A stretch of DNA of 64,000 nt, from NCBI RefSeq assembly GCF_011682045.1, contig NZ_VVIW01000007.1, positions 124,001 to 188,000 of the forward strand, written 5' to 3'. Origin of the DNA: Massilia aquatica. Its GTDB lineage: Bacteria > Pseudomonadota > Gammaproteobacteria > Burkholderiales > Burkholderiaceae_D. A program made the position numbers and the translations under genes. Positions 1-64,000 of this stretch are shown here, in pieces (position 1 is the first letter of the stretch; every line of letters starts with the position of its first letter). The notes beneath the pieces are model-generated. The model was not told the origin of the DNA. It ran no database searches and saw only the letters and a list, made by a program, of their open reading frames with translations.

Positions 1-1
1 G

Positions 2-292
2 TACGTCATCGAGGCCGCCGGTGTGGACGTTGGCGCGCTCTGGTTCGAACTGCGCCAGGCCGCGCGGGACCCCTATGTGTACCTGTACGACTGGGTGATC
101 TGGCCGGAGTATCGCGGCCAGGGCTCGGGCAGCGCGGCCATGCGTCTGCTCGAACAGCGCGCGCGCGCGCTCGGGGCGCGCAGGATCATGCTCAATGTGT
201 TCAACGACAACCGGTTCGCTGCCGATCTTTACCGGCGGTACGGCTTCGGACCCGCGTCCAGCATCCTGGTCAAGCCGATTCCGAACGACTAA
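2..292 (+). CDS. GNAT-family N-acetyltransferase, 3' part only
   Basis: The reading frame is open from the first bases of the window, so the N-terminus lies outside it. The visible part carries the acetyl-CoA-binding signature of GNAT enzymes (RGQGSGSAAM, motif A, R/Q-x-x-G-x-G/A) and the terminal strand/helix pattern NDNRFAADLYRRYGF typical of motif B, where the Asn and Tyr contact CoA. GNAT proteins transfer an acetyl group from acetyl-CoA to an amine of a small molecule or protein. The substrate cannot be told from this fragment. It ends just before the convergent regulator gene. Confidence 0.85.
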   Translation, partial: YVIEAAGVDVGALWFELRQAARDPYVYLYDWVIWPEYRGQGSGSAAMRLLEQRARALGARRIMLNVFNDNRFAADLYRRYGFGPASSILVKPIPND

Positions 293-296
293 GAAT

Positions 297-1658
297 TCAG
301 TGAGCGTCGGCCCAGGCCTTGCGGCGGATCTGCAAGGCGCGGTCGGTTACGCCCAGGCGCAGCGCGGCGCGCTGGTTGTTGTCGCCTTCCTGTTCCAGCA
401 CCAGCTGGATCGCGATGTCGGCGGCGGCCTGGCTGATGCGCGCCAGGCCGATGCGCAGGTCGATCGCGGCGCGGATCGCGCTTTCGAAGCGGATATCGGG
501 CCAGCAGGCCGGCGCGCCCTGCGCGGGCCGCTCGTCGGGCGCCAGGTCGCCGATGGTGATCGGACCGGGGCCGCTGTGGCGGTACCACAGCCGCGCCACG
601 GTCTGGCGCAGTTCGCGCACGTTGCCGGGGTAGTCGCGCAGCAGCAGGTATTCGCGCACGGCGTCGTCGAATCCGCAGGCCGCGCCGGGGCCGGCCAGCA
701 GCGCCAGGAAGTGCTGCGCCAGTGGCAGCACGTCGTCGCCGCGTTCGCGCAGGGGCGGGGTGCGGCAGCGCCAGGCGGCGATGCGGTGGTACAGGTCGGC
801 CCTGAAGCGCCCGTTCGCCACCTCGTCTTCCAGGCTGCGGTTGGTGGCGCACACCAGCCGGAAGCGCGAGCGCTGCCAGGTATTGCTGCCGACCCGTTTA
901 TAGGTGTGCTCCTGCAGCACGCGCAGCAGCTGCGCTTGCAGCGGCAGGGGCAGCTCGCCCACTTCGTCGAGGAACAGCACGCCGCCGTCGGCCAGCGCAA
1001 AAGCGCCGTCGCGCGCGTTGGCGGCGCCGGTGAACGCGCCGCGCTCATGACCGAACAGTTCGCTGCCGGCCAGTTCGGGCGTGAGCGTGGTGCAGTCGAG
1101 TACGACGAGCTCGCCGCGCCCGCCGAGGCGGTGGATCAGTTGCGCGACCTGGTCCTTGCCGGTGCCGGTTTCGCCAGTGATCAGGACCGGCGACTCGGTA
1201 AAAGCCGCCACCTCGACCACGCTGTGCACCAGCGCGCGCCAGGCCGGGCTGGCGCCGACCAGGGTGCTGCGCACCTCGGGCGAGCCGGCCAGGCGCTGGA
1301 GGGCGTCGCGCCGCTCCAGCCGGGCCTGGATGCGGGCGGCGTCGGCGGCGGCGTCGGTCCAGTTGAGCACGTCGAAAGCGCCGGCCTCGAGCAAGGCCCA
1401 CATGTCGGCCGTGGCCGGGGGGCGCGCGCCGACGGCGATGGCCAGCACGCTGGCGCCGGCGGCCAGGCTGCGCACCCGCTCCAGCACGGCGGCGTCGACG
1501 CCGTCAAGCAGGGCCAGGCCGAAGCCGGAGGGGCGGGCGCCGCCGGGAGCCGGCTGCAATCCGGCCTGTTCCAGCGCCGCCGTGACCTTGGCGCACAGGG
1601 CGGCGCTGACGTGTTCGAAAGCGTGGATCCAGAGCGGGAGGTGCAGTCGGGCTTGCAT
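297..1658 (-). CDS. Sigma54-dependent transcriptional activator with receiver-like N-terminal domain
   Basis: About 453 residues. The central AAA+ domain has Walker A GETGTGKD (about residues 162-169), the sigma54-contacting loop GAFTGA (about 207-212), Walker B GVLFLDEVGE and arginine-finger region FRADLYHRI. The C-terminus is a Fis-type helix-turn-helix. The first ~125 residues look like a degenerate receiver fold (LALLDG, LAIAVGA, LLEAGAFDVLNW) without an obvious phospho-acceptor Asp, as in VpsR/FlrA-type regulators. I prefer the ATG at 1658 because GAGGGA lies 9 bases upstream; a TTG at 1703 in the same frame has no comparable site. The targets are unknown. The upstream region holds an Fnr-like box and a 19-bp palindrome. 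Confidence 0.9.
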   Translation of the reverse strand: MQARLHLPLWIHAFEHVSAALCAKVTAALEQAGLQPAPGGARPSGFGLALLDGVDAAVLERVRSLAAGASVLAIAVGARPPATADMWALLEAGAFDVLNWTDAAADAARIQARLERRDALQRLAGSPEVRSTLVGASPAWRALVHSVVEVAAFTESPVLITGETGTGKDQVAQLIHRLGGRGELVVLDCTTLTPELAGSELFGHERGAFTGAANARDGAFALADGGVLFLDEVGELPLPLQAQLLRVLQEHTYKRVGSNTWQRSRFRLVCATNRSLEDEVANGRFRADLYHRIAAWRCRTPPLRERGDDVLPLAQHFLALLAGPGAACGFDDAVREYLLLRDYPGNVRELRQTVARLWYRHSGPGPITIGDLAPDERPAQGAPACWPDIRFESAIRAAIDLRIGLARISQAAADIAIQLVLEQEGDNNQRAALRLGVTDRALQIRRKAWADAH

Positions 1659-1768
1659 GCGCGTCGTTCCCTCGGTCAAAGAAAGTTGCACAATGTTTGA
1701 CAAGGCTCAAAGGTTGGTTGAGCCCCGCTTGCTACAAACAACTATACGTGCTTCTTTCTGCACAAACT

Positions 1769-1782
1769 TTGATCTGGCTCAA
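1769..1782. promoter_or_regulatory. Fnr/Anr-like box (TTGATctggCTCAA)
   Basis: One mismatch to the Fnr/Anr consensus TTGAT-N4-ATCAA. It lies about 110 bases upstream of the chosen start of the sigma54-type regulator. The GGCTCAA half is repeated nearby at 1704-1710, with its inverse TTGAGCC at 1718-1724, so the region has several related half-sites. Binding by an Fnr-type protein is an inference. Confidence 0.4.
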
Positions 1783-1812
1783 TCCCCATTTTGTTGCGCA
1801 GAAGTTCGCAAC

Positions 1813-1831
1813 ATGGCATGGAATATGCCAT
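1813..1831. promoter_or_regulatory. 19-bp palindrome with sigma54-like spacing on both strands
   Basis: ATGGCAT-GGAAT-ATGCCAT is a perfect inverted repeat with a 5-base centre. Read in either direction it also has GG and GC dinucleotides at the -24/-12 spacing of sigma54 promoters. The second T of the TTGC element is kept but the first is replaced by A. It sits between the end of the lipoprotein gene and the regulator gene, and could be an operator or a promoter element for the regulator. Confidence 0.35.
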
Positions 1832-1848
1832 CGTTGAGGACGGCCGGT

Positions 1849-2289
1849 TCAGAGATCGCAGCTGCGCGCTGGCTGCACGCCGGGCGCCAGCCGGACGCCG
1901 ATGACGGCGCCGGGATCGTCGATGTAAATGGCGGGTTTGCAACGCTCAGCGGCAATTTGCAGGTCGATGCGGTAGCGTTGTCCGGCTTGGGGGATGAAGC
2001 TCGCCGCTGCCAGGCATCGTAGTCTGTCTTGATTGTAATAGGCGCCGACGGTCACGCGCGCGCCGGCGGGGATCTGCGCATTGCCGTTGGCGTCGCCCAC
2101 CAGGCGGTGTCGCTCGCCCTTGGCGCAAATCCATTTGACGATCGTGCCGGAGGCGTCGACCAGCGCCGAGGCATCGGCCGCCATGGGAGCCGAACGGTAG
2201 ATCGGGGCTTCGCCGCAGCCCGCCGTGCCCGACAGCGCCAGGACAGCCAGGATCGCGCGCCACTTCATCAGCACGGATGTGGGCGTCAT
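1849..2289 (-). CDS. Small lipoprotein, third gene of a lipoprotein cluster
   Basis: 146 residues with a lipoprotein signal peptide ending in the lipobox LSGTAGC, so it should be anchored in the cell envelope. The C-terminal half (CLAAASFIPQAGQRYRIDL, then RC and a terminal Cys) aligns by eye with the same region of the lipoprotein at 2754-3293, so the two are probably distant paralogues. The start overlaps the stop of the preceding gene by ATGA, suggesting translational coupling, and AAGG lies upstream. No function is recognised. Confidence 0.75.
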   Translation of the reverse strand: MTPTSVLMKWRAILAVLALSGTAGCGEAPIYRSAPMAADASALVDASGTIVKWICAKGERHRLVGDANGNAQIPAGARVTVGAYYNQDRLRCLAAASFIPQAGQRYRIDLQIAAERCKPAIYIDDPGAVIGVRLAPGVQPARSCDL

Positions 2290-2720
2290 CTTGGCTTGCC
2301 TTTGACCTTGATCTCGAGCCGGGCGATGACTTCCGCAGCCGACAGCAGGCCGGGCGCATCGTCCTGGAAGGGCACGATGTAGGCGTATGAAAAGGCGCGG
2401 CCGCCCACGGTTGAATAGATGGCTTTATCGCTGCGTCGGTCTTTCAACGCCGATGGCAGGTCGTTGTACAGCGCAAAATAGGATTTTCCTTCGCGCTGGG
2501 CAATTTCGGCGCTTCTGTAGAGTACCGAGTTGGCGGCCATGTACACGTTGACCCCGCGCGGCCCGATATAGCTGACCTTGATCAGCTTGCCCGGGCCCTG
2601 TTCTTCCTGGTAGCCGCCGTCCGACGCGAACAGCACGTGGTTGGTACGTGGGTGGTAGTCGGCGGCACACGCGGCCAGCATCAGCATGAGGGCGAGAGAA
2701 AGCGGTTTGATGAGTTTCAT
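2286..2720 (-). CDS. Small lipoprotein, second gene of the cluster
   Basis: 144 residues from the ATG at 2720. The signal peptide ends in the lipobox LMLAAC. The mature part (GGYQEEQGPGKLIKVSYIGPRG, then a helix with AEIAQREGKSYF) resembles the CC0125/CC1285-type lipoprotein family in pattern, a group of unknown function in which a glycine-tyrosine stretch is followed by a conserved strand and an AA-x-x-A-x-x-x-G-Y/F-x-x-F helix. This assignment is from memory of the family and is tentative. It overlaps the downstream lipoprotein gene by 4 bases and lies 33 bases after the upstream one. Confidence 0.7.
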   Translation of the reverse strand: MKLIKPLSLALMLMLAACAADYHPRTNHVLFASDGGYQEEQGPGKLIKVSYIGPRGVNVYMAANSVLYRSAEIAQREGKSYFALYNDLPSALKDRRSDKAIYSTVGGRAFSYAYIVPFQDDAPGLLSAAEVIARLEIKVKGKPR

Positions 2721-2753
2721 GATGAATATTCCAGATATCGCGCTGCGCATACC

Positions 2754-3293
2754 TTACCTGACCCCGACTCTGATCGACCGGTACCAGCCCTGGCCATTTT
2801 TGCTAATGCCGTTCAACGTGTGCATGCAGGAATACGCCGGCCTGGTGGATGGAACCTCGTGGTTGTCCTGATCTACGATGATCATCTCGCAACGTTGCGA
2901 GTTGCCGCGTATGTACATGCGGGCATCATAAGTCTGGCCCGCCTTGGGCGTGAAGGTGGCGGTGACGGAACAGCCCGAATTGCCGCCCCACAGAACGTGC
3001 GAGGCTCCCATGGCGAAGGTGAATTCCTGCTCAGCTGCAATCTGCTTGCGCGGTATTTCATCGACATCCTCCATCGAAATGGCGCTGTTGATGACATGGC
3101 TGGTGCTCGGAGTTCCGCATTCGCTATCGGCGTAAGCAACGGCCATGCCGACGCGCATGCGCGGGGTGGGGGTTTCGTTTTCCATGTACATGACCAGGGT
3201 CGCGGTCGGCTTGCTTGGTGGCGGCACGTAGGTGCTACAGGCGGACAGGGACGCGAGCAGCAAGGGCGCGATGACAAGGCGGGTGTTGGGCAT
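2754..3293 (-). CDS. Small lipoprotein, first gene of the cluster
   Basis: About 179 residues from the ATG at 3293; an in-frame extension upstream to 3341 lacks signal-peptide character. The signal peptide ends in the lipobox SLSAC. The body has paired cysteines (SECG, NSGCS, SQRCE, YSCMH) and the segment ATFTPKAGQTYDARMYI, which corresponds to ASFIPQAGQRYRIDL in the protein at 1849-2289. Function unknown. It is preceded by a possible attenuator or small-RNA terminator at 3344-3375. Confidence 0.7.
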   Translation of the reverse strand: MPNTRLVIAPLLLASLSACSTYVPPPSKPTATLVMYMENETPTPRMRVGMAVAYADSECGTPSTSHVINSAISMEDVDEIPRKQIAAEQEFTFAMGASHVLWGGNSGCSVTATFTPKAGQTYDARMYIRGNSQRCEMIIVDQDNHEVPSTRPAYSCMHTLNGISKNGQGWYRSIRVGVR

Positions 3294-3343
3294 GATGATC
3301 CGGACGGGCAGTGCGCCTTCAGGTAGTCGATAGGGCGGCATGA

Positions 3344-3375
3344 AATGAAAACCGCCAGCGCTTGCACGCCGGCGG
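3344..3375 (-). terminator. Intrinsic terminator-like hairpin upstream of the lipoprotein operon
   Basis: On the minus strand CCGCCGGCG...CGCTGGCGG form a 9-bp stem (one mismatch) around a 6-base loop, followed by TTTTCATTTC. No gene ends here on this strand, so it could end a short RNA or act as a leader attenuator about 50 bases before the lipoprotein start. Confidence 0.5.
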
Positions 3376-3440
3376 ACCTAGTAATGTGCTCAAGCATGTG
3401 GCATGGCGCGCAAGCGGCGCGCCTGATGTAGTTGCCTGAC

Positions 3441-3470
3441 ATTATCTCTTACCAAGATAACCAATTGCAA
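3441..3470 (-). promoter_or_regulatory. Possible sigma70 promoter for the lipoprotein operon or a short RNA
   Basis: Minus-strand TTGCAA (3465-3470), an 18-base spacer, then GATAAT (3441-3446). Transcription would start near 3434, about 90 bases before the terminator-like hairpin. Confidence 0.4.
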
Positions 3471-3530
3471 CTATTGCTCGAATAAAACGACGTTTGCCTC
3501 TAGATGCCAGCGTGATGTGATGCGGCAGGC

Positions 3531-3567
3531 AAAAAAACGCCGCCGGTGCTTGCGCACAGGCGGCGTT
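3531..3567 (-). terminator. Rho-independent terminator after the M16 peptidase operon
   Basis: On the minus strand a 9-bp perfect stem AACGCCGCC / GGCGGCGTT encloses a 14-base loop and runs into seven T residues. It lies 39 bases after the stop of the second M16 gene. Confidence 0.9.
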
Positions 3568-3605
3568 CGGCCCGGCCGGTGAAGCGGCGGCGCGCCCCTG
3601 CCGGC

Positions 3606-5030
3606 TTACTTTTGCTGGACCGTGAATTCGCCGTATTTTTTCAGCTGCTCGGCCACGGCGGCATTGTCGCCCACCACCACCACCGATTGCAGTTCCGGCG
3701 CAAAGTACTTCTTGCCCATCTCGCGCACCTGTTGCGGCGTGACTTTCTGGATCAGCGGCACGTACTGGCCGAGGAATTCCGGCGGCAGGCCGATCAGCCA
3801 GTTATTGGCCAGCGTCCTGGCCACGGCGGCCTGCATCTGGTTGCTGATCAGGTAGCCGCCCGCCACGTAGCGCTTGTTCATGCTCATTTCCGCTTCCGGC
3901 ACCAGCTCGGTGCCGATGCGCGTGTACTCGTGCAGGTATTCCTTGAGCGCCTCGCCGGTGACCTCGTTGCGCACATCGGCGCCGCCGACGATGCTGCCGC
4001 CGTTGCGGAAGATGCGCGCCCCGGCCGAGGCGCCGTAGGTGTAGCCCTTTTCTTCGCGCAGGTTGAGGTTCACGCGGCTGCTGAAACCGCCGCCGAGGAT
4101 GGTGCTGGTCAGGCGCAGCGGCACGAAGTCGCTGGCGCTGGCGGCCATGCCCGGGCTGCCCAGGCGCATGGTCGACTGCACGCTGCCGTCGCGCTGGAGG
4201 ATGATGCGCACCGGCTTGGCGGCCAGGCTGGCGCCCGGCGTCTCGGGCAGGGCCGCGCCCTCGGCCTTCCAGTCGCCGAACGCGGCAGTGGCCAGCTTGA
4301 GCGCTTCGGCTTCGTCGATGCGGCCGGTGATCACCAGCAGGCTGCGGTCGGGACGGAAGCGCTTGCCGTGCTCGGCGCGCAGCAATTCCGGCGTGACCGC
4401 GCTGATCGATTCCACGCTCGGGCTGGTATTGCCGTATGGGTGCTCGCCGAAGACCACTTTGTTCAGCGCGCGCTCGGCGCGGAAACCCGGGCTGGTCTCG
4501 GATACTTTCAGGCCTTCCAGCGCGTTGCCCTTGCCCAGTTCGACTTCCTGCGGCGGGAAGGCCGGCATGCGCGCCACTTCGGCCAGCAGGTCGAGCATCG
4601 GGCCGGCGTTCGAGGTCAGCGCGTTGGCCGAGACCACCACGCCGTCGTGGCTGGCGCCGGCGCCGACTTCGCCGCCCAGGCCCTGGGCGGTTTCGGCGAT
4701 GGCGCGCGAGTCGCGCCTGGTGCTGCCTTCATTGAGCAGGCCGGCCATCAGGTTGGCAAAGCCGGGCAGCTTGCGGTCGTCGGCCGCCAGGCCGGCGCCG
4801 CGCACGGCCAGCACGTAGTCCACGCGCGGCAAGCCCTGGCGCGGCACGACCCACACCTGCAGGCCGTTGGCCAGGGTTTTCTTGATGATCCTGGGCGCCG
4901 GAATCGGCTTGTCCTTGCCGTACGGCGGCAGCTTGCTGGCGGCCGGGGCCGAGGTTGTTGCAGCGGCGGCGGCTTGCGCGGCGGCAGTGAACAGCAGGGA
5001 AATACTCATTGCCAGCATCAGTTTTTTCAT
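3606..5030 (-). CDS. M16-family peptidase, non-catalytic partner subunit
   Basis: 474 residues with a signal peptide (MKKLMLAMSISLLFTAAAQA). The fold is that of insulinase/pitrilysin-family proteins, but the region that should hold HxxEH reads LNEGSTRRDSRAIAETAQGLGG and has no zinc ligands. The substrate-side R/Y pair region (REEKGYTYGASAGAR) is kept. It therefore matches the alpha-like, zinc-lacking subunit of periplasmic M16 heterodimers. The ATG at 5030 is preceded by AAGGAG with good spacing. It follows the catalytic gene after only 11 bases, so the two are probably co-translated and form a complex that degrades peptides in the periplasm. Confidence 0.88.
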   Translation of the reverse strand: MKKLMLAMSISLLFTAAAQAAAAATTSAPAASKLPPYGKDKPIPAPRIIKKTLANGLQVWVVPRQGLPRVDYVLAVRGAGLAADDRKLPGFANLMAGLLNEGSTRRDSRAIAETAQGLGGEVGAGASHDGVVVSANALTSNAGPMLDLLAEVARMPAFPPQEVELGKGNALEGLKVSETSPGFRAERALNKVVFGEHPYGNTSPSVESISAVTPELLRAEHGKRFRPDRSLLVITGRIDEAEALKLATAAFGDWKAEGAALPETPGASLAAKPVRIILQRDGSVQSTMRLGSPGMAASASDFVPLRLTSTILGGGFSSRVNLNLREEKGYTYGASAGARIFRNGGSIVGGADVRNEVTGEALKEYLHEYTRIGTELVPEAEMSMNKRYVAGGYLISNQMQAAVARTLANNWLIGLPPEFLGQYVPLIQKVTPQQVREMGKKYFAPELQSVVVVGDNAAVAEQLKKYGEFTVQQK

Positions 5031-5041
5031 GGCGGCTCTCC

Positions 5042-6448
5042 TTAGTTCTTCACGGGCGTTGGGGCGGCAGGGGCGGCGGCGGGCGCGGCCACGGCGGCGG
5101 TCTTGGCGACCGGCTTGCGGTCGATCACGGTACGGTTGGCGCGGGTCAGGTAGGTCCTGGCGACGCGCTGGATGTCTTCCGAGGTCACGCCTTCGATCCA
5201 GCCGGGAATCTGGTTGGCCACGTTGGCGTCGCCCCACAGGGTTTGCAGCTTGGCCAGGGTGTCGGCGCGGTCCATGAAGCTTTCCAGGGTGTTGTACCAG
5301 TTGGCCAGCATGCGCGTCTTGATGCGCTTGAGCGTGGCCGGGTCGACTCCGCCGGCAGCGACCTTGGCGATTTCTTCATCGATGCCCTTGAGCACGGTGT
5401 CGGCGTTGCCGGTCGGCTTGTACAGCGCGAACACGGTAAACAAGGTCGGGCCGTCGAATTCCCACGGGCTGGTCAGCCCGTACAGGTTCTCGATGTTGAG
5501 CGCCACTTCGCGCCCCTTGACCAAGCCCTGGTACAGCAGCGAGGCGTCGCCGCCGGCCAGCAGCTCGCCCAGCACCGCCATCGGTGCGAGGTCGTGGCTG
5601 CCGCGCGCCGGCATTTTCCAGCCGGCGGCAATGGCCGGCACCTGGGCCAGCGCGTCGCTTTGCTCGATGCGCTTTTCGGCCGTGTTCAGCGGTTCGGAAA
5701 AATCGGTCGGCGGCGGGGTCGGGCGTTTCGGGATGGCGGCGAAGTATTTCTGCGCCAGCGCAAAACCCTGGGCCGGGGTCACGTCGCCGGAAATGGCCAG
5801 CACCGCATTGTTGGGGCCGTAGTAATCGCGGTGGAAATTGCGCACGTCGTCCAGGCTGGCGCCTTCCAGGTCTTCGAAGCTGCCGTAGCCGTCGTGGTTG
5901 TTTTCCCACTTCTGGAACGCTTGCTGGTTGATGTCGATCCACATGAAGCCGCCGTACGGCTGGTTTTTCACGTTGACGCGGATTTCTTCCTTGACCACGT
6001 CCTGCTGGTTCTTCAGGGTCTTTTGGTTGAAGTCGAGCGTCTTCATGCGGTCCGCTTCGAGCCACAGGATCGACTCGATCGACGATACCGGCGCGGTCTC
6101 TATATAGTTGGTGAAGTCGGGCCGGGTTGATCTGTTGTTGCGCCCGCCGCCGCCGGTGATGGTCTTGTCGAACACGCCCTTCGGTGCATTCGGCGTGCCC
6201 TGGAACATCAGGTGCTCGAACAGGTGGGCGAAGCCGGTGCGGTTTCTCGGTTCGAGCCGCATGCCGACGTGGTACACCACGCTCACGCCAACGGTGGGCG
6301 AGGTGTGGTCGGGCGAGACGATCACGGTCAGGCCGTTGTCGAGCTTCTTGACGTTGACGGGAACGTTCCAGCTGTCGCTGGTGGCCGCGAATGCGGACAG
6401 GGACAGGGAAAGTCCGGCGATGAGAACGGGGAGTTGGCGCATGCGCAT
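5042..6448 (-). CDS. M16-family zinc metallopeptidase, catalytic subunit
   Basis: About 468 residues with a cleavable signal peptide (MRMRQLPVLIAGLSLSLSAFA). The inverted zinc motif HLFEH is at residues 75-79. The downstream helix with WLEADRMKTL and KEEIR supplies the distal glutamate region. The C-terminus is Ala/Pro-rich. GTGAGG lies 6 bases before the ATG at 6448, supporting this start; a second ATG follows at 6442. It probably acts in the periplasm together with the zinc-less partner encoded immediately downstream. Confidence 0.9.
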   Translation of the reverse strand: MRMRQLPVLIAGLSLSLSAFAATSDSWNVPVNVKKLDNGLTVIVSPDHTSPTVGVSVVYHVGMRLEPRNRTGFAHLFEHLMFQGTPNAPKGVFDKTITGGGGRNNRSTRPDFTNYIETAPVSSIESILWLEADRMKTLDFNQKTLKNQQDVVKEEIRVNVKNQPYGGFMWIDINQQAFQKWENNHDGYGSFEDLEGASLDDVRNFHRDYYGPNNAVLAISGDVTPAQGFALAQKYFAAIPKRPTPPPTDFSEPLNTAEKRIEQSDALAQVPAIAAGWKMPARGSHDLAPMAVLGELLAGGDASLLYQGLVKGREVALNIENLYGLTSPWEFDGPTLFTVFALYKPTGNADTVLKGIDEEIAKVAAGGVDPATLKRIKTRMLANWYNTLESFMDRADTLAKLQTLWGDANVANQIPGWIEGVTSEDIQRVARTYLTRANRTVIDRKPVAKTAAVAAPAAAPAAPTPVKN

Positions 6449-6558
6449 GAAAAACCTCACGATAAGTACCTGGGAAACCAGCTCGGCCGCAGTGGCGGTG
6501 CCGCTGCATGGCGGAGTATCTTAACGTACGTTGGTTTTTAAGCAAACATATGCATGTG

Positions 6559-6615
6559 AAAAAAACCCCGCATAGCGACCTCGCGTCACTGGGAGGCGAG
6601 GGTTTCTATGCAGGG
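6559..6615 (-). terminator. Rho-independent terminator of the PEP-CTERM gene
   Basis: Minus strand: an outer stem CCCTGCATAG / CTATGCGGGG and an inner stem CCTCGC / GCGAGG, followed by seven T residues. It begins about 10 bases after the stop codon of the PEP-CTERM gene. Confidence 0.9.
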
Positions 6616-6625
6616 CGCGTGAAGC

Positions 6626-7183
6626 TTAGGCTGCCAGTGCGGCTGCTGCTGCTTTTTTGTTGCGGCGGCGAGCGGTGAAGCCCAGCAGGCCGAGGCCGGC
6701 GAGCATCATTGCGTAGGTTTCTGGCTCAGGTACTGGTGCCAGAGCGATGTTGGTCGAGTAACGGCCCGATGCGTTCGACAGGATGCTGCCTTTGACTTGC
6801 AGCGTGTAGGTGCCGGCGCTCAGGCTCGAGGTCGACAGCGACCATTGGTCGGTTGCACCGGTCGACAGCAGGGTGCCGCCGAACAGGGCGCCGGCGCTGT
6901 CGATCAGGTTGAACGCGGTAATGTCCAGGCCGTTTTTAGCGTTGCCGGTGACCGAGAAAATACCAGCGGCGAATTCGCCAGCCTGGCTCAGGTTGAAACT
7001 GTAGTTGTCGACGAAGGTGTTGCCTTTTTGGCCGCCCGCGAAGAAGCCGTCGGCTTCAGCGAAGTTGTCTACCAGTTCCAGGGTCGTGTTGTTGATGATT
7101 TCGACAGCGGATGCCTGGCTCGACACCAGAGCGGCGGATGCCAGCGCGATGGCCGACAGGAAAACTTTAGATTTTTTCATCAT
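6626..7183 (-). CDS. PEP-CTERM sorting-domain protein of the FxDxF type
   Basis: About 185 residues from the ATG at 7183, which has AGGTG upstream; a longer frame to 7258 is not supported. There is a signal peptide (ending SSQASA) and a C-terminal PEP-CTERM signal: VPEPETYAMMLAGLGLLGF followed by the basic tail ARRRNKK. This marks it for processing by the exosortase EpsH/XrtA system, commonly linked to exopolysaccharide. The middle holds FVDNYSFNL, close to the repeated motif that defines FxDxF PEP-CTERM proteins. It is a single gene with its own terminator. No exosortase gene is in this window. Confidence 0.88.
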   Translation of the reverse strand: MMKKSKVFLSAIALASAALVSSQASAVEIINNTTLELVDNFAEADGFFAGGQKGNTFVDNYSFNLSQAGEFAAGIFSVTGNAKNGLDITAFNLIDSAGALFGGTLLSTGATDQWSLSTSSLSAGTYTLQVKGSILSNASGRYSTNIALAPVPEPETYAMMLAGLGLLGFTARRRNKKAAAAALAA

Positions 7184-7701
7184 ATTGCACCTATTAAAGT
7201 TGCCTTTTGTTAAGGCCGGGTTGTGGCTTGGATCACGTATGTGTACGCGAGAGGCCAATCTAACATTGGCTTGTGACCGTGGTAAGGATGAGCTTGCTTC
7301 TTTACATCTCGTTGCAATTTTCTACAGAGAACGCTTAGTTGATATGGAAATACTATTACAAACCCATCTTCATAGTGAAGAGCTCGCTTTAGGTCTGTTG
7401 CAGAGCACCATTGGTGTCCATATCATTTCTGTCTGTAGTCCCAATCCTACAAAGAGACGAGAAATTATGGAAGCTGGGCTTTAAGTTATTCATAAGTTAT
7501 TGCCCAATTGACGGATGTCAATACGACACTTTCGCATCATGATGGGGTGTGCCGGACCGCTTTCGTGCTCGCTCTGTGTTGCAATGCGCCAATTTGGTGA
7601 AGTGGAGGGAAAAAAGCCCCGTTGCGCCCTGGCACGGAACCTGCAATGGCTTCCTTTGTCCGGCCGGCGAAGTCGCCGCCGGCACTGAGAAGGAGAGCAC
7701 C
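7184..7701. other. Intergenic region of about 520 bases
   Basis: It separates the divergent PEP-CTERM and chemoreceptor-tip genes and must hold their promoters. The stretch from about 7290 to 7500 is richer in AT than the surroundings. An open frame reaches 7484 on the plus strand but starts inside the PEP-CTERM gene and has no plausible start or family features. I see no clear repeat, RNA gene or operator. Confidence 0.5.
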
Positions 7702-8388
7702 ATGGTGGAAGATGCGAGCACATTGGAACGCCCGCGCGACGATGGATTTGCCGGGGTCAAGCTGTCCGGCGACGTCTTTGGCGCACTGATCAACCTGTCC
7801 GGCCGGCGCCGCTTCACCTCGCAGCGGGTGGTGCTGTACGCGGTACTGGCCTCGATGGGGCACGAGGGCGCCGCCGGCACCGCGCGCGAGACACTGGCGC
7901 AGTTTCGCGAAGCGCACCTGACCCTGGTCGAAGGCAAGGGCGGCTTGCCGGGCGTGTTCTGCGCCCAGCTGCGCGACGCCTATTTCGGGGTGCTGCAGGG
8001 CGACCGCGTGATCCGCGACTTCATCGCGCTGGCCGAAGCGACGCTCGACGCCATCGTCGGCGAAGGGCGCGGCGCGCCCGCGCTGCTGGACGAGCTGGTG
8101 CGCAGCGCGACGGCCCTGTTGAGCGTGCTCAACGGGCTGACCCTGGTGTATGAAGAACAATCGAAGCGCCACGCCCAGCTCCAGAAGCGCCAGCTGCAAG
8201 TGATGATGGGCGACATCAAGACCATCGCCAAGCAGGCCCGCATGGTCGCTTTCAATGCCCAGATCGTCGCCGCGCGCGCCGGCCAGGCCGGCAAGGAGTT
8301 TTCGGTGGTGGCCAGCTCGATGACCCTGATCACCGGCGAAATCGACGACCTGGTGCATGAAGCCCTGAACGGCGCGCTGGCCGCCTGA
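7702..8388 (+). CDS. Soluble protein with a chemoreceptor (MCP) signalling-tip motif
   Basis: 228 residues with no membrane segment or signal peptide. The C-terminal ~55 residues match the hairpin-tip region of methyl-accepting chemotaxis proteins: IKTIAKQARMVAFNAQIVAARAGQAGKEFSVVA lines up with the consensus IxxIAxQTNLLALNAAIEAARAGExGRGFAVVA. The rest is a predicted helical region of unknown type, with no HAMP or ligand domain. The start at 7702 has AAGGAG 7 bases upstream, so longer frames are unlikely. It might bind CheA/CheW, or only share the coiled-coil tip. No che genes are nearby. Confidence 0.75.
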   Translation: MVEDASTLERPRDDGFAGVKLSGDVFGALINLSGRRRFTSQRVVLYAVLASMGHEGAAGTARETLAQFREAHLTLVEGKGGLPGVFCAQLRDAYFGVLQGDRVIRDFIALAEATLDAIVGEGRGAPALLDELVRSATALLSVLNGLTLVYEEQSKRHAQLQKRQLQVMMGDIKTIAKQARMVAFNAQIVAARAGQAGKEFSVVASSMTLITGEIDDLVHEALNGALAA

Positions 8389-8405
8389 TGGGCTGAGCCG
8401 CAGCG

Positions 8406-9701
8406 TCAGCGCGCCAGGCGCTGGCCCAGCCAGGTACCCAGGCACAGCAGGGTCAAGGTCGGCGGCAGCCCCCACGGCCCCGGAATGACCGAGGCGTCGC
8501 ACACATACAGGCCGGCCGCGCCGGCTTGCAGATTGGCGTCGACGCCATCGCCGATGCGCACGCTGCCGCCCGGATGCGCGGCGAAATGGCAGCTTTTGAA
8601 GACATGGGTGGCGCCGCAACTGGCCAGGATGGCGCGCGCCATCGCTTCGCCTGCGGCCAATTTGTCGCGGTCAAGCCGGTGCAAGGTCTTGTCGACCCAG
8701 CGCGGCCCGACCGTGCCGCCGGCCTGGTCGGCAATCTTGACCATGACCGAGAGTGTGCGCCGGTGCGCGAACAGGCGGTCGAAACGCCCCGCCTGGGCCG
8801 TGAAAGCCTGGTACATCGGACCGGGCAAGGTCATGTCGGCCAGCGAGATGCCGGCCTCATCCAGACGCAGGCCGGCCGCCATCGGCACCTCGGCGCCACC
8901 GTCGAGCCCGTCAACGGTCCCCATCAGCGCCACCACCGGATCGGTAAACAGGCTGCTGGAGTTGGCGCGCAAGCCGCTGGCGTGCAGCAGGCGCGGACTG
9001 CCGACGCCGCCGCCGGCCAGGATCACCAGCGGCGCCAGCGCCTGTTTAAGCTTGCCTCCCCGCATGTATTCAACCCCGGTTGCCTTGCCGTTGTGCACCA
9101 GCACACGCGTGGCGCGGGCCTGGTCGAGCAAGATGGCGCCGTGGCCGCGGGCCTGGTCTAAAAGATCGCGCGCGCTCCACTTGGCGCCGAACGGGCAGCC
9201 ATAGACGCAACGCCAGCAGCTTGGGCGGCACAGTTGCGGGCGGATCATCTTGTCGAGCTTGCGCCAGTCCAGGCCCAGCGCCAGGGCGCCCTGCATGATG
9301 CGGCGCGCCGCCGGCCCGACCAGCGCATCCGGAAGCGGGCCGATCGGCAGTTCGGCGCGCAAGGCTTGTAAGGCCGGCGCCAGGTCGATGCCGAAGGCGG
9401 CGAAGCGGGTCAGGGGCGGATCGGCGGCGGTGGCGAAATTGATGCTGGAGCTGCCGCCAGCGTTGATGCCCTGCACCAGCAGCGAGGCGTCGCGGTGGAG
9501 AAAGGCGCCCTTGCCGGGAACCGCGCCGATGCGCGCCATCTGGACCAGCGTGCCCTTGAGCGGGGCGGCGCTGCCCTGTTCCAGGATCAGCACGCGCAGG
9601 CCGCGTGCGGCCAGTTCGCGCGCCACGCTGGCGCCGCCGGGCCCGCTGCCGACGACAATCGCGTCGGGCGCGGGGGAGCTGGGGGAGGTGGGCGCTGGCA
9701 T
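8406..9701 (-). CDS. GMC-family FAD-dependent oxidoreductase with a four-cysteine motif
   Basis: 431 residues. The N-terminus has the dinucleotide fold VVGSGPGGASVARELAARG (residues ~16-34) and the GMC segment GINAGGSSSINFA. The C-terminus holds the catalytic-His region (HFAAHPGGSVRIG) and the closing FAD contact (DASVIPGPWGLPPTLT). Cysteines 158, 162, 165 and 169 form C-x3-C-x2-C-x3-C, which might hold an iron-sulfur cluster as in some GMC dehydrogenases. The family oxidises alcohols, sterols or sugars. The substrate here is unknown. It converges on the chemoreceptor-tip gene and is divergent from the small secreted protein. Confidence 0.85.
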   Translation of the reverse strand: MPAPTSPSSPAPDAIVVGSGPGGASVARELAARGLRVLILEQGSAAPLKGTLVQMARIGAVPGKGAFLHRDASLLVQGINAGGSSSINFATAADPPLTRFAAFGIDLAPALQALRAELPIGPLPDALVGPAARRIMQGALALGLDWRKLDKMIRPQLCRPSCWRCVYGCPFGAKWSARDLLDQARGHGAILLDQARATRVLVHNGKATGVEYMRGGKLKQALAPLVILAGGGVGSPRLLHASGLRANSSSLFTDPVVALMGTVDGLDGGAEVPMAAGLRLDEAGISLADMTLPGPMYQAFTAQAGRFDRLFAHRRTLSVMVKIADQAGGTVGPRWVDKTLHRLDRDKLAAGEAMARAILASCGATHVFKSCHFAAHPGGSVRIGDGVDANLQAGAAGLYVCDASVIPGPWGLPPTLTLLCLGTWLGQRLAR

Positions 9702-9891
9702 GGTGCACGAGTATCGGCCGCCGTGGCGGGCCCGTCAACTGGCACAAGCGCGCTTGACGCCTCATCGCGCATTTTTGCTGGCCCAGGTGGCGAAAAATGC
9801 AGTTCGTCGCAATCGGCTGGAGAGTCGGGCGCCGTGTGGTTAAAGTCACACCATACCGCCACGCCACCGAACCCCACACGAGGAGCGCATC

Positions 9892-10098
9892 ATGAACATC
9901 GCCAAGCACATGGAAGCCATTTTTCTTGCCGTCGTCGCCGTCATCGGCGCCAGCACCTTTGCCTCTGCGGGCGCGCCGGCGCCGGTCCAGCGCCACGCGC
10001 CGCTGGCCGCCAGCGCCATGCCCGACGCCGCCATGCCGGTGGTCGTGGTCAGCGCGCGCCGCCTGAGCGCCGCCGAAAAAGCCCGTCTGCCGCAGTAA
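9892..10098 (+). CDS. Small secreted protein of unknown function
   Basis: 68 residues beginning with a hydrophobic signal (FLAVVAVIGASTFASA), leaving about 40 mature residues rich in Ala, Pro and Val and ending in RRLSAAEKARLPQ. GAGGAG lies upstream of the ATG. It is followed after 28 bases by the GIN-domain gene in the same direction, so it is probably the first gene of a three-gene unit. Confidence 0.65.
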   Translation: MNIAKHMEAIFLAVVAVIGASTFASAGAPAPVQRHAPLAASAMPDAAMPVVVVSARRLSAAEKARLPQ

Positions 10099-10126
10099 TC
10101 AAACAACAATCAGCGAAAGACGCACC

Positions 10127-10879
10127 ATGATGGAATTTTTCCAAGCCGGCGCGCTGGCGGCGGCGCTGGCCCTGGCCCCGCTCGCCACGGCTGCCCCGGC
10201 CGACGACAGCGCAAGCGAAACCCGCGCGGTCGACGCCAGCGCGCAGCGCGTCCGGCTCGACGGCGCGATCGACCTGTACCTGCGCCAGGGCGCCGTGCCC
10301 AGGCTGGTCATCAGTGGCGCCCGGCGCGCCCTGGGCGGCATCACCACCGAACAGCACGGCGACACCATCAGCATTGGCGGCGCCGCGCGCGGCAGCCGTG
10401 CGCGCGCCGAGCTGACCCTGCCGAGCCTGCGCGAAGTGGCGTCCGACAGCGTCGGTTCGACCGAGGTCAGCGGCTTCGCGGGCGACGAGCTCGACCTGTC
10501 GCTGGAAGGGGCCGGTTCGATGAAGGTCAACTGCACCTACCGCGTGGTCAGCGCCAGCCTTGGTGGAGTCGGCAGCCTGGACTTGCAGGGCGTAGCCAGC
10601 GAGGGCGTCGAGCTCGATCTGCGCGGAGCGGGATATGCCCGGCTGAACGGTCGCGCCAAGTGGCTCAGGGCCAATCTGGGCGGGCTGGGCGGTCTCGATG
10701 CGCAGCACTTCCAGGTCGACAGCGTGAACCTCGACCTGAACGGCCTGGGCAACGCCACGGTGATGGCGCGCCAGAGCGCCAACCTGCGCGTGAATGGCAT
10801 GGGTTCGGTGACGGTGTACGGCAAGCCGGCCAGCCGCAACGTCAGCGTCGACGGTCTTGGCAAGGTCACCTGGAAATGA
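10127..10879 (+). CDS. GIN-domain (DUF2807) exported protein
   Basis: 250 residues with an N-terminal export signal (GALAAALALAPLATAAPA). The body is a repetitive beta-helix-like sequence: LSLEGAGSMKV, ADLGGVGSLDL-type units, LDLRGAGYARL, LNGLGNATV, VNGMGSVTV and VDGLGKVTW. This G-x-G ladder is the pattern of the putative auto-transporter adhesin head GIN domain, a family probably located in the periplasm or envelope and of unknown role. Its stop overlaps the start of the Sel1 gene by ATGA. Confidence 0.85.
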   Translation: MMEFFQAGALAAALALAPLATAAPADDSASETRAVDASAQRVRLDGAIDLYLRQGAVPRLVISGARRALGGITTEQHGDTISIGGAARGSRARAELTLPSLREVASDSVGSTEVSGFAGDELDLSLEGAGSMKVNCTYRVVSASLGGVGSLDLQGVASEGVELDLRGAGYARLNGRAKWLRANLGGLGGLDAQHFQVDSVNLDLNGLGNATVMARQSANLRVNGMGSVTVYGKPASRNVSVDGLGKVTWK

Positions 10880-11526
10880 GCGGCATGCACGCGCGCCAGG
10901 CCGTCCACGCCCTGCATACCTTGTTCTGTGCGATGCTGTTCGCCGCCAGCCTGCACGGCAACGCGTTCGCCGGTTTTGCCGAGGGCGCCAACGCCTACAA
11001 CGCGCGCGACTATGCGCGCGCGCTGAAAGAAGTCGCGCCGCTGGCCAGGGCTGGGCATGTGGACGCGCAGCATTTGCTCGGGCTCATGTATTACATGGGA
11101 CGCGGCGTCGCGCGCGACTACAAGCAGGCCATGCAGTGGCACCGCAAGGCGGCCGAGCAGGGCAAGGCCGATGCGCAGTATGTGGTGGGCGCCATGTATT
11201 ACACCGGCACGGCGGTGCCGCTCGATCACAAGGCGGCGATCGGCTGGTTCCGCAAGGCCGCCGAGCAGGGCCATGCCGAGGCGCAGCATGCGCTGGGCTT
11301 GATGTACCGCTATCACGCTGCCGGGATGCCGCAGGACAAGGTGCTGGCGTATATGTTGTGGAACCTGGCGGCGGCCAGCGGCAACGCCAACGCCGTGGAG
11401 CAGCGCGCGGCGATCGCCAGGCGCATGACGCAGGAGCAGATCGACGAGGCGCAGGCCATGTCGCGCGCGTGGAAGCCGGGGACGGCGCTGCCGACGCAGT
11501 CGCGCAGCGGGGGCGGCGCGGGGTAG
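10876..11526 (+). CDS. Sel1-repeat (TPR-like) exported protein
   Basis: 216 residues with a signal peptide ending near NAFA. It contains several Sel1-like repeats, for example HLLGLMYYMGRGVARDYKQA, YVVGAMYYTGTAV and HALGLMYRY, with the A-x-x-x-LG-x-M/x-Y-x-x-G spacing of the family. Such solenoids usually bind proteins. Translational coupling with the GIN-domain gene (ATGA overlap) suggests a joint envelope function. The ATG at 10876 is chosen because the upstream frame lies inside the previous gene. Confidence 0.85.
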   Translation: MSGMHARQAVHALHTLFCAMLFAASLHGNAFAGFAEGANAYNARDYARALKEVAPLARAGHVDAQHLLGLMYYMGRGVARDYKQAMQWHRKAAEQGKADAQYVVGAMYYTGTAVPLDHKAAIGWFRKAAEQGHAEAQHALGLMYRYHAAGMPQDKVLAYMLWNLAAASGNANAVEQRAAIARRMTQEQIDEAQAMSRAWKPGTALPTQSRSGGGAG

Positions 11527-11766
11527 GATGGCGCAATTGGGCGCTTTGCTGGACATCACTAGCCAGTGCCAAAGCCAGTCTCGCACGGGCAAAATTTTTT
11601 TGAGGTGACAGGTTGTGCGCGGACTGGGAGGAAAATCAGGCGTTCAAATGAGCTTGATAGTTGCGTATCAATCGCTACAAATGTAAATAGTAGGATTTGC
11701 TGTTCTGATGCTACTGCGAATGCGATTGTCCCGGTGCATCCCTTAACAATGCGTGAAGGAAATTAC

Positions 11767-12039
11767 ATGTCGAAAACTATGCAATTACTTGAAGATCTGG
11801 ATTATCTGCAAAATGCAGGTATGACGGAGGATCATTTGCGCTCTCTACATCATTGGGCCGGGCGTCCAGGGGCAGAAGAGCGAGTCACATTTGAATCCGC
11901 GCGCGACTACTTCGGACAAGGGCGCGAAATGAGAGAGAACAATACCGCTTTCGCGGAAAGACTGCATTTCGTGGCTGATGCACATAAGCGCGACATGTCG
12001 ACACTCGTGGAATTAGCTCTTCGCATTCACCCGATGTGA
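11767..12039 (+). CDS. Unknown small protein at the edge of the accessory island
   Basis: 90 residues, beginning at the ATG at 11767 with GAAGGA upstream. The predicted protein is soluble, mostly helical and rich in charged residues (EDLDYLQNAG, HLRSLHHWAG, FGQGREMRENN). I recognise no family. Base composition is less GC-rich than the core genes around it, so it is probably acquired DNA or the left edge of the island. The 240 bases before it show no clear feature. Confidence 0.55.
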   Translation: MSKTMQLLEDLDYLQNAGMTEDHLRSLHHWAGRPGAEERVTFESARDYFGQGREMRENNTAFAERLHFVADAHKRDMSTLVELALRIHPM

Positions 12040-12113
12040 ATGGGTGGCGGTTGCGGCGGCAGATCTTCATCTCATCATATTCGCTCTGTTGTCCTCAATA
12101 ATAGGGATTCGAT

Positions 12114-12221
12114 ATGGCTGTGTTTGGAAGCCGTTTTAGTTGCGGTGGCGCTTGGTCAGCTGAGCGTCCTGTTTTAATCCCCATCGCTTACGCGAATCAA
12201 GAAGTGATTAAACAGTTATAG
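12114..12221 (+). CDS. Possible 35-residue small ORF
   Basis: An ATG at 12114 preceded by AGGG opens 35 codons ending at TAG 12219-12221, just before the left end of the first IS5 element. The product (starts MAVFGSRFSCGG) has no recognisable motif. It may be chance or the remnant of a longer gene cut by the IS. Confidence 0.25.
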   Translation: MAVFGSRFSCGGAWSAERPVLIPIAYANQEVIKQL

Positions 12222-12239
12222 GTTGCATGGAAACAGCTA

Positions 12240-13452
12240 GGGACGCGCTGATTTATTCCACCACCGATGCCCCCGACGAGACGACGACCTGAGACAATAT
12301 CGAGGTATCCAACCGCCTCGCTACCGATCATGCAAAAGAGTTTTTCTGACCTCGAATACGCTGCCAAGAAGAAGCTGACACGGCGCGACTGTTTTCTCGC
12401 CGAGTCCGCAGAGTAACCCCATGGAGCACGCTGCACAATCTGATTGGACCGTTCTATCCAAAGGTGGTGGGCGACGGCCGTACGCCGATCGGACTGGCGC
12501 GCATGTTGTGCATGTACGTGGCCTAGCAGTGCTTCGGTCTGTCTGACGAAGGCATCGAAGATGCGATCTATGACAGTCAGCCCATTCGCGCATTTGTCGG
12601 TATCGATCTTGGCCTGGAAACCGCGCCCGATTCAACCATGCTGCTCAAGTTCCCCATCTGCTGAATGCCAACGGCCTGACTCGGCAGACCTTTAACACGA
12701 TCAACGGTCGTTTGGCCGAGAAGGGCCTGATGATACGAAGGGACCATCGCGGACGCGACGCTGATCGCCGCGCCACCATCGACCAAGAACGAGGATGGCA
12801 AGCGCGATTCCGAGATGCATCAGTCGAAGAAAGGCAATGACTGGCACTTCGGTATGACGGCTTACATTGGTGTTGATGCGGCATCGGGCCCTATTCATAC
12901 GGTCGTCGGCACTGCCGGCAACGTTTCCGACGTGGCGCAGTCACGTGCGCTGCTGCAGGGCGGCTAGACGGCAGTGCCGGGCGACGCCGGTTACCAGGGC
13001 GTCGAAAAACGGCTAGAAACGTGGGCAAATCGGTGACATGGCACCTCGCCACGAAGCGCGCCAAGCGCAAGGCACTTGGCGCGGAATCGACTGGGTCGCA
13101 AGCTGGAAAAGCTGGAGCACTTGAAGGCCCGCGTCCGCGCGAAAGTGGAGCATCCGTTCCACATCGTCAAAAACCTGTTTCTCCATTGGAAGACGCGCTA
13201 TCGCGGCTTGGACAAGAACACCGCTCAGCTGTTCACGCTGTCCGGCTTTGCCAACTTGGTACTGGCCGGCAGGTAATTGACGAGAACTGAAACCCGAAGT
13301 GCGTCCTGAGCGCTAAAAGACGCAAAGAATACTGCCAATTCGCTGAAAAACCGGCTTTAGCGGGGTCACGAAAGGCGCTTCAAGGTGCCGGCGCAACAGC
13401 GCGGAAAAAAGACGTCGCTGCACCGAAAATCGTTAATTGATCACCGCCTCCC
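12240..13452 (+). mobile_element. Decayed IS5-family insertion sequence (left copy)
   Basis: About 1.2 kb, the usual length for IS5 elements. The left end GGGACGCGCTGATTTATTCC (12240-12259) is matched imperfectly and inverted by the right end, which terminates in TGATCACCGCCTCCC at 13452. The bases outside are CTA on the left and TAA on the right, so no exact target duplication is seen. It holds one broken transposase gene in the same orientation as the right-hand copy at 16449-20316. Confidence 0.75.
12330..13276 (+). pseudogene. IS5-family transposase, disrupted by stops and frameshifts
   Basis: The sequence reads in pieces like an IS5-group transposase: start MQKSFSDLEYAAKKKLTRRD, then QCFGLSDEGIEDAIYDSQPI after an in-frame TAG where CAG is expected, then [49 protein letters not shown], and the C-terminal ARVRAKVEHPFHIVK...RYRGLDKNTAQLFTLSGFANL. 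Several nonsense codons and at least three frame changes separate the pieces, so no active enzyme is expected. Confidence 0.88.
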
Positions 13453-13515
13453 TAAGCCGAAGCAACTCGCATGCTGACCAGTCAAACGGGTTCACGTCCG
13501 TGTCGTGGCGCGTGA

Positions 13516-13839
13516 TTGGGGGTAACGTCGGAGGCACTGGACATATTCGTATCTAACGAATTTCGATGTGTCGCGAGCTTCGTTCAACGAGGCCACCGTA
13601 ATGACCGTGCGATTACTGCTCAGATGTTATTTTTGCACGTATGTACGCCGATGCCCATGAATGAATTCTTTGAAGTATTACTTCTGCGAGACCAAACTGT
13701 GTTAATGCCGAAAGAGCAAAATAAGCATCGAGTGTGTGAAGTTTTTTCTGATTTTATTGAGGTTGGCGCTGACGAAGAAGTATTCCCCTGTGGTATACTT
13801 GTGGGGTGGCAGCGTACGAAAAGCGAGTCGAATATCTAA
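13516..13839 (+). CDS. Possible small gene upstream of the ATPase/HNH module
   Basis: An open frame of up to 107 codons from TTG 13516, or 72 codons from ATG 13624. The AT-rich codon use (tta, gaa, gtt, aat) matches the two downstream genes rather than the IS. The sequence (EFFEVLLLRD, VCEVFSDFIEVGADEEVF) looks like a small folded protein, but I recognise no family. It ends 69 bases before the preferred ATPase start. It could be a third component of the module, a gene remnant, or chance. Confidence 0.4.
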   Translation: MGVTSEALDIFVSNEFRCVASFVQRGHRNDRAITAQMLFLHVCTPMPMNEFFEVLLLRDQTVLMPKEQNKHRVCEVFSDFIEVGADEEVFPCGILVGWQRTKSESNI

Positions 13840-13908
13840 AAAGCTCCACTCCTCAATGTGGTCGCTGTAGTTTCACAAAAATTAATTTCTAAAGAGGAGT
13901 ATAAACTC

Positions 13909-15447
13909 GTGCCTATCACAATCCAAAAATCTTCGAGTGGAGGTCGGACTGCTCCCGGCCACATTGTTTCACTGAATAGTAACAATTGGGATGATTACAG
14001 CTTCAAGACGCTTTTTCGTCTTAGCATTATTGATGAAGTTGGAGGTTGGACTGAAATTGGCGATGTCAAGATTGGTTTTGTCGCTCAACCTCCAAATAGC
14101 TGGACTCTTGAATCGCTAGAAAATTCACAACCAATGCTTGCCGACGGATTTTTCTCGATTGGTCAAGACGAAAGCTATTACGAAAATATCAGTGCGCTTC
14201 CTCCGTTAATTCGGGATGAGTTGTTGGTTGCGATGAGAGATGTTGTATTCGACCCAGAAATAATGAGAATCGCGAAAACGTCTGATGTATTTGGAACATC
14301 TTTGCTTAGGACTGTCTCGTTATCAACCGCGCTAGAGCAGTTTTCCCGTATCTTAGAAGGGGGAGCAGCACTAACGCCATTTCATTTTGGTTACTACAAA
14401 GCTCAAACTCATACTAGCGCCGGTGTTGCTCTAAGGTTTGAGGTTTTGCCAGGCTCCCTGCCATCTACCAATATACATGTTCTAATTGGCCGAAATGGCA
14501 TCGGGAAGACGACCCTTCTTAATAATATGATTTCAAGGTTGGTAGACATGCCTATCTCTGGTGCGGATTTCGGGGATTTTTATGATCTTCAGCTAGAAGA
14601 TACGCCTATCAATAATCAATATTTTACAAGCGTTATTTCTGCCTCGTTCAGTGCCTTTGACCCTTTCACACCGCCCATCGATAAAATAGGCGACAGTGAC
14701 ACTGTGAAATATACCTATATTGGTTTAAAGGAGGTGCATCAGGGAGCCACTGGTCGAGTATCTCGCCACAAAGATATTCATGAATTAGCCAAAGACTTCG
14801 TATCTAGCCTGAACGCATGTTTGAGCTTGCAGAAAAAAAGTGAGCGATGGGTCAAGGCTGTAGAAAGTCTGGAGTCAGATTTAAACTTTGCAGATATGGA
14901 CTTGACTCGGTTAGCTCACTCCGAACCGGGTGACTCTCGAAATGCACTCGCGCATCAGTTCTTTGCGAGAATGAGCTCCGGTCACGCTGTTGTGCTGCTT
15001 ACGCTAACTAAATTGGTAGAGCGGACGGAAGAGAAAACATTAATTTTGATGGATGAACCAGAGAGTCACTTACATCCCCCATTGCTTTCCGCTTTCGTTA
15101 GAGCACTTTCGGCCCTTCTAAAAAATCGTAATGGCGTCGCTATTATTGCTACGCACTCGCCCGTAATTTTGCAGGAAGTCCCAAAGGTTTGTGTGTGGAA
15201 ACTGCGGCGAAATCGCCTAGAGTTAAACGCAGACCGCCCTGATGATGAAACATTTGGTGAAAACGTCGGTACACTGACTCGTGATGTATTTGGCTTAGAG
15301 GTAACTAGTTCTGGTTACCACAGTATTTTGAAGGAAGCAGTCGATTCCGGGGAGTCGATGGACGAGATTATTGAGCGCTTTGCTGGGCAGATTGGCTATG
15401 AAGGTAGAGCACTGTTGCGTGCGCTCATCAAGAATCGAGGTAATTAA
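13909..15447 (+). CDS. AAA/ABC-type ATPase of a Septu-like defence module (PtuA-like)
   Basis: About 512 residues from the GTG at 13909, which has GAGGAG about 9 bases upstream; a frame from 13858 is also open. The ATPase core has Walker A GRNGIGKT (about 194-201), an ABC-signature-like SSGHAVVL (about 356-363), Walker B LILMDEPESHLHP (about 378-390) and ATHSP, the H-switch. This arrangement is that of the overcoming-lysogenization-defect/PtuA type of stand-alone ABC ATPases. The N-terminal ~190 residues are not recognised. The adjacent HNH gene, 2 bases away, makes a Septu-type anti-phage pair the likeliest reading. AT-rich codon use indicates acquisition by transfer. Confidence 0.85.
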   Translation: MPITIQKSSSGGRTAPGHIVSLNSNNWDDYSFKTLFRLSIIDEVGGWTEIGDVKIGFVAQPPNSWTLESLENSQPMLADGFFSIGQDESYYENISALPPLIRDELLVAMRDVVFDPEIMRIAKTSDVFGTSLLRTVSLSTALEQFSRILEGGAALTPFHFGYYKAQTHTSAGVALRFEVLPGSLPSTNIHVLIGRNGIGKTTLLNNMISRLVDMPISGADFGDFYDLQLEDTPINNQYFTSVISASFSAFDPFTPPIDKIGDSDTVKYTYIGLKEVHQGATGRVSRHKDIHELAKDFVSSLNACLSLQKKSERWVKAVESLESDLNFADMDLTRLAHSEPGDSRNALAHQFFARMSSGHAVVLLTLTKLVERTEEKTLILMDEPESHLHPPLLSAFVRALSALLKNRNGVAIIATHSPVILQEVPKVCVWKLRRNRLELNADRPDDETFGENVGTLTRDVFGLEVTSSGYHSILKEAVDSGESMDEIIERFAGQIGYEGRALLRALIKNRGN

Positions 15448-15449
15448 AT

Positions 15450-16313
15450 ATGAGGGTGATGGCTAATCCAACCGATAACGGCGGTGACGTATATGTTCTT
15501 TGTGTAAGCTCTATTGATAACCTTGGATTGAGAGCCAATCTGATAAGCGTAACAAATAAAATTGGAGACATGTGTACCGCATATGTGCAAATAGCTACGC
15601 GGGGAAATTTGTACCAGCTTCCACAGGATCATTCAGACAAAGAAGCGACATACCTCGGGAGCGCACGAAAAAAAGACTTTACGAATGTTTATAGCAACCA
15701 AATGGTTGCAGCAAACAAGCCAGGACGTGCTATTTATGATAGGATTCTAGGCTCTGCACCAGGTGGGAAATGTCCTTTGTGTGGCTTTGGGCAAGCAAAA
15801 ACGTTAGACCACTATTTGCCAAAGTCTAAATACCCGCAATTCGCGGTGTTTCCATCGAATCTGGTCCCCGCATGTTATGAGTGCAATGTCGGTAAGCGTA
15901 ATGGCGTCGCGATTGACCGAGTTGGTCAAAGCATCCACCCATATTTTGACCATTTACTTATCAATGAGCAATGGCTATTTGCTCGCGTGGTTCCAGACCC
16001 TTTTACAATTGAATTTTCCGTCGAGCCGCCGCGACACTGGGAGCGGGATGATGGAGACCGGGTGCGCTCGCATTTTTCGCTTATGGACCTGGAAAAAAGG
16101 TTCAATACGGAAGCGACTGATGAACTTGCCGCTATTCACGGCATCGTTAAGCGTAACGTGTTGCAATATGGATTCACTGCGCAAGACATCAGAGAGGATT
16201 TACTAGCAACAGCTGCTGAACGGCATGCTATTCAAAAAAACTCCTGGCAAACCGCGCTTTATCAAGCTCTCGGAAATAGCGATTGGTATTGCCGGGAGGG
16301 ATACCAGGCGTGA
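15450..16313 (+). CDS. HNH endonuclease of a Septu-like defence module (PtuB-like)
   Basis: 287 residues. A zinc-bound HNH domain occupies about residues 105-150: Cys108-x2-Cys111, the catalytic-region Asp120-His121 (LDHYLPKSKYP), Asn137 (SNLVPAC), then Cys142-x2-Cys145 with Asn146. This is the arrangement in PtuB of Septu systems and related effectors, predicted to cut DNA or RNA once the ATPase partner senses infection. The flanking ~105 and ~137 residues are not recognised. The start at 15450 has GAGG 9 bases upstream and lies 2 bases after the ATPase stop, so the two are co-expressed. Substrate and trigger are unknown. Confidence 0.85.
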   Translation: MRVMANPTDNGGDVYVLCVSSIDNLGLRANLISVTNKIGDMCTAYVQIATRGNLYQLPQDHSDKEATYLGSARKKDFTNVYSNQMVAANKPGRAIYDRILGSAPGGKCPLCGFGQAKTLDHYLPKSKYPQFAVFPSNLVPACYECNVGKRNGVAIDRVGQSIHPYFDHLLINEQWLFARVVPDPFTIEFSVEPPRHWERDDGDRVRSHFSLMDLEKRFNTEATDELAAIHGIVKRNVLQYGFTAQDIREDLLATAAERHAIQKNSWQTALYQALGNSDWYCREGYQA

Positions 16314-16531
16314 GTAGAGAATTTTATTTGTTAACAATTAGGATTTTTTTTCGGCGAGCTTAGAAAACTATGGCAGATTAAGGATTTTTACATATTGGGG
16401 CAAACTATGACTTTGTATGCTAAACTGCATGGGCAGATTGCAGAACTAGAAAAGTGCTGATTTAATCGCTTCTGGTCGCTCGCGCCGGGCCAAGCTCGCA
16501 CAATAGCCTATCCCATTTTCCCGCAGTCACG

Positions 16532-17028
16532 ATGAACCACTCGAGTTTTTCCGACGCCGAATTCGCCAGCAAGAAGAAGCTGACGCGGCGTGATCGTTTC
16601 CTGGCAGAGATCGAGGCAGCGGCACCTTGGCCTGCACTGATTGCAGCTCTGCTGCCTTACTATCTAAAGGGCGATGGACGTGGACGTCCGCCGCTTGGCT
16701 TGGAACGGATGCTGCGCATGTATATCCCAGCAATGCTTCGGCCTGTCGGACGAAGACATCGAAGATGCGATTTACGACAGCCAGGCAATCCGCGCCTTTG
16801 TTGGGGCGACCTCACGCATGAGTCGGCACCTGATGCGACCACGATGTCGAAGTTCCGACTACTGCTGGAGAACAACAACCTGGCACGCCGCATCTTCGAT
16901 TAAATCAACGGATACCTTGTCAGCAAAGGCTTGCTGATGCGCGAGGGAACCATCATTGATGTCACGTTGATCGCGGCGCCACCTTCTATCAAGAACAAGG
17001 ACGGCGAGCGTGATCCGGAAATGCACTA
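16532..17028 (+). pseudogene. IS5-family transposase, N-terminal part (interrupted)
   Basis: It begins MNHSSFSDAEFASKKKLTRR and reads through LGLERMLRMYI. A small deletion (atc-cca-gca for the expected atc-gcc-cag-caa) then shifts the frame to QQCFGLSDEDIEDAIYDSQ. The frame shifts back at DLTHESAPDATT, and a TAA replaces the expected Glu codon after RRIFD. The last codons, DPEMH then TAG, meet the IS630 insertion. The continuation is at 19691. Confidence 0.85.
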
Positions 17029-17033
17029 GTAGA

Positions 17034-17651
17034 TCATCCAGTTGATTGTGATGGATAGCAACGCGCCATCGTCGCTCTTGCGTGGCGCGACATGAATTGG
17101 CAACGGATCGGCGTGCCGCACTGATTGCGCGCATCTTGACAAGCGTTGACCAGTCTCGCCAGAGTGGTGATGGCTGAGGTACGGCGATCCAGGCACTGAC
17201 GCGACAGGGCAGCAAACTCAATTTCAGCCATGTTCAGCCAACTCCCATGCTTGGGCGTGTAGTGAAATTCAAGCTTTTTCAACAGGGAGTTCGCCTTTTC
17301 GGGAGGGAACGTGTCATATAACGATCCCGGTTTGTGCGTGTTCAAATTGTCCATGACTACCCGAATCACCTCGGCATGCGGATAGGTTTCCACAAGGAGC
17401 TCCATAGCGCGTGCAAAATCGGCCTTGGTACGTCGCTCGGTAACCCATGCTTCGCGCCGACCGGTCGCCGGTTCGCAAAACAGCATGATGTCGGCCACGC
17501 CGCAACGTACATATTCCGTATCTTCCCGCGCTGGCTGGCCTGGCTGCATTGGTTGAGCCGGTCTGGCGTCATCAATCAACTGCCGTGGCGTTTCATCGAA
17601 ACAGGTCACCGGTCGTTGGGCATCGTACGGGGCGTCATACAGGTCAAGCAC
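17034..17651 (-). pseudogene. IS630-family transposase, C-terminal DDE part
   Basis: It continues from the N-terminal piece as LDLYDAPYDAQRPVTCFDETP. The catalytic triad regions are CFDET (first Asp), VVMDNLNTH (second Asp) and HGSWLNMAEIEF (Glu). Deleting the IS3 element and one CAC copy gives an exact in-frame join (MEDV + LDLYDAPYD), so this lesion came from the IS3 insertion. Separate frameshifts lie in the N-terminal part. Confidence 0.85.
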
Positions 17652-17743
17652 TAAAGTGGACCCCACCGTCAAGACAATTCGCTCAATAATTTAAGCTATG
17701 GTCATGCCACTGTGTACAGCGGAACAGCGCTGTCCTGCCTTGC

Positions 17744-18724
17744 TTAATTTCCCACTCCAACGGCAGCGGAATTGACTGCGGCTTGCTCCCGGCAGGGCGG
17801 GGTTTGGGGCGGAGCCCCATGCCGCACCGTTGCACCCGAAGTTGCCACCGCCACCGCCAAGCCGCTGCTGTATTTGTCCACGATCATCGCGCCACCGCCT
17901 TTGCCACTGGCATATACCACGTCCGGCGTTTGGTAGTTCAACGACTGGTGCGGCCGTTCCTCGTTGTAGAAGGCAAAGTAGCGCGTGAGCCCGACCGTTA
18001 GGTCGCCCATCGTCGCGTACCCGTTGAGGTATACGTCCTCGTGCTTGACATTGCGCCACAGGCGCTCAACGAAGATGTTGTCCAGTGCCCGACCCCGCCC
18101 GTCCATGCTGATCGCCACGCCTTCCCGCAGCAACACGCCGGTGAATGCCTGGCTCGTGAACTGGACGCCTTGATCGGTGTTGAAGATGTCCGGCTTGCCG
18201 TGACCAATCAACGCCTCTTCCAGGCAGTCCACGCAGAACGAAGCATCCATGCTGTTACTGATACGCCAGGACAGCACGCGCCGCGAATACCAGTCGATCA
18301 CCGCCACCAAGTAAGCGAAGCCCCGCGCCAGCCTGATGTACGTGATGTCGGTACTCCACACGTGGTTGGGCCGGACCACCGCCACGCCGCGCAGCAAGTA
18401 CGGATACACCTTGTGCCCCGGATGTCGGACCGTCGTGCTTGGACCGGGCGCCATCCCCGCCAGACCCGTCACGCGCATCAGGCGCTGCACCCGCTTGCGG
18501 TTCACCAACCAGCCCTGTCGCAGCAGGATCACCACCATCCGCCGGCTGCCGTAGAACGGGTGCTGGGTGTACTCCTCGTCGATCAACCCGCACAGCACCA
18601 GATCGTTCTCGTCGGCGGCCAGCTCAGCGCGCGGCCGATACACCGTCGCCCGCGACACGCCGGCCAGGTCGCACTGGCGTACCAGCGGCACCTCGCTCTC
18701 ACGCTCAATCCAGCCCAACCGCAC
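17744..18724 (-). CDS. IS3-family OrfB (DDE transposase domain)
   Basis: 326 residues in the -1 frame relative to OrfA. The integrase core has all three catalytic positions: STDITYI, FNTDQGVQFTS and VERLWRNVKHEDVY. HTH-like sequence RQCDLAGVSRATVYR and the motif EEYTQHPFYGSRRM precede it. The ~50-residue tail after VVYASG is low in recognisable features. No stop or frameshift is visible other than the programmed one, so the transposase may be active. Confidence 0.92.
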   Translation of the reverse strand: MRLGWIERESEVPLVRQCDLAGVSRATVYRPRAELAADENDLVLCGLIDEEYTQHPFYGSRRMVVILLRQGWLVNRKRVQRLMRVTGLAGMAPGPSTTVRHPGHKVYPYLLRGVAVVRPNHVWSTDITYIRLARGFAYLVAVIDWYSRRVLSWRISNSMDASFCVDCLEEALIGHGKPDIFNTDQGVQFTSQAFTGVLLREGVAISMDGRGRALDNIFVERLWRNVKHEDVYLNGYATMGDLTVGLTRYFAFYNEERPHQSLNYQTPDVVYASGKGGGAMIVDKYSSGLAVAVATSGATVRHGAPPQTPPCREQAAVNSAAVGVGN

Positions 18725-18732
18725 AGCGCCGC

Positions 18733-19023
18733 TTACAGGCCTGACTTTTTTTTAAGCCAATCAAGCTCCATCTTCAGGCGCCCGATCTCGCCGTACAAAC
18801 GGTCCTCGCTCTCGTGCTCCAGCTCCACCTTGGGGCCGCGCTTGCCTTCGAACAGCGAGCCGGCGTTGGCCAGAATCTCCTTCTTCCACTGACTCACCAT
18901 CACTGGATGAACGCCATGCAGTTGCGCTATCTCGTTGACCGTCTTGACCCCGCGTACTGCCTCCAAACCCACCTTCGCTTTAAACTCCGCGCTGTGCACT
19001 TTCCGCTTCTTTGCTTCCGTCAT
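18733..19023 (-). CDS. IS3-family OrfA (helix-turn-helix protein)
   Basis: About 96 residues from the ATG at 19023. The sequence KKRKVHSAEFKAKVGLEAV, then EIAQLHGVHPVMVSQWKKEIL, is the DNA-binding HTH of IS3 OrfA, followed by a leucine-zipper-like helix ending in DWLKKKSGL. The A8 run at 18746-18753 near its end is a -1 slippery sequence that would join it to OrfB as the OrfAB transposase. Confidence 0.92.
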   Translation of the reverse strand: MTEAKKRKVHSAEFKAKVGLEAVRGVKTVNEIAQLHGVHPVMVSQWKKEILANAGSLFEGKRGPKVELEHESEDRLYGEIGRLKMELDWLKKKSGL

Positions 19024-19090
19024 TACCGGCCATCCTCCGTTGAGGACCATAGCTTAAACTGCTGTCTCAAATCGTGGGTCCACTATACAC

Positions 19091-19585
19091 ATCTTCCATG
19101 GCAGCGACAAAATCGCCACTTACTTCGGGTGTGCACCATTCCCGTTTTTGCTATGGCTTGAGGTCGTTTTTTTGAGGTAGGATCGCACCGTCTCCGGTGA
19201 AATCGAATCGGCCAGTCCCAGCTCCACCACTCGCCCGGCTAGCAATTTGAGTATCCAGCGCGCATGCTTCTCGTCGGGGGTACTGCACGCTTCGGCAATC
19301 AATCGGGCTTGCGTGTGCTCGTCGAGCTTCAATTGCGCGCCTGGTCGCGGCCTATCCACCAGCGCCGCCTCCACGCCTTCCTCCGCGCAATGCTTGCGCA
19401 CACGATCCACCGTCGCGCTGCCAACGCCGAGCGCATCAACAATTTCGGCGTTCGTCCGACCTTCGTGGCTCAACAACAGAATGCGTGCACGCGTCAGCTT
19501 ACGCGCGGCATGTTTCCCCCTTGCTCAACAACTCTGTTAATTGCTCACGTTCCGATTCTGTCAGGATAATTCGATATTTCAACAT
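19091..19585 (-). pseudogene. IS630-family transposase, N-terminal part
   Basis: It starts at ATG 19585 (MLKYRIILTESEREQL). A run of five G near 19520 shifts the frame relative to the family sequence KHAARKLTRARILLLSHEGRT. The helix-turn-helix NAEIVDALGVGSATVDRVRKH follows, with VDRPRPGAQLKLDE. A second one-base shift occurs near 19130, where AHPEVSGDFVAAMEDV should be read. The IS3 element interrupts directly after MEDV. Confidence 0.85.
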
Positions 19586-19690
19586 GACGTCACTCCAGTA
19601 AAAATGCACACGGAGCTTAGACATCAAAATATTGACTCTGTTTAGTCGGGTCTGCTGGCAAACTATCACATCCAGTTAGACGATCTACTA

Positions 19691-20176
19691 GTCCAAAAAG
19701 GGGAATGACTGGCGCTTCGGCATGAACGCTCATGTCGAAATAGACATGGCCACCGGACTGGTTCATTCGGTCGTCGGCACGGCTGGTAACGCGTCCGACG
19801 TAACTCAGGCGCATGCGCTGTTGCATGGCGGCGAGATGGCTGTGCTGGGCGATGCGGGCTATCAAGGCGTGGCCAAGCCTCCTGAGAATACCGGCAAAGC
19901 GATTGACTGGCACTCGGCAATGCGGTCTGGATTGCGCAAGGCGCTCAAGAAAAACCGGCCGGGTGTGTAAAAGAAAAACTGGAACATACGAAGGCAAGTG
20001 TGCGCGCCAAAGTTGAGCATTGCTTCCACGTGATCAGGTGCCTGTCTGAGCATTGCAAGACACGCTATCGCGGCTTGGCAAAGAACACAGCAACAGCTGT
20101 TCTCACTGTTTGCCGTCACCAACCTTGTGTTGAGCCGCAGGTTCTTTGGCCGACAGCACACTCAAGTTGCGTCCTA
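19691..20176 (+). pseudogene. IS5-family transposase, C-terminal part
   Basis: Continuation of the piece ending at 17028: KKGNDWRFGMNAHVEIDMATGLVHSVVGTAG, then HALLHGGEMAVLGDAGYQGV, KALKKNRPGV and, after a stop, the VRAKVEHCFHVIR...RYRGLAKNTA region. A frame change follows LAKNTA, so the end is degraded. The remaining bases to 20316 are non-coding IS end. Confidence 0.85.
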
Positions 20177-20418
20177 TGCGCGGCGCATGGGGGAAATCCG
20201 TTCGAATCAGTCAATTTCGCGCTTTCGGCGAATTTCATTCTGAAAGTTGGCGCCGAAAAGTCGTGCCGAAAAACACGTCTCTGATTGTCTTAGAAACCGA
20301 TTAAATCAGCACTTTCCTACCTGCGTAATCGTTGGTATCGCGTATGGCGGCGCCGTGCAAAAACACGCATCCCGCACATCCCGTACAATCGCCTTTTGCC
20401 CCAAGCGAGCCCTATCCC

Positions 20419-21399
20419 ATGCGTGCCATCGATATCAAGCAGCCCGGTCCTCCCGATGTATTGCAACTGTGCGAGCGTCCCGTTCCTGAGCTGAAAGCCG
20501 GCGAAGTGCTGATCCGCGTGCACGCGGCCGGCATCAACCGCCCCGACGTGCTGCAACGCCTCGGCCATTATCCGGTCCCGCCCGGCGCGTCCGACATCCC
20601 CGGCCTCGAAGTGGCGGGCGAGATCGTCGGCGGCGACCTGTCCGGCAGCGATTTCAATAAAGGCGACATGGTCTGCGCCCTGGTCCAGGGCGGCGGCTAC
20701 GCCGAATACTGCGCCGCGCCGCTGCAACAGTGCCTGCCGGTGCCGGCCGGCCTGTCCGCGCTCGAAGCGGCGTCGCTGCCGGAAAACTTCTTTACGGTCT
20801 GGAGCAATGTGTTCGACCGCGCCAAGCTGTCCGGCAACGAGACCTTGCTGGTGCAGGGCGGCACTTCCGGCATCGGCGTGAGCGCGATCCAGCTCGCCGC
20901 CGCGCTCGGCCACCGCGTGTTCGCCACCGCCGGCAGCGCCGACAAGTGCCGCGCCACCGAGTCGCTCGGCGCCGAACGCGGCATCGACTATAAAACCGAG
21001 GATTTCGGCGCGGTCGTCAAGTCGCTCACCGACAACAAGGGCGTCGACGTGATCCTCGACATGGTCGGCGGCGACTACCTCCCGCGCGAAATCGATTGCC
21101 TGGCCGACGATGGGCGCATCGCCCTGATCGCGCTGCTGGGCGGCGCCAAGGCCAATATCGACCTCGGCCAGGTGCTGCGCCGGCGCCTCTCCATCTCCGG
21201 CTCGACCCTGCGCCCGCGTCCGGTCGCCTTTAAAGGCGCCATCGCCGCCAGGCTGCGCGACAAGGTCTGGCCGCTGATAGAAGCAGGCAAGATCCGCCCG
21301 GTGATTTTCAAGACTTTTCCACTCGAACAGGCCGCCCAGGCGCACGCCCTGATGGAGAGTTCTACCCATATCGGGAAGATCATGTTGCAAGTGCTGTGA
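20419..21399 (+). CDS. NAD(P)H quinone oxidoreductase, zinc-independent MDR family
   Basis: 326 residues of the medium-chain dehydrogenase/reductase superfamily, quinone-oxidoreductase/PIG3 (TP53I3) type. The GroES-like domain shows AAGINRPDVLQRLGHYP. The nucleotide-binding fold has LVQGGTSGIGVSAIQLAAALG (the family AxxGGVG motif with Ser/Gly). No structural-zinc cysteine loop is present. It probably reduces quinones with NADPH in the cytosol. The ATG at 20419 starts at the conserved MRAIDI. It stands just upstream of tpiA, a position common in related genomes. Confidence 0.88.
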   Translation: MRAIDIKQPGPPDVLQLCERPVPELKAGEVLIRVHAAGINRPDVLQRLGHYPVPPGASDIPGLEVAGEIVGGDLSGSDFNKGDMVCALVQGGGYAEYCAAPLQQCLPVPAGLSALEAASLPENFFTVWSNVFDRAKLSGNETLLVQGGTSGIGVSAIQLAAALGHRVFATAGSADKCRATESLGAERGIDYKTEDFGAVVKSLTDNKGVDVILDMVGGDYLPREIDCLADDGRIALIALLGGAKANIDLGQVLRRRLSISGSTLRPRPVAFKGAIAARLRDKVWPLIEAGKIRPVIFKTFPLEQAAQAHALMESSTHIGKIMLQVL

Positions 21400-21427
21400 T
21401 CGCCTGGCAACTGACCCCGGCCTTTGT

Positions 21428-21456
21428 TTGACCGACATCGGATCGGGGGTTAAAAT
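21428..21456 (+). promoter_or_regulatory. Sigma70 promoter of tpiA-secG
   Basis: TTGACC (21428-21433), a 17-base spacer, then TAAAAT (21451-21456), 26 bases before the tpiA start. The spacing is ideal and the boxes are each one or two bases from consensus. Confidence 0.7.
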
Positions 21457-21482
21457 AGCGGGTTAATTAAATCTGGGCTACT

Positions 21483-22238
21483 ATGCGTCGCAAACTCGTC
21501 GTAGGAAATTGGAAGATGAACGGCAGCCGTGCCGCGAATGCCAGCCTGTTGGCCGGCATCGTCGCGGGCGTGAATGCCGCCGCCATCCCGAACGCCGCTT
21601 GCGCCGTGTGCGCGCCGGCCCCTTATCTGGCCCAGTGCCAGGACGTGCTGGCCGGCGGCCCGGTGGCGTGGGGCGCGCAGGATGTCTCGGCCCAGCCGGG
21701 CGGCGCCTACACCGGCGAAGTCGCGGCCTCGATGCTGGCCGATTTCGCCTGCACCTACGTCATCGTCGGCCACTCCGAGCGGCGCGCCTATCATGGCGAA
21801 AGCAGCGGGCTGGTGGCTAAAAAGGCTGTCGCCGTGCTCGACGCGGGCATGACCCCGATCGTGTGCGTCGGTGAAACGCTGGCCGAACGCGATGCCGGCC
21901 AGACCGTGGCTGTGGTATCAAGCCAGCTCGGCGCCGTGCTCGACCTGGTGGGCGAGCGCGTGGCGAATATCGTCGTCGCCTACGAGCCGGTATGGGCGAT
22001 CGGCACCGGCAAGACCGCCACGCCGGCCATGGCCCAGGAAGTCCACGCCCAGCTGCGCGCGCAGCTGACGGCAAAGAATGCAGTAGCGGCCGAGACAGTG
22101 CAGATTTTGTACGGCGGCAGCATGAAGCCCGATAACGCCCTTGAATTGATGGCCCAGCCAGATATCGACGGCGGCCTGATCGGCGGGGCGGCATTGAAGG
22201 CGGCGGATTTCCTCGCCATTCTTCATGCGGCCAATTGA
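21483..22238 (+). CDS. tpiA: Triosephosphate isomerase
   Basis: 251 residues, full length for the family. It interconverts dihydroxyacetone phosphate and glyceraldehyde 3-phosphate in glycolysis and gluconeogenesis. Visible motifs are VVGNWKMNG (catalytic Lys near residue 11), VIVGHSERR with the electrophilic His, [14 protein letters not shown] with the catalytic Glu and flexible loop 6, and [10 protein letters not shown] for phosphate binding. secG follows after 36 bases. Confidence 0.97.
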
Positions 22239-22274
22239 ACTATTATTGTTGTTAAACTTGGAATGGAATAAGCA

Positions 22275-22748
22275 ATGAACACGTTGTTCAATCTGGTAGT
22301 TGTTGTACAGGTTCTTTCCGCTCTGGCGATCATCGGCCTGGTATTGCTGCAGCATGGCAAGGGCGCCGATATGGGCGCGGCCTTCGGTTCCGGCGCATCC
22401 GGCAGCCTGTTCGGCGCCACCGGCTCGTCGAACTTCATGTCGAAGTCGACCGGCGTTGCCGCCGCGGTGTTTTTCGGCGCCACCCTGGGCCTGGCGTATT
22501 TCGCCAAGGGCCACACCGCCGTCAATGGCGGCCTGATGGACCGCGCTGCCGTGACCGCACCAGCCCCGGTGACCGGTTCGGCCGCCATCCCGACCGCAGC
22601 ACCCGTGGTCACGCCAGCAGCACCGGCAGCACCGGCAGCAGCGCCTGCGCCAGCCCCGGCGCCTGCCACTCCGGCGGCTGATGCAGCCGCCCCGGCAGCC
22701 GCTCCGGCAAATGTTCCTGTGACCCCTGCTAATCAGCTGCCAAAGTAA
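22275..22748 (+). CDS. secG: Preprotein translocase subunit SecG with extended Ala/Pro tail
   Basis: 157 residues. The first ~80 form the SecG core with two membrane helices (LVVVVQVLSALAIIGLVLLQ and the GVAAAVFFGATLGLAYF segment) and the conserved loop GKGADMGAAFGSGASGSLFGA. SecG stabilises the SecYEG channel and assists SecA-driven export. The last ~55 residues are almost only Ala, Pro, Val and Thr, longer than the tail of the E. coli protein, and probably disordered in the cytoplasm or periplasm. Confidence 0.95.
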   Translation: MNTLFNLVVVVQVLSALAIIGLVLLQHGKGADMGAAFGSGASGSLFGATGSSNFMSKSTGVAAAVFFGATLGLAYFAKGHTAVNGGLMDRAAVTAPAPVTGSAAIPTAAPVVTPAAPAAPAAAPAPAPAPATPAADAAAPAAAPANVPVTPANQLPK

Positions 22749-22872
22749 ACGTTTTCTGTTAGAATACTGCCCTCGCACAGAGTATTAGTGCAGGCAGTAA
22801 GGCTGCATATTGGCCTGTATCAAATGGTTGTAAAGTTTTTCTGTTTTATCCTTGTTTTCGCGCAATTTTGCA

Positions 22873-22902
22873 TTGAATACTGTGATGTAACAATGTTAGA
22901 AT
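22873..22902 (+). promoter_or_regulatory. Promoter of the tRNA-Leu gene
   Basis: TTGAAT (22873-22878), an 18-base spacer and TAGAAT (22897-22902), ending 12 bases before the mature tRNA 5' end. Confidence 0.6.
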
Positions 22903-22914
22903 AGCGGACTCAAT

Positions 22915-23001
22915 GCCGACGTGGTGAAATTGGTAGACACGCTATCTTGAGGGGGTAGTGGGCGAAAGCCTGTGCGAGTTCGAGTCTCGCCGTCGGCACC
23001 A
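22915..23001 (+). tRNA. tRNA-Leu (anticodon GAG)
   Basis: 87 bases including an encoded CCA end. The acceptor stem GCCGACG / CGTCGGC is fully paired, and the discriminator base is A. The anticodon stem CTATC / GGTAG holds the loop TTGAGGG, giving anticodon GAG. A long variable arm (TGGGCGAAAGCCTG) and the T arm GCGAGTTCGAGTCTCGC complete a class II tRNA. The sequence closely follows the E. coli tRNA-Leu(GAG) layout. Confidence 0.97.
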
Positions 23002-23008
23002 AGAATAT

Positions 23009-23062
23009 AAAAGCCAGCAAGGTTGCATAAGCGAACATGTTTATGCCTAAGCTGGCTTTTTT
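23009..23062 (+). terminator. Rho-independent terminator of the tRNA-Leu transcript
   Basis: AAAAGCCAGC (23009-23018) pairs with GCTGGCTTTT (23051-23060). An inner stem GCATAA / TTATGC strengthens it, and a T run follows. It separates the tRNA from the nuo operon. Confidence 0.85.
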
Positions 23063-23173
23063 GCGAGGATCAGTCGTACGGTCCTGGTGGCAAGGTTCAA
23101 GCCAGGTTCGTGCGGTAGGGCGCTGCGACACGCAGTGTTTCATTAACCGATCGTTCAAGATAGGCTCCATCAA

Positions 23174-23533
23174 GTGAACCTCGATAATTACTTCCCCGTC
23201 CTGTTGTTCATCCTGGTTGGCATCGGTGTCGGTGTCGTCCCGCAGGTCCTGGGATATCTGCTCTCTCCCCATAAGCCCGATTCCGCCAAGCTGTCGCCTT
23301 ACGAGTGCGGCTTCGAAGCGTTCGAAGACGCGCGCATGAAGTTCGACGTCCGCTACTATCTGGTGGCAATCCTGTTTATTTTGTTTGATCTGGAAACGGC
23401 ATTCTTCTTCCCATGGGGCGTTTCCATGCGTGAACTGGGCTGGTCCGGCTTCGTGACGATGATGGTCTTCATCGCCGAGTTTGTGGTCGGTTTTTGGTAT
23501 ATCTGGAAGAAAGGTGCCCTTGATTGGGAATAA
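23174..23533 (+). CDS. nuoA: NADH-quinone oxidoreductase subunit A
   Basis: 119 residues starting with GTG. Three membrane helices and the conserved loop [33 protein letters not shown]-type region (split here: [23 protein letters not shown]) are diagnostic. It is a membrane-arm subunit near the quinone site of proton-pumping complex I. First gene of the 14-gene nuo operon; nuoB follows after 3 bases. Confidence 0.96.
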
Positions 23534-23536
23534 GCC

Positions 23537-24013
23537 ATGTCAATTGAAGGCGTATTAAACGAAGGTTTCATCACCACGACAGCAGACAAGCTGATCAACT
23601 GGGCGCGTACCGGGTCGATGTTCCCGATGACGTTCGGCCTGGCTTGCTGCGCAGTCGAAATGATGCACACGGGCGCGGCCCGCTACGACATGGACCGCTT
23701 CGGCGTCGTGTTCCGTCCCTCGCCGCGCCAGTCCGACGTGATGATCGTCGCCGGCACGCTGTGCAATAAAATGGCGCCGGCCCTGCGCAAGGTCTACGAC
23801 CAGATGCCGGAACCGCGCTGGGTCATCTCGATGGGCTCGTGCGCCAACGGCGGCGGCTACTATCACTATTCGTATTCGGTGGTGCGCGGTTGCGACCGCA
23901 TCGTGCCGGTCGATGTCTACGTGCCGGGCTGTCCGCCGACCGCTGAAGCGCTGCTGTACGGGATTCTGCAACTGCAGAACAAGATCAAGCGCACCAATAC
24001 CATCGCACGTTAA
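23537..24013 (+). CDS. nuoB: NADH-quinone oxidoreductase subunit B
   Basis: 158 residues. It carries the terminal [4Fe-4S] cluster N2 that hands electrons to quinone: the tandem Cys37-Cys38 ([11 protein letters not shown]), Cys102 (GSCANGGG) and Cys132 (VPGCPPT) are all present. It sits at the junction of the peripheral and membrane arms. nuoC follows after 15 bases. Confidence 0.97.
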
Positions 24014-24028
24014 GAAGCGGTTTCCACC

Positions 24029-24622
24029 ATGACGACAAAACTCGAAGCCCTTGAACTCGCCCTGCGCACAGCACTGGGTGAGGGCGCCGCTATTACGGTG
24101 GCGCTGGGCGAAGTGACCGTAGTGGTCAAGGCCGCCGGCTATTACGCCGCGATGCAGACCCTGCGCGACGATCCCGCGCTCCATTTCGAACAATTGCTCG
24201 ACCTGTGCGGCGTGGATTACTCCACCTACGGCGAAGGCACCTGGGATGGCGCGCGTTTCGCGGCCGTCTCGCACCTGCTGTCGATCGAACACAACTGGCG
24301 CGTGCGCGTGCGCGTGTTTGCCGAAGACGACGATACCCCGGTACTCGCTTCCGTAGTCGAACTGTGGCGCGCCGCCAACTGGTACGAGCGCGAAGCGTTC
24401 GACCTGTACGGCATCCTGTTCGAAGGCCACAACGACCTGCGCCGCATCCTGACCGACTACGGCTTCATCGGCCATCCGTTCCGCAAGGACTTCCCGGTTT
24501 CCGGTTACGTCGAAATGCGCTACGACCCGGAACAGAAGCGCGTGATCTACCAAGCCGTGACGATCGAGCCGCGTGAAATCATTCCGCGCGTGATCCGCGA
24601 AGAAACCTACGGGATGAAATAA
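24029..24622 (+). CDS. nuoC: NADH-quinone oxidoreductase subunit C
   Basis: 197 residues, the 30-kDa subunit. Conserved blocks are [10 protein letters not shown], the region [19 protein letters not shown] and [14 protein letters not shown], which contact NuoD. It stays a separate gene, unlike the NuoCD fusion of E. coli. Its stop overlaps the nuoD start by one base (TAATG). Confidence 0.97.
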
Positions 24623-25875
24623 TGGCCGAAATTAAGAACTACACCCTCAACTTTGGCCCGCAGCACCCGGCCGCGCACGGCGTGCTGCGCCTGGTGCTCG
24701 AGCTCGATGGCGAAGTCATCCAGCGCGCCGATCCGCACATCGGCCTGTTGCACCGCGCCACCGAAAAACTGGCCGAAACCCGCACTTACCTGCAAACCGT
24801 GCCGTACATGGACCGTCTCGACTATGTGTCGATGATGAGCAATGAGCACGGCTACGTGATGGCGATCGAACGCCTGCTGGGGATTGAAGTGCCGGTGCGC
24901 GCCCAATACATCCGCGTCATGTTCGACGAAATCACGCGCTTGCTGAACCACCTGATGTGGCTCGGCACGCACGCGCTCGACGTCGGCGCCATGGGCCCGT
25001 TCCTGTACGCCTTCCGCGACCGCGAAGACTTGTTCGACTGCTACGAAGCGGTGTCCGGCGCGCGCATGCACGCGGCCTACTACCGTCCGGGCGGCGTGTA
25101 CCGCGACCTGCCGGATGCGATGCCGAAGCATAAAGCCTCGATCATCCGCAGCGCCAAGGCCATCGACGAGCTGAACGAACACCGCCAGGGCTCGCTGCTC
25201 GACTTCCTGGACGACTTCTGCAAGCGTTTCGTTACCTATGTGGACGAGTACGAGACCCTGCTGACCGACAACCGTATCTGGAAACAGCGTACCGTCGGCA
25301 TCGGCGTGGTCAGCCCGGAAGCGGCGAAAGCCATGGGCTTTACCGGCGCCATGCTGCGCGGCTCGGGCGTGGAGTGGGACCTGCGCAAGAAGCAGCCTTA
25401 CGCCGTCTACGACAAGATGGATTTCGACGTGCCGGTCGGCACCAACGGCGATTGCTACGACCGCTACCTGGTGCGCGTCGAAGAAATGCGCCAGTCGAAC
25501 CGCATCATCCAGCAGGCTTCCGCCTGGCTGCGCGCCAATCCGGGTCCGGTCATGACCGACAACCACAAGGTTGCGCCGCCACGCCGCACCGAGATGAAGT
25601 CGAACATGGAGTCGCTCATTCACCACTTCAAGCTGTTTACCGAAGGCTTCCACGTGCCGCCGGGCGAGGCGTATGCCGCGGTCGAGCATCCGAAGGGCGA
25701 GTTCGGTATCTACATCGTGTCGGACGGCGCCAACAAGCCGTACCGCCTGAAGATCCGTACCCCGGACTATGCGCACTTGCAAAGCCTTGACGAAATGGCG
25801 CGCGGCCACATGCTGGCCGACGCCGTCACCATCATCGGCACCCAGGACATCGTATTCGGCAGTATCGACCGCTAA
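24622..25875 (+). CDS. nuoD: NADH-quinone oxidoreductase subunit D
   Basis: 417 residues, the 49-kDa subunit derived from the hydrogenase large subunit. The N-terminal loop [14 protein letters not shown] holds the His that, with a Tyr later in the chain, lines the quinone pocket. Further signatures are [14 protein letters not shown] and [11 protein letters not shown]. The C-terminus ends in [10 protein letters not shown], the usual VFGEVDR-type ending. Confidence 0.97.
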
Positions 25876-25900
25876 GCAGTCGATTAATTGAGGCACAACC

Positions 25901-26376
25901 ATGTTGTTATCAGAGCAGTCATACAAAAAAATCGACCGTGAAGTCGCCAAGTATCCGCCCGACCATAAAGAGTCCGCGGTCATGGCGGCGCTCGCCATTG
26001 CGCAGGATGAAAAAGGCTGGCTCCCGCCGGAAGTGATGCAGGACGTTGCCGACTACCTCGGCATGCCCGCCATCGCCGTGCAGGAAGTGGCCACCTTCTA
26101 CAATATGTACAACGTCAAGCCGGTCGGCAAGTACAAGATTTCCGTGTGCACCAATCTGCCGTGCGCCCTGTCGGGCGGCGAGCACGCCGGTCACTACCTG
26201 CAAGAAAAACTCGGCATCGGCTACCGCGCCACCTCGGCCGACGGCCAGTTCACGCTGGTCGAAGGCGAATGCATGGGCGCCTGCGCCGATGCGCCGGTGA
26301 TGCTGGTTAATAACAAGCGCATGTGCAGCCTGATGTCGGACAGCAAAATCGATGCACTGGTCGAGGAACTCAAGAA

Positions 26377-26380
<4 letters not shown>
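25901..26380 (+). CDS. nuoE: NADH-quinone oxidoreductase subunit E
   Basis: 159 residues, a thioredoxin-like subunit binding the [2Fe-2S] cluster N1a. The four ligands are Cys83 and Cys88 (VCTNLPC) and Cys124 and Cys128 (CMGAC). It forms the NADH-oxidising module with NuoF and NuoG. Its stop overlaps the nuoF start (ATGA). Confidence 0.97.
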
Positions 26381-27672
<1,292 letters not shown>

Positions 27673-27687
27673 GGCCAGAGAACTCTC

Positions 27688-30027
27688 ATGGTTGAAATTG
27701 AAATTGACGGTAAGAAGGTAGAAGTTCCACCGGGTAGCATGGTGATGGACGCGGCCAACAAGCTGGGCACCTACATTCCGCACTTCTGCTATCACAAGAA
27801 ATTGTCGATCGCAGCCAACTGCCGCATGTGCCTGGTCGAAGTCGAGAAGGCGCCGAAGCCTTTGCCGGCCTGCGCCACGCCGGTGTCGGCGGGCATGATC
27901 GTGCGTTCGAACAGCGAAAAGGCGGTACAGGCACAGAAATCCGTGATGGAATTCTTGCTGATCAACCACCCGCTCGACTGCCCGATCTGCGACCAGGGCG
28001 GCGAATGCCAGTTGCAAGACCTGGCGGTCGGCTACGGCAAATCGAACTCGCGCTACGAAGAAGAAAAACGCGTGGTTCCGCCGAAAGATGCCGGCCCGCT
28101 GATCTCGATGCAAGAGATGACCCGTTGCATCCACTGCACCCGTTGCGTACGTTTCGGCCAGGAAGTGGCCGGCGTCATGGAACTGGGCATGCTGGGCCGC
28201 GGCGAACACGCCGAAATCACCTCCTTCGTCGGCAAGACCGTCGACTCGGAAGTGTCGGGCAACATGATCGACCTGTGCCCGGTCGGCGCACTGACCTCGA
28301 AACCGTTCCGCTACAGCGCCCGTACCTGGGAACTGTCGCGCCGCAAATCGGTCAGCCCGCACGATTCGCTCGGCACCAACCTGATCGTCCAGGTCAAGGG
28401 CGGCAAAGTCATGCGCGTCTTGCCGCTGGAAAACGACAGCATCAATGAATGCTGGATTTCCGACAAAGACCGTTTCTCGTACGAAGCGCTGGACAACCAG
28501 TCGCGCCTGACCAAGCCGATGATCAAGCAGGGCGGCCAATGGGCCGAGACCGACTGGCAGACCGCGCTCGAATACCTGGCGCACGGCTTGCGCAATATCA
28601 AGCATGAGCATGGCGCCGACAGCATCGCCGCCGTCGCCACCGCCCATTCGACGGTCGAAGAGCTGCACCTGCTCCAAAAAGCCATGCGCGGCATCGGTTC
28701 CGAGAACATCGACTTCCGCCTGCGCCAGAGCGACTTCGCGCTGGACGGCCAGGTCACGCCTTGGCTGGGCATGCCGATCGCCGAATTGTCGACGGTCAAG
28801 CGCGCACTGGTCATCGGCTCGTTCGTGCGCAAGGATCACCCGCTGGTCGCCACCCGCCTGCGCGCCGCCGTCAAGGGCGGCGCCAAGCTGTCCCTGGTGC
28901 ACGCCTCGGATGACGAACTCCTGATCCCGACCGCCAACAAGATCATTGCCGCGCCGTCCGACTGGCTCGCCGCCTTGTCAGGCATCGTGGCCGCTGTCGC
29001 CGCCGCCAAGGGCGTTGGCGCGCCAGCCGGTTTCGAAGGCATTGAAGCGAGCGACGCCGCCAAGGCCATCGCCGCCAGCCTGAACACCGGCGACGAGAAC
29101 CTGCCGGGCGTGGTCCTGATGGGCAACGCCGCCGCGCACCATCCGCAAGCGTCCGCGCTGCATGCGGCTGCGCAGTGGATTGCCGAACAGACCGGCGCCA
29201 AATTCGGCTACCTGACCGAGGCGGCCAACACGGTCGGCGGTTATCTGGTCGGCGCGTTCGCCAAGAACGCCGTGCCAGTGTTTTCGGTACCGAAAAAAGC
29301 GTACGTGCTGCTGGGCGCCGAACCGGAACTCGATGCGGCCAATCCGCAGCAAGCCCGCGCCGCCTTGGATGGCGCCGAGATGGTCGTCGTCATGTCGGCC
29401 TTCCAGCATGGTTTCGAATACGCCGACGTGCTGCTGCCGATTTCGCCATTCAGCGAAACCTCGGGCACCTTCGTCAATTGCGAAGGCCGCGCGCAAAGTT
29501 TCAACGGCACCGTCAAGCCGCTCGGCGACACCCGTCCGGCATGGAAAGTGCTGCGCGTGCTGGGCAACTTGCTTGGCCTGTCCGGCTTTGAATACGATAC
29601 CTCGGAAGCGATCCGCGACGAGCTGTTCGGCAAAGGCGTGACCGACCTGTCGGCCAAGCTGAACAACACCGGCAAGGCGGCGCTGAAAAGCGCCGCCTAC
29701 GGCACCAGCGCTGCGCTGGAACGCGTCACCGACGTGCCGATCTACTTCGCCGACGCCATCGCGCGCCGTTCCGAGCCGCTGCTGCGCACCGCCGACGCCA
29801 ACGCGCCGCTGGTGACCTTGCCGGCCGATCTGGCCGCCCGGCTGGGCGTGCAGGCCGGCGCCAAGGTCAAAGTGTCGCAGGGTCTTGGCTCGGCCATCCT
29901 GGTGGCCGGCATCGATGCCCGCCTGCCGGCCAACACCGTGCGTGTCGCTTCGGCGCACCCGCTGACCGCCACCCTGGGCGCGATGTTCGGTGCGATCACA
30001 GTTGAAAAAGCAGGGGAGGGTGTCTGA
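27688..30027 (+). CDS. nuoG: NADH-quinone oxidoreductase subunit G
   Basis: 779 residues. The N-terminus holds cluster N1b (Cys34, 45, 48, 62), N5 with its histidine ligand (His94, Cys98, 101, 107) and N4 (Cys147, 150, 153, 197). The extra N7 cluster motif of E. coli and Thermus NuoG (CxxCxxxC near residue 230) is absent. The rest is the molybdopterin-oxidoreductase-like fold without cofactor. The stop overlaps the nuoH start (TGATG). Confidence 0.96.
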
Positions 30028-31118
30028 TGGCGCTGCCTGAAATGATTGATGGCGTCAACGCCTGGGGTGCCACCAATATCGGCTACGTCTGGCCGCTGAT
30101 CTGGACCATGGTCAAGATCATGTGCGTCCTGCTGCCGCTGATGGGCCTGGTTGCCTACGCGACCCTGTGGGAACGCAAGCTGATCGGCTGGATCCAGATC
30201 CGTATCGGCCCCAACCGCGTGGGGCCCATGGGTCTGCTGCAGCCGATCGCCGATGCGCTGAAACTCTTGTTCAAAGAGATCGTGGTGCCGACCAAGGCGT
30301 CGAGCGGCCTGTTCATTCTCGGTCCGATCATGACCATCATGCCGGCGCTGGCCGCCTGGGTAGTGGTGCCGTTCGGTCCTGGCGTGGCCCTGGCCAACGT
30401 CAACGCCGGCCTCTTGCTGCTGATGGCGATCACCTCGATCGAGGTGTACGGCATCATCATCGCCGGCTGGGCGTCGAACTCGAAATACTCGTTCATGGGC
30501 GCGATGCGCGCCTCGGCCCAGATGATTTCGTACGAAATTCCGATCGGCTTCGTGCTGGTGGTGATCCTGATGGTCTCGGGCAGCCTGAATTTTTCCGACA
30601 TCGTCGCCGGCCAGAACATGGGCTGGGGCGTGGCGCATGGGGTGTCGATGCTGTCGTGGAACGTGTGGCCGCTGCTGCCGCTGTTCGTGGTCTATTTGAC
30701 GTCCGGTCTTGCGGAATGCAACCGTTCGCCGTTCGACGTGGTCGAAGGCGAGTCGGAAATCGTGGCCGGCCACATGGTCGAGTACTCGGGCATGTCGTAC
30801 GCCATGTTCATGCTGGCCGAATACGCCAACATGATCCTGATCGGCACCCTGGCTTCGATCATGTTCCTGGGCGGCTGGCACGCACCGTTCGCCTTCCTCG
30901 AAGTTGGCGGCGTACTGGGCGGTTTTCTCGGCTTCTTCTGGCTGTTCGCCAAGGCCTTTGTGATTGTCTCGCTGTTCATCTGGGTTCGCGGCACCTTCCC
31001 GCGCTATCGCTATGACCAGATCATGCGCCTCGGCTGGAAGATTTTCATTCCGATTTGCCTGGTGTGGCTGGTCCTGGTCGCAGGCTGGATGCAGACCTCC
31101 TGGAATATTTGGAAGTAA
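30027..31118 (+). CDS. nuoH: NADH-quinone oxidoreductase subunit H
   Basis: 363 residues with about eight membrane helices. The conserved loop [20 protein letters not shown] starts the E-channel and quinone chamber, and [19 protein letters not shown] is the acidic loop facing NuoB/NuoD. It links the peripheral arm to the proton-pumping arm. Confidence 0.97.
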
Positions 31119-31128
31119 GGAAGAGATA

Positions 31129-31617
31129 ATGGAACGAGTGAAAGATTTTTTCAGCAGCATGCTGCTGACCGAACTGATCAAGGGATTGGCGCTGACCGGA
31201 CGCTACGCGTTCTCGCGCAAGATCACCGTGCAGTATCCGGAAGAGAAAACCCCGATGTCGCCGCGTTTCCGCGGCCTGCATGCGCTGCGCCGCTACCCCA
31301 ACGGGGAAGAGCGCTGCATCGCCTGCAAGCTGTGCGAAGCGGTGTGCCCGGCCATGGCGATCACGATCGAATCGGAACAGCGTGACGACGGTTCGCGCCG
31401 CACCACGCGTTACGACATCGACCTGACCAAGTGCATTTTCTGCGGCTTCTGCGAAGAATCCTGCCCGGTCGACTCGATTGTCGAGACGCACGTGCTGGAA
31501 TACCACGGCGAAAAACGCGGCGATCTGTACTATACGAAAGAGATGTTGCTGGCTGTTGGCGATCGCTACGAGGGCGACATTGCCGCCGCGCGCGCGGCCG
31601 ATGCCCCTTACCGCTAA
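31129..31617 (+). CDS. nuoI: NADH-quinone oxidoreductase subunit I
   Basis: 162 residues from the ATG at 31129 (GGAAGAG upstream). It is a ferredoxin-like subunit with two complete [4Fe-4S] motifs for N6a and N6b: Cys63-66-69-73 ([12 protein letters not shown]) and Cys102-105-108-112 ([12 protein letters not shown]). The gap of 54 bases to nuoJ is one of the longest in the operon. Confidence 0.97.
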
Positions 31618-31671
31618 TTATTGAGCTAACGCTGTATTTAGCATATTCAACTGCAAGACTCTGGGTTAGTT

Positions 31672-32373
31672 ATGGAATTTAAAACTGTGTTGTTCTACGT
31701 GTTCTCGGCGATTATGCTCATCGCCGCGACCCGCGTTATCACTGCCCGCAATCCGGTCCACGCGGCACTGTTCCTGGTGCTGGCGTTCTTCAACGCCGCC
31801 GGCATCTGGATGCTGCTCAAAGCCGAGTTCCTGGCGATCGTGCTGGTGCTCGTGTATGTGGGCGCGGTGATGGTGCTGTTCCTGTTCGTGGTCATGATGC
31901 TCGATATTAATATGGACCGCATGCGGGAGGGCTTCTGGTCCTACCTGCCGCTGGCCACCGGTATCGGCGTGGTCATCGTGCTGGAAATGGCGGCGGTGCT
32001 GTGGCGCGGCTTCATGAAGTTCGAGCAGGAGGCCGAGGCCTTGGGCGCGAACATCGGCGGCACCAAGGAATTGGGCCTGTTGATCTACACCAAGTACATC
32101 CTTGGTTTCGAGATCGCCGCCGCCATCCTGCTGGTGGCCATTATCGCCGCCGTGGCGCTGACGCTGCGCCGCCGCAAGGACACCAAGGCCTTCCATCCGG
32201 GCGACGCCGTGCGCGTCAAGCGTAACGACCGCCTGCGCATCGTGAAGATGGCAACGGTCGACCAGCCCGCCATCGACGCGGCCGCCAAAGCGGCCGCGCT
32301 GGCCGCCGCCGAAGCCCAGGCCGGTTCGCCAGAAGCGACCCCGCCGGTGGCAGTACCCAAGGAGACGAAATGA
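31672..32373 (+). CDS. nuoJ: NADH-quinone oxidoreductase subunit J
   Basis: 233 residues with five membrane helices in the first ~170, including [19 protein letters not shown], whose pi-bulge helix takes part in coupling. The C-terminal ~60 residues are a hydrophilic, Ala-rich extension ([13 protein letters not shown]). The stop overlaps the nuoK start by ATGA. Confidence 0.95.
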
Positions 32374-32678
32374 CTTTATCGCTTGCACATTACCTGATCC
32401 TGGGCGCACTGCTGTTTGCGATCTCGATTGTCGGTATCTTTTTGAACCGCAAGAACGTCATCGTGCTGCTGATGGCGATTGAATTGATGCTGCTGGCCGT
32501 GAATTTGAACTTCATCGCGTTTTCGCATTACCTGGGCGACGCGGCGGGGCAGATCTTTGTCTTCTTCATCCTGACCGTCGCCGCTGCCGAATCGGCAATT
32601 GGCCTCGCGATTCTGGTGGTCATGTTCCGTAACTTGGACACGATCAACGTGGAAGACCTCGATACCCTCAAAGGTTAA
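32370..32678 (+). CDS. nuoK: NADH-quinone oxidoreductase subunit K
   Basis: 102 residues with three membrane helices, the MrpC-like subunit. The buried glutamates of the proton path are visible in [15 protein letters not shown] and [14 protein letters not shown]. Confidence 0.97.
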
Positions 32679-32732
32679 TCCGGTCCGTTCGGCTTACATT
32701 CATACTCGAATACATAACGATTAAGGTTCAAC

Positions 32733-34862
32733 ATGGCGGGGCAACTTCTTAACCCTAACGTCCTTCTTGCCGTACCACTGGCGCCGCTGGCTGGTGCGGT
32801 GATTGCGGGCTTGTTCGGAACAAAATTCTTCGGTAACCTGGTCGGCCGTAAAACGTCGCATACCGTCACGATTTTGGGCGTGCTGATCGCGCTGGTCCTG
32901 TCGGTGCAGACCTTGATGGCCGTGCTCGATGGCGCCACCTTCAACGGCACCATCTATAACTGGATGACCGTCGGCACCCTGAAAATGGAAGTCGGCTTCC
33001 AGATCGACTCGCTCTCGGCGATGATGATGTGCGTCGTCACCTTCGTCTCGCTGATGGTGCACATCTACACCATCGGCTACATGGCCGAAGACGAAGGCTA
33101 TAACCGCTTCTTCGCGTACATCTCGCTGTTTACGTTCTCGATGCTGATGCTGGTCATGGCCAATAACTTCCTGCAGCTGTTCTTTGGCTGGGAAGCGGTG
33201 GGCCTGGTCTCCTATCTGTTGATCGGTTTCTGGTACACCCGCCCGACCGCGATCTTTGCGAACATGAAAGCGTTCCTGGTTAACCGCGTCGGCGACTTTG
33301 GCTTCATCCTCGGTATTGGACTGCTGCTGGCGTACGCCGGTTCCATGAATTACACCGAAGTCTTCGCCAAAAAAGAAGCGCTGGCCCTGATGACCCTGCC
33401 GGGTTCGGACTGGATGCTGCTGTCGGTTGCCTGTATCTGCCTGTTCATCGGCGCCATGGGCAAGTCGGCCCAGTTCCCGCTGCACGTCTGGCTGCCTGAT
33501 TCGATGGAAGGCCCGACCCCGATTTCGGCCCTGATCCACGCTGCCACCATGGTCACCGCCGGTATCTTCATGGTGGCGCGCATGTCGCCGCTGTTCGAAC
33601 TGTCCGACACCGCGCTGTCCTTCGTGCTGGTGATCGGTTCGATTACCGCGCTGTTCATGGGCTTCCTTGGCATCATTCAAAACGACATCAAGCGCGTGGT
33701 CGCTTACTCGACCCTGTCGCAGCTCGGCTACATGACGGTTGCGCTCGGTTCGTCGGCCTACTCGGTTGCCGTGTTCCACCTGATGACCCACGCCTTCTTC
33801 AAGGCGCTGCTGTTCCTCGGCGCCGGTTCGGTCATCATCGGCATGCACCACGACCAGGACATCCGCAACATGGGCGGCCTGCGCAAGTACATGCCAATCA
33901 CCTGGATCACCGCGCTGCTCGGCTCCCTGGCGCTGATCGGTACGCCGTTCTTCTCGGGTTTCTACTCGAAGGACAGCATCATCGAAGCGGTCCACGCGAG
34001 CACCATCTGGGGTTCGGGCTTCGCCTACTTCGCGGTCATGGCCGGCGTGTTCGTCACGGCGTTCTACTCGTTCCGCATGTACTTCCTGGTATTCCACGGC
34101 GAAGAGCGTTTCGGCAAGGCGCATGCGCATGAGCATCATGCCCACGACGCCAAGCACGATGCGAAGCACGCCAAGAAGCACGACGCCAAGCACGCCGATG
34201 TGCACGCTCACGATTCCGACGCACACCATGAAGAGGACGATCACGACGACCACGCGCACCACGGCCTGGCCCCGGGCCAGAAGCCGCACGAGTCGCCGCT
34301 GGTGGTGACCCTGCCGCTGATCCTGCTGGCGATTCCGTCGGTGATCATCGGCTACCTGACCATCGGTCCGATGTTGTTCGGTAAATTCTTCGACAAGGTC
34401 ATTACCGTCGGCGAGAACCACAAGGCGATGGAAAAGCTGGCCGAAGAATTCCACGGTCCGCTGGCCATGGTCACGCACAGCCTGACTTCGCCGGTGCTGT
34501 GGCTGGCCATTTCCGGCGTGGCTGCGGCCTACTACTGCTACATGATCAATCAGCGTGTACCGGCCTGGTTCTACCGCCACTTCAAGGCTGTTCATACGCT
34601 GCTGGACAACAAGTACTACATGGACAAGTTCAACGACGTGGTGTTCGCCGGTGGCGCGCGCCTGCTGGGCAACGGCCTGTGGAATATCGGCGACAAGGGC
34701 ATCATCGATGGCCTGGTCGTCAACGGAAGCGCGAAACTGGTTGGCTGGTTCTCGTCCATCGTCCGTCTCGGACAGACCGGCTATATCTACCACTACGCGT
34801 TTGTGATGATCATCGGGGTGCTCGGCGCGCTGATGTACTTCCTCCCGTTCTGGCACGCTTAA
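32733..34862 (+). CDS. nuoL: NADH-quinone oxidoreductase subunit L, with a His-rich loop
   Basis: 709 residues, the distal antiporter-like proton pump, with about 16 membrane helices and the lateral helix. Conserved segments are FFGWEAVGLVSYLLIGFW (catalytic Glu), GKSAQFPLHVWLPDSMEGPTP and HAATMVTAGIF. Between late helices (about residues 464-510) lies an unusually His/Asp/Lys-rich stretch with repeated KHDAKHA units and HH pairs. It faces the aqueous phase and could bind metal. Confidence 0.96.
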   Translation: MAGQLLNPNVLLAVPLAPLAGAVIAGLFGTKFFGNLVGRKTSHTVTILGVLIALVLSVQTLMAVLDGATFNGTIYNWMTVGTLKMEVGFQIDSLSAMMMCVVTFVSLMVHIYTIGYMAEDEGYNRFFAYISLFTFSMLMLVMANNFLQLFFGWEAVGLVSYLLIGFWYTRPTAIFANMKAFLVNRVGDFGFILGIGLLLAYAGSMNYTEVFAKKEALALMTLPGSDWMLLSVACICLFIGAMGKSAQFPLHVWLPDSMEGPTPISALIHAATMVTAGIFMVARMSPLFELSDTALSFVLVIGSITALFMGFLGIIQNDIKRVVAYSTLSQLGYMTVALGSSAYSVAVFHLMTHAFFKALLFLGAGSVIIGMHHDQDIRNMGGLRKYMPITWITALLGSLALIGTPFFSGFYSKDSIIEAVHASTIWGSGFAYFAVMAGVFVTAFYSFRMYFLVFHGEERFGKAHAHEHHAHDAKHDAKHAKKHDAKHADVHAHDSDAHHEEDDHDDHAHHGLAPGQKPHESPLVVTLPLILLAIPSVIIGYLTIGPMLFGKFFDKVITVGENHKAMEKLAEEFHGPLAMVTHSLTSPVLWLAISGVAAAYYCYMINQRVPAWFYRHFKAVHTLLDNKYYMDKFNDVVFAGGARLLGNGLWNIGDKGIIDGLVVNGSAKLVGWFSSIVRLGQTGYIYHYAFVMIIGVLGALMYFLPFWHA

Positions 34863-34886
34863 TCAGACACGCAAAGACAACAAAAC

Positions 34887-36389
34887 ATGATGCAGTCTAC
34901 GATTTCTAACTTCCCTCCGTATCTGAGCCTGGCGATCTGGCTCCCGATCGTCCTTGGCGCGGCCATCCTTGCGGTCGGCCGCGACGACAAGCCGGGCATG
35001 ACCCGGTGGATGGCGCTGATCGCGTCCATCGCCAGCTTCGTGGTCACGCTGCCGCTGATCCAGCACTTCGACAATGCCTTCCACGGCATGCAGTTCGTCG
35101 AAAGCACGCCGTGGATCGGCCGCTTCAATATCATGTACTCGCTGGCGATCGACGGCCTGTCGCTGTGGTTCGTGCCGCTGACGGCTTTCATCACCGTGAT
35201 CGTCGTGATCTCGGCGTGGGAAGTGATCGAAAAGCGCGTGGCCCAGTACATGGGTTCCTTCCTGATCCTGTCAGGTCTCATGATCGGCGTGTTCTGCGCC
35301 ATGGACGGCTTGCTGTTCTACTTCTTCTTCGAAGCCACCCTGATCCCGATGTTCATCATCATCGGCGTGTTCGGTGGCGAGAACCGCGTGTACGCCTCCT
35401 TCAAGTTCTTCCTGTACACCTTCATGGGTTCCCTGCTCACGCTGGTCGCGATCGTCTACCTGTACAACGTGTCGGGCACCTTCGACATCCTGACGTGGCA
35501 TAAACTGCCGCTGTCGATGAAAGAGCAGATCTTCATCTTCCTGGCCTTCCTGATGGCGTTTGCCGTCAAGGTGCCGATGTTCCCGGTCCACACCTGGCTG
35601 CCGGACGTCCACGTCGAAGCGCCAACGGGCGGCTCGGCGGTGCTGGCCGCGATCATGCTCAAACTGGGCGCCTACGGTTTCCTGCGTTTCTCGCTGCCGA
35701 TCACCCCTGACGCATCGCACTACATGGGAGGCTTCATCATCACCCTGTCGCTGATCGCGGTGATCTACATCGGCCTCGTTGCACTGGTCCAGAAGGACAT
35801 GAAAAAACTGGTCGCCTATTCGTCGATCGCGCACATGGGTTTCGTCACCCTGGGCTTTTTCATGTTCAACCAGATGTCGGTTTCGGGCGGCATCGTGCAA
35901 ATGATCTCGCACGGTTTCATTTCGGGCGCCATGTTCCTGTGTATCGGCGTGCTGTACGACCGCATGCACTCGCGCCAGATCGCCGACTACGGAGGGGTGG
36001 TCAACCGCATGCCGAAGTTCGCCGCCTTTATCGTGCTGTTCTCGATGGCCAACTGCGGCTTGCCGGCCACCTCCGGTTTCGTCGGCGAGTTCATGGTGAT
36101 CCTGGGCGCGGTCGAATTCAATTTCTGGATCGGCATGCTGGCCGCCACCGCCCTGATCTTCGGCGCCGCGTACTCGCTGTGGATGGTCAAGCGCGTCGTC
36201 TTCGGCAAGGTCGCCAACAAGCACGTGGCCGAACTGACGGACCTGAACACCCGTGAATTCGTCATGCTCGGTATCCTGGCCATCGCCGTGATCGCCATGG
36301 GCCTGTACCCAGCGCCGTTCACCGACACGATGCAAACCTCGGTCGCCGACCTGCTCAAGCATGTCGCCGTGTCGAAACTGCCGCACTAA
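34887..36389 (+). CDS. nuoM: NADH-quinone oxidoreductase subunit M
   Basis: 500 residues, the second antiporter-like pump with about 14 helices. It shows [18 protein letters not shown] (key Glu), the [23 protein letters not shown] loop in two parts and [12 protein letters not shown]. It is preceded by nuoL after 24 bases and followed by nuoN after 8. Confidence 0.97.
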
Positions 36390-36397
36390 AGAAGACT

Positions 36398-37915
36398 ATG
36401 ATCCAGACTACGAATCCCAACCTGATCCCGGTTTACGCCGAAATCTTCCTGCTGGTCGCCGCCTCGGGCATCCTGCTGATCGACATGTTCCTCAAGGACG
36501 AGAAGCGCGTCGTGACGTACCTGCTCTCGCTTGCCGCGCTGCTCGGCTGCGCCGTCCTGAGCTACGCCGACTACGCGGCCGGCACCACGGTCTACACCTT
36601 CAATAACATGTTCGTGTCGGACCCGATGTCGAACCTGCTCAAGCTGTTTACCTACCTGGCCATCGGCATCACCCTGGTCTACTCGCGTGCCTACGCCACC
36701 GCGCGCGGCATGTTGTCGGGGAACCTGGGCGGCGAATTCTATGTGCTCGCGCTGTTCTCGCTGCTCGGCCAGATGATCATGATCTCCGGTAACAACATGC
36801 TGATCATTTACCTGGGCCTGGAACTGATGTCGCTGTCGCTGTACGCACTCGTCGCGCTGCGCCGCGATCACGCGGTATCGACCGAAGCGTCGATGAAGTA
36901 CTTCATCCTCGGCGCGCTGGCTTCCGGCTTCCTGCTGTATGGTATTTCGATGCTGTACGGCGCCACCGGTTCGCTCGACATCGGCGAAATCTCGAAAGCG
37001 GCGGCGTCGGCCAAAGCCAATACCCATATCCTGGTGTTCGGTCTGGTGTTCCTGGTGGCTGGCCTGGCGTTCAAGCTTGGCGTGGTGCCATTCCATATGT
37101 GGGTGCCCGACGTGTACCAGGGTTCGCCGACCGCGGTGACCCTGCTGCTGGGCGGCGCGCCGAAGCTGGCCGCCTTTGCAATCTGCATCCGCCTGCTGGT
37201 GGAAGGCTTGCTGCCGATGGCGATCGACTGGCAGCAAATGCTGATGGTGCTGGCCGTGCTGTCGCTGGCCATCGGTAACCTGACCGCCATCGCCCAGACC
37301 AACATCAAGCGCATGCTGGCGTATTCGACCATCGCGCAGATGGGCTTCGTGCTGCTGGGCCTGCTGGCCGGCGTGGTGGCCAATCCGGTCGACCCGAAAG
37401 CCATGGCCGACGCCAGCAATGCCGCGTCAAGCTACAGCGCCGCGATGTACTACTCGATCACCTACGTCTTGACCACCCTCGGCAGTTTTGGTGTGATCAT
37501 GCTGCTGGCGCGCAGCGGCTTCGAAGCCGAAGAACTGAACGACTTCAAAGGCCTGGCCAAGCGCAGCCCGTGGTTCGCGATCGTCATGGCCATCCTGCTG
37601 TTCTCGCTGGCCGGCGTGCCGCCGATGATGGGCTTCGCCGCCAAGTTCGCGGTGCTCGAAGCGGTGCTGTCGACCGGCGCCGTGTGGCTGACCGTGGTCG
37701 CGGTGATGTTCTCGCTGATCGGCGCGTTCTACTACCTGCGCGTGGTCAAGGTCATGTACTTCGACGAGCCGACGGACACCACCCCGATCGTGGCGCCGTT
37801 CGACATGCGCGCGGTCCTGTCCCTGAACGGTATCGCTACCGTGCTGCTCGGCGTCTTCGCCGGTCCGCTGCTGGCCGCTTGCCTGAACGCGATGACGAAG
37901 ACTATCGGTTCCTGA
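36398..37915 (+). CDS. nuoN: NADH-quinone oxidoreductase subunit N
   Basis: 505 residues, the third antiporter-like subunit. [16 protein letters not shown] carries the conserved Glu, and [20 protein letters not shown] and [15 protein letters not shown] are typical. Its stop overlaps the start of the DUF2818 gene (TGATG), closing the structural operon. Confidence 0.97.
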
Positions 37916-38235
37916 TGGACGTGTCGTCATCGAGTTGGTTGGCCATCGCCATTGCCCTGGCGGCGGCCAACCTGCCGTTCATCAATGAGCGGCTGTTCGG
38001 CTTCATCCCGCTGAAAAGCGTGCCCGGTGAGCCGCCGAATAAATCGGGCTGGCTGCGCGTCCTGGAACTGATCGTGCTGTATTTCGTGGTGGGCGTGATC
38101 GCCTACCTGCTGGAGTCGCGCATCGGCAACGTCTTCGTGCAGGTCAAGGAGTTCTACATGATCACCGTGCCGCTGTTCGTGGTACTGGCGTTCCCGGGCT
38201 TCGTGATGCGCTATCTGCGCAAGCGCAAATATTAA
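37915..38235 (+). CDS. DUF2818 family small membrane protein
   Basis: 106 residues with three membrane helices and the pattern AANLPFINERLFGFIPL near the N-terminus, then KSGWLRVLELIVLYFVVG and FPGFVMRYLRKRKY. This family is regularly found immediately after nuoN in Burkholderiales, and here the start overlaps the nuoN stop. It may help assemble or support complex I. That role is inferred only from the context. Confidence 0.85.
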   Translation: MDVSSSSWLAIAIALAAANLPFINERLFGFIPLKSVPGEPPNKSGWLRVLELIVLYFVVGVIAYLLESRIGNVFVQVKEFYMITVPLFVVLAFPGFVMRYLRKRKY

Positions 38236-38251
38236 CCGCAAGGAGCCGGGC

Positions 38252-38809
38252 ATGGACTCGAACCTCAAGGAAACCCGCATCGACGGCGGCGTCGCCTACG
38301 ATGGCAGCTTTCTCAAGGTGTCGCACGACCGCGTGACGCTCCCCAACGGCGCCGTCGCCACCCGCGAATACATCCACCATCCGGGCGCGGTGGTGATCCT
38401 GCCGATCCTGGACGATGGCCGCGTGCTGCTCGAGCGCCAGTTCCGCTACCCGCTCGGCCGCGTGTTCATCGAATTTCCGGCCGGGAAAATCGATGCGGGC
38501 GAGGAGACCCTGGCTTGCGCCAAGCGCGAACTGCGGGAAGAAACCGGCTACACGGCGACCGACTGGCAATTCATTAGCACCATCCACAACGCGATTGCCT
38601 ACTCGGACGAGCACCTCGAACTGTTCGTCGCGCGCGGCCTCACGGCCGGCCCGGCAAAACTGGACGACGGCGAATTCCTCGAAACCTTCAGCGCGACCGT
38701 GCCCGAACTGCTGGAGATGGTGCGCACCGGCCAGGTGACCGACGTGAAAACCATCATCGGCGCCTTCTGGCTCGAAAAACTGGCCGCCGGAAGCTGGACG
38801 CCAGGCTGA
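38252..38809 (+). CDS. NUDIX hydrolase, ADP-ribose pyrophosphatase type
   Basis: 185 residues. The Nudix box GKIDAGEETLACAKRELREETGY matches GX5EX7REUXEEXGU completely, so the Mg2+-binding catalytic helix is intact. The surrounding sequence (HPGAVVILPILDDGRVLLERQFRYP) is that of ADP-ribose pyrophosphatases (NudF/ADPRase), which clear ADP-ribose. It follows the nuo operon after 16 bases and may be co-transcribed. Confidence 0.9.
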   Translation: MDSNLKETRIDGGVAYDGSFLKVSHDRVTLPNGAVATREYIHHPGAVVILPILDDGRVLLERQFRYPLGRVFIEFPAGKIDAGEETLACAKRELREETGYTATDWQFISTIHNAIAYSDEHLELFVARGLTAGPAKLDDGEFLETFSATVPELLEMVRTGQVTDVKTIIGAFWLEKLAAGSWTPG

Positions 38810-38815
38810 CCCGCC

Positions 38816-39514
38816 ATGAAGATCCTGGCGTCCGCGTTCGCGTTCGCGCTGGCCCTGGTTTGCTCGCACAGCTGCTGGGCCGCGCGCACGCCGTTCCAGG
38901 TGCGCTGCGAGGATTCGATCGACAAGGCGGTGTCGGTATTGACGTCCGCGCAGAACGGCTACACCATCAATAACAGCGTGTCCTTCCACGGCCTGACCGC
39001 CATGAAACCGGGCGGCTCTCGCAACTCTTTCGTGCTCGGACTGACCCGCACCGAGTCGCGCATGTCGATTGGCCTGAACGGCGCCATGCTCAAGGACCCG
39101 GTGAGCGGCTACGAGTGCGTGGCCCCGAAAATCACGGTGTCGCTGTTCTACAGCCCCATCGTGGTCTACGTCGGACGCGAGTTTTCTCCTGGTTCTTGCG
39201 CGTATCAGGAAATTCTTGCGCATGAGATGCGCCACCTCAAGACCTATCTCGACCATTTGCCGAAAGTGGAAGTCACGGTGCGCGCGGCGCTGTCCAAACG
39301 GTTCGATAACAAACCGCTCTACGCGCCGGCGGGCAGGGCGCGCGCCCTGTTGCAACAGGAAATCAATACTGGCTGGATGACGTACATAAAGAACGAGATG
39401 GCGAAAGTAGAGATTTTGCAGGCCGCCATCGATACGCCGCAAGAGTATGCGCGCCTGAGCAAAGTTTGCAAAGGTGAGGTACAGTCCCTTATAAGACCGG
39501 CTAAACGACATTGA
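38816..39514 (+). CDS. Exported protein with an HExxH-like metal motif, unknown function
   Basis: 232 residues with a signal peptide (ALALVCSHSCWA). The segment ILAHEMRHLKTY contains H-E-x-R-H, a zincin-like motif (HExxH form HEMRH), preceded by cysteine-flanked sequence SPGSCAYQEI. It could be a small periplasmic metallopeptidase, but no complete family is recognised. It starts 6 bases after the NUDIX gene, and its end overlaps the possible TTG start of ispD. Confidence 0.7.
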   Translation: MKILASAFAFALALVCSHSCWAARTPFQVRCEDSIDKAVSVLTSAQNGYTINNSVSFHGLTAMKPGGSRNSFVLGLTRTESRMSIGLNGAMLKDPVSGYECVAPKITVSLFYSPIVVYVGREFSPGSCAYQEILAHEMRHLKTYLDHLPKVEVTVRAALSKRFDNKPLYAPAGRARALLQQEINTGWMTYIKNEMAKVEILQAAIDTPQEYARLSKVCKGEVQSLIRPAKRH

Positions 39515-39525
39515 CGACAACAGCC

Positions 39526-40221
39526 ATGAAGCATTCCGCACCGCGCTATTTTGCCCTGATCCCCGCCGCCGGCATTGGCGCGCGGATGGCATCCGGCAGC
39601 CCCAAGCAATACCTGCCCATCGGCGCCAAGCCGATGCTGCGTCACACCCTCGATGCATTCTTGTCGAGCGGGTTGATCGCCCATACCTACGTCGTGGTCA
39701 GCGCGCGCGACGAGTATATCGACGCCATCGTGCCCCCCGGCGCAGCCACCGTGCTGCGCTGCGGCGGCGCCAGTCGCATGGAGTCGGTCCGCAACGCCCT
39801 GCGGGCGTTGGAGGGCGAGCTGCACGAGCACGACTGGGTGCTGGTGCACGACGCGGCGCGGCCTGGCCTCAATGCCGCGCTGATCGACAAGCTGATCGCC
39901 ACGGTGGGCGACCATCCGGTCGGGGGCCTCCTGGCCCTGCCGGTGGTCGACACCGTCAAGCGCAGCGGCGCGAATGCCACCAGCGTCAGCACCGTCGCGC
40001 GCGACGGCCTGTGGCTCGCGCAGACGCCGCAGATGTTTCGCTACAAGCTGCTGTGCGACGCACTCGCCGCGGCCACCGACGCCAGCGTCATTACCGATGA
40101 CGCCAGTGCGGTCGAGGCCCTGGGCCTGTCGCCCAAGCTGGTCGAAGGACATCCCCGTAATTTAAAAGTAACGCTGCCGGCGGACATCCGGATCGCCGAG
40201 ATGTACCTGGCCGCGCCTTAA
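39526..40221 (+). CDS. ispD: 2-C-methyl-D-erythritol 4-phosphate cytidylyltransferase
   Basis: 231 residues. It joins CTP and methylerythritol phosphate in the MEP isoprenoid pathway. The nucleotide-binding loop ALIPAAGIGARMASGSPKQY holds the conserved Arg and Lys. VHDAARP and VVDTVKR are further family blocks. A TTG at 39511 is an alternative start; neither has a strong ribosome site. ispF follows after 6 bases, the usual ispDF pairing. Confidence 0.96.
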   Translation: MKHSAPRYFALIPAAGIGARMASGSPKQYLPIGAKPMLRHTLDAFLSSGLIAHTYVVVSARDEYIDAIVPPGAATVLRCGGASRMESVRNALRALEGELHEHDWVLVHDAARPGLNAALIDKLIATVGDHPVGGLLALPVVDTVKRSGANATSVSTVARDGLWLAQTPQMFRYKLLCDALAAATDASVITDDASAVEALGLSPKLVEGHPRNLKVTLPADIRIAEMYLAAP

Positions 40222-40227
40222 CCTGAA

Positions 40228-40755
40228 ATGAGTGAGACCATGGCACTGGCATCCTACAATCCCGCACCGCCGTTCCGCATCGGAACCGGCTACGACTGCC
40301 ACGCCCTCGTCGAGGGCCGCAAACTGATTATCGGCGGGGTCGCAATCCCGCACCGCATGGGCCTGTTGGGCCATTCGGACGCCGACGTCCTGCTGCATGC
40401 GATCATCGATTCGATGCTCGGCGCGGCCGGCCTGGGCGACATCGGCAAGCACTTCCCGGACACCGACCCGATGTTCGCCGGCGCCGATTCGCGCACCCTG
40501 CTGCGCGAAGTGGCGCACCGCGTGGTCGCCACCGGCTACACGATCGGCAATATCGACGCCACCATCATCGCCCAGGCGCCGAAGATGGCGCCGCATATCG
40601 CGCAGATGGTGTCGCGCATCGCCGAAGACATTGGCGTGTCTCCGCAGCAAGTCAACATCAAGGCCAAGACCAACGAGAAGCTCGGCTACCTGGGCCGCGA
40701 AGAAGGCATGGCCGCCGAGGCGATCTGTCTGTTGATCAAGTCCGCCGCCGCATAA
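40228..40755 (+). CDS. ispF: 2-C-methyl-D-erythritol 2,4-cyclodiphosphate synthase
   Basis: 175 residues. It makes the cyclic diphosphate in the MEP pathway. The metal site is the D-x-H of GTGYDCHAL and the later His of [23 protein letters not shown] and [19 protein letters not shown] are the other signature segments. The N-terminal ~15 residues before FRIGTGYD are slightly longer than usual, and an internal ATG at 40240 is possible. Confidence 0.97.
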
Positions 40756-40838
40756 GGAGCGCTGGCATACAACCGCCTGGCCCGGCGGCCGGGAAGCTTG
40801 AGCGCCGTCAGGCGGACCTGAAAACCTGCCCCCTACAC

Positions 40839-40862
40839 TTGAACCTGATTCGTCAGGTTCAA
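40839..40862 (+). promoter_or_regulatory. Perfect inverted repeat with TTCG loop before the curlin-like gene
   Basis: TTGAACCTGA (40839-40848), TTCG, TCAGGTTCAA (40853-40862): 10-bp arms without mismatch, ending about 10 bases before the AGGGAGAGAG ribosome site and 17 before the ATG. As RNA it would be a UUCG-capped hairpin; as DNA it could be an operator. There is no T run, so it is not a classic terminator of ispF. Confidence 0.6.
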
Positions 40863-40879
40863 CCACAGGGAGAGAGATC

Positions 40880-41836
40880 ATGAAATCCGCATTATCGGCA
40901 CTGGCCGTCGCCACCGGACTGGCCTTGGCCAGCGTCCCGGCGCTGGCGCAAGTGTTCGTCAACACCATCCAGAAGGGCAGCGGCAACAAGAGCCTGGTCG
41001 AGCAGCGCGAGAGCAGCGACTATGTCCAGGTCGACGTGGTGCAAATCGGCACCAACAACCGCATCGGCGACCCTGGCACGGGCGCCAGCGGCATTGTCCA
41101 GATCGCCACCGTAGCGCGCGTGCATGTGCGCCAGGAAGGCAGCGCGAATGTCGGCAACATCGTGCAGGACCACACCGACCGCAGCGACAACAATATGTTC
41201 CAGACCGGCCAGGGCAATGTGGCCGTGTTCAGGCAGGACAATGTGAACAGCTCGACACTGACCCTCGAACAGCGCGGCAGCGCCAACTACACCTTCATCA
41301 ACCAGAAGGACATTCCGACCTTCTCGGTAGGGGCGCGCCAGACCGGTTCGGACAACCGGATCGTGGTGCAACATTACTTTTCGGGTTACGGCGGGCCGGA
41401 AATCGACCAGGTCGGCCGCGCCAACAAGGTGCTCCTCGAGCAGTCCGACGCTGCCTATTCTTTTGTGCGGGTCGAGCAGGCCGGCAACCTGAACGACGCC
41501 TATGTGCGCCAGAACGGCACCACGTTCACCGAAGACCAGTCGATCGTGCAACGGGGCGAGCGCAACGTGGCCCGCGCCGATGAAAGCGGACAGGTCAATG
41601 GCTCGACCATCGTCCAGACCGGCAACGACAACTTTGCCTCGGCCACAGCGACCTTGAACGCCAGTGTGTCGGAAATCATCCAGACGGGCAGCTACAACCG
41701 TGCCAGCGCCGTGCAGATTGGCGTGCTCAACTGGACGACCGGCAATTTTTCCAGCATCACCCAAACCGGCAATGCCTTCAGCGCCAGCGTGCTGCAAAAC
41801 GGCAGCGGCAATGTCTCCCTCGTCACCCAGCGCTGA
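40880..41836 (+). CDS. Exported curlin-repeat (amyloid-type) protein without csg neighbours
   Basis: 318 residues with a signal peptide ending ASVPALA. The mature chain is built from about a dozen imperfect units with the curlin pattern Q-x-G-x-x-N followed by V/A-x-x-x-Q, for example IQKGSGNKSLVEQ, VQIGTNNRI, RQEGSANVGNIVQ, FQTGQGNVAVFRQ, EQRGSANYTFINQ and ITQTGNAFSASVLQNGSGNVSLVTQ. In CsgA/CsgB these repeats stack into extracellular amyloid. Length is about twice that of CsgA. No csgE, csgF or csgG gene is in the window, so export and function are open. It converges on the thioesterase gene with a 14-base overlap. Confidence 0.8.
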   Translation: MKSALSALAVATGLALASVPALAQVFVNTIQKGSGNKSLVEQRESSDYVQVDVVQIGTNNRIGDPGTGASGIVQIATVARVHVRQEGSANVGNIVQDHTDRSDNNMFQTGQGNVAVFRQDNVNSSTLTLEQRGSANYTFINQKDIPTFSVGARQTGSDNRIVVQHYFSGYGGPEIDQVGRANKVLLEQSDAAYSFVRVEQAGNLNDAYVRQNGTTFTEDQSIVQRGERNVARADESGQVNGSTIVQTGNDNFASATATLNASVSEIIQTGSYNRASAVQIGVLNWTTGNFSSITQTGNAFSASVLQNGSGNVSLVTQR

Positions 41837-42356
41837 TATCGAACACCAGGCAAGTTGTTGTCGCAAAGGCGTACAGCTTGCCATTCGCATCGGTGATGCG
41901 CGCTTCGGCCACGCCGACCTGTCCACCCACGCTGACCACCGTCGCCTCGGCCCGCACCGGCCCGGTCTTGTCGGTCATGGCGCGCAGGTAGTTCACCTTC
42001 AACTCCAGGGTCGTGTAGCCCTTGCCGGCCGGGAGCATCGTATGGATCGCGCAGCCCAGTGCGGTGTCGAGCATGGTGGCCGCGTAGCCGCCGTGCACCA
42101 CGCCGCTCGGATTGTAATGCGCCAGCTCCGGCGTGCCCTGGAACACCGTGCGGCCGGGCTCTACCGAAATCGGCACGATCCCCATCAGGTGCGCGATCGG
42201 GGCCGGGGGCAGGGCGCCGCTGCCGATCGCTTCCAGAAAGTCGATCCCGCTACGGCCGCGCAAGTCGGCGCGGTCCGCCACGCCCGGCGCGGCCATGTTT
42301 GCGCGCATCGCCGCGGCATCGTCCAGCCATTGCTGGCGTTTATCTGCTTGTTCCAT
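41823..42356 (-). CDS. PaaI-type hotdog thioesterase
   Basis: About 177 residues. The hotdog-fold signature HYNPSGVVHGGYAATMLDTALG and the strand GYTTLELKVNYLRAM mark the PaaI/YbgC-like thioesterases, which hydrolyse acyl-CoA, often aromatic. Three ATG codons in a row occur near the start; the third (42356) is 6 bases after AAAGG and is preferred. It is divergent from a MarR-type gene, which may control it. Confidence 0.88.
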   Translation of the reverse strand: MEQADKRQQWLDDAAAMRANMAAPGVADRADLRGRSGIDFLEAIGSGALPPAPIAHLMGIVPISVEPGRTVFQGTPELAHYNPSGVVHGGYAATMLDTALGCAIHTMLPAGKGYTTLELKVNYLRAMTDKTGPVRAEATVVSVGGQVGVAEARITDANGKLYAFATTTCLVFDISAG

Positions 42357-42408
42357 CATCATCCTTTGATTGCTGATTAAAAAGTCGGTCCATGCACACA
42401 AGGCAGAT

Positions 42409-42434
42409 TGATTGTAATATACTTCGAGCAATCA
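42409..42434. promoter_or_regulatory. Inverted repeat between the thioesterase and MarR genes
   Basis: TGATTG (42409-42414) and CAATCA (42429-42434) with a 14-base spacer that contains a TAATAT box (42415-42420). Its place between divergent genes fits an operator for the MarR-type regulator. Confidence 0.3.
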
Positions 42435-42461
42435 GTGTACCTGCACCTATTTCCCGCCGCC

Positions 42462-42926
42462 ATGACCGAACCGATCGACAAGCCCCTGGGCTGCACCTGC
42501 TTCAAGCTGCGCAAGCTCACGCGCGCCATGTCGCGCCTGTACGACCAGCACATGGCCGCCGTGGGCCTCAAGACCACCCAATACAGCCTGCTCGCCAACG
42601 TCGCGCGCGGCGCGCTGCCGGTGGCCGAACTGGCCGAGCGCCTCGGCATGGAGCGCACCACGCTCACGCGCAACCTCAAGCCGCTGGCGGACGCCGGCTG
42701 GGTCGCCACGCGGCCCGGCGCCGACAGCCGCCAGCGCATCGTCACCATCACGGATTCCGGCCAGGTGAAGCTTGGCGAAGCCTACCTGGTCTGGTGCGGC
42801 GCCCAGCAAGCCTTCGAACAACTGGTCGGGCGCGACGCCGTGCGCGCCCTGCATACGCAACTGGAATCCACGCTTGTCCAACTAACGCCCCTGATCGAGG
42901 ACCTGAACCATGCCCACCCAGACTGA
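42462..42926 (+). CDS. MarR-family transcriptional regulator
   Basis: About 154 residues from the ATG at 42462. The winged helix is seen in QYSLLANVARGALPVAELAERLGMERTTLTRNLKPL (in part) and the wing ATRPGADSRQRIVTIT. MarR proteins are dimeric repressors relieved by small ligands. The last 17 bases overlap the MFS gene, so regulator and transporter are one transcript. Confidence 0.9.
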   Translation: MTEPIDKPLGCTCFKLRKLTRAMSRLYDQHMAAVGLKTTQYSLLANVARGALPVAELAERLGMERTTLTRNLKPLADAGWVATRPGADSRQRIVTITDSGQVKLGEAYLVWCGAQQAFEQLVGRDAVRALHTQLESTLVQLTPLIEDLNHAHPD

Positions 42927-44184
42927 GATGACGCCGCGCGCCGCGTGGCTCCTGATCCTCGCCGCTTCGGCGATTTTGATGATCACCATGGGCGCGCGCC
43001 TGACCACCGGCTTGTTCATGTCGCCGATTAATACCGCGACCGGGCTCGGGGTGGCCTCGATCAGCTTTGCCATGGCGATCGGCCAGTTCGTGTGGGGCGC
43101 CGCGCAGCCGGTGTTCGGCGCGGTGGCCGACAAGTGGGGCTCGGCCAAAGTCATCATCCTCGGTGCCGTCATGCTCGCCGCCGGCATGGCGCTCACGCCC
43201 TTCGTCTCGTCGCAGTGGGGTCTGATGCTGACCATGGGATTCCTGAGCGCGGCGGGGGCGGGCGCGGGCAGCTTTTCGATCCTGATCGGCGCCACCGCGC
43301 AGCGCCTGCCAGCCGCGCGCCGGCCGTTCGCGGCCGGCTTCATCAACGCTGGCGGCTCGTTCGGGCAGTTCGTGTTCGCCCCGCTGATGCAGGCGATCAT
43401 TAACAGCGCCGGCTGGGTGATGGCGATGCTGACCATGGCCGCGACCACCTTGCTCACGATTCCGCTGGCCTGGCCGCTGCGCAAAGGGGCGGGGCTGGTC
43501 AAAGCCGATCCGGCCGCCGCCGCTACTGTGGCGCTGGCCAAGCCGGCCGAGGCGCCCGGCATCGGGCTCGGTGCGCAGATCAAGATCGCGCTGCGCGACC
43601 GCAGCTACCTGTGCCTGCACGCCGGCTTTTTCACCTGCGGCTTTCACATTGCGTTTCTGGTCACGCACCTGCCGGGCGAAGTCGCCTTGTGCAACCTCTC
43701 GCCCGGCGTATCGGCCACCGCGCTCGCGCTGATCGGACTATTCAACATCGCTGGCAGCCTGAGCGCCGGTGCGCTCTCGACCCGCTACCGCATGAAGTCC
43801 CTGCTGGCCCTGATGTACGCCAGCCGCGCCGTGATCATCGTCATCTACCTGCTGGCGCCGAAAACGGCCATGACCTTCTACGTGTTCGCCGGCGCGCTTG
43901 GCTTTACCTGGCTGGCCACCGTGCCGCCCACGGCGGGCCTGGTCGGCAAACTGTTCGGCATGCGCTACCTCTCGACGCTGTTCGGATTGACCCTGCTTTC
44001 GCACCAGGTGGGCGGCTTCTTCGGCGCCTGGCTCGGCGGCCTGTCGTTCGTGACCTACGGCGACTACACCTGGATGTGGTACGCCGACATCGTGCTGGCC
44101 CTGGCGGCCGCCCTGATCAACCTGCCGATCCGCGAGGCGCATGTGGTGCGCGCGCCGGTCGCTACGACGAAAGCATCAGCATGA
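42910..44184 (+). CDS. Major facilitator superfamily transporter
   Basis: 424 residues with twelve predicted membrane helices. Between helices 2 and 3 is GAVADKWGSAKVIILGAVM, a form of MFS motif A. The overall sequence resembles the oxalate/formate and monocarboxylate antiporter-like branch (TTGLFMSPIN, SFAMAIGQFVWGAAQP). The substrate is not known. Coupled to marR by overlap and to the next small gene by ATGA. Confidence 0.88.
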   Translation: MPTQTEMTPRAAWLLILAASAILMITMGARLTTGLFMSPINTATGLGVASISFAMAIGQFVWGAAQPVFGAVADKWGSAKVIILGAVMLAAGMALTPFVSSQWGLMLTMGFLSAAGAGAGSFSILIGATAQRLPAARRPFAAGFINAGGSFGQFVFAPLMQAIINSAGWVMAMLTMAATTLLTIPLAWPLRKGAGLVKADPAAAATVALAKPAEAPGIGLGAQIKIALRDRSYLCLHAGFFTCGFHIAFLVTHLPGEVALCNLSPGVSATALALIGLFNIAGSLSAGALSTRYRMKSLLALMYASRAVIIVIYLLAPKTAMTFYVFAGALGFTWLATVPPTAGLVGKLFGMRYLSTLFGLTLLSHQVGGFFGAWLGGLSFVTYGDYTWMWYADIVLALAAALINLPIREAHVVRAPVATTKASA

Positions 44185-44489
44185 CCCGTGATACCTGGGC
44201 TTACCGCGACGTCGCGGTCGAGTCGTACCAAGACCCCCGCAGCGGCGCCTTGCGCATCCGTCCGATGGCGGGGCAGGCCTTCGCCCCCAGCCTGCGCGTG
44301 CAGTGCGCGCGGGCGCTGGTGGACCCGGCACTGCATCCGTCCGGCACCCGCTTCCTGCTGTCGGCCAAGCTGACCGACCGCCTGGGTGGTACACCGTTCC
44401 TGTATGCGTACCATGGCGATCCGGTGCTGGTGCTGACAGCGGCGCAAGCGAAAAAATTCCTGGCCGAGTTCAGGCGCGGCAGGATTTAG
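44181..44489 (+). CDS. Small protein of unknown function, coupled to the MFS gene
   Basis: 102 residues. The start overlaps the MFS stop (ATGA), a common sign of a real coupled gene. The sequence is soluble and mixed in structure (FLLSAKLTDRLGGTPFLYAYHGDPVLVLTAAQAKKFL). I recognise no domain. Its end overlaps the convergent LysR gene by 4 bases. Confidence 0.65.
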   Translation: MTRDTWAYRDVAVESYQDPRSGALRIRPMAGQAFAPSLRVQCARALVDPALHPSGTRFLLSAKLTDRLGGTPFLYAYHGDPVLVLTAAQAKKFLAEFRRGRI

Positions 44490-45394
44490 CGCGCCAGATA
44501 ATCGCGGTAAAATTCGATGAACGCGCGCACCCGCGCGGGCGCCTGGCGTCCTGGCGGCAGTACGGCGTACATGCCGCCGCGCGGCAGCGACCATTGCGGC
44601 AGCAGTGCGACCACCGTGCCGGCCTGGAAGCTCGCTTGCAGGGTTTGCCCTTCCATCACCGTTACCCCGGCGCCCTGTTCGATCAGGGCCAGTAGCGCGG
44701 CGGGCGAATCGACTTGCAGGCGCGAGTTGGTTTGTACCGCCACCTCTGCGCCATCGGCGCCGGTAAACGTCCAGGTCAGCGGGGTGCGCATCAAAGACAG
44801 CGCCACCCAGTCATGCCGCGCCAGGTCCTGCGGCGTGGCCGGATGACCGCGCCGCGCCAGGTACGCCGGCGCGGCCACCACATGCTGCGTGAACTCGCCC
44901 AGCTTGATCGCGCGCTGGGTCGAGTCGCGCAGCCAGCCCATGCGAAACGACAGGTCGATGCCTTCGGCGACCATGTCGGCCACCTTGTCGGCGGTGCGCA
45001 CATCGACCGTGATGCGCGGATGGCGCGCCATGAAGGCGACTAGCGCCGGACCGATGGAGTGGGCCACCTGCAGCGCCGTGGTGGAGATGCGCAGCATGCC
45101 GGACAACTCGCCCTGGTCGCTGCCGGCCTGCGCCAGCGCGTCGGACAGGGCGCGCAGCAAGGGCTGGCACTGCGCATGCAGCGCGCGTCCGGCCTCGGTG
45201 GGCGCCACCTGGCGCGTGGTGCGGGTAAACAGCGACACGCCCAGCTGGCGTTCCAGGCGCGCGATCTGCACGCTGATCCTGGCCTTGGCCACGCCCAGCC
45301 GCTCGGCCGCCGCCGTAAAACTGCCCGCGTCGGCGACGGCGTCGAAGATGGTCAGGCTGTTGAGGTCAATCTGGTCGAGGGGCGTCATGGACAT
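44486..45394 (-). CDS. LysR-family transcriptional regulator
   Basis: 302 residues. The N-terminal HTH is typical: SLTIFDAVADAGSFTAAAERLGVAKARISVQIARLERQLGVSLFTRTTRQ. The effector-binding domain follows. It belongs to the large group that acts on neighbouring or distant metabolic genes. No obvious divergent partner is present, since the S8 peptidase upstream is in the same direction. Confidence 0.92.
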   Translation of the reverse strand: MSMTPLDQIDLNSLTIFDAVADAGSFTAAAERLGVAKARISVQIARLERQLGVSLFTRTTRQVAPTEAGRALHAQCQPLLRALSDALAQAGSDQGELSGMLRISTTALQVAHSIGPALVAFMARHPRITVDVRTADKVADMVAEGIDLSFRMGWLRDSTQRAIKLGEFTQHVVAAPAYLARRGHPATPQDLARHDWVALSLMRTPLTWTFTGADGAEVAVQTNSRLQVDSPAALLALIEQGAGVTVMEGQTLQASFQAGTVVALLPQWSLPRGGMYAVLPPGRQAPARVRAFIEFYRDYLAR

Positions 45395-45442
45395 TGTTAA
45401 GGATCGGGTAACAATCCATTATGGTCCATGACGCCTGGCGCA

Positions 45443-47791
45443 TCAATTGCCTTCGCCCCTGGGAGCCAGTTGCCAGGTGACCCTGCCGATTTCCTCGCGT
45501 TCGAACAGCTGGCGCGCGTAGACCTGGAAGGTGCGTTCCCGGTACTGCTCCGGAATCTCGACCAGCAGGCGCATGGCCATGCGCGATTTGGCCGGAAACG
45601 GCACCTCGCCGAACGCCGTGCGCCCGCTCACATTGACCGCCAAATAGGCCACGCGCCGTTCGCTGTCGATCTTCACCCGCCCGTACTGGCGGCGCTCGCG
45701 CAGCATCTCGAAGTACACCAGCGGCACTTCGAGCAAAGCCCGCGCGCCTTCCGGCAGGCGCGCCACCACTTCCAGCGCCATGTTGCGGGCGCGGTCAGGG
45801 GCGCCCGGCGCAAGAAAGGCCAGCGCCTTGAAGCCGCGCGGCACCGTCGGGTCGTCCACGTCCGGATCGTTGTTCTCGACGTTGAAGTTACGCCAGGTGA
45901 CGTTGTTATTCTCGCGGATGAAGCGCCGGAAGTTGTCGAAGTTGAGGAAGTCGGCGGGGCCCGGCGCCGGGTCCCCGCTGGTTCCCACCAGCCCCACGAA
46001 GCAGTAATGGCCGGGCGCGGGAATGCCCGCCTTGGCCCACACCAGCGCGTTCGATACCGTGAGCTGCTCGCCGGTCGGCACGTTCGGCAGGACCGTGGTG
46101 CCGACCAGGTTCCACAGGTCCGGCGTGATCAGGGTGGCCACCGGCGCCCAGTACACGGTGGCCTGCACGTTGACGGCGTTTGCGCCGCCCTGGTTCAGCA
46201 CGCGCACATAGAGATAGTTGTCCTGGCCCGCTTCGGCCTTGTAGCCGAGGCCCGCATTGTTTTCGGTGCCGCTGCCGGCGCCAAAGCTGGCCTGCGGCGC
46301 CGCCACGGCGGTCGGGCGCAGGATGATGTCCGGGCTGGCCGAGATGGCGCCCATGTGCGGCAGGCCGCTGTCGCCGACGAAGTCGCGCAGGTACACATCC
46401 GGCGCGGCGTTGAAGAAGGTGTCGAAGATCTTGCGCAGGTTCGGCATGACGCGGATCTGGGTAGTCTCCGCCGCCGAGGGCAGGGTGCCGGTGGCCGGGT
46501 CGCTCAGCACGGCGCGCATCTGGCGTGGACTCAATCGGTAGCCCAGCTGCGCCTGGGCGCGTCCCTGCACCGACAGCGCCGCCCCGGTGACGATCGGCGA
46601 GGCGCCCGAGGTGCCCGAAAAGCCGCTGGTGTAGCCGGTGGTGGACCCGGCGTCGTTGGACGAGCAGGTATTGATGTTCTGCGCCCACGCATAGCAGTCG
46701 ATGCGCTTGCCGTGCGGGCCGTAGGCCAGGCGCGTGTGCGGCGCGGCGGACGTGGCGGCGGTGACGATGATCGCGCCCGAGTCGCGGAACTGTGGGTTGC
46801 CCGGATCGCGGTGCAGGATGGCCTGGCCGCCGAGCGTGGTGTAGGTATCCATGTTCAGCGCCGGCGTGCCGCCGTTGTTGGTGCCGTTGCCGCCCGCTTC
46901 GACCACGATGATCCCGAGCGCGGTGGCCAGGCGGATCGCCTCGTACTCGGCGTCGTAGGCTTCGATGGGGCCGAGCAGGGCGGTGCCGTTGAGCGCGACC
47001 TGGGCTTCCAGCAGCAAGGTGTCGCCGAAGGCGAGGCTGGTGATGGCGGCGATGATGGCGTTCGGGCGCGTGCTGCCGTGGAACGACACCACGTCGACCG
47101 AGGCGATGTTCGGCGCAATGCCGACGCAGCCGGTGGCGTTATCGACCGCGCAGATTTCGCCCAGCACCGCGGTGCCGTGCGCGCGCGAGGTGTCGAGCAG
47201 GGTGCCGTGCAGCAGGGAGGCGCCGTGCGCGGCCAGGTCTTCGTGGTTCAGCGTCCAGCCGCGTTCGAGGTCGATGAAGCGCTGGCCGGCGCCGTCGCCG
47301 CCGGTGAAGGTCCACGCGTATTCGGCGTCGATGCCGTCCGGTGAGGGATCGAGGTAGCCCTGATTGACCGAGCGCGGATCGTTGGCCGCGTTGACGGCGG
47401 GGTCGGGGCCGCCCTGGTCGATGTAGGCCGTCTGCACGCTGTTCCAGCGCAGCAGCGTGCGCACCAGTTCGATCAGGTCGGTCTCGGGAGGCGCATCGAC
47501 ATAATAGAAAGTGTTGAAGTCGGCCGGCCGGTAGGAGGTGTCCATGGCGGCCGCGCGGCGCTGCAGCTCCTGCAAATCGTCGGATTTGAGCACGGTGAAG
47601 ACGGGGCTCAGTTTCAGGTCGGGGAACTGCGCAAGGAGGCGCCGCCACGGTCCGATTCCGGTGTTCTCGATCTGTTCGCCCAGGTCGGGACGGTCGGCCA
47701 GGTGTACCCCTTCGCGAAAGCGTACGACCACGCGCGGCCGGTCGTAACTTGCGCTATTGGTCCTGCCTTGCAGACTGCTGTGTTTGTCCAT
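45443..47791 (-). CDS. S8 (subtilisin-like) serine peptidase without signal peptide
   Basis: 782 residues from the ATG at 47791, with AGGAGG six bases upstream. The catalytic domain has Asp174 (RFIDLERGW), His205 (RAHGTAVLGE), oxyanion Asn302 (GGNGTN) and Ser395 (GTSGASP). The first ~130 residues resemble a prodomain-like region, and the last ~250 are beta-rich. No export signal is seen. The triad is complete, so activity is likely. The substrate and location are unknown. Confidence 0.88.
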   Translation of the reverse strand: MDKHSSLQGRTNSASYDRPRVVVRFREGVHLADRPDLGEQIENTGIGPWRRLLAQFPDLKLSPVFTVLKSDDLQELQRRAAAMDTSYRPADFNTFYYVDAPPETDLIELVRTLLRWNSVQTAYIDQGGPDPAVNAANDPRSVNQGYLDPSPDGIDAEYAWTFTGGDGAGQRFIDLERGWTLNHEDLAAHGASLLHGTLLDTSRAHGTAVLGEICAVDNATGCVGIAPNIASVDVVSFHGSTRPNAIIAAITSLAFGDTLLLEAQVALNGTALLGPIEAYDAEYEAIRLATALGIIVVEAGGNGTNNGGTPALNMDTYTTLGGQAILHRDPGNPQFRDSGAIIVTAATSAAPHTRLAYGPHGKRIDCYAWAQNINTCSSNDAGSTTGYTSGFSGTSGASPIVTGAALSVQGRAQAQLGYRLSPRQMRAVLSDPATGTLPSAAETTQIRVMPNLRKIFDTFFNAAPDVYLRDFVGDSGLPHMGAISASPDIILRPTAVAAPQASFGAGSGTENNAGLGYKAEAGQDNYLYVRVLNQGGANAVNVQATVYWAPVATLITPDLWNLVGTTVLPNVPTGEQLTVSNALVWAKAGIPAPGHYCFVGLVGTSGDPAPGPADFLNFDNFRRFIRENNNVTWRNFNVENNDPDVDDPTVPRGFKALAFLAPGAPDRARNMALEVVARLPEGARALLEVPLVYFEMLRERRQYGRVKIDSERRVAYLAVNVSGRTAFGEVPFPAKSRMAMRLLVEIPEQYRERTFQVYARQLFEREEIGRVTWQLAPRGEGN

Positions 47792-48039
47792 GGTATGCCT
47801 CCTGTGGATGGCGCCCGGCACCGCGCGGCGACACGGTTTCATGCGCCCGGTCAGGCGTGTTGTCGATAATCGGCGTTATACCGGCGCTCGCTTTGCGCCA
47901 GCGCAAGCCGCCATCACATTGCCCAGTTCGCCAGATTGATAAGAAAGCGGTAACAATGAAATTCGCCAAATGCGGTTTATCTGATCAATGCTTGCTGGCA
48001 TGATGCTCTCCATACCAACCCAACAGCAGGAGCATTGCA

Positions 48040-48678
48040 ATGAACATCGTTTTGATCGGCGCCACCGGATTCATTGGCACAGCCTTACTGAATGAAGCAC
48101 TCAATCGCGGCCACGCCGTCACCGCGCTGGCGACCCGTCCCGAAAAACTGGCCGCGCGCGAGCGTTTGCAGGCGCATAAAACGGATGTGATGGATGTGAG
48201 CGCGCTGACCGCGCAACTGGCCGGCGCCGACGCGGTGCTGTCGGCCTTCAGCGGCCACGCCCAGGGCGACGTGCAGGCGTATTACCTGGCCGGCGTGCGC
48301 AATATCATCGCCGCCGTCAAGGAAGCGCGCGCGCCCCGCCTGCTGGTGGTCGGCGGGGCCGGTTCGCTCGAGGTCGCGCCCGGGGTGCAACTGCTCGACA
48401 CGCCAGGCTTCCCGGAAGCGTACCGCGCGAGTGCCGAAGGCGCGCGCCAGGCGCTCAATCTGCTGCGCGCCGAAGCCTCGCTCGACTGGACCATGCTCAG
48501 TCCCGCCGCGATGATCTCGCCGGGCCAGCGCAGCGGCGTGTTCCGTCTCGGCGGCGACCAGCTGCTGGCCGACGCCGCCGGCAACAGCGCCATTTCGGTG
48601 GAAGACTACGCGGTGGCCATGATCGACGAACTGGAACAGCCGGCGCACAGCCGTCAGCGTTTTACCCTGGCGTATTAA
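48040..48678 (+). CDS. NAD(P)-binding epimerase/reductase-like protein
   Basis: 212 residues of the atypical short-chain dehydrogenase group (NAD(P)H-binding, YesF/NmrA-like). The Rossmann motif is IVLIGATGFIGTALLNEAL. The segment LLVVGGAGSLEVAPG and DWTMLSPAAMISPG are typical of this family. CAGGAG stands before the ATG. The substrate is unknown. Confidence 0.88.
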   Translation: MNIVLIGATGFIGTALLNEALNRGHAVTALATRPEKLAARERLQAHKTDVMDVSALTAQLAGADAVLSAFSGHAQGDVQAYYLAGVRNIIAAVKEARAPRLLVVGGAGSLEVAPGVQLLDTPGFPEAYRASAEGARQALNLLRAEASLDWTMLSPAAMISPGQRSGVFRLGGDQLLADAAGNSAISVEDYAVAMIDELEQPAHSRQRFTLAY

Positions 48679-48770
48679 GCTGCGCTTTCCGCGCCAGCGC
48701 TGGCCGGGAATTCCGGTCAGCATGGGCGCTCCGCAAACCGCTACACTGTCGGCTCTAACAAAATCTGAAA

Positions 48771-49298
48771 ATGAGTATGCCAATGGGTTTGCGCAGATGG
48801 TTCCCGGCCTTGTTGTGCCCATCGACAGCCTCCGCATGCGCCTGTTGGGGAGGGCCTCCTGAGGTATCGTCCGCGCAGCTGGCCACCTTCATCGCGGTTT
48901 TATGCGCGCTGGCGGGGTGGCTGTTCTACCTGTGCTTCTCGGTCAAACGTGCTCGCCTTGCAACGCCGCCCGTAGCGCCACGTGCCGCCAGGGCGTATGC
49001 ACTTGCCGTACTGGCAGTTTTTCTCAGCCTTGCACTGGGTCTGTGCGGCGCCTACTATATTCCGGCTTACCGGTCGGTGCTCGACGAATACGGTGCTGTG
49101 ATCCCGCGCGTGACTGCCTTGATGTTCAGTGCTTCCCCCGTTTTCTGGCTACCCTGTCTGCTCACGGTTGGTTTGTTCGCCGGGTATGAAAGGTCGCGTC
49201 AGTACCCTGCCATTTTCGGTGCAGTCTGCCTGTTGCAGATGATGTTGATTGTGTGTGTCGTCTGGATTTTGAATCTGCCAATCAGCCCCGTTTGTTGA
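48771..49298 (+). CDS. Unknown integral membrane protein
   Basis: 175 residues with about four membrane segments: LATFIAVLCALAGWLFYLCF, YALAVLAVFLSLALGLCGAY, a segment around SASPVFWLPCLLTVGLFAGY, and LLQMMLIVCVVWILNL. The N-terminus has Cys-rich ACACW. No family is recognised. The gene stands alone between the reductase genes. Confidence 0.6.
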   Translation: MSMPMGLRRWFPALLCPSTASACACWGGPPEVSSAQLATFIAVLCALAGWLFYLCFSVKRARLATPPVAPRAARAYALAVLAVFLSLALGLCGAYYIPAYRSVLDEYGAVIPRVTALMFSASPVFWLPCLLTVGLFAGYERSRQYPAIFGAVCLLQMMLIVCVVWILNLPISPVC

Positions 49299-49405
49299 TG
49301 GCTTGAGCGTGGCCAGGCACACGGGTGTGGGGAAAGTCCCCGCGCCCGTGGAAAAATTGTTAAGATTTACAATCGACCCATCAACTGTCCCCCGAAAGGA
49401 TCATC

Positions 49406-49957
49406 ATGGCTTCACGAAAAATCGCCGTCATCATTGGCAGCTTGCGCAAGGATTCCTTCAACCGCAAGGTTGCCAAGACCCTGATGCTGCTGGCGCCGCC
49501 CACGCTGGAAATGGAGATCATCGAGATCGGCCAGCTGCCGCTGTACAACCAGGACGACGACGCCGCGCCGCCGCCGGTCTACACCGAGTTCCGCGACAAG
49601 CTCAAGGAATTCGACGGTGTCCTGTTCTGCACCCCCGAATACAACCGCTCGGTGCCGGCCGCGCTGAAAAACGCGATCGACGTCGGCTCGCGTCCATACG
49701 GCCAGAGCGCCTGGGGCAGCAAGCCGTGCGCCGTGGTCAGCGTGACGCCGGGCGCGCTCGGTGCCTTTGGGGCCAACCATCACCTGCGCCAGTCGCTGGT
49801 GTTCCTCAACATGCCCGCCATGCAGCAGCCCGAAGCCTACCTGTCGAACATCGCCAGCCAGTACGAAGGCGACAATCTCACCAACGACAGCACCAAGGCC
49901 TTTTTGCAGAAGTTCGTCGACGCCTTTGCGGTCTGGGTCGAACGCCACGCCGACTGA
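49406..49957 (+). CDS. NADPH-dependent FMN reductase (flavodoxin-like)
   Basis: 183 residues. The phosphate-binding loop IIGSLRKDSFNRK and the loop CTPEYNRSVPAALKNAIDVGSRP (in parts) are those of the SsuE/ChrR/azoreductase-like FMN reductases, which reduce FMN, quinones or chromate with NADPH. AAAGGA precedes the ATG. No sulfonate genes are nearby, so a general redox-protective role is more likely. Confidence 0.92.
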   Translation: MASRKIAVIIGSLRKDSFNRKVAKTLMLLAPPTLEMEIIEIGQLPLYNQDDDAAPPPVYTEFRDKLKEFDGVLFCTPEYNRSVPAALKNAIDVGSRPYGQSAWGSKPCAVVSVTPGALGAFGANHHLRQSLVFLNMPAMQQPEAYLSNIASQYEGDNLTNDSTKAFLQKFVDAFAVWVERHAD

Positions 49958-50008
49958 GTTGCGGGGGGCGTTTTCCGGCGCCCCCATCCATGCTACCCTG
50001 CCGGCACC

Positions 50009-50911
50009 ATGAGCAAAACCTCCACACCAGCCGCCGCGGACATCGCTCCGCACACCCCGCCTGTCTTCGGCAAGCCCGATAGCGGGCTACGCCGACGCAT
50101 CTACACCATCATTTTCGAAGCCGATACCAGCACCGGAAAATATTTCGACGTGCTGCTGGTGGCGCTTATTTTGCTCAGTATCGTGGTGGTCATCCTCGAC
50201 AGCGTGCCGTCGTTGGCTGGCCCCTTCAAGAACCCGCTCACTGTATTGGAATGGACGTTCACGCTGCTGTTCACGGCCGAATACATCGCGCGCCTGTGCT
50301 GCGTGCGCCAGCCGTGGCGCTACGCCACCAGCTTTTTCGGCGTGATCGACCTCATTTCGGTGCTGCCGACTTACTTTGCGCTGCTGGTGCCGGAAGCGTC
50401 GGCCTTCCTCGACATCCGCATCCTGCGTCTGCTGCGCATTTTCCGCATTTTCAAGCTGACGCTGTACATCAACGAATACCTGCACCTCGGCCGCGCCCTG
50501 CGCGCCAGCGGGCGCAAGATCCTCGTGTTCCTGTCGGTGGTGGTGATGGCGGTGCTGATTCTGGGGACCGTGATGTACGTGGTCGAGGGGCCGGAACACG
50601 GCTTCACCAGCATTCCGATGGCGATGTACTGGGCCACGGTGACCATGACCACGGTCGGTTACGGCGACCTGACGCCGCAGACCAACCTTGGCCGCCTGAT
50701 CGCCTCGTTCATGATGCTGCTGGGGTGGGGCGTGCTGGCGGTGCCGACCGGGATCGTGACGGCGGAGATGACATCGCAGCGCATGAACCGGAAGCCGACC
50801 ACCCGGACCTGTCCGTCGTGCCTGAGCGAAGGGCATGAGCCGGATGCGCAGTACTGCAAGGATTGCGGGGAATCCTTGCCTGCCTACGAGTATGACAAGA
50901 GCTCCGACTGA
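50009..50911 (+). CDS. Voltage-gated potassium channel with C-terminal zinc ribbon
   Basis: 300 residues with six membrane helices. S4 carries repeated arginines at three-residue steps (RILRLLRIFRIFK, ~138-149). The pore holds the selectivity filter TVGYGD (215-220). After S6, the short cytoplasmic tail has a zinc ribbon: Cys268, Cys271, Cys283, Cys286 (CPSC...CKDC). It should be a tetrameric K+ channel of the inner membrane. Confidence 0.93.
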   Translation: MSKTSTPAAADIAPHTPPVFGKPDSGLRRRIYTIIFEADTSTGKYFDVLLVALILLSIVVVILDSVPSLAGPFKNPLTVLEWTFTLLFTAEYIARLCCVRQPWRYATSFFGVIDLISVLPTYFALLVPEASAFLDIRILRLLRIFRIFKLTLYINEYLHLGRALRASGRKILVFLSVVVMAVLILGTVMYVVEGPEHGFTSIPMAMYWATVTMTTVGYGDLTPQTNLGRLIASFMMLLGWGVLAVPTGIVTAEMTSQRMNRKPTTRTCPSCLSEGHEPDAQYCKDCGESLPAYEYDKSSD

Positions 50912-50961
50912 GTGACCCGCCGTGATGCGCCGCGCCGCACTGTCCGGGCGCGGCCGACGGC

Positions 50962-51690
50962 TTACGCCGATGCGCTCGCCCCCGGCGCGTCCTTCGCGAT
51001 CCAGTAATTGAACTGACCGAAGGTCGGCAAGCGGTCGGCCTGGTCCGGATCGAAGAAGTCTTCGATCATCTGGCGGTACGCGCCGCGCCGCGAGAACTGC
51101 GTGTGCATGGCGCTGTAGCGGGCCACGGCGGCGTGAAAGGTGCGGCGGATGCCGTCGTCGGCGTTCAGCCCCGGATGGCCGCCGGCCTTGCGCGGACGCC
51201 CGCGTTTCACGCCGGCGCTCGAGCCGCGCGTCTTGCCTGGCGCGCCGGAGTTTTTATAGTCCGGCAGCAGCGTATCGGGATGCTGGCCGCGCTCCCAGTA
51301 GCGCCGCAGATAGCGGTAGATGGACGGGTGCGAAATCCCATGCAGCGCGCTTTGCGCCATCACCATGCGGCCGCGATGGCGCGCCTGGTAGATGGCAGGT
51401 TCGTCGGCGGTCAGGTCCTGTACCACGGCCCACGCACGGTCGCGCACCTGGCGGTGGCGCGCCGGCAGCAGGGACGGATCGCCGCGCGCCGCGTACGGGT
51501 CCACCAGCATCAGCTGCGCGCGCCGCGCGCCCAGATCGGCATGCAGCGATTGCAGCTGCGCGATCTCGGGATGGGCGCCTTTCGCACCCACGTCGAAGGT
51601 GTAGGCGACGCTGGCGGCGCTGTCGATCCACAAGATGCGGACCGTGCGCTCCTGCGCCGGGTAATAGAGCAAGTCGTTTTTAAGCAGCAT
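50962..51690 (-). CDS. TnsB/Mu-type transposase N-terminal fragment, orphan
   Basis: 242 residues from the ATG at 51690 (AAGGAG upstream). The sequence matches the DNA-binding half of Tn7 TnsB-like transposases: SHPSIYRYLRRYWERG, LLPDYKNSG, KRGRPRKAG, then the helix to LPTFGQFNYWIAKD. In full-length proteins the DDE integrase core would follow; here the frame ends nine residues later. No tnsA, tnsC or tniQ lies nearby. It may be a transposon relic or a DNA-binding protein kept for another use. Confidence 0.7.
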   Translation of the reverse strand: MLLKNDLLYYPAQERTVRILWIDSAASVAYTFDVGAKGAHPEIAQLQSLHADLGARRAQLMLVDPYAARGDPSLLPARHRQVRDRAWAVVQDLTADEPAIYQARHRGRMVMAQSALHGISHPSIYRYLRRYWERGQHPDTLLPDYKNSGAPGKTRGSSAGVKRGRPRKAGGHPGLNADDGIRRTFHAAVARYSAMHTQFSRRGAYRQMIEDFFDPDQADRLPTFGQFNYWIAKDAPGASASA

Positions 51691-51880
51691 TGGCAACGCT
51701 CCTTTGTAGGGTGATTAGCCTATGCTTGAAAGCAATTTCCGCGCCACCCGTGACATGGCTCCCATCCCCCCAGGCAGAGCGCTTCAGCCGGCTCTGACCG
51801 GCATGCTTTTGGTGCACCGCAGCACGCGTGCACCATTTCAAGACAGAAAGCAGTTGAGAACGTTGCCGACTTGAACACGT

Positions 51881-51894
51881 TTGATATATATCAA
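51881..51894. promoter_or_regulatory. Perfect Fnr/Anr-type box (TTGATatatATCAA)
   Basis: An exact match to TTGAT-N4-ATCAA, inside an 18-bp perfect palindrome GTTTGATATATATCAAAC (51879-51896). It lies in the middle of the ~395-base region between the divergent TnsB-like gene (start 51690) and the phasin gene (start 52086), about 190 bases from each. Nothing else is recognised in that region. Control of the phasin by an oxygen-sensing Fnr-family protein is an inference. Confidence 0.6.
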
Positions 51895-52085
51895 ACCCAC
51901 AAGGTGGTAGTCCCCTAGCCTAGTGACTCGTGCTGAAGACGATCTGGCGCAAGGTTTTTTTTGATTTGCGACAAACGGTCTTCATCAGGCATGCGCTGCG
52001 GGGCGCGATGAAGGGCGACCCATACAAGGCCGCTTATTGGTCCCGCAACTTCTTGTATTTGATCAATTACTTAAAAGAGGACTAC

Positions 52086-52778
52086 ATGTTTCCATATTCG
52101 CAATCGGTAACTCCTGCTGTGCGTACCCACCTCGACGCGCAGGTTTCCTTCCTCAACGATATGTCGAAATCGTTGTTCAATTCGTTCCAGCAACTGTGCG
52201 CCCTGAACATCCAGCTGACCCAGACCTTGCTGGAAGAAACCGCCATGACCAGCCAGCAATTCCTGACGGCCGACCGCCAGACCGACGTGATCAGCGCTGC
52301 CGCATCGCGCGCCCAGCCCGCCACCGAAAAACTGCGCGCCTATCAACAGCACATCTCGCGCGTGGCCGCCGATGCGCAGGTCGAACTGGCCCGCGTGACC
52401 GAGCAGCACGTGCAGGAAACCACCCGCACGGCGCGCGCCCTGGCAGATGAAGTCGCCCGCGTCGCTTCCGAAGAAACCGAACGCAGCATGCAAAACCAGC
52501 AGGAAAACATGCGCAAATTCAGCGATCCGTTCACGCAACAGGGCGGCGCCTGGCGCGGTAACGGCAGCACCGAAGTGCGCGGCAGCACCAGCATGCAGAG
52601 CGGCCAGAACGGCAACGTGCAGGGCGGTTCGGCCGGCAGCAGCCAGAGCGACCAGCACGGCAGCATGCAAGGCAGCGCTTCGTCGCACGGCACGACTGCT
52701 TCGTCGGCAACCCAGTCCGGCACCACCGCCAGCACGGGTAGCAAATCGGGTAGTGCAAGCACCGGCAAGAATGCCTGA
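52086..52778 (+). CDS. Phasin (PHA-granule-associated protein)
   Basis: 230 residues from the ATG at 52086 (AGAGGA upstream); a longer in-frame stretch from 51930 is probably leader. The first ~140 residues are the helical phasin domain (AQVSFLNDMSKSLFNSFQQLCALNIQLTQTLLEE in parts), which coats polyhydroxyalkanoate granules. From about residue 150 it turns into a Gly/Ser/Gln-rich, low-complexity tail. That tail is longer than in most phasins. No pha genes are nearby. Confidence 0.85.
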   Translation: MFPYSQSVTPAVRTHLDAQVSFLNDMSKSLFNSFQQLCALNIQLTQTLLEETAMTSQQFLTADRQTDVISAAASRAQPATEKLRAYQQHISRVAADAQVELARVTEQHVQETTRTARALADEVARVASEETERSMQNQQENMRKFSDPFTQQGGAWRGNGSTEVRGSTSMQSGQNGNVQGGSAGSSQSDQHGSMQGSASSHGTTASSATQSGTTASTGSKSGSASTGKNA

Positions 52779-52827
52779 ATAGCAGGCTGAGATATCGCTA
52801 GTCTGATAATAAGCGCGAGGGGTGCGC

Positions 52828-52898
52828 CCGACCGGCACAGAGCCGGTCGGAACTGGTAAGGCCGTTGCCGCGGAGGGCGTGTTGCCCCCGGCGGCAAC
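52828..52898 (+). terminator. Two hairpins after the phasin gene
   Basis: CCGACCGGC / GCCGGTCGG (52828-52850) with a 5-base loop, and GTTGCCGC / GCGGCAAC (52864-52898) with a 19-base loop. Neither has a T run, so they may be weak terminators or RNA-stabilising structures between the convergent phasin and acyltransferase genes. Confidence 0.4.
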
Positions 52899-52945
52899 CT
52901 GGCGCGTCGTCAAGCGGTCCATGGTGTTGCCGCTGGCATTCTTGC

Positions 52946-54145
52946 TTAGGCCGTCACCTGCTGTGACGTACGTCCGTTCCGTGCGTCCGCTGGCAGGGGA
53001 GCTATGCCGAACAGCGGCCGTAACAGGCGCGAACGCCGCACGATGTCGGCCACGGCAAAGCTCAGGCACAAGGTCAGTACGACCAGCACCAGCGCTTCGA
53101 GTCCGGGCGCCAGTTTCGCCGGTTGGATGGCATGCGCAATGACAACAATCAGTGTCTGGTGCACGATATACACGGGGAAGACCGCCTGCGCCAGATAGCG
53201 CCGGTTGGCGCTGTCGCGATTAAGGTGGCGGTGCGCAAAGCCTATCGCGGCCAGCATCGCGTTCCAGGCGAACAAGCAATACACGATCCTTTGCAGATGC
53301 ATCAGGGGTTGCTGTGCCTGCGCCGACAGCACGTCATCCGGCAGAGCGTAGTAGATGGTCAGCGCGGCCCAGCCGGTCGCCGCCAATCCCAGCGCATGCC
53401 AGCGCAGTTGCTCCAGGCGGGGCCAGAATTGTGGCGTACGCGCGAGCATCGCCCCAAGGAGGAATAGAAACAGGTAGACCGCGTGGTTGAACCAGTCATC
53501 CACCAATGCGTGCGTGGTTGGAAAGCGCGACAGCATCGTCATGCGCGCGAGGGACAGCAGCGCGACCGGCAGCACGATGATCTTCCATCCCACCAGCAGG
53601 TTCGCCAGGCGCGTGGCCAGGCGGTCGAAGCGACTGCCAAGCCCGGCCACCAGGCCGCCCAGCAGCAGTGTATATACCCACAGATAGGCCACGAACCACA
53701 GGTGGTTCCAGGTCGGCATGACCAGGCAGTCGGTGCCGCGGCAAAAGCCGTGGTAGCGGCCCAGGTACAGCCGCATGAAGTCGGCGTAGCTGCCCTGGTA
53801 GGCCAGTTTTTCCACCACTTCCAGGTAGGCTTGCGGCGGTACGATCACCAGCATGCCGAACACCAGCGGCACCAGCAGGCGCGCGCTGCGCTGCCCAAGG
53901 AAGCGGGCGGCGCCGGTCTTCGCCAGCATCAGGCTCGACGCCACGCCCGACACCATGAACAGCAGACCCAGGCGCCACGGCGACGAGAGCAGCATGAGCG
54001 GCTCGATGGCGTGGCTGGCGAAGGCACTTTTGACGTGCCAGTCCCAGGTCACGTAATACATGCCGACGTGGTAAACAATCAGGACGAAAAAAGCGAGGAT
54101 GCGGACCCAGTCGAGAAACCAGAGTCGGGCGGGAGAAGTCGTCAT
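52946..54145 (-). CDS. Acyltransferase-3 family membrane protein
   Basis: About 399 residues from the ATG at 54145, with ten or so membrane helices. The start WFLDWVRILAFFVLIVYHVGMYY has the Arg/His pair of the family (R in helix 1, H in YHVG), and the sequence resembles OpgC/MdoC-type glucan succinyltransferases. Such enzymes move acyl groups onto surface sugars. It follows the two-component genes in the same direction, with about 97 bases between. Confidence 0.85.
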   Translation of the reverse strand: MTTSPARLWFLDWVRILAFFVLIVYHVGMYYVTWDWHVKSAFASHAIEPLMLLSSPWRLGLLFMVSGVASSLMLAKTGAARFLGQRSARLLVPLVFGMLVIVPPQAYLEVVEKLAYQGSYADFMRLYLGRYHGFCRGTDCLVMPTWNHLWFVAYLWVYTLLLGGLVAGLGSRFDRLATRLANLLVGWKIIVLPVALLSLARMTMLSRFPTTHALVDDWFNHAVYLFLFLLGAMLARTPQFWPRLEQLRWHALGLAATGWAALTIYYALPDDVLSAQAQQPLMHLQRIVYCLFAWNAMLAAIGFAHRHLNRDSANRRYLAQAVFPVYIVHQTLIVVIAHAIQPAKLAPGLEALVLVVLTLCLSFAVADIVRRSRLLRPLFGIAPLPADARNGRTSQQVTA

Positions 54146-54242
54146 GGCGTGCTTTGCAGGTGGAAAACCCCAGCCTGGATCAACGCGGGCCTGCACGCCA
54201 GCGCAATGGGGCGAGCCGGGATGACGGTGGGGTGAAGCGGTC

Positions 54243-54956
54243 TTACAACCGTTCCATCAGCGCCGCGCGGTACTGGCGGCTGCACGGCACGCGCGCGCCG
54301 TCGCGCAGCACCAGTTCGCAGTCGCCCTTGTCGAGCGCCTCGACCCGCTCGATCCAGGCCAGTTGCACGGCGGCGCGCCGGTGGCAGCGCATGAAGCCCG
54401 GCCCCAGCTTGTCCAGCAGGCCGGCCAGCGTCTGGCGCATCAGCGGCTTGCCGGCCGTGTGCAGGACCACGTAGTTGTCGGCCGTTTCGATCCATCCGAT
54501 CTGGTCGATGCGGATCACGCGCGTGACGCCGCGTTCGGTCACCAATAACTGCTGCAACCCATGCTCGCCAACCAAGGGCGGCAGGGTTTGCGCGGCACGC
54601 GCCTGCAAGCGTTCGCGCAGGCGCAGAAGGGCACGCCGCAAGCGGGCCTGGTCGTAGGGCTTGAGCAGGTAGTCGATGGCGTTGGCGTCGAACGCCTTGA
54701 GCGCGTACTGGTCGAAGGCGGTCGCAAAGACGATCAGCGGGGCCGGCGCCGGCAGCGACGCGGCCAGTTCAAGGCCGCTCACCTCGGGCATCTGGATATC
54801 CAAAAACAGCGCGTCCGGCGCGAACGCCGCGATCTGCTGCATCGCTTCGATGCCGTCGCGCGCTTCAAGAATGGCGCTGATGCCGGTTTCCTGCGCCAGC
54901 AACTGGCGCAACTTGTCGCGCGCGGGGCGCTCGTCGTCGACGATCAGGAGGCGCAT
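54243..54956 (-). CDS. LytTR-type response regulator
   Basis: 237 residues. The receiver has the acidic pair DD (residues 7-8), phospho-acceptor Asp53 (FLDIQMP) and LLKPY lysine. The C-terminal ~105 residues are a LytTR DNA-binding domain (IDQIGWIETADNYVVLHTAG, then FMRCHRRAAVQLAWIERVE). The ATG at 54956 lies inside the kinase gene, overlapping it by 13 bases. The much longer open frame upstream is the kinase gene in another frame. Confidence 0.95.
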   Translation of the reverse strand: MRLLIVDDERPARDKLRQLLAQETGISAILEARDGIEAMQQIAAFAPDALFLDIQMPEVSGLELAASLPAPAPLIVFATAFDQYALKAFDANAIDYLLKPYDQARLRRALLRLRERLQARAAQTLPPLVGEHGLQQLLVTERGVTRVIRIDQIGWIETADNYVVLHTAGKPLMRQTLAGLLDKLGPGFMRCHRRAAVQLAWIERVEALDKGDCELVLRDGARVPCSRQYRAALMERL

Positions 54957-55999
54957 GGCACCGTCATCGTTGCGCGCACGCCGGCCGGCGCCAGTGGCGC
55001 CAGCACCAGGCTGGCGCTGGCGCCATACAGCGCCGCCATCCTTTCGCGCAGGTTGGACAGGCCCACGCCAGGCGGCGCATGCGGCGCCAGGGTGCCGGCA
55101 TCGTCGTCCAGCGTCACCACCAGCAGCTTGTTGTGGCGGCTGGCCGAGATGGCGATATGCACCGTCCCGCGCCGCTTCTCCACGGTGTGCTTGAAAATAT
55201 TTTCGAGCAGGGGCTGGATGCTCATCACCGGCAGCGCGCAGTCCAGCGCGGCGTCGTCGATGCGCCATGCGATCGCCACGCGCTCGGCGAAGCGCTCTTC
55301 CATCACGCGGGCGTAGCCGCGCACCAGCCGCAGTTCGGTCGACAGCGGCGCGACCTGCAGCTCGCCCACGTCGAGCGTGGCGCGCAGCACGTCGGCCAGT
55401 TCGATCAGGGTGGCGTCGGCACGCGCGACGTCGGTGTGCATCAGCGATGAAATGGTGTTGAGCGCATTGAACAGGAAGTGCGGCTGCATCTGCTGGCGCA
55501 GGCGCTGCAGGTGGGCCTGGCGCAGCAGGGCGTTGGCTTGTTCGGCGCGCAGCTTCTCTTCGAGCAGCTGGCGGTACGACAGGATGCCGAACACGATCAC
55601 CACGAACAGGCCGACGAACACCGACAGCTTGAGCGATTCGTACAGGAAGGTCGGCCCCCAGGCCGCGTGCTCGTAGCGCGAACCGGCCAGCGCGTACACG
55701 CCATGGCGGATGCCGAAGGCGATCGGCACGAAGGCCACCCAGTACATTGGCAGGAGCAGCGCCTGCAGGCCGAACCAGCGCCACGGGGTTGCCAGCAAAT
55801 CGTCGTAGCGGCGCGTGAGCCGGCGCTGGATCGCCAGCAGGACGGTCGCGGCCAGCATCGAGGAGCTTTCCCACAACACCGGCTGCCACAGCATGGTACC
55901 GCCGTCGCGCAGGTAATCCTCGACCGCGACCGATACCATCAAGGCCCAGAACAGCAGCCAGGCGACGCCGATAACGATGGTGGTGCGTTGCAGTGGCAT
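54944..55999 (-). CDS. LytS/YehU-type sensor histidine kinase
   Basis: 351 residues. Four membrane helices fill the N-terminal half. The His-kinase domain has the phosphorylated His174 in QPHFLFNALNTISSL, and an HATPase region with PLLENIFKHTVE and GVGLSNLRERM. It signals to the LytTR regulator downstream. The stimulus is unknown. Linkage to the acyltransferase suggests envelope modification. Confidence 0.95.
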   Translation of the reverse strand: MPLQRTTIVIGVAWLLFWALMVSVAVEDYLRDGGTMLWQPVLWESSSMLAATVLLAIQRRLTRRYDDLLATPWRWFGLQALLLPMYWVAFVPIAFGIRHGVYALAGSRYEHAAWGPTFLYESLKLSVFVGLFVVIVFGILSYRQLLEEKLRAEQANALLRQAHLQRLRQQMQPHFLFNALNTISSLMHTDVARADATLIELADVLRATLDVGELQVAPLSTELRLVRGYARVMEERFAERVAIAWRIDDAALDCALPVMSIQPLLENIFKHTVEKRRGTVHIAISASRHNKLLVVTLDDDAGTLAPHAPPGVGLSNLRERMAALYGASASLVLAPLAPAGVRATMTVPCAS

Positions 56000-56075
56000 G
56001 AGCGGGTAGGGGGCTGGTCGAAGCGCTGATGATTGCGTATTCTTTCGATCATGTCAAAGAAAAGGGAGAAACACG

Positions 56076-56681
56076 ATGGAGACAGCACCGGCGCAAGACG
56101 CCACCCCGCGCGCATTCGCCTCGCAAGCCGCGTGGGCCCAGTGGCTGGCCGGGCACCACGCCGGCTCGCGCGGCCTGTGGCTGCGCCATGCGAAGAAGGG
56201 CGCGCCTGAACCGACCGTGTCGTACCAGGAAGCGCTGGAAGTGGCGCTGTGCTTCGGCTGGATCGACGGCCAGAAGAAGGCCGAGGATGCGCATTACTGG
56301 CTGCAGCGCTGGACCCCGCGCGGCAAGCGCAGCATCTGGTCGCAGGTGAACCGCGCCAAGGCGCTCGCCTGCATCGCCGAGGGCAAGATGCAGCCGGCCG
56401 GCCTGGCAGAAGTGGAGCGCGCACAAAAGGACGGCCGCTGGGAGGCCGCCTACGCGCCCGCCAGTTCGGCCCAGGTGCCGCCCGACTTCGAGGCGGCCTT
56501 CGACGCGCACCCGGGCGCGCGCGAGTTCTTCGCCACGCTCAATTCGCAGAACCGCTACGCGATGCTGTTTCGCATCCAGACCGCCAAAAAGCCCGACACG
56601 CGCGCGCGCCACATCGCCAACTTCGCGGCGATGCTGGCGCGTGGCGAGATGCTGCATCCGGTCATGGCCAAAAAAACCTGA
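56076..56681 (+). CDS. YdeI/OmpD-associated family protein
   Basis: 201 residues. Family blocks are WAQWLAGHHAGSRGLWLRHAKKG, VSYQEALEVALCFGWIDGQKK, and RWTPRGKRSIWSQVN. The C-terminal helix FFATLNSQNRYAMLFRIQTAKKPDTRARH is the YdeI tail. Members have been linked to resistance to peptides and to porin regulation. The biochemical function is not settled. Divergent from the histidine kinase gene. Confidence 0.88.
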   Translation: METAPAQDATPRAFASQAAWAQWLAGHHAGSRGLWLRHAKKGAPEPTVSYQEALEVALCFGWIDGQKKAEDAHYWLQRWTPRGKRSIWSQVNRAKALACIAEGKMQPAGLAEVERAQKDGRWEAAYAPASSAQVPPDFEAAFDAHPGAREFFATLNSQNRYAMLFRIQTAKKPDTRARHIANFAAMLARGEMLHPVMAKKT

Positions 56682-56689
56682 GCGCAGCG

Positions 56690-57661
56690 TTAGTCGTCGC
56701 CGCCGCCGTCGCCCTTGATCCTGGTGCCGCGCTCGGCATCGAGCCTGGCTTTCATGGCGCCGGCATCGGTCATGAATTCGTCGACGCTGTGATCGGGACT
56801 GACGCGCGTCGATGGCGGCATCAGCACCGACATGAACAGTTCGTCCGCCACGCGGCCGTAGCGCAGCTGGTTGCTGATCAGGACCAGGCCCGAGCCGATC
56901 ATGGCGATGATCAGGCAGGCGAGTCCGAAGCGGCGGGTCTGGTGCGGCTTGACCGTCCCCAGGTGAAAGAAGATCACCCCGGCCACGATGGCGATGGCCA
57001 CGTGCGCGCTGTAGGCGGTGAGCGCTTCGAGCGAGAACGCGTAGGCCGCGGCACTCGCCCCCAGTTTGTAGGCCAGCACCGCCGTCAGGCCGCAGCCGAA
57101 AATGAACAGGTGGCGCCCGAGCCGCGCGTGGCGCCCGAACAGGCGGTTGGCGAAGGCCCAGGCGCCGCCCCATACCAGCCCCGCGCCGATGCCGAAGGCC
57201 AGCGGCAGCAGGTAGCGGATCAACTGGAAGGCCTGGGTGTCGCCCAGCCAGGTGGTGATCAGCGCAAAGGCGCCGGTCAGGAGCATGCCGACCACGCCGG
57301 GAATGGCGCCCTCCCAGCCGTGCATGGTGCGGTCGACCATCTCGGGTCCGACCGGAAAGTCGGCCCCGCGCACGCGCAGGGTTGTGTGGCCGATGCGGAT
57401 CACCGTGTCGCCGCTCAGCGCCAGGCTGGACTTGCGTTTGCCGAGGTGGATCACCCCGTTTTTTGTGCCCAGGTCGCGCAGCACGGCCTGGCCGTCCTCG
57501 CCCGCTTCGAGCACGGCGTGGCGCGGCGCGGCGAAGGCGTCGTCGAGAATGAAGTCGTTGTCGTAGCCGCGCCCGAAGCGGATCGGCAGCGCGTTGACCT
57601 GGTGCCGGTGCAGCACGTCGCCATTACGCGCCAGCGTTTCGATGAAGTAGGGGCCCTTCAT
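56690..57661 (-). CDS. FHA-domain membrane protein
   Basis: 323 residues. The FHA domain (about 1-110) has the phosphothreonine-binding pattern IRFGRGYDNDFILDD, PRHAVLEA and LGTKNGV. It is followed by about six membrane helices and a charged C-terminus with low complexity (KGDGGGDD). It is coupled to the protease gene upstream by an ATGA overlap. The FHA part should face the cytoplasm, where it would read Ser/Thr phosphorylation. No kinase gene is present nearby. Confidence 0.85.
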   Translation of the reverse strand: MKGPYFIETLARNGDVLHRHQVNALPIRFGRGYDNDFILDDAFAAPRHAVLEAGEDGQAVLRDLGTKNGVIHLGKRKSSLALSGDTVIRIGHTTLRVRGADFPVGPEMVDRTMHGWEGAIPGVVGMLLTGAFALITTWLGDTQAFQLIRYLLPLAFGIGAGLVWGGAWAFANRLFGRHARLGRHLFIFGCGLTAVLAYKLGASAAAYAFSLEALTAYSAHVAIAIVAGVIFFHLGTVKPHQTRRFGLACLIIAMIGSGLVLISNQLRYGRVADELFMSVLMPPSTRVSPDHSVDEFMTDAGAMKARLDAERGTRIKGDGGGDD

Positions 57662-59094
57662 TTCTTGTTCCCGCGTGCCAGCGCTTCGAGGAAGGCGCGC
57701 GTGGTGCGCAAGCCGTTCTCGTACGAGACGCCCGACAGGTCAAGGCGGCTCTGCAAGGTGGCGCGGGCGTCGTCGGTGCTGGCCGTGAGCAGGGTGAAGT
57801 TGTACAGGCCCGCGAACTTGCGGTAGGCGCGCACGCAGGTCACCGCGCGCAGCGGCAGCGACTTGGTCTTGACGAATTTTTCGGTGCACATTGGCCCGGT
57901 CATGCGCGTATCTTTGGTGCTGCCCAGGTTATCGGTCTTGAACAGGGTCGAGGCCAGCACCGCGAAGCGCACCGGGTCCAGGATGGCCGAGCGCACGTAC
58001 TGGTGCGTCATCGACACGTGCCCGGTCTGCTGCGAGTCGGACACGAAAATGGCCGACTCCATCGCGCAGGCCATGGTGTCGGCATTGAAGGTCGCTTCGG
58101 CCTTGACGTTGGAGCGCCCCCAGCAGCGCACCTGTTCGGACTCGCGCACCGGCACCTGGTACGGCCCCATGGTCTTGAGCGAGAGCGGCGCATCGAGCAG
58201 GCGGTCGATCATGGCGCGCTGGTGCGCCAGCAGTTGTTCGCCGATCAGGGGATTGAAATCCTTCGGCTTGCTGGTCTGCGCCTGCACTTTTTTCAGCAAT
58301 TCCTGGGCATAGCGCACCGGCACCAGGAAGCTGATCAATTCGCCATCGCGCCGTTTCGACACGTTCACGCCCGCCACATCGCCGCCCACGGTCACGCTGG
58401 GGCCGCCGCTCATGCCCGAGTTGATCGGGCCGGTGAACATGAGCTGATCGTAAAAGCTGCGTGAGATGATGCCGTTGTAGGACCCTTCCGAAATGGCGAA
58501 GCCGAGGTCGAGAGGATTGCCCAGCGAATACAGATACTGGCCCTGGGTTAGTTTGACCAGTTTCTCGGGGATGTTGAAAAAGCCGCTGCCGTTGCGGTTG
58601 ATGCGCACCACCGCCAGGTCGTGCAGCACGTCCACGGCCAGCAGCTCGACCGGGCCGCTCTTGCCGTCGGTATCGATGTATTCGCCGACGTACACATCCG
58701 GGTCGATCGCCATTTGCGATACCACATGATAATTGGTCAACACCAGGTTGCTGGTGCCGACCATGAAGCCCGAACCGACGCTCGACTGGCTGCGCCCGTT
58801 CTTGAGCAGCATGCGGATTTGCAACAGGTCGCCCTTGGCGGCGGAATACACTTTTTGCGCGGCCGAGGAGGGCGGCGGCAGGGCGGCGTTTTCGTCGACC
58901 TCGGGCGCGGGCACGGTGCCGGGCGGGGGCTGGGCGCCCGGTGGAATCACGGCGGGGACGGTCGGAGGGATCGCGCCCGGAATGGCCAGGGAAGCGGGCG
59001 GCCGGGGCGGCAGCGCAGCCTTGGCGGGCGGCGCCGCCGCGACAGCATGGGTCGCAAGGCAATAAGCAAGCACTGCGGTATTGACAAATTTCAT
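57658..59094 (-). CDS. Exported trypsin-like (S1C) serine protease
   Basis: 478 residues from the ATG at 59094, with AAGGA upstream. There is a signal peptide, then a Pro/Ala-rich linker (~20-75). The catalytic triad is His123 (LTNYHVVS), Asp159 (VLHDLAVVRI) and Ser229 (NSGMSGGPS), the trypsin-like fold of the DegP/HtrA group but with no PDZ domain. The C-terminal ~220 residues are not recognised. It overlaps the FHA gene by 4 bases, so the two proteins probably work together across the inner membrane. Confidence 0.88.
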   Translation of the reverse strand: MKFVNTAVLAYCLATHAVAAAPPAKAALPPRPPASLAIPGAIPPTVPAVIPPGAQPPPGTVPAPEVDENAALPPPSSAAQKVYSAAKGDLLQIRMLLKNGRSQSSVGSGFMVGTSNLVLTNYHVVSQMAIDPDVYVGEYIDTDGKSGPVELLAVDVLHDLAVVRINRNGSGFFNIPEKLVKLTQGQYLYSLGNPLDLGFAISEGSYNGIISRSFYDQLMFTGPINSGMSGGPSVTVGGDVAGVNVSKRRDGELISFLVPVRYAQELLKKVQAQTSKPKDFNPLIGEQLLAHQRAMIDRLLDAPLSLKTMGPYQVPVRESEQVRCWGRSNVKAEATFNADTMACAMESAIFVSDSQQTGHVSMTHQYVRSAILDPVRFAVLASTLFKTDNLGSTKDTRMTGPMCTEKFVKTKSLPLRAVTCVRAYRKFAGLYNFTLLTASTDDARATLQSRLDLSGVSYENGLRTTRAFLEALARGNKK

Positions 59095-59172
59095 GCAATC
59101 CTTCGGTGGCAAGAACTGTTTCTTCTATCTTGCCACCAGCTTAGCGTATTTGCGCGATATCGTGGTTCCCTT

Positions 59173-59241
59173 AGAGCCTGTATCGGCAGGGCGGGGGGGC
59201 AGGCGCGCCACCTGCGACGCCGGCCTGCCGAGATAGGCTCT
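59173..59241. repeat. Long imperfect inverted repeat after ribA
   Basis: AGAGCCTGTATCGGCAGG (59173-59190) pairs with CCTGCCGAGATAGGCTCT (59224-59241) with two mismatches. The loop of 33 bases is G/C-rich. The right arm begins at the last base of the ribA stop codon. There is no T run. It may end ribA transcription, or be a dispersed palindromic repeat. Confidence 0.55.
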
Positions 59242-59885
59242 TATAGCTCGCCGTCCTGTGCGACCGGCTCGGCCAGCGGGGTCATCATGTGGCCGAGCTT
59301 GGCTTCTTTGGTGTTCAGGTAACTGTTGTTGGTGGCGTTGCGGTTCACCAGCAGGGGCACGCGCTCGCTGACGGTGACGCCGAGTTTTTCCATCGCGGCA
59401 ATCTTGCGCGGATTGTTGGTCATCAGGCGCAGGGAATCGATGCCGAAATGGGCGAACATCGGCTGGCACAGCTCGTAGCTGCGGGCGTCGGCATGAAAAC
59501 CGAGGGCCAGGTTAGCCTCGACCGTATCGGCGCCGGCTTCCTGCAGGCGGTAGGCGCGCATCTTGTTGACCAGGCCGATGCCGCGTCCTTCCTGGCGCAG
59601 ATACAGCAGGATGCCGCGGCCTTCTTCGGCGATGCGCTTGAGGGCGCCTTCGAGCTGGGCGCCGCAGTCGCAACGTTGCGAGAAAAGCACGTCGCCGGTC
59701 AGGCATTCGGAGTGGACGCGCGCGAGGACGGGTTGGCCGTCGCCGATGTCGCCCAAGGTCATCGCCAGGTGCTCCTTGCCGGTTGCGTGCTCGACAAACG
59801 CGTGCAGGGTGAACTGCGCCCAGGGCGTGGGCAGCGCGCAGGAGGTCGTGTAATCGAGGAGTTCTTCAGTGACAGGGGAGGGCAT
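59241..59885 (-). CDS. ribA: GTP cyclohydrolase II
   Basis: About 214 residues from the ATG at 59885. It opens GTP in the first step of riboflavin synthesis. The zinc site is Cys-x10-Cys-x-Cys in [18 protein letters not shown]. Catalytic-region motifs are [17 protein letters not shown] and, near the C-terminus, [13 protein letters not shown]. It is not fused to RibB. A longer in-frame extension upstream is not supported. Confidence 0.95.
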
Positions 59886-60108
59886 GGCGATGTTCTCAAA
59901 TCTATTGCTGTAGCCGCAAGTGTAGCGGAAAACCGACGCAGCCGTTGGGGGAGGGGCTCTAAACCCCGGCCACGCTGCACTTGCCATTGGCCGAGAACCG
60001 GTCGTTCCCGCCGAGTGCCGCCTTGGCGCGGGAACGACGGTTCTTAAATCATACGGTCAAGGTAAAGTCCGGGTGCGCAGCGTCCTCCCGCGCACCCGGC
60101 TCTACTGA

Positions 60109-60810
60109 TTAATAAGGCAAATCAAACACCAGCACCTCGGCCGCTTCGGCATTCTCGATCTTGACAAGGCTCTCCTGCGTCATTTTCAAGGCATCGCCGC
60201 CACCGAGCCGCACGCCGTTGACCATCAGCGAGCCCCGGATCAGGTGCACATACCCGGTGCGGCCCTCGGCCAGCTTGTGCTCCAGCACTTCGCCGCCATT
60301 CAGGATCCCCGCATAAATCGCGGCATCCTGGTGAATCAGCACCGAACCCTGGCGGCCATCGCTGGATGCGATCAAGCGCAATTGCCCGATTTTGCTTTCC
60401 GGCGCAAAGTGCTTTTCCTCGTAGCTCGGAGGAATGCCCGTCACGTTCGGCTGGATCCAGATCTGCAGGAAATGCACCGGTTCCGTCGCCGAGCCGTTGA
60501 ACTCGCTGTGGCGCACGCCGCTGCCGGCGCTCATCCGCTGCACATCGCCGTAATGCAGCACCGATCCGGTGCCCATGCTGTCCTTGTGTTCCAGCGCCCC
60601 TTCCAGCACGTAGGAAATGATCTCCATATCGCGGTGGCCGTGGGTGCCAAAACCTTGCGACGGCGCTACTTTGTCTTCGTTGATCACCAGCAGCGGACCA
60701 AAGCCGGTGTGTTTTGGATCGTGATAATGACCGAACGAAAAGGTATGTTTCGATTGCAGCCAGCCATGATTTGCGTTGCCACGTTCTGCGCCTTGACGAA
60801 TTTCCAACAT
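60109..60810 (-). CDS. Pirin-family protein (quercetinase-like bicupin)
   Basis: 233 residues from the ATG at 60810 (GGAG upstream with six-base spacing). The N-terminal cupin shows FGHYHDPKHTGFGPLLVINED and the metal-binding GTHGHRDMEIISYVLEG; the second cupin is less conserved. YhhW and related pirins oxidise quercetin or act as redox-responsive cofactors. Divergent to a LysR gene, which is the usual context of this family. Confidence 0.93.
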   Translation of the reverse strand: MLEIRQGAERGNANHGWLQSKHTFSFGHYHDPKHTGFGPLLVINEDKVAPSQGFGTHGHRDMEIISYVLEGALEHKDSMGTGSVLHYGDVQRMSAGSGVRHSEFNGSATEPVHFLQIWIQPNVTGIPPSYEEKHFAPESKIGQLRLIASSDGRQGSVLIHQDAAIYAGILNGGEVLEHKLAEGRTGYVHLIRGSLMVNGVRLGGGDALKMTQESLVKIENAEAAEVLVFDLPY

Positions 60811-60856
60811 GATATGCTCCGTTTCTTTTAAGTTAATGTGCAATAATTTCGAATCC

Positions 60857-60878
60857 ACTTGACCGGTGGATTTCAAGT
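60857..60878. promoter_or_regulatory. LysR-type inverted repeat between pirin and lysR genes
   Basis: ACTTGA (60857-60862) and TCAAGT (60873-60878) with a 10-base spacer, containing the T-N11-A of LysR boxes. It is about 50 bases before the pirin start and about 85 before the lysR start. Confidence 0.45.
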
Positions 60879-60962
60879 TCGCTGCACCGATGAAGCTAGT
60901 ATAGGCCTCGTCAAGCGAATCAAAAAACGGAAAAATTTGCCCGCTATGATCGAAAAAATCGA

Positions 60963-61898
60963 ATGTTAAAACTGAGCCTGGATGCCCTGCTGATCATCGA
61001 CGCCATCGACCGTCGCGGTTCCTTCTCCAAAGCCGGGCAGGAATTGCACCGGGTGCCCTCGACCATTTCGTACACGGTCGCCAAGCTGGAAGAGGATCTG
61101 GGCGTGCGGGTGTTCGAGCGCAACGGCCCGCGCATCCTGCTCACCCCGGCCGGACGCGAACTGCTGACCGAAGGGCGCTACCTGCTCAAGGCCGCGCAAG
61201 ACCTGGAACATCGCGTGCGCCGGGTCGCGTCCGGCTGGGAGACCGAACTGGGCATCGGCATCGATTCCATGTTTTCCGTGCTGGCGCTGCACGACGACAT
61301 CCGCGCCTTTTACCACGTGGCCGAGCAGACCCGCCTGCGCATCGTGCAGGAAACCTTGTCCGGCCCGTGGGAAGCCTTGCTCGACCGCCGCGTCGACCTG
61401 CTGGTGGGCGTGGCCGGTGACGGTCCGGCCGGCGGCGGCTATGTGGCGCGTCCGATCGGCACGATGCCCTTCGTGTTTGCCGTCGCGCCCGCTCACCCGC
61501 TGGCCGGCCTGCCCGAACCGCTCTCGCGCAACCAGTTGCAAAACCACCGCGCCATCGTGGTGGCCGATTCGGCCCGCAACATGGCGGCGCGCACCGTCGG
61601 CCTGCTGCTGGGCCAGGACGCGCTGACCGTCCCGACCATGCAAGCCAAGTTCGACTTGCAGGTCGCCGGACTGGGCTTCGGCTTCTTGCCGGAATCGTGC
61701 GCCCGTCCGGCCATCGAGCACGGCCGGTTGGTCGAAAAGCAAGTCGAAGAAGTGCGCAGCGCCGAAACCTTTTATGTGGCCTGGCGCGTGGGCGAGGAGG
61801 GCGCGGCACTGCGCTGGTGGCGCGAGCGCATGCAGCGCCCCGGCCTGTTCGCGCAACTGTCCGGATATCTTCCGGGCGGATCTGCAACACACGGGTAG
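60963..61898 (+). CDS. LysR-family regulator, divergent to pirin
   Basis: 311 residues. The HTH is SLDALLIIDAIDRRGSFSKAGQELHRVPSTISYTVAKLEEDLGVRVFERNGPR in parts, typical of LysR. The effector domain has VDLLVGVAGDGP and VAPAHPLAGLP. LysR genes divergent to pirin usually activate it. The inverted repeat at 60857-60878 would be the binding site. Confidence 0.93.
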   Translation: MLKLSLDALLIIDAIDRRGSFSKAGQELHRVPSTISYTVAKLEEDLGVRVFERNGPRILLTPAGRELLTEGRYLLKAAQDLEHRVRRVASGWETELGIGIDSMFSVLALHDDIRAFYHVAEQTRLRIVQETLSGPWEALLDRRVDLLVGVAGDGPAGGGYVARPIGTMPFVFAVAPAHPLAGLPEPLSRNQLQNHRAIVVADSARNMAARTVGLLLGQDALTVPTMQAKFDLQVAGLGFGFLPESCARPAIEHGRLVEKQVEEVRSAETFYVAWRVGEEGAALRWWRERMQRPGLFAQLSGYLPGGSATHG

Positions 61899-61985
61899 GA
61901 CATCGCGCAAATTTCCCATCAATCGCCTTGCTTGTTGATCTAACCCTTGGTGACGGTGAATTCCTCGGGGGTAACATGAAATTCG

Positions 61986-63002
61986 TTGCCACCCACCATC
62001 TCGATCCCGATGACCTGCTCGAGCCCGGCCCCTTTGCTTGTATTCCGCGTCTTGGCAGACCGTCGCGGCTTGCCGTCCGGCCTGCTGATCGACGTTGTCG
62101 CACCTTCCGGCGAAGCGCGCCTGGCCAGTGCCGTCATCGACGATCTTGGCGCCCTGTGCCGGGATTTTCCCTGCCTGTACCGCCCTGATGCCGACCCGCA
62201 GCTGGCCGCCGGGCTGGCCAGCCACGGCTGGACCGAGCTGGCCGAGCGCACCCTGTTCCGCGCCGGCGAGCGCTTTACCAGCATGCCGCTGCCGCCGGAT
62301 GCGCGCTGGATCGACGGCGACTGGTGCCTGGGCGCGCCGGCCAAGGTGCTGGCCAGCCAGGCCGCCTCGCGCACGCTCGCGCTGCAACTGGTGCAACTGG
62401 TCGCGGCCGACGCCGACACCCACGAAATCGAAGCGCTGCTGCGGCTCGACCCGACCATGTCCTACCAGCTGCTGCGCCTGGTCAACTCGCTCGGCATGGG
62501 CGCGGTGCGCCGCATCACCAGCTTCGGCCAAGCGCTGCTGATCCTCGGACGCCAGCAACTGCGGCGCTGGCTCAACCTGATGCTGTTCGCCGCCCAGAAA
62601 GGCGACATCCGCTCGCCCATGCTGCTGGCGCGCGTGGCGGTGCGTGCGCGCGCCCTCGAACTGCTGGCGCGCACGCGCGGCCTGGACAAGCTCACGCAAG
62701 AGCAAGCCTTCATGACCGGCATGTTCTCGCTGCTCGGCATCCTGTTCGGACTGCCGCTGGCAAACTTGCTGGCGCCGCTGTCGATCAGCGAGTCGGTGCA
62801 GGGCGCGCTGCTGCATCACGACGGTGAACTGGGCGCGCTGCTGGGCCTGGTCGAACTGGCCGAACGGGGCGACACCGATGCCCTGGCGGCGCGCCTGACG
62901 GGGTTGCAGATCGCGCCGGCCGACTTCAATGGCGCCATCCTGGAAGCGCACCGCTGGATGCTCGGCGCGCTGCGCGACAGCGGGGCGGGTAGCCATGGCT
63001 GA
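61986..63002 (+). CDS. HDOD-domain signalling protein, probable frameshift at the start
   Basis: 338 residues in this frame. The central HDOD domain shows LLRLDPTMSYQLLRLVNSLG and ITSFGQALLILGRQQLRRWLNLML, as in YuxH-type signalling proteins; no EAL motif is seen. The best ribosome site (GGGGG) and an ATG AAA at 61976 open a different frame (KFVATHHLDPDDLLEPGP). Reading three instead of four C at 62029-62032 would join it to LLVFRVLADRRGLPSG in this frame. Otherwise translation must start at TTG 61986 or ATG 62010. It overlaps the next gene by 8 bases. Confidence 0.8.
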   Translation: MPPTISIPMTCSSPAPLLVFRVLADRRGLPSGLLIDVVAPSGEARLASAVIDDLGALCRDFPCLYRPDADPQLAAGLASHGWTELAERTLFRAGERFTSMPLPPDARWIDGDWCLGAPAKVLASQAASRTLALQLVQLVAADADTHEIEALLRLDPTMSYQLLRLVNSLGMGAVRRITSFGQALLILGRQQLRRWLNLMLFAAQKGDIRSPMLLARVAVRARALELLARTRGLDKLTQEQAFMTGMFSLLGILFGLPLANLLAPLSISESVQGALLHHDGELGALLGLVELAERGDTDALAARLTGLQIAPADFNGAILEAHRWMLGALRDSGAGSHG

Positions 63003-64000
63003 ATCGGCGCTCGACCGCAGCCTGGACCTGGTGCGCAACGCGCGCGCCATGCAGGGCAATGCGCTGGCCGAGATGCTGGTGCGGCTCGAAGCCGAACTGG
63101 TTCTGGCCAAACAGGCGCAACTGCCGCTGGCGCGGCGCCTGCTGCAGCACCACGCCGACACCTACGAGCAGTCCGACGATGCGGTGATCGTGCTCGATCT
63201 GTCGGGCTACCTCACCAGCTGGAACCGGGGCGCCGAAGCGGTGTTCGGCTACACCAGCGAGGAAGCGATCGGCCAGCACGTGCTGTTCCTGTATGCCGAC
63301 GATGCCGGCGCCGACGACCCGGGCGTGGCCGAACTGTTTCTCGAACATGGCAGCTGCCTGGTCGAAGTGCGGCGCCGCCGCAAGAGCGGCGATGTGATCT
63401 GGGTGCGGCTGGCGCTGTCGCTGATCAGCGACGACGACGGCGAAGCGATCGGCATGCTGGTGCACCTCTCGCCGCTGGCCGAACATCTGACCGAGGAAGA
63501 CAAGATCCGCCTGTACGCGCGCATCATCGAAGACAGCGACCAGGGCGTGCTCATTACCGACGCCGGCGAGCGGATTGTTTCGATCAACAGTTCATTTACC
63601 CGCATCACCGGCTACTCGGCCACCGAGTCGATCGGCCAGACGCCCGACCTGCTGCGCTCCGGCGTGCACGACGCCGATTTCCGCGCCAAGGTGCGCGCCG
63701 CCATGCAGGGCAACGGCCCGTTTCGCGGCGAGATTGTGGGCAAGCGCAAGAACGGCGAGCTGTTTCCGCAGTCGGTCACCATCAGCGTGGTGCGCAATGC
63801 CGAGGGCCGCATCACGCATACCTTTTCGCTGTTCTCCGACATCAGCGTGCACAAGGATGCCGAGGCGCGCATGCAGCGCATGGCCAATTACGACGGCCTG
63901 ACCGGGCTGCCCAACCGCTCCCTGTTCAATCACCTGGTCGGGCAGGTGCTCAACGAAGCGCGCCGTGGCAATGAGTATGGCGCGCTGATGGTCATCGAAG
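62995..64000 (+). CDS. PAS-PAS-GGDEF diguanylate cyclase-type protein, 5' part
   Basis: Starts at ATG 62995, inside the end of the HDOD gene, and stays open to the end of the window (335 codons). A first PAS domain (about 62-165: DDAVIVLDLSGYLTSWNRGAEAVFGY) and a second (about 178-290: QGVLITDAGERIVSINSSFTRITGY) are followed by the linker NYDGLTGLPNRSLFNHL, the conserved start of a GGDEF domain. The cyclic-di-GMP active site and any EAL domain lie beyond the window. Coupling with the HDOD gene suggests one signalling unit. Confidence 0.9.
   Translation, partial: MAESALDRSLDLVRNARAMQGNALAEMLVRLEAELVLAKQAQLPLARRLLQHHADTYEQSDDAVIVLDLSGYLTSWNRGAEAVFGYTSEEAIGQHVLFLYADDAGADDPGVAELFLEHGSCLVEVRRRRKSGDVIWVRLALSLISDDDGEAIGMLVHLSPLAEHLTEEDKIRLYARIIEDSDQGVLITDAGERIVSINSSFTRITGYSATESIGQTPDLLRSGVHDADFRAKVRAAMQGNGPFRGEIVGKRKNGELFPQSVTISVVRNAEGRITHTFSLFSDISVHKDAEARMQRMANYDGLTGLPNRSLFNHLVGQVLNEARRGNEYGALMVIE

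Follow-up and report, generated by a model that had tools for sequence, protein, structure and literature searches.

The locus raises a question of identity: is this pair of adjacent genes, an ABC-type ATPase followed by an HNH nuclease, a Septu anti-phage system, as a sequence-only reading had proposed from its likeness to PtuA/PtuB, or something related but separate? The window, the whole 64,000-nucleotide stretch of Massilia aquatica DNA analysed here, carries both genes intact (Table 1); by ORF reading the ATPase stop lies at 15445-15447, and the spacing of 2 nt between the genes is as that reading had given it. The motifs it had named (GRNGIGKT, LILMDEPESHLHP, ATHSP and CPLC...LDH...N...CYEC) are all present and, judged from the sequence, the ATPase motifs and HNH core are intact. 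A second in-frame GTG for the ATPase occurs at 13858, from which the frame is open; the GTG at 13909 is nevertheless the probable start, because it is preceded by AGAGGAG 9 nt upstream.

Table 1. Features of the ATPase-HNH pair (window coordinates).
Feature	Position	Strand	Basis
Shine-Dalgarno-like AGAGGAG	13893..13899	+	sequence read directly
ABC-type ATPase, 512 aa, PDC-M01A / PtuA-like, lambda Ea59 homologue	13909..15447	+	profiles, predicted fold
N-terminal alpha/beta part, ~155 residues before strands leading into Walker A	13909..14373	+	model secondary structure
Walker A GRNGIGKT, residues 194-201	14488..14511	+	sequence; K200 in 65/65 aligned ATPases
Walker B LILMDEPESHLHP to H-switch ATHSP, residues 378-418	15040..15162	+	sequence; D382, E383, H416 in 65/65 aligned ATPases
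HNH nuclease, 287 aa, PDC-M01B, lambda Ea31 homologue	15450..16313	+	profiles, predicted fold
HNH core: C108/C111, C142/C145, D120-H121, N137, N146	15771..15887	+	identical in 68/68 aligned HNH proteins

A mobile origin had been suggested from AT-rich codons and IS flanks. The two 1-kb segments over the pair have GC contents of 0.443 and 0.455, against 0.505-0.710 in the remaining 62, and third-position GC is 0.41 and 0.44 for the two genes. One repeat, in two diverged IS-like copies, flanks the pair (12.2-13.4 kb and 16.4-20.3 kb); we read these copies, together with the ORFs within the right one, as probable IS elements, from the ORFs and with no profile search. Also beside the pair is a 107-aa ORF (13516-13839) that has no match among the fetched loci or in Pfam, and no recognised defence gene lies there; in the window the module stands alone between IS-like remnants. 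A search of 13250-16600 returned no sigma-70-like promoter, against an average of 5.0 in shuffles, and RNA-family and terminator scans yielded nothing useful.

The ATPase matches the PADLOC models PDC-M01A (3.4e-197, residues 4-510) and PtuA1 of Septu (PDLC00282; 2.2e-183, residues 20-510), as well as PHROG 8066 (1.7e-164). Its profile ranks retron PtuA first among PDB sequences (4.2e-9), it has its C-lobe in common with PtuA (hhalign, 7.4e-17), and its AlphaFold model (pLDDT 91.9) finds PtuA at ranks 1-37 in the PDB (from E 8.7e-10), at low query-normalised whole-chain TM-scores of 0.29-0.42. Against NCBIfam PtuA (NF041760, the PtuA of retron Ec78) it reaches 47.6 bits, where the cut-off is 500. 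The N-terminal part has no match in Pfam. Conserved within it are W27, D29, K54, Y91 and R134, of which D29, Y91 and R134 are invariant in the 65/65 ATPases of alignment A3; a plasmid homologue (L028) differs from these at D29 and R134. When a profile of 23 N-termini was compared with PDB sequences, the best match was SarX (E 0.031 over 47 positions), which we treated as chance.

The HNH protein matches PADLOC PDC-M01B over residues 1-286 (4.9e-89), a model that accounts for all of the best 25 of its 49 PADLOC matches, and PHROG 10378 (7e-67). It scores 19.1 bits against Pfam HNH, below the cut-off of 21.4, and at E<=1 none of the NCBIfam families matches it, not even TIGR02646 (PtuB). We take C108/C111 and C142/C145 to be zinc ligands, by analogy. 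In the PDB comparison of its predicted fold (AlphaFold pLDDT 97.2), retron PtuB fills the first six ranks, starting at E 9.5e-4, and the target after them has E 1.0; the PtuB hits again have low query-normalised whole-chain TM-scores (0.34-0.38). All six are retron Ec78/Eco7 entries, and Septu itself gives none. We rejected assignment as a clear PtuB at the sequence level: an Ea31-type HNH profile matches the control family HNH_5 at 2.3e-11 and PtuB at 1.4e-7, another HNH protein, 4h9d, is the best PDB sequence match (1.3e-4; PtuB, 1.1e-3), and PtuB comes out ahead in the comparison of whole-chain folds alone.

The resemblance to Septu is partly supported. Kinship is supported, given the PtuA1 match, PtuA and PtuB as top PDB folds, the same gene order and a partner that is kept; membership in Septu proper is not supported, the profile check having favoured PADLOC PtuA1 but neither NCBIfam PtuA nor TIGR02646, and the best PDB sequence match being PtuA for the ATPase but not PtuB for the nuclease. 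The order had also been said to match PtuA/PtuB along with the sizes, which neither prove nor exclude PtuAB. The guess of a distinct subtype fits, in that PADLOC keeps separate PDC-M01 models. We consider it rather unlikely that the pair is functionally PtuAB, in which case it would cut phage DNA or tRNA as PtuAB does and its additional N-terminal part would be a minor elaboration. PDLC00282 covers nearly the whole ATPase, and one survey contains 41 cases where PADLOC gave one system both Septu and PDC-M01 labels (in PMC11811056); yet the NCBIfam results and the separate models argue otherwise, and the Walker A lysine is residue 200 here as opposed to 43 or 44 in Septu-type PtuA.

Homologues of both proteins are encoded by phage lambda. 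Ea59 is 44% identical to the window ATPase and Ea31 31-33% identical to the HNH protein (32.5% over 98%), and they match the same PDC-M01A/B models (3.9e-201 and 5.8e-113). The lambda genes have the same order and core residues, with a 4-nt overlap in place of the 2-nt gap, and they sit between attP/int and ea47, in the b region, rather than between IS-like remnants. Full-length homology of both proteins, order and close spacing place the window pair in the lambda Ea59-Ea31 family, and adjacent genes that match both models nearly full length make it a member of PDC-M01, a PADLOC candidate defence family from which we saw no difference. The locus itself adds a further member to a candidate family already catalogued, and its interest lies in the link to lambda: since lambda, K-12 and coliphage panels form an easy system, ea59-ea31 function is directly testable. 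A 2024 preprint by Payne et al., cited in PMC12255303, may have nominated the PDC families, and the embedding in restriction-modification (R-M) loci described below may be known to its authors. PDC-M01 is a computational candidate, and we found no experiment on it in the portions of the literature that use the name, PMC11811056 included; titles and abstract openings among the listed papers naming ea59 or ea31 give no defence role, and in the literature consulted we found no report of phage blocking by any member of the family. The sequence-only reading had missed both the lambda identity and the R-M linkage.

Scanning genomes with one HNH sequence as query found no relative at first. A second scan, with a 13-row alignment, matched at least 598 stretches, with 330 relatives among the matches listed, and the best 80 were taken on. 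These genome loci were fetched by the HNH protein; 80 viral loci were fetched by the ATPase, 15 of which scored under 100 bits and were dropped, leaving 65. The ATPase is adjacent on the same strand in 78 of the best 80 genome loci, and the HNH gene is present in 62 of the 65 viral loci; the remaining two and three are contig ends, so that the co-occurrence expected by the sequence-only reading extends to 140/145 relatives. The start could be placed in 109 loci; in 57 of them it overlaps the stop, by 4 or 1 nt. From these comparisons, ATPase and HNH genes are conserved jointly, in order and closely spaced, across very diverse bacteria and phages. The distribution is patchy: across 195 genomes of the family, just one other (G584) has a comparably strong match. 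A fixed third component was considered and rejected. In 62 loci, ORFs on the same strand that stop no more than 150 nt from the ATPase frame start fall into 41 clusters, the largest with 5 members, so a universal third gene is absent.

The pair is carried by lambda, 65 viral contigs and plasmids, and might accordingly be a DNA-processing or stability module that aids its carrier instead of defending the cell. Of the upstream ORFs at viral loci, ten were scanned, and several proved to be genes for phage structure or lysogeny; integrase matches occur in 29/163 loci, a weak excess over controls (11/76 versus 3/60, p 0.06). Even so, we consider such housekeeping very unlikely, since a set of bacterial-genome loci adjoins R-M genes and a table in PMC10695390 scores lambda ea31 and ea59 as non-essential.

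The R-M linkage bears on function. Restriction or defence-like genes near relatives include HsdM/S/R, type IIG, QatC-like and LmuB-like genes. In 16/72 relatives the pair is preceded, on the same strand, by a gene whose end lies no more than 60 bp away, and 13 of these 16 genes belong to restriction or DNA methylation: four HsdS, five HsdR (hence HsdS or HsdR in 9/72 relatives), two type IIG (L109 called by scan, L123 by clustering with it) and two C5 methylases. At one locus (L047) hsdM-hsdS-ATPase-HNH-hsdR lie on one strand, with 2 bases from hsdS to the ATPase ORF and 24 from the HNH gene to hsdR; at another (L096) hsdR is two ORFs after the pair. Type I R-M genes occur in the flanks of 12/76 loci and 0/60 control windows (Fisher p 6e-4). 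On an 81-row ATPase tree the operon-linked label (11 rows) needs at least eight changes, a count made without a shuffle control, and the linkage therefore recurs. That the pair recurs directly behind hsdS, hsdR, type IIG or C5-methylase genes suggests that it is functionally linked to restriction. A published ATPase pair between hsdS and hsdR is named for Aliidiomarina quisquiliarum in PMC12255303; we did not equate it with our pair from that species (L061), whose 12.7-kb locus has no Hsd match.

The pair could then be a restriction guard that, like PrrC, senses loss of or interference with an R-M enzyme, whereupon the HNH protein disables the cell; stand-alone copies may guard R-M elsewhere. 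Besides the linkage, there is the precedent of PrrC, which has its place inside a type IC locus and becomes active once the enzyme is inhibited, as described in PMC12707154 and PMC2610378, and the host has HsdM_N matches on three contigs (C3, C11 and C47). However, the window contig (C77) has none, the window pair neither lies in nor abuts a type I R-M operon, and Hsd genes are absent from the fetched stretches of 64/76 loci and from the annotated 7.9 kb around the lambda pair. Defence genes cluster anyway: in one island DarTG2 likewise occupies the space between hsdS and hsdR, and the account of it in PMC12255303 does not term it a guard. PrrC and RloC, moreover, each consist of one protein, and their nuclease is of another kind. 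We regard the guard as unlikely. Distinctly unlikely is its specific form, in which lambda ea59-ea31 and the related bacterial pairs would be the HNH-based equivalent of PrrC, divided over two genes: a guard that, with its own N-terminal sensor, watches R-M (or phage action on R-M) and upon release cuts tRNA or DNA and aborts infection; if true, a prophage would supply its host with a guard otherwise housed in type I restriction operons.

We favour reading the pair as a Septu-like defence module that is mobile, consists of two genes and belongs to the lambda Ea59-Ea31 / PDC-M01 family; we consider this probable, with its defence role inferred. By analogy with PtuAB, the ATPase would assemble with the nuclease and restrain it, infection would release the nuclease, and nucleic acid would be cut and the infected cell stopped; the N-terminal part of the ATPase is a likely sensor or docking part. 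In Septu EcB88, according to PMC13096335, immunity is lost on substitution of Walker or HNH residues, and the system cuts tRNA-Tyr; for retron-Eco7 PMC11555353 describes growth arrest that needs PtuA and PtuB together. The substrate here would as likely be tRNA as DNA, given that tRNA-Tyr is depleted or cut by two PtuAB systems and DNA is reportedly cut by a third; sequence alone cannot tell.

Among known systems, the pair resembles Septu and retron I-A PtuAB in having an ABC ATPase followed by an HNH protein, in predicted folds that rank PtuA and retron PtuB first, if at low TM-scores, in the shared ATPase C-lobe and in the C-x2-C and H-N core. It differs in that Walker A is set back from the N-terminus by ~155 residues more than in Septu PtuA and by ~100 more than in retron Ec83 PtuA, and in having, unlike Septu PtuA, SSGH at what we label the signature position. 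The ATPase falls in length between solved Septu PtuA (465 aa) and retron PtuA (542-552), and the HNH protein is longer than solved PtuB (215-266), although TIGR02646 frames in this analysis are up to 353 long, measured between stops. TIGR04435, a restriction system-associated AAA ATPase, matches the C-terminal part of the ATPase (1.2e-15), at 57.3 bits against a family cut-off of 300; in this host a relative is located behind hsdS. PrrC and RloC share with the pair a nuclease controlled by an ABC ATPase, and PrrC, like some relatives of the pair, lies within type I R-M loci; in both, a single protein serves as ATPase and as anticodon nuclease and, as described in PMC2610378, carries an Arg-Glu-His triad and no HNH domain, whereas the window pair consists of two proteins, the second an HNH protein, and has no R-M neighbour.

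We find that the ATPase and HNH genes of the window are a new member of PDC-M01, an already catalogued candidate defence family of PADLOC that was defined computationally. In PADLOC the ATPase scored highest with PDC-M01A (3.4e-197) and the HNH protein with PDC-M01B (4.9e-89); a PtuA1 (Septu) model also matches the ATPase (2.2e-183), and in the consulted part of one survey 41 cases carry the Septu and the PDC-M01 label together (PMC11811056). Pfam returned AAA_21 and an HNH match under threshold, and PHROGs returned phrog_8066 and phrog_10378. Against NCBIfam, the ATPase scored 47.6 bits with PtuA, below the cut-off of 500, and the HNH protein matched no family at E<=1. The gene positions reported in the sequence-only reading, which had taken the pair for PtuA/PtuB-like proteins, were confirmed, and all the motifs that it listed are present. 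The two 1-kb windows that cover the pair have a GC content of 0.443 and 0.455, compared with 0.505-0.710 for the remaining 62; at third codon positions of the two genes it is 0.41 and 0.44. Two diverged IS-like copies of one element, in the same orientation and 73-84% identical in ungapped stretches, flank the pair; the assignment to IS elements, and the right-hand limit of the left copy, are by-eye judgements.

Features of the window and of loci carrying relatives of the pair
Feature	Position or loci	Strand	Details
ATPase gene	13909-15447	+	GTG start at 13909; 512 aa
AGAGGAG	nine bases before GTG 13909	+	
HNH gene	15450-16313	+	287 aa
Left IS-like copy	12234-13461		
Right IS-like copy	16436-20330		inverted-repeat ends 16436-16471 / 20295-20330
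Stretch splitting right IS-like copy	17022-19695		own inverted repeats; transposase-like ORFs
HsdS upstream <=60 bp	L047, L067, L088, L096	same	4/16
HsdR upstream <=60 bp	L057, L060, L062, L064, L076	same	5/16
Type IIG enzyme upstream <=60 bp	L109, L123	same	2/16; L109 scanned, L123 via clustering with L109
C5 methylase upstream <=60 bp	L082, L112	same	2/16
Plasmid Rep upstream <=60 bp	L053	same	1/16
Protein without Pfam match upstream <=60 bp	L070, L100	same	2/16
~1,620-aa protein	L109 597-5465; L123 567-5465		ends within 4 nt of ATPase ORF
hsdR-hsdM-hsdS, then second host ATPase	L314 (host contig C47) 220-8263	-	4-nt overlap
ORF before pair	L141 (viral contig) 5420-5815		
1,036-aa protein	L027 (Janthinobacterium plasmid) 3306-6416		ends 34 bp before ATPase gene
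IS3 transposase gene between ATPase and HNH genes	L033 (Roseinatronobacter) 3145-6849		the two genes ~1.2 kb apart

Kinship of the pair to PtuA/PtuB is distant, as indicated by low TM-scores and by PtuB matches that come from one retron system. The AlphaFold2 models had mean pLDDT values of 91.9 (ATPase, 65 sequences) and 97.2 (HNH, 68 sequences). In Foldseek searches of the PDB, all chains at ranks 1-37 for the ATPase belonged to PtuA entries, from retron Ec78/Eco7/Ec83/I-A and from Septu, and retron PtuB occupied ranks 1-6 for the HNH protein (E 9.5e-4 to 0.011; next E 1.0). Retron PtuA was likewise the best PDB sequence for the ATPase profile (4.2e-9), and the C-lobe profile aligns to 14 PtuA-type proteins at E 7.4e-17. 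The HNH profile found 4h9d first (1.3e-4) and PtuB after it (1.1e-3), and aligned better to 10 HNH_5 control proteins (2.3e-11) than to 14 PtuB-type proteins (1.4e-7). Since 4h9d/HNH_5 is favoured over PtuB, the HNH core alone is not evidence for PtuB, and at the sequence level we rejected the HNH protein as a clear PtuB.

The sequence-only reading would have fallen had the two genes not co-occurred elsewhere; they do so consistently. When genomes were scanned with an alignment of HNH proteins and the best 80 of 330 relatives retained, a same-strand ATPase lay next to the HNH gene in 78 of 80 loci; when viral sequences were scanned with an alignment of ATPases (80 of 101 retained, 15 under 100 bits then dropped), an HNH gene lay beside the ATPase in 62 of 65 contigs; the other two and three, respectively, are contig ends. 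Hosts include at least Pseudomonadota, Actinomycetota, Bacillota, Bacteroidota, Cyanobacteriota and Planctomycetota. In the family to which the window belongs, 31 of 195 genomes give at least one match at E<=0.001 and only one (G584, 1.3e-94; next 2.4e-40) has a match of comparable strength to the window's, a patchiness that fits horizontal acquisition. In an 81-row ATPase tree, made by a quick method and with 30 of 78 inner branches drawn open, the window ATPase pairs with a Duganella sequence (SH-aLRT 98), and both fall in a 39-row clade that also contains lambda.

The window ATPase is 44% identical to Ea59 of phage lambda, and lambda's own proteins match PDC-M01A (3.9e-201) and PDC-M01B (5.8e-113). 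By tblastn, the HNH protein matched 22 of 50,697 phage records, 18 of them at query coverage of at least 80%; among the phage matches listed, 17 of 20 were lambda or lambda-like, at 32.5% identity. The lambda order is attP/int, ea59 then ea31 (ea59 upstream, 4-nt overlap), with ea47 on the other side. At coverage of at least 80%, lambda's pair occurs in 68 of 5,426 complete E. coli genomes and a second version, located near icd in one record, in 90 of 5,426. Four records of 48.4-48.5 kb match the query at lambda's identity and coverage: NZ_CP104294, NZ_CP068597 and NZ_CP082339, labelled as plasmids of Stenotrophomonas, Paenibacillus and Salmonella, and MW057783, labelled as a Campylobacter phage. 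They appear to be mislabelled lambda DNA. Titles and abstract openings among the ea31/ea59 literature matches listed mention no defence role, nor do those of literature naming ea59, lambda and defense. Both genes were scored non-essential in one study, consulted in part (PMC10695390), and the main text, as far as available, of a yeast two-hybrid map places Ea59 among proteins with one interaction and does not name Ea31 (PMC3224144). Neither the lambda identity nor a counted restriction-modification (R-M) linkage of the family was found in the portions of literature searched, the PDC-originating preprint lying outside them.

After L078, L081, L084 and L085 were dropped as near-identical or duplicate, an HsdM, HsdS or HsdR match was present in the fetched stretch of 12 of 76 genome loci versus 0 of 60 control windows (14.8 kb each, taken from genomes in the same phylum as the window; p 6e-4 by Fisher's test), a comparison biased towards the test side because the Hsd profiles were made from these very neighbours. 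Type I systems are not rare in the phylum, since HsdM_N is present in 55 of 100 of its genomes. Both genes could be delimited in 72 loci, and in 16 of these a same-strand gene ends at most 60 bp upstream. In L047 a single strand carries hsdM-hsdS-ATPase-HNH-hsdR, in this order. L057, L060, L062 and L064 form a single clade, and the 11 operon-linked rows labelled on the 81-row tree require at least 8 changes. Type I genes also lie beside the pair in two viral contigs, L163 and L179 (HsdS match weak in L179). Other products among ten large upstream ORFs scanned are QatC-like, LmuB-like, CHAT and GHKL-like; these ORFs lie 57-123 bp from the ATPase. The ~1,620-aa protein of L109 is a type IIG restriction-methyltransferase by PADLOC. 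The second host ATPase is Septu-like/TIGR04435-like and ends ~220 bp from the end of C47, so an HNH partner, if there is one, would fall beyond the contig. The L141 ORF has a weak, below cut-off match (E 5.2e-4) to Tad2-like Thoeris anti-defence, and the 1,036-aa L027 protein, with sub-threshold STAND-NTPase matches, is a possible sensor partner of the pair.

The pairing is conserved and the motifs are intact; by analogy with PtuAB, the ATPase would restrain the HNH nuclease and release it on infection. In the parts of the reports available, Walker and HNH substitutions abolish immunity of Septu EcB88, which on infection cuts tRNA-Tyr in the variable loop (PMC13096335); PtuA and PtuB of retron-Eco7 together arrest growth and deplete tRNA-Tyr, with direct cleavage left open there, and a different Septu is reported as DNA-cutting (PMC11555353). 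Inside R-M operons the pair may, by further analogy, act like PrrC, which, according to the consulted passages, resides within a type IC locus and is switched on by inhibition of the enzyme (PMC12707154, PMC2610378). Position alone is no proof of a guard, since in another island DarTG2 also has hsdS on one side and hsdR on the other, according to the part consulted of PMC12255303. The extra N-terminal part of the ATPase would serve in sensing or docking. It has no convincing match in Pfam or, as a profile, among PDB sequences; D29, Y91 and R134 are identical in all 65 aligned ATPases, and a plasmid homologue (L028) differs at D29 and R134. Strands leading into Walker A start near residue 158 of the model, and the lysine of Walker A is at position 200, compared with 43 in Septu EcB88 (PMC13096335, consulted in part) and 44 in TIGR02646-linked ATPases; in retron Ec83 PtuA this lysine lies ~100 residues earlier than in the window ATPase.
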